NCBI GenBank assembly: GCA_030837305.1
Contig: JAUPKT010000317.1
Span: 1-12,354, forward strand
Length of the DNA: 12,354 nt
Direction of reading: 5' to 3'
Origin: Thermodesulfobacteriota bacterium
Lineage (GTDB): Bacteria; Desulfobacterota; Desulfomonilia; Desulfomonilales; Desulfomonilaceae
In this document: positions 1 through 12,354 of the stretch, one piece after another
Layout of the letters: each line of letters opens with the position of its first letter
Position numbering within the stretch: the stretch's first letter is position 1
Position numbers and translations under genes: made by a program
Notes under the pieces: model-generated
Databases searched by the model: none
What the model was told of the DNA's origin: nothing
What the model saw: only the letters and a program-made list of their open reading frames with translations

Positions 1-281
1 TCCTGCATAGCAGCTCAGCAATAATTCGATCCGGCCTCAACAACACTGCCAAGATTATACTTGAAAAAGACACGATTCAAATATGGACCGATTTTTGTGA
101 TCAATTTACCACAGGTTGCAAGCGACTGCAAACCGTTTGAGTGGGGCTATGTTGGCGATTTTTTCTGATAGATATCAGCGATTCGGGGACCGTGATAAGG
201 TCGGTCAAACTTTGTTCGCCACAGGAGTTATCTGGATATCTCAAAGAATCAGCACCACTGAAAATTTGAGATAACTGCCAT
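1..281 (+). repeat. Dispersed intergenic repeat, copy A
   Basis: Copy A matches copy D (9541-9824) over its whole length. Shared blocks in order are GCATAGCAG, CAACAACACTG, CTTGAAAAA, TTTACCACAGG, GACTGCAAACCGTTTGA, AAGGTCGGTCAA and TCTGGATAT. It may continue beyond the window edge. Its right end holds a perfect 9-bp inverted repeat (TATCTCAAA at 237-245, TTTGAGATA at 265-273) that the other copies lack in this form. No reading frame is shared between copies, so it looks noncoding. The right end points at the 3' end of the MFS gene, as in the other three copies. Function is unknown. Confidence 0.8.
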
Positions 282-639
282 TATGTTGCGAGTCGCCCTA
301 ACTTATTGAAAATCGATGGACAAATAGAATCCTGGCTAAGATTTGTAAGCGGATGAAATAGAAATAGAATTAGGTCGAAAAATATTTAGCATATCTATAA
401 TTCATTGGTTTAATAAAGTAAATAAAGCTAATACCATAACATCCTACGATATCAACCAGCCACATAATCTTCTGGCAATGGGTGATGCTGGCATTGACAA
501 CACAAATATAGCGGCTTGAAATTGATAATGCGACCTGCCACCAATGGGTGGGCAGATCAACTAGCTTCCGTAATTTTTCCCCTTGAGATAATCATTTTCA
601 AGACCCTTGTGAGGGCTGCAAACAAGATCCGTTTCTCAT
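282..639. other. AT-rich intergenic spacer without a gene
   Basis: This stretch lies between repeat A and the 3' end of the MFS gene. I see no supported coding region. The left two thirds are AT-rich. One feature stands out: a hairpin at 535-555, with arms CTGCCACC and GGTGGGCAG around a 4-nt loop and one bulged G. It lies about 85 nt beyond the MFS stop codon and could slow or end transcription, but no T-run follows it on either strand, so I do not call it an intrinsic terminator. Confidence 0.5.
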
Positions 640-1815
640 TCATTCTGGAGAATGTTGACCAGCGGTCAGCCCATAGATCATAAACCCAGCGAACAAGGCG
701 ACACCAGCGACCAAAAAGAGGATCTGGAAGCCGCCCCATTCCCCAAGATATCCTAAGATAATGGACCCGGAGAAAACCCCCGCATCAATTGCTCCCGTAA
801 ATATGCCGATGATTTTGCCCCGGATGCCCTTTGGCTCTCCTCGAAGAGCAAAGGCATTCATGGACGGAAAGAGAAGACCATGGCCGCATCCGGACATGAG
901 TCCCGACACTAGGAGGATGCTCTCCCTTCCCAAAGCCATAAGAACCAAAAAGCCGGTTCCCGTAATAATGAAAGCATATGGGATAATACGTTCCTCCCCA
1001 ACCCTGTCTGCAAGCCGTCCTCCGAAAAATCTTGTTATTGCCGCGGCCAAAGAGTAGGCCACGAAGTAAAGGGAGATAAACGGAATGTGCTTTTCTGCAG
1101 CATAGGGGGAGACAAAATTGCTAGAAGCGGCCAAGCCAAAGCCGAAAAGCAGGGCCAAGACCGCCACCAGCACCATCTTCTTTCTCGTCAGGACAGAGAA
1201 AAAGGACATCTCTGATCCGGTTACGCGGGTATCATACGAATCCCTCAAAGCGAAATGGAGACCGAACCCGACAAATGACATACCAGCCGCCAGGAGGAAA
1301 AAAAATTGAAAACCCAATTCTGCAATGACAACTTCTCCAATAACAGGGCCAATGGCCATTCCCACAAGCGCTGTTACTCCAAACATCCCAATCCCTTCGT
1401 TCAGGCGTTCTATGGGAACAATGTCTGCGATGTAGGTGAATCCGGCCGTGAAACAGATCGCCAATCCGATGCCATGTAGAAGCCTTACCAGAAAGAGGAG
1501 CAGATAGAATCCTGAAAGTTCCCCGCGAAACATGAGATAGCTAAGCGCCACGAGACCCGTTATCATGCATCCAATACCGTAGCTCCGTTTCCGCCCAATC
1601 TTGTCCACCATCTCAGAAATCCACGGACGGCAAATGACTGAAGAAAGAACGGTTGCCCCCATGACAATACCGATGTCTGCCTTTGATCCTCCGTGGCTCA
1701 TAATAAAGATAGGAAAGAGGAAAAAGCAGCCGAGGCTGGATACCGTAAAAAAATTGGCAGCGGCTAACAGGACAAATGAGGGGGTGTAAAGGGCTGGTTC
1801 AGGCTTTGATTCCAA
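640..1815 (-). CDS. MFS transporter, 12-TM, drug/H+ antiporter-like
   Basis: Inner-membrane carrier of the major facilitator superfamily, most likely a proton-driven exporter; the substrate cannot be told from sequence. The 391-residue length is normal for the family, and the hydrophobic pattern fits 12 helices with a central polar loop near residues 190-212. Motif A is visible in the helix 2-3 loop (SEMVDKIGRKR, about 67-77), with its half-repeat in loop 8-9 (GGRLADRVGEER, about 265-276). A motif C-like stretch in helix 5 (GMAIGPVIGE, about 152-161) is typical of antiporters rather than importers, which is why efflux is favoured. The start is doubtful: the frame opens with TTG directly after TAA, and no clear Shine-Dalgarno precedes it. 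In-frame ATGs come only after helix 1. It stands alone between repeats A and B. Confidence 0.92.
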   Translation of the reverse strand: MESKPEPALYTPSFVLLAAANFFTVSSLGCFFLFPIFIMSHGGSKADIGIVMGATVLSSVICRPWISEMVDKIGRKRSYGIGCMITGLVALSYLMFRGELSGFYLLLFLVRLLHGIGLAICFTAGFTYIADIVPIERLNEGIGMFGVTALVGMAIGPVIGEVVIAELGFQFFFLLAAGMSFVGFGLHFALRDSYDTRVTGSEMSFFSVLTRKKMVLVAVLALLFGFGLAASSNFVSPYAAEKHIPFISLYFVAYSLAAAITRFFGGRLADRVGEERIIPYAFIITGTGFLVLMALGRESILLVSGLMSGCGHGLLFPSMNAFALRGEPKGIRGKIIGIFTGAIDAGVFSGSIILGYLGEWGGFQILFLVAGVALFAGFMIYGLTAGQHSPE

Positions 1816-1839
1816 TTAGGTACCACACTTCAGATTCAT
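1816..1839 (-). promoter_or_regulatory. Possible 7-codon leader ORF abutting the MFS start
   Basis: Upstream of the MFS TTG, in the same frame, lies ATG (1839) followed by six codons and TAA (1816-1818): MNLKCGT*. A GAGG at 1850-1853 stands 10 nt before this ATG, while nothing like a Shine-Dalgarno precedes the TTG. Either a tiny leader peptide feeds translation to the TTG by termination-reinitiation, or the true start is this ATG and the TAA is a nonsense mutation or sequence error that breaks the gene at codon 8. The sequence alone does not decide between them. Confidence 0.3.
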
Positions 1840-1871
1840 CCGGGATTGACCTCTATGCTCTTCAAAACTTC

Positions 1872-2137
1872 GGCCTGCACATAAGGCGCAACTTAAATGA
1901 AACCCCAGTTTCATTAGCAGTTTACCACATACCGGAGGTGGCGACAAATGGAATGGGCTGCACACTTAATCGGCCCTATTCCCGAGAATCAACAGGGACA
2001 GATTGATCTTCATTTTCTGGCTATGATGAGCGACGGGGAGAGGCGTGGGAAGCCCGGTCAAGGCTTGTATTCCACAGGAGTTACCATCTGGATATCTCAC
2101 ACATTCAGAGCCATCAAAAAGCTGTGTTATCTGCCAT
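1872..2137 (+). repeat. Dispersed intergenic repeat, copy B
   Basis: Second member of the repeat family. The left half is diverged, with recognisable blocks such as GTTTACCACA near 1919. The right end, TCCACAGGAGTTA onward, matches copy A, and its last 56 nt (2082-2137) match copy C (5545-5600) with one mismatch. The left boundary is approximate. The right end lies only 44 nt from the 3' end of the delta-60 gene; the left end lies just upstream of the MFS gene. No shared coding frame was found. Confidence 0.82.
1896..1915. promoter_or_regulatory. Perfect 8-bp inverted repeat upstream of the MFS gene
   Basis: AATGAAAC and GTTTCATT form perfect arms around the 4-nt loop CCCA, about 80 nt upstream of the MFS TTG and 57 nt before the leader ATG. 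The matching part of copies A, C and D lacks it. It could be an operator or an RNA hairpin in the MFS leader. No flanking promoter good enough to call was seen. Confidence 0.4.
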
Positions 2138-2181
2138 AAAAACAGTTTATAACTTTATGATTTCAATATATTAGCTGGCAC

Positions 2182-3474
2182 TCACCTCAGCCTGAAGGTC
2201 AAGACATCATCATTCTCCCCACCATGGGAATAACCGGTAACCACAATTTTCCCGGCGGCCTGTATGGCAAGGCCGTTTGCCCGATCTTCACTTCTCGCGA
2301 GGCCGTCAAACGTAAAGACGCCATTATCCCCAAAGCCGGAGTCCAGAATCCCGTAAGGCGTGTACATCAGGACAATCGCATCGTCGCTGGATCCGTTGTT
2401 GCTGGCCCCGGCGACCACGATGCCGCCGTTTTTCTCTATAGCAACCCCGAAGGCATAGTCAAAAATCGAGGGAGATCCCTGGTAGGTGACCACGCCGCCG
2501 GTTCCGAATCCGCTATCAAGGCTGCCGTTCGACTCTAATCTCAGGATAAGAATTTTGAAGCTCTGGCCGTCATAGGCGGAACCGGCAGTCACGATTTTTC
2601 CATCTGCCTGGAGAGTCACAGAATTCCCATAATCTGAGTTGTCTCCAACGTAGCGATAGGTGAACGTACCATCTGTTCCGAAATCCGTGTCAAGAGAACC
2701 ATCCGTATGGAATCTCAGTACCAAAAGGTCCTCATTTTCCTGACCCGCAGCAATGTGGGAACCGGCAGCCACAATCTTACCATCACCCTGGACTGCTACT
2801 GAGAAACCCTTGTCGTTCTCATTCCCGGTCCCGTTATAGGTGACGATCCCACTGTCGCCAAAACTTGAATCAGGTTCCAAGTCGGAGGTCAACCGAATCA
2901 TGAGGATGTCCTGATTATCACCATTGGACCGTTCCCCTACGACGACGACCTTGCCGTCGGCCTGAACTGCCGCACCAAACCCAATATCTGTATATTCGCC
3001 TCCGCTTGAATAGGTGTAGACCCGATCCAGGTTCCCGTCTATACAATATCTCAAGACCAAGACATCCCTGTGCCTCTGATATCTGATATAGCCTACAACA
3101 ATAATGGTCCCATCCTGTGACAACGCCAGCCCGAGTCCCTTTTGGTCGAGTCCCCCGTCAAAAATAACATATCCGTCGGTTCCAAACAGATTGTCGAGGG
3201 TTCCCTCCTCATTATACCTCAGCAGCAGGACTGTGTTCTTACTACCGTCGTAACTATAGCCCATGACGACAATTTTGCCATCAGATTGAATGGCCGTCTC
3301 AACGCCCGTATCTTTGTCATTCAAGGGGTTGTTAAAAAGAGCAAAACCTTCTGGATTATTGAAGGTTATGTCGAGCATTCCCCAATAGGACGGATTTGTA
3401 TTGGACAAATTGTCATCGCTACACGAAACAAGTAACGGCAGTATTACGATCAAGGATAGGGCAATACGTTTCAT
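2182..3474 (-). CDS. Delta-60 repeat lipoprotein (predicted 7-bladed propeller)
   Basis: Secreted, lipid-anchored protein of 430 residues. The N-terminus MKRIALSLIVILPLLVSC is a lipoprotein signal with a lipobox ending at Cys18. The mature part is seven tandem repeats beginning near residues 34, 93, 149, 201, 261, 319 and 377. Each follows the pattern LDxxFGxxG ... A(I/V)QxDGKI(V/I)VxG ... DxLxLRxxxDG, which is the delta-60 repeat. Seven such units suggest a closed beta-propeller, probably for surface binding; no catalytic residues can be named. Repeat 3 is degenerate, with LDRVYTYSSGG replacing the FG(T/D)xG turn. Start: ATG with AAGAG about 7 nt upstream. It is separated from the recombinase by a MITE-like element, so an independent transcript is likely. 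Its ligand is unknown. Confidence 0.92.
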   Translation of the reverse strand: MKRIALSLIVILPLLVSCSDDNLSNTNPSYWGMLDITFNNPEGFALFNNPLNDKDTGVETAIQSDGKIVVMGYSYDGSKNTVLLLRYNEEGTLDNLFGTDGYVIFDGGLDQKGLGLALSQDGTIIVVGYIRYQRHRDVLVLRYCIDGNLDRVYTYSSGGEYTDIGFGAAVQADGKVVVVGERSNGDNQDILMIRLTSDLEPDSSFGDSGIVTYNGTGNENDKGFSVAVQGDGKIVAAGSHIAAGQENEDLLVLRFHTDGSLDTDFGTDGTFTYRYVGDNSDYGNSVTLQADGKIVTAGSAYDGQSFKILILRLESNGSLDSGFGTGGVVTYQGSPSIFDYAFGVAIEKNGGIVVAGASNNGSSDDAIVLMYTPYGILDSGFGDNGVFTFDGLARSEDRANGLAIQAAGKIVVTGYSHGGENDDVLTFRLR

Positions 3475-3502
3475 ATGTGACTCTTCGTGAAAATAGTTTC
3501 AT

Positions 3503-3742
3503 CGTAAGCGTTCACAGGTTCCGGGTTTCGGTTTTCAGGTTGTAGGCAAAAGGCGCAATGACGACGTTCGTCATAAGACAAAGAGGCATCTTCCTGGGAT
3601 CCTTGGTCTGTTCCATGATCGATATTTTGCTTGAACATGCGAACGGAAAGCGGATCGTCTCCTATAGATCTCCAAAATGCGATCCGAGGCAGCGAAAAAT
3701 AACCCTGAACCTATGAACCCCTGAACCGCGTGAACGGTTACG
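3503..3742. mobile_element. Putative MITE with imperfect terminal inverted repeats
   Basis: The left end reads CGTAAGCGTTCACAGGTTC. The right end, read on the minus strand, begins CGTAACCGTTCACGCGGTTC, so the two are imperfect terminal inverted repeats of about 20 nt. They continue into irregular GGTTC/GTTCA iterations on both sides (3518-3540 and 3704-3728). The roughly 240-bp element holds no supported gene and fills most of the gap between the recombinase and the delta-60 gene. I see no convincing target duplication. It could instead be a paired GGTTC-rich dispersed repeat rather than a transposed unit. Confidence 0.5.
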
Positions 3743-3748
3743 TCAGCA

Positions 3749-3788
3749 GGGTGAAGACCGTCCCGGCCTCCACCCCGTCCTGAATAGG
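3749..3788 (+). repeat. 40-nt palindromic repeat, copy 1 (possible recombination core)
   Basis: It matches 9895-9934 at 36 of 40 positions in the same orientation. The first 27 nt form an imperfect inverted repeat: left arm GGGTGAAGACC, right arm GGCCTCCACCC, centre GTCCC. The last base abuts the stop codon of the tyrosine recombinase (3789-3791). Inside the 27 nt the two copies differ only in the centre, as expected for a recombinase core with conserved arms. No T-run follows on the minus strand, so it is not an ordinary intrinsic terminator. Confidence 0.7.
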
Positions 3789-4626
3789 TTACGCATAGAT
3801 GTTTTCGATCCACCTCATGGCCTCGGTATCAGGCACCTTTCCAAGGTAAATCTGTGTCGTTGACAGGTTCGCGTGCCGTAAGATGACCTTGCTCACAATC
3901 TCGATGGGCACACCTGAGCGGCTCGCATATGTTCCGGCGTGCCGTCTCAGATCATGGGGCCTGAGCCGAATCCCCACCCTGTCGCCTGCCTTCTTGACCA
4001 TTGTCCTGGCGGCTTCGTAAGATATGGGGAAGATCCTTTGGTCCGGCTGAATTCCATTTTCCCTGATGTATTCTTTGAGCCTGTCAGCCACTTTCTGTGG
4101 GATAAAGACATGCTCCCGCTCTTTGCCACTTTTCGGGTCCCGAAGGGTTAGTTTCCGCTCATTAACATCCATGGGCCTCAGCTTTAAGACCTCACCCACC
4201 CTCATTCCGCCTCGGGCCATCAGTTCGAGCATGAGACGGTTCCTCAGTTTGGGCGTTGTAAAGATGATTTCGTCAATGACGTCTTTTTCGATGATCTCCC
4301 ATGAGACGATGGGTCTGGACCGGAACATTTTCCTCATCATTGGGTTGTCGCAGGGATTGCGGAAATCGATATTGATGTTGGCTCTGATGAAGTTGAAGAA
4401 GGCTGAGAGGTGGGCATATTTGATGCGCTTGGTCTGTTGTTTCCTTCCTTCGGTAATTCCGTTCAGGAATTCCAGTATCTCGTCTGTGGTGATGGTTTCG
4501 ATGCTCCTTTCTCCAAAATCCTGATTGAACCTGAAGAGGAGCGCCTCGTATGACTTAACCGTATTTTTTTTGTGAATTGAACCTGTGGTACTCCAGCCAT
4601 AGTTTTCCCGCTTCTTTGATTTCCAT
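3789..4626 (-). pseudogene. Tyrosine recombinase/integrase, broken by +1 frameshift
   Basis: Phage-integrase family tyrosine recombinase of about 278 residues, XerC/D-like in size. Translation starts at ATG 4626 behind a strong AAGGAGG (4634-4640). The frame runs MEIKEAGKLWLEYHRFNSQKK and stops at 4555-4557. Dropping one A from the A8 run at 4564-4571 gives ...NSQKNTVKSYEALLFRF and one unbroken frame to 3789. Residues 1-95 are then the SAM-like core-binding domain, and 96-278 the catalytic domain with all signature residues: Arg142 (GGMR), Lys165 or 168, His224 and Arg227 (HDLRR), His251 and nucleophile Tyr260 (TTQIYLG). As written, only 3789-4340 (183 residues, catalytic part) is an ATG-started frame. 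It lies 98 nt downstream of hicB and touches the 40-nt repeat at its 3' end. It may be a fresh pseudogene, a sequencing error, or expressed by slippage on A8. Confidence 0.88.
4564..4571 (-). other. A8 run: frameshift or slippage site in the recombinase
   Basis: On the coding strand this is CAAAAAAAAT. Eight A keep the start frame, which ends seven codons later. Seven A would join the conserved N-terminus to the catalytic domain without loss or gain of residues. Runs of eight or more A are known sites of polymerase and ribosome slippage, and also of sequencing error. Confidence 0.75.
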
Positions 4627-4724
4627 CTTTCGTCCTCCTTGTCTTGGGTTTAATAATATCGCTCCAAAAGGAATCTAAAAAATATCCGATCTACGTATTC
4701 TGTGACGGACACATTCAAGCCCTT

Positions 4725-5054
4725 TCACCTGGACAGCTTAGCACTGACAAGCCGGTTTAAGCTTACACGTTCTTCAGCCGCTTGGATGGATAGTTCACGA
4801 TGAACTTGCGGCGGTATCCGAACAGAAAACTTGCCACTGAATTTCCTTTCGGATAAAGGCGATGGGATCGCGTCGCCATCGGTCTCCATGATTTTTATTC
4901 CCTCTGCAACGACCCGGCGAATACCTTTCAGCGCCGCCTCTGGAGTTCCAGCCAGCCAACTGAGTGTCGGGAACTCAGCACAAAGACCGACATACGCCTG
5001 ATCACTATTTGACCATATCACCCGATAAGCATATCTATCATTTTTTAAGGTCAT
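4725..5054 (-). CDS. hicB: HicB-family antitoxin
   Basis: Antitoxin of a type II toxin-antitoxin pair; it binds and blocks the HicA ribonuclease and represses its own operon. The 109-residue protein has the expected two parts. Residues about 8-58 are the HicB partial RNase H-like fold (YRVIWSNSDQAYVGLCAEFP ... GTPEAALKGIRRVV), and residues about 74-107 are a ribbon-helix-helix DNA-binding segment (SGKFSVRIPPQVHREL ... SLNRLVSAKL). Its ATG overlaps the hicA stop codon by 4 nt (ATGA), the usual sign of coupled translation, and GGAGG stands 6 nt before it. The order toxin then antitoxin is common for hicAB. The recombinase follows 98 nt downstream and may share the transcript. Confidence 0.9.
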   Translation of the reverse strand: MTLKNDRYAYRVIWSNSDQAYVGLCAEFPTLSWLAGTPEAALKGIRRVVAEGIKIMETDGDAIPSPLSERKFSGKFSVRIPPQVHRELSIQAAEERVSLNRLVSAKLSR

Positions 5055-5299
5055 TTTTCGTCCTCCAATTCCTCAATAGCACCCAAGACTTGTCTTACCT
5101 GATATTCTTTGGCCTTACCTTTGAAATTCTGGATGTTTATTAGCGGAGGGGTAATCCAGGGTACTTTGAATATTCTATGGCTTGAGCTTTTTTGTCTTGG
5201 CTCACCAAAATAATGTTCGCAGACTTTGCATGCATCTCCAAATTTTATATTGGACGGGCTGCGCCTCATCTTCTCCAATATTTTGTCGATGTTTGTCAT
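5051..5299 (-). CDS. hicA: HicA-family mRNA interferase toxin
   Basis: Small toxin of the hicAB pair, predicted to cleave mRNA and slow growth when free of HicB. The 82 residues match the longer HicA form: MTNIDKILEKM ... FGDACKVCEHYFGE ... SSSHRIFKVP ... LINIQ ... KGKAKEYQVRQVL. The catalytic histidine is probably His41 (SSSHRIF), and the C-terminal KGKAKxYQVRQ signature is clear. The frame is open farther upstream to 5380, but those codons cover the promoter and repeat C and look unlike HicA, so ATG 5299 is chosen. No Shine-Dalgarno precedes this ATG, and the predicted transcript would begin at or next to it, so translation may be leaderless. Cys23 and Cys26 in CKVC are unusual but not diagnostic. 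Confidence 0.87.
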   Translation of the reverse strand: MTNIDKILEKMRRSPSNIKFGDACKVCEHYFGEPRQKSSSHRIFKVPWITPPLINIQNFKGKAKEYQVRQVLGAIEELEDEK

Positions 5300-5306
5300 A
5301 AATAGT

Positions 5307-5334
5307 ATGATACCACTATTGGTGTCAGTGTCAA
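5307..5334 (-). promoter_or_regulatory. hicAB promoter, sigma70-like, with overlapping palindrome
   Basis: The -35 TTGACA (5329-5334) is a perfect consensus. After a 16-nt spacer comes -10 TATCAT (5307-5312), five of six. The expected start of transcription falls at about 5299-5300, on the A of the hicA ATG. The palindrome GTATcATAC covers the -10 and would suit binding by the HicB ribbon-helix-helix domain. The -35 lies about 15 nt outside the left edge of repeat C. Confidence 0.7.
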
Positions 5335-5349
5335 GACAGAAATCTAAGC

Positions 5350-5600
5350 CAACATCAGCAACACTGGAAAACCTCCACATGAAACGGCATGATTCAAATA
5401 TGGGAAAGTTCTGCGACCAATTCCTCGCGAGGTGCGGGCGGCTGCAAAATATTGATTGCCGCGATGCAAATCCACTTTTGACCAGTAAGGTCGATTGGAA
5501 GGGTCAACATGGTAAGAAGGACCAACCTGCGCCTGCTCCAAAACTACCATCTGGATATGTCACACATTCAGAGCCATCAAAAAGCTGTGTTATCTGCCAT
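5350..5600 (+). repeat. Dispersed intergenic repeat, copy C
   Basis: Third copy. The left part matches copy D at CAACACTGGAAAACCT and copy A at GATTCAAATATGG. The right 56 nt (5545-5600) match copy B with one mismatch and copy D at 48 positions. The middle is diverged. It separates the kinase 3' end (251 nt away) from the hicAB promoter. No shared coding frame was found. Confidence 0.82.
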
Positions 5601-5851
5601 CGATCTCAGGCTTTCGATGCTACAATATATCGTAATATCGGTTAGATACGTAGTTATGTGATAATGGATGATAATGGCGGGCTTGGGGGCAATCGCTCTT
5701 TTACCTTAAACAGAAGAGTTGGTCTTGAAGGCAGCGGAAAAGGCAACACTTCCAGAACAATAGTTCACATCTCGATGGTTCAATACAGGACAGCCAGGCT
5801 GACAAGACAAATCTAGGAAATCTCGCATTAGGCCGGACGCTCGAAAAACCA

Positions 5852-8800
5852 TCATTTATCAAGTTCCTCCTTAACAGCGAGGCCGATCTTCTCCAGGGTA
5901 TAAGGCTTCTTGATATACTTTCCCGCCCCCAATCTCTGAGCTATTTTAACATCCTCTGTCTCCGAAAACCCACTGGCAATAATCGCCTTTTGGCCGGGAC
6001 GGATCTTTATGATCTCTTCATAGGTCTTCCGACCATTGATCCCTTTCGGCATTACCATATCCAGAACGATCAGATCCACGGGTTTTTCTTTCACATATTC
6101 TATTCCCTCTTCTCCGCTTGATACCGATTCGGCAGTGTAGCCAAGCCTGGTCAGCATCCCGCTTGCAATCTCCCTTTGCCTATGCTCATCATCCAGTATT
6201 AAGATCTTCTCTCCATGTCCCAGGTAATCTTCAATCTCAACCTCTTCCTTCACAGCGGCGGCTTCTTCTCGGGTAATAGAGAAGTATAGCTCAAATACGG
6301 TTCCCTTCTCACTTGTTCTTACATTTATGTATCCATTGTGGTCTTGAACGGTATTCCATACGACGGCAAGGCCCAGTCCTGTGCCGACCCTTCCCATGAT
6401 CTTCTTGGTATAGAATGGCTCGAAGATCCTCTCAAGGTCCTCATGACTAATTCCTGTACCATCGTCCGATACACTGAGGACCGCATATTCACCTATTCTT
6501 ACATCCTCATATCCCTTCAGCGGCTCATCCAGATATCGGTTCATCGTGGATATGGTGACTGTACCGATCCCCTCTATCGCCTCTGAGGCGTTGGTGACCA
6601 GGTTCATCAGGCTTTTTTTGATATGGACCGGGGAACAACTGATATTCAACAGCTCGGACTCAAGCACTGTTTCAAAGGCAATGGAAGGGTGCGTGATTTC
6701 CAATTTTTTGTGTTCGGGTGAACTCAAGTATTCTTTCACCAGGGAATTCAGGTTTGAGACCCTTCTATCACTGGCTATACCCCTCGCTATCGTCAGCAGG
6801 TCTGAGACCACATCGGCAGCCCTCTGGCCGGATTCCTTTATCACCTCAATCGGTTCTCTAATTGGACTATCTTTGGGTAAGTCCAGCAAAAGCAAATCAG
6901 GATATCCTACAATCCCCGAAAGGATGTTGTTAAGGTCATGGGCAACACCCCCTGCCAGGAGTCCAATGGTCTCCATCTTTCTTGCCTGTTGAAGCTGTGC
7001 CTCAAGTCTTGTCCTTTCCTTTTCGGCCTGTTTGCGCTCGGTAATGTCTTGATTCGCGCCGTAAGTCTTGACCGTACGACCTTGATCATCTTTGACGATG
7101 AAGAAGCGGACGGATAGGTACCCGATCTCGCCGTCGGCATAGATCATGCGGTGTTCGAACTGGCGGCTGTAATTTGGATTGGTGGTTTCGAGGGCTTTCT
7201 GAATCTCCAAACCGACTACCGCCATATCGTCAGGATGTACGAAAAGCTGGGCGTAATGAGCAGACGACATCTTATAGCCGCCAACTTTTTCAGCCGACGT
7301 ACGGAAAATGGCGTAGAAATGATCGTTGAAGATAAACAGGTCGTTGGCTACGTCATACTCCCAATACCCAAGCTGAGCAATATTCATGGCATTGGATAGT
7401 TGAGCTTCGCTGGTACGCAACGCCTCCTCCGCCCGCGTCCGCTCGGTGATATCATGTGCTATACCGCGGAACCCGATTGGCTGGCCCGCCTGGTCTTTCA
7501 TCAGGGAAGCAAACAATTCATGAAAGCCGCGACTTCCATCCTTTCTAATGATTTCGTGGGTCACTTTTTTAATGGGGTTTCCTGTCCTGTAGATTTGACT
7601 AAAGAGGGTATGGATTTTCTTGGCGGATTCCGGAGACATATAGTCACGGTTATTCATTCCCATCAACTCATCATCGGAATACCCAAGGCTCTTAGATAAT
7701 GAATCATTGAAGAAAGTAAAGTTGCCTGCAATATCAACCTCAAAGTATATCTCTTCGATGCTGTCAAGGAGAGTTCTGTATTTCTCCTCGCTCTTCTGTA
7801 GTGACTCTTCCGCCTGCTTGCGATCGGTGATGTCCTGGCCGGTCCCAAATACACTCAACACATCTCCGATCTGATCTTTCTCTATTTTCCCGATACACTG
7901 CACGAAACGTTCTTCACCATTCGGTCTGATGATTCTATATTCAATATCATAGGGAAAACCATCTTTCATCGCTTTGCTAAATGTCTCTCCTGCGAATTTT
8001 TTGTCATCCGGGTGAATCATGCCGATCGCATAATCAAGGCTCACCTTGGTTTCTTCAGGGTCCAAGCCATAAATTCTGAATAGTTCGTCGGACCAGTACA
8101 GTTCCCCGGTTTCGACATGGTATTTCCAACTGCCGATGTGGGCAACCTCCTGGGCCATCGAAAGGTTCTCTTGGCTTTCCCCAAGAGCTGTTTCAGCCTT
8201 CTTGATGACTGTGATATCTTGCGCCGTGCCAAACAGCTTGGTCACATTTCCCTCTTCGTCCGTTGAAGTTGTTCCAATAGCATTCATCCAACCCAACTCC
8301 CCATCCGGTTTCACAATCCTGAAAACAAGATCGAAAGGAGTCCCATCCATACCGGCCCTCCTGACAGCCTCGTCCAATATGGGCCAATCCTCCGGATGAA
8401 GATGTGCCTCATGGTCAGCAAATGACGGTTCTCCCTCATCCGGATCAAGTCCGAATATGCGGAATATTTCGTCGGACCATACCGGCGTTCCGATGTCCGG
8501 TCCCAGTTCCCAGTGGCCTACGTGAGCGACCCTCTGGGCTTCTTTAAGGAGTGCCTCGCTCTTCCGAAGTGCCTCCTCCATCTGCTTGTGTGAGATGATC
8601 TCGCTGGCAAGCGCTCGGTTATTGATCCCGTACTCCGAAAGGCGACGTGCAATAACTGCTAAAAGTTCCAGGGCATTTTCCAACTCCTCAAGAGGACGGC
8701 TTTTCATCTTGTCGTAGGCGGCAAGGAGTTCCTGCTCGTCTGCACCGATTTCCAGTGCACATTGTCTTACTCTTTTTTCATCCACTTCCGGCGGGCATAA

Positions 8801-9307
8801 CTGTCCAACGAGCCACGACGCCACGTGCCTTTCCCCGATGTGTACGGGAACCACAGCATCGATAAAGCCGATATTGGAGCAGCGTGTTATGACCGGGTGC
8901 ACGGACTTCTGTGCCTTTTTAGCCAGTACGGTGTCATTTGCCTTGCAGCGCTTCAAGCCCTTCTCAGTGCAGCGCACTATCTGGCAAAATTCACATAAGT
9001 TGGTTGGCCCGGTGATGTATTCACCGTTGGCATCCGTCAGGAGTAAACACACGTCGAAAGCATCGGCAAACGCCTCGTTTAATTCTTTGAGAGTTTCGAT
9101 TCCCACGAGATCCGTGGCTTCCAGGTCGGCCAAGCTCTTTCCGGGAGAACCCACAGTTTCCACTCTATTTTCAAGGATGCGTTTTATCTCCCGAAGTTTC
9201 TTCTCGCCCTGCCTCAGGTCCTCCTCGGGCTTTTTCCGCTCTGCCTCAGCTTTCTCCAATTCCTTTACCCTTTTTTCCAATTCTTCATAGGTTGGCTTTT
9301 TGGCCAT
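5852..9307 (-). CDS. PocR/multi-PAS hybrid sensor histidine kinase with receiver
   Basis: Signal-transducing hybrid kinase of 1151 residues with no membrane segment or signal peptide, so a cytosolic sensor. Domains in order: charged coiled coil (2-50); PocR-type ligand domain (about 67-225) with cysteines 105, 108, 113, 121 and 143; four PAS/PAC units (about 250-370, 378-495, 505-622, 633-757), each ending in a G(T/I/A)xxDIT motif; dimerisation domain with phospho-acceptor His790 (VAHDLNN); ATPase domain with N-box NLVTNASEAI (about 902), DDGTGI (948), FEPFYTKK (962) and GTGLGLAVV (975). The C-terminal receiver (1034-1150) has acidic residues 1039-1040, phospho-acceptor Asp1083 and Lys1134. 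Start: the frame opens at TTG 9322, but ATG 9307 begins the conserved MAKKPTYEELE and has GGGGGA about 8 nt upstream. No DNA-binding output domain, and no partner gene in the window. The ligand is unknown. Confidence 0.96.
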   Translation of the reverse strand: MAKKPTYEELEKRVKELEKAEAERKKPEEDLRQGEKKLREIKRILENRVETVGSPGKSLADLEATDLVGIETLKELNEAFADAFDVCLLLTDANGEYITGPTNLCEFCQIVRCTEKGLKRCKANDTVLAKKAQKSVHPVITRCSNIGFIDAVVPVHIGERHVASWLVGQLCPPEVDEKRVRQCALEIGADEQELLAAYDKMKSRPLEELENALELLAVIARRLSEYGINNRALASEIISHKQMEEALRKSEALLKEAQRVAHVGHWELGPDIGTPVWSDEIFRIFGLDPDEGEPSFADHEAHLHPEDWPILDEAVRRAGMDGTPFDLVFRIVKPDGELGWMNAIGTTSTDEEGNVTKLFGTAQDITVIKKAETALGESQENLSMAQEVAHIGSWKYHVETGELYWSDELFRIYGLDPEETKVSLDYAIGMIHPDDKKFAGETFSKAMKDGFPYDIEYRIIRPNGEERFVQCIGKIEKDQIGDVLSVFGTGQDITDRKQAEESLQKSEEKYRTLLDSIEEIYFEVDIAGNFTFFNDSLSKSLGYSDDELMGMNNRDYMSPESAKKIHTLFSQIYRTGNPIKKVTHEIIRKDGSRGFHELFASLMKDQAGQPIGFRGIAHDITERTRAEEALRTSEAQLSNAMNIAQLGYWEYDVANDLFIFNDHFYAIFRTSAEKVGGYKMSSAHYAQLFVHPDDMAVVGLEIQKALETTNPNYSRQFEHRMIYADGEIGYLSVRFFIVKDDQGRTVKTYGANQDITERKQAEKERTRLEAQLQQARKMETIGLLAGGVAHDLNNILSGIVGYPDLLLLDLPKDSPIREPIEVIKESGQRAADVVSDLLTIARGIASDRRVSNLNSLVKEYLSSPEHKKLEITHPSIAFETVLESELLNISCSPVHIKKSLMNLVTNASEAIEGIGTVTISTMNRYLDEPLKGYEDVRIGEYAVLSVSDDGTGISHEDLERIFEPFYTKKIMGRVGTGLGLAVVWNTVQDHNGYINVRTSEKGTVFELYFSITREEAAAVKEEVEIEDYLGHGEKILILDDEHRQREIASGMLTRLGYTAESVSSGEEGIEYVKEKPVDLIVLDMVMPKGINGRKTYEEIIKIRPGQKAIIASGFSETEDVKIAQRLGAGKYIKKPYTLEKIGLAVKEELDK

Positions 9308-9540
9308 CAGAAAATCCCCCAAATATCCTCAAAATGAAAAAGCCCATACCCCATTGCGTCTTAGACACGGTGTATGAGCCTTTACAAGCGTCATTAGTCC
9401 CCCAATCCTTATTTGGATCGTGCTTTGAAGAGGAAGAGGTTTGTTCTCATCGCAATAGGGTTTTATGCCAAATCACCATGATTTGCACTCAAAATCTGCA
9501 ACCTTGGTCAGGGCCTATCGATTCATGTTTTCTTGCATTT

Positions 9541-9824
9541 GTCTTGCATAGCAGGTCAGCCGAAATTCCGACCGCACCCAACAACACTGGAAAACCTATC
9601 CTTGAAAAATACACAAGTCAAATATGAGGCGATTCCAAAGCCAGTTTACCACAGGGTCCAGGGGACTGCAAACCGTTTGATTGGAACGATCTCAATGGCT
9701 TTTTCTGATCAATATGCGAGATGGGGGGAGTCGCGGTAAGGTCGGTCAAGCTTCATGTGCCACGGAAGTACCATCTGGATATGTCAAAAATTCAGCTCCC
9801 CCCGAAAGCTGTGTTATCTGCCAT
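9541..9824 (+). repeat. Dispersed intergenic repeat, copy D
   Basis: Full-length partner of copy A, sharing blocks from TTGCATAGCAG to the TCTGGATAT end. Its final 56 nt (9769-9824) match copy C at 48 positions; the changes cluster in the middle, where six C in a row appear. It lies 236 nt upstream of the kinase start and 203 nt past the 3' end of the beta-helix gene. A short inverted repeat (CAGCG-att-CGCTG, 9831-9843) follows its right end. Confidence 0.83.
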
Positions 9825-9894
9825 TGAGCGCAGCGATTCGCTGATAAAATAGTATGTAACACCAATTGGATATATCCCTAACACAGGTTTGATA

Positions 9895-9934
9895 GGGTGA
9901 AGACCTTTCCGGCCTCCACCCCGTTCTGATTAGG
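9895..9934 (+). repeat. 40-nt palindromic repeat, copy 2
   Basis: Same orientation as copy 1 and 36 of 40 identical. The arms GGGTGAAGACC and GGCCTCCACCC are unchanged, while the centre is TTTCC instead of GTCCC. The other two differences lie in the tail (CCCGTTCTGATTAGG here). It sits 93 nt past the stop codon of the beta-helix gene. With copy 1 it brackets about 6.1 kb holding the recombinase, hicAB and the kinase. No recombinase gene is next to this copy. Confidence 0.7.
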
Positions 9935-10027
9935 ATCATGTAACTATCTATAATTAAGTATATTTTGGCGGAAGTTGATGTGGTCATAATCGCAGTTGGC
10001 CCCTCAGCAGCGGTGCGCGAATTGCAC

Positions 10028-12067
10028 TTACTGCCTTCCTGCGGATTCCAGTATCCATGCCGGCACTTCACCGCTGGTGGATACCTTCACATTATTTATA
10101 AAGGTCATGTTGGTCGGGGCATTGGGGTAATAACTGTTCGTGCAAATATCATAAAAATCCAAATGATCCCGCAGGTAGTTATTTTCAAAGAGCAAATCCC
10201 CGTAAGGAACACAACCTCCCATGTCTGCCCCATAAGGCACGATGCCCGTCGTCAGGCAGAGATCTTCAAAGGATGAGGCCTTCAAACAGGGTCCGAAATC
10301 TACAAAACCCTGTGGATTATCCAAAGAGACATTTTGGCTCACCGTCACGAAACGGCTGCCGCCGTCGGTATAGAAGGTGTTGCCCCCTGCAAGCCGTCGT
10401 TTATCTATCGCTACATTCCAGGCGATCAACTGGCCGTTTTCCATGGAAGTCCCTTGAAAGCCCGTGGTATAAATGGCACCGCCATCCCATAATTTTTCTA
10501 AAAAATATTGGATCTTGTTGTGGATGATCTTATTCCCCTGTGCCGCCGAAGGCGTGCCGATGTAACCCCACTCGTAAGGTCTTGCGTGGGGTAGTCCTGC
10601 AAAGCCCCCCGGATCGAGCAGGCCCCAACCCCAGCCGATGGCAATTCCGGCCCATGGGACATGACGGATCTCATTGTGTTCGACAAGGCTGCGGGTGGTA
10701 AAACCGATAAAGATCCCGGGGGCGTCGTAGAACTCCTGCCCTGAATACTCTATGAGGTTGTTGGCGATGTGATTGTCGCTCGTCAGTTGGGAGGGATGTT
10801 CGGGATGATGATCTTCGGCTGCAATACCGCCGACCTGAATGGCGGCTGCGGAAATATCATTGAAGGTGTTGTTGACAATCTCGTTGTTTTGGCTGCCGGT
10901 TCCGAAGTTCAATGCAATCGCCCCCATATGCGCAAACACATTGTCTTCGAATGTAATGTTCTGCGCATAGACAAAACTCAAATTGCCAGGAATTCCAACG
11001 GCATCAGGATCGTGTCCGATCGTGTTGGCTGTATGGTTAGGCCCAACCAGGTAAAAGCCACTTTGATCGAGGGCATAACCATCGGAGCTGTTCGGTGCAA
11101 GCCAGGTGGCATACATGAAGCTCAAACCCTTAAAGCGTATGAAGCTCACAGGTTGTGAAACATCACCGCCGGCATCCACTAATTTCTCAAGAACAGGCAG
11201 CTCCACGTCCGCGCTGCTCATATCTTCTCCCTCGCGGGGAATGTAATAAACGGTCTGTGTGCCCGGGTTCAGATACCACTCACCGGCTTCATCCAGAAAC
11301 TCATAGGCATTTTCCCACCAGCTGAGGAGATGGAAGTTCCACGGAGAGGGGAACACATTGGCATTGTCCCAGCAATGTTTTTCCATAATCACTTCACTGT
11401 TATTCCTGATTTCAGCGACAGGGCAACGCATCATTTTCCACTGTGTTACGGTTACGGCCTCGACGTCAATTGGGTTATCCCAGGTAGGCGGGATCTGCGG
11501 ATCGGAACCGAAAATATACTCGTAAGTGTATCCCGCGGAAGTGGGGGTGTAATAATTGGGATAGTCCGGCGTGCGAGCTCGAGTGGCGCGCTGACCATTG
11601 ACATATAGTTGTCGCGGCATGGTGCCGGTATTCACTTGCGCTCGCCAGATGTTAAAACCGGCGTCGTGCAGAGTCCAGCCGCTCACTTGTTGAGCACTCG
11701 AGATCACGACGATTTCTCCGGGAGCGGCCTGATAAATCACCTCCGCATCGGGAGCGCCGGAGTCTCCGCCATTTAACATCAGTGGACCGCTGAGCCGATA
11801 AGTGCCTCCTCTTATGTTAACGTTTATGGTGTAAATTCCTCGATCGTGATTTGCACGGATCACATCGCGGGCGTGCTCGATAGTCTGAAAGGGATTATCC
11901 GACTCACCACTGGCCTGGTCGCTTCCATTCGTCGCCACCCAGTAGTTTATGGTGCGGGTTTCCGAAGGACAAGTATCCGAAGAACAGGCGGGGATAAAAA
12001 ACAACAGCAAAGCCACGGTCAGAAATTTGAAGGAGCGATAAGATGGACGTTGATTGTTCAAAGTCAT
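10028..12067 (-). CDS. Right-handed parallel beta-helix lipoprotein, GH141-like
   Basis: Lipid-anchored exported protein of 679 residues, probably a polysaccharide-active enzyme. The signal RSFKFLTVALLLFFIPAC ends in a lipobox Cys28. Residues 42-130 carry the usual entry to this fold (YWVATNGSDQASG ... NPFQTIEHARDVIR ... INVNIRGGTYRL). The rungs follow from about 310 to 660 with repeated N-rich turns (ITFEDNVF, NNEIVNNTF, DNHIANNLIEYSG, GNKIIHNKI, DLLFENNYL). Motifs RARTPDYP (163), GIAIGWGWG (474), DGGAIYT (528) and FYTDGGSR (565) recall beta-helix glycosidases related to GH141; I infer that the aspartates of the last two are catalytic. The substrate is not known. Start: ATG 12067 with GGAGG only 3 nt upstream, a tight spacing. 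Transcribed alone from a promoter 90 nt upstream; repeat D and the 40-nt repeat lie beyond its 3' end. Confidence 0.92.
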   Translation of the reverse strand: MTLNNQRPSYRSFKFLTVALLLFFIPACSSDTCPSETRTINYWVATNGSDQASGESDNPFQTIEHARDVIRANHDRGIYTINVNIRGGTYRLSGPLMLNGGDSGAPDAEVIYQAAPGEIVVISSAQQVSGWTLHDAGFNIWRAQVNTGTMPRQLYVNGQRATRARTPDYPNYYTPTSAGYTYEYIFGSDPQIPPTWDNPIDVEAVTVTQWKMMRCPVAEIRNNSEVIMEKHCWDNANVFPSPWNFHLLSWWENAYEFLDEAGEWYLNPGTQTVYYIPREGEDMSSADVELPVLEKLVDAGGDVSQPVSFIRFKGLSFMYATWLAPNSSDGYALDQSGFYLVGPNHTANTIGHDPDAVGIPGNLSFVYAQNITFEDNVFAHMGAIALNFGTGSQNNEIVNNTFNDISAAAIQVGGIAAEDHHPEHPSQLTSDNHIANNLIEYSGQEFYDAPGIFIGFTTRSLVEHNEIRHVPWAGIAIGWGWGLLDPGGFAGLPHARPYEWGYIGTPSAAQGNKIIHNKIQYFLEKLWDGGAIYTTGFQGTSMENGQLIAWNVAIDKRRLAGGNTFYTDGGSRFVTVSQNVSLDNPQGFVDFGPCLKASSFEDLCLTTGIVPYGADMGGCVPYGDLLFENNYLRDHLDFYDICTNSYYPNAPTNMTFINNVKVSTSGEVPAWILESAGRQ

Positions 12068-12157
12068 AGGCCTCCACTCTCACAACCACCGGTCACGGAA
12101 CAATTCTTAGCTGAGCTGATGCCGAGCTGATAGCAGAACTTGCTTTTTGCAGAGCAG

Positions 12158-12186
12158 ATCATACTGAGTTTCGGTTTGCGGGTCAA
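12158..12186 (-). promoter_or_regulatory. Promoter of the beta-helix gene, sigma70-like
   Basis: TTGACC (12181-12186), 17-nt spacer, TATGAT (12158-12163): five of six at both hexamers with ideal spacing. Transcription would start near 12151, giving a leader of about 84 nt. That leader holds two direct copies of ATCAGCTC set 11 nt apart (12113-12120 and 12124-12131). The rest of the upstream spacer to the window end shows no gene. Confidence 0.68.
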
Positions 12187-12354
12187 GAAGATTGGTTGGA
12201 TGGATGATCTTTACGAGCTTTCAATGGAGGCGGATAAGGTATTCACCTTTTAAGTCCATAGTTCAGCTTTTCATTGTATGGCTCCTCGTACGAATTTGTG
12301 GGTAGAAAGACGATTTAAAAACTTGAAAGCATGAATCAAATCCGATAGTGAGCA

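What the first reader, a model, noticed from the sequence alone, without database searches (positions are those of the whole stretch)
1..9824. Same-strand genes punctuated by four co-oriented copies of an unknown repeat
Copies A, B, C and D (about 250-290 bp) all have one orientation and sit between transcription units whose genes are all on the minus strand. In each, the best conserved end faces the 3' end of a gene. The result is a gene(s)+repeat layout like a cassette array, with one to four genes per module and unrelated functions. Repeats and orientation are seen directly; that modules move or are exchanged is inference. I could not fit integron attC consensus ends to the repeat.
Basis: partly seen in the sequence, partly recalled or inferred. 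Interest (0 to 1): 0.72.

Follow-up and report, generated by a model that had tools for sequence, protein, structure and literature searches.

The report
Gene-cassette array with non-integron recombinase
In several uncultured Desulfobacterota bacteria, unrelated genes are strung together between copies of one short DNA site that always points the same way, and comparison of related species suggests the genes are shuffled at that site by an enzyme that is not the integron enzyme.

Summary
The repeat is real: four same-orientation copies lie in the window, and their 56-nt core recurs in other Desulfobacterota genomes. A core model finds 44 cores (E<=1e-4, as printed) in nine genomes. They cluster (13 of 13 in G398 lie on 4 of ~460 contigs), and all 12 contigs with two or more cores have them in one orientation (2^-19 if random). 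The core's CTGCCAT end faces a gene's 3' end in 29 of 37 scorable cases. Between two sister species, homologous modules have different neighbours, and 3 of 8 block ends lie within 56 bp of a core in both. The array-linked recombinase is a 278-aa simple, Xer-like tyrosine recombinase; in 3 of 8 loci with its C-terminus in core-bearing genomes a core follows ~100-112 bp after its gene. Integron tests fail: 0 of 41 cores carry an attC-like pair, the inverted repeat does not covary, the recombinase scores far below the IntI cut-off, and true IntIs lie only on other contigs. Best reading: an integron-like cassette array using another recombinase and its own site. Movement, recombinase assignment and crossover point are inferred from fragmented assemblies, not shown.

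The parts
1..225 (+). Copy A, left arm (type 1), cut by the contig start
   Evidence: Aligns with the left arm of D (72% over 288 bp) and at 86% over 393 bp, core and right flank included, with G398 contig C19
226..281 (+). Core A
   Evidence: 56-nt core
1890..2081 (+). Copy B, left arm (type 2; left end approximate)
   Evidence: Aligns with left arms of G427 and G410 copies
2082..2137 (+). Core B (98% identical to core C; flanks not)
5340..5544 (+). Copy C, left arm (diverged type 1; left end approximate)
5545..5600 (+). Core C
5634..5648 (+). Right-arm dyad S (AATATC-GGTTA-GATA) 33 nt right of core C
   Evidence: ATATC-N4-6-GATA in 16 of 41 right flanks, 0 of 41 left flanks, shuffle mean 0.08
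9529..9768 (+). Copy D, left arm (type 1)
   Evidence: Left end at about 240 bp from the core in most type-1 alignments
9769..9824 (+). Core D
9858..9872 (+). Degenerate right-arm dyad of D (not counted among the 16)
   Evidence: Read by eye /
9894..9934 (-). Integrase-type 3' hairpin element without an integrase: relic
   Evidence: 90% identical to 3748-3788; window 9676-9934 aligns at 73% with core + right arm + hairpin next to the integrase in L154
3748..3788 (-). Hairpin directly after the integrase stop codon
   Evidence: hairpin in 18 of 22 distinct integrase loci, 0.95 of 22 expected
3789..4626 (-). Tyrosine recombinase (278-aa family); reading frame split at an A8 run (4564-4571)
   Evidence: PF00589; 91% identical over 183 aa to the core-adjacent integrase of G427/G201; frames
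640..1815 (-). Cargo: MFS transporter
   Evidence: PF07690
2182..3474 (-). Cargo: delta-60-repeat (beta-propeller) lipoprotein-like protein
   Evidence: TIGR02608 / PF17164
4725..5054 (-). Cargo: HicB-family protein
   Evidence: PF05534
5051..5299 (-). Cargo: small partner of the HicB-family gene (HicA-like by recall; no Pfam or NCBIfam hit)
5852..9322 (-). Cargo: PocR/PAS hybrid histidine kinase
10028..12067 (-). Cargo: beta-helix / GH141-like protein
   Evidence: PF21231 just above its cut-off

Best explanation
The window is a piece of a gene-cassette-like array. Each module is one to several genes, followed in gene orientation by a right arm (often with a small dyad S) and a 56-nt core; a ~240-bp or longer left arm then leads to the next module. 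Cores in one array are direct repeats. A simple, two-domain tyrosine recombinase of the Xer/XerA type, itself carried in the arrays, most likely recombines core sites and so excises, inserts and reorders modules, much as IntI does with attC, but with another enzyme and another, bipartite site used as double-stranded DNA. Shown: repeats, clustering, co-orientation, polarity to genes, different neighbours of homologous modules in sister species, several junctions at cores, recombinase gene next to cores, no integron hallmarks. Inferred: that the recombinase acts on these sites, the exact crossover point, circular intermediates, and present-day activity.
For: 44 cores at E<=1e-4 in 9 genomes; 31 of them on 12 contigs, all co-oriented within a contig. 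In G398 13 of 13 cores lie on 4 of ~460 contigs. Core orientation stays uniform where gene orientation does not (e.g. L147, L148). Right side faces a gene 3' end 29 of 37, left side a 5' end 31 of 35. G398 versus G308 (same genus): 3 of 8 block ends within 56 bp of a core in both genomes (binomial on the fetched loci 0.002 and 0.0004). In one (P2) identity is 80-100% along the left arm, 73-80% in the core and 33-67% beyond it. Recombinase: catalytic R, K, HxxR, H and Y motifs align with solved XerA 4a8e; core ~100-112 bp after its gene in L150, L151, L154. Four window modules carry unrelated cargo. Left arm + core + right flank of copy A recur at 86% in G398 beside another gene.
Against: No excision, circle or within-species polymorphism seen. 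5 of 8 block ends are 326-2124 bp from a core, so other rearrangements occur; one (G308, DUF362) fuses into a truncated gene. The identity steps of P1 and P6 fall roughly 30 and 50-120 bp to the right of the core, not inside it, so no single crossover point emerges. Integrase copies are often split or broken. The best-populated genome, G398, has only a relic of the recombinase. In 5 of 8 integrase loci with a C-terminus in core-bearing genomes (window, L157, L187, L200, L208) no modelled core follows within ~110 bp. All multi-core contigs come from fragmented assemblies. 13 of the 44 cores are alone on their contig.
Confidence: 0.57

Rival explanations
1. A chromosomal integron or CALIN with unusual attC sites, run in trans by IntI.
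For: Layout, co-orientation and 3'-end polarity match cassette arrays. Three of the eight searched core-bearing genomes (G308, G400, G429) do carry an IntI above the cut-off.
Against: 0 of 41 cores +-60 nt carry an RYYYAAC..GTTRRRY pair. No covariation in the inverted repeat: 79.4% paired, 79.2% in shuffles. Of 11 core + strands folded as single-stranded DNA, only copy A is far below its shuffles (z -2.9); two more are near -1.9. No IntI over the cut-off in 5 of 8 genomes, including G398 with 13 cores, and none on a core contig.
Confidence: 0.08
2. A miniature transposable element (left arm + core, about 300 bp) that inserts between genes in a preferred orientation; the genes themselves do not move.
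For: The left-arm + core unit has a fairly constant length (left ends at 236-247 bp from the core in most type-1 pairs). Single cores occur alone on contigs (13 of 44). Some cores lack the right arm.
Against: Clustering on few contigs and uniform orientation within each of 12. Core orientation is kept even where gene orientation changes. Homologous gene modules lie next to different copies in sister species. No transposase is tied to the repeat; the linked enzyme is a site-specific recombinase. No empty site or target duplication was found, but few pairs could be tested.
Confidence: 0.2
3. A functional transcription element (terminator, leader RNA or promoter region) multiplied between operons of one genome region; mosaicism from homologous recombination between copies.
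For: Strong polarity to genes; lies between transcription units; long conserved left arm just upstream of genes.
Against: No Rfam match; no covariation; a terminator-like site in 1 of 4 window cores and 6 found in the window against 13.1 expected; promoter-like sites not in excess (13 against 13.9). 70-75% identical copies of a few hundred bases are poor substrates for homologous recombination (established knowledge).
Confidence: 0.1

Closest known systems
Integron cassette arrays (IntI + attC/attI)
   Same: Co-oriented repeats after gene 3' ends, varied cargo, module shuffling, a tyrosine recombinase gene in the arrays.
   Different: Recombinase lacks a match to the IntI-specific part of TIGR02249 and scores 36-60 bits against a cut-off of 265; no attC consensus or folding signal; multi-gene modules of up to ~10 kb; core lies 3' of the recombinase gene; true IntIs of the same genomes lie elsewhere.
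dif (pdif) modules of Acinetobacter plasmids, XerC/XerD
   Same: Gene modules, often toxin-antitoxin, bounded by Xer-type recombination sites and shuffled (PMC13141974, abstract seen).
   Different: Those have C and D modules, Xer enzymes of the host and a plasmid setting. Here all cores in a contig share one orientation, the site is 56 nt with half-sites ~21 nt apart plus arms, the recombinase is a separate family carried in the array, and its protein had no hit in 72,556 plasmid records.
XerA-type simple tyrosine recombinases
   Same: Nearest solved structure 4a8e (E 2e-16) and best NCBIfam match NF040815.
   Different: Below the NF040815 cut-off (137 against 220 bits); multi-copy, array-linked, more than 4,500 homologs in a metagenome-rich database.

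Membership tests
Integron | IntI with the IntI-specific additional domain | tested here: not met
   P0002 matches TIGR02249 only at positions 15-181 of 315, 60.1 bits against 265; window copy 39.1 bits. In 8 genomes, 7 IntI hits over the cut-off, none on a core contig
Integron | attC sites with RYYYAAC / GTTRRRY boxes (consensus recalled) | tested here: not met
   0 of 41 cores +-60 nt; shuffled mean only 0.39, so this is evidence against attC rather than depletion
Integron | attC recognised as a folded single strand | tested here: not met
   No covariation, weak single-strand folds in most of 11 cores; HattCI/IntegronFinder not available
Integron | Array of co-oriented sites | tested here: met
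   12 of 12 contigs with two or more cores
Integron | attI site beside intI where cassettes enter | tested here: inconclusive
   Core ~100-112 bp after the recombinase gene in 3 of 8 loci; no directional entry shown
Integron | Cassettes are exchanged by the integrase | not testable with these tools
   Only comparative junctions
dif modules | 28-bp XerC/XerD site with a 6-bp spacer, C and D modules (details recalled; module types in PMC13141974 abstract) | tested here: not met
   Core arms are separated by 21 nt and all cores in a contig share one orientation. Dyad S has a 5-nt spacer but occurs in 16 of 41
MITE / dispersed repeat | Scattered place and orientation | tested here: not met
   Clustering and co-orientation; 13 of 44 cores alone on a contig
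MITE / dispersed repeat | Target-site duplication at empty sites | not tested
   No pair of filled and empty sites with alignable flanks on both sides was found
Tyrosine recombinase family | Catalytic R-K-H-R-H-Y set | tested here: met
   PF00589; motifs align with XerA 4a8e (read by eye)

The most novel reading that the evidence does not exclude
A gene-capture system parallel to integrons, spread in Desulfobacterota: its own simple Xer-like recombinase family (thousands of homologs), its own bipartite core + S site with long arms, and multi-gene modules, with recombinase output possibly set by slippage at a conserved A8-A9 run that splits its reading frame.
Probability: 0.35. Interest if true: 0.85.

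Novelty: new variant of a known kind. Interest (0 to 1): 0.7.

Why it matters
If right, cassette-style collection and shuffling of genes evolved with a recombinase other than IntI, and with whole operons as cargo. The system would be missed by integron software, which looks for attC and IntI. It would help to explain gene mosaicism in environmental Desulfobacterota, and the core model makes it testable in long-read genomes.

Tried and rejected
Rfam search of the window: 0 matches. Structure-based RNA reading: rejected, no covariation. Terminator or promoter reading: no excess. First DNA search of relatives with one copy: three 23-31-bp hits in other genomes, judged chance. Pattern scan of genome contigs: 58 stretches, of which 10 loci (12 cores) judged true by eye from sequence and spacing, 48 chance. 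Viral pattern scan: 15 stretches, none judged true. Plasmid and phage searches with the integrase: no match at 1e-20. tRNA att-site idea: the last 18 nt of tRNA-Leu, -Arg and -SeC are not duplicated in the nine G398 loci checked. Direct repeats around the G402 integrase: two families, neither core-like. Enolase of contig C272 as a test of binning: names mixed, not decisive. My note that the integrase needs a -1 frameshift was wrong; one search shows one extra A, catalytic frame offset +1.

Literature: searches gave no description of this array. Seen: passages of PMC8138268 and PMC9668308, abstract and outline of PMC13141974; all other papers only as search listings. The library lacks most subscription papers and all preprints.
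Full report
OBSERVATION. The four repeats reported exist, all on the + strand between minus-strand genes. Their most conserved part is a 56-nt core at 226-281, 2082-2137, 5545-5600 and 9769-9824. A degenerate pattern made from them matches 4 times in the window and never in 200 shuffles. The copies are mosaic: A and D resemble each other over 288 bp; B and C are 98% identical only over the core; C resembles a further copy on contig C272 to the right of the core. The window is the whole contig C43 of an assembly of 576 contigs.

SPREAD. One scan of genome contigs with the pattern returned 58 stretches. By sequence and spacing I judged 10 loci (12 cores) to be true, all in metagenome-assembled genomes titled Thermodesulfobacteriota, Desulfobacteraceae, Deltaproteobacteria or Desulfobacterales; the other 48 look like chance. 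Seventeen cores gave a sequence-only model, R1. With it, 3 of 395 relatives of the window genome (G000 itself, G308, G398) and 8 of 148 relatives of G308 (G308 included) have hits at E<=1e-3. A further search of 247 relatives of G199 found 8, the same genomes under other handles judging by coordinates. These large searches use stricter filters. None of the 17 same-family genomes listed for the window had one. So the cores occur mainly in another family, f50, of the same phylum. The window assembly has 5.2% estimated contamination, and an enolase search did not settle where contig C272 belongs, so I do not claim transfer between distant lineages.

ARRAYS. At E<=1e-4 as printed there are 44 cores: G000 6, G398 13, G308 9, G410 9, G400 2, G427 2, G435 1, G429 1, G414 1. 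Thirty-one lie on 12 contigs with two or more, and within each of the 12 all point the same way (2^-19 if orientation were free). In G398 the 13 lie on 4 of about 460 contigs. Thirteen cores are alone on a contig. Weaker hits (E between 1e-4 and 0.01) in G398/G198 and G000 are also singletons and were left out of the counts. Orientation of the core is kept where gene orientation is not: in G398 contig C99 two plus-strand genes lie inside an array of minus-strand genes, and the cores there still agree.

POLARITY. For 41 cores in the fetched loci, with crude ORFs of at least 120 aa, the CTGCCAT side faces a gene 3' end in 29 of 37 scorable cases and the other side a gene 5' end in 31 of 35.

SITE ANATOMY. 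The core has an inverted repeat, GATATCTCAA .. 21 nt .. TTGAGATATC, but its pairing does not covary: 79.4% of cells pair, 79.2% after shuffling. Single-stranded folds of the core + strands are mostly no better than shuffles, copy A being the exception. It therefore reads as a double-stranded protein-binding dyad. About 33 nt to the right, 16 of 41 copies carry a second dyad, ATATC-N4-6-GATA (0 of 41 on the left; 0.08 expected). On the left lies an arm of about 240 bp (type 1) or a different, longer arm (type 2).

RECOMBINASE. The integrase gene inside module B-C belongs to a 278-aa family with more than 4,500 homologs at E<=1e-20 (4,967 candidates scored). It is a simple tyrosine recombinase; nearest solved relative XerA 4a8e, best curated match NF040815, below its cut-off. 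In 18 of 22 distinct loci a hairpin follows the stop codon within 62 nt (0.95 expected from pieces further downstream). In L150 and L151 (G308) and L154 (G427) a core lies 101-112 bp after the gene. In five other loci with the C-terminus in core-bearing genomes (window, L157, L187, L200, L208) no modelled core follows at that distance. In the window the hairpin is followed by the delta-60-repeat gene and then core B. A hairpin of the same kind without an integrase lies right of core D (9894-9934), so D looks like the 3' flank of a lost integrase copy. G398, with most cores, has only an integrase relic.

MODULE SHUFFLING. G398 and G308 belong to one genus. Four homologous blocks of at least 250 bp, repeat-only matches aside, were found between their array loci. 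Three of the eight block ends lie within 56 bp of a core in both genomes (P = 0.002 and 0.0004 on the fetched loci); the other five are 326-2124 bp away. The clearest case (P2) shows 80-100% identity along the left arm, 73-80% in the core and 33-67% beyond it. In P1 the step is about 30 bp right of the core, and in P6 identity falls over the last ~120 bp before it. The DUF362-like module (name recalled) lies after one core in G398 but after a different core and a truncated gene in G308. G410 and G435 share a gene module at 93% whose distance to the core is 439 and 227 bp. Left arm, core and right flank of window copy A recur at 86% over 393 bp in G398 beside another gene. In G398 an array follows tRNA-Leu(gag); in G308 and the core-free G399 the same tRNA is followed by an ABC/MlaD-like operon (name recalled), which in G398 lies on another contig, C277, and runs to that contig's end. 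This fits insertion at that spot, but the far junction is not assembled.

NOT AN INTEGRON. See the membership test: the IntI profile is not met, attC boxes are absent (0 of 41), there is no folding signal, and no IntI over the cut-off lies on a core contig. IntIs do exist elsewhere in 3 of 8 of these genomes.

JUDGEMENT. Best explanation 0.57: a cassette-like array maintained by a non-IntI tyrosine recombinase. What it works like: an integron or dif-module system. What it is a member of: neither. Movement itself is inferred.

Noticed in passing
window 4564-4571; L154, L157, L188, L190, L192, L201: Seven of ten integrase loci examined have an A8-A9 run about 18 codons in; in 6 of these 7 the catalytic domain is in another frame than the start codon (one extra A). 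A conserved slippage or phase-variation switch is possible; decay at a homopolymer is the plain rival (L201 is interrupted elsewhere too).
   Followed up: partly
window 4725-5299: HicB-family gene with an overlapping small partner (toxin-antitoxin-like) directly upstream of the split integrase; the partner has no Pfam or NCBIfam hit.
   Followed up: no
L241 and L242 (G465, single-contig genome): Related integrases followed by a hairpin and a shared motif (AGCAG-A/T-AAGCTAATCCTCA) that may be another core type; in L241 the sequence beyond is masked.
   Followed up: partly
L144 13288-13374 (G398 C19), L146 2323-2399 (G398 C23), L246 2934-3031 (G398 C450): Two G398 core contigs and the contig with an integrase relic carry a tRNA gene (Leu, Arg, SeC) close by.
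   Followed up: partly
L011 2478-3758 (G000 C272): An enolase gene lies beside a core; its best database relatives are a mixed set of names.
   Followed up: partly
L046 3908-4912: A protein that looks like a REP-associated (RAYT/IS200-type) transposase, by eye only, on a contig with a core.
   Followed up: no
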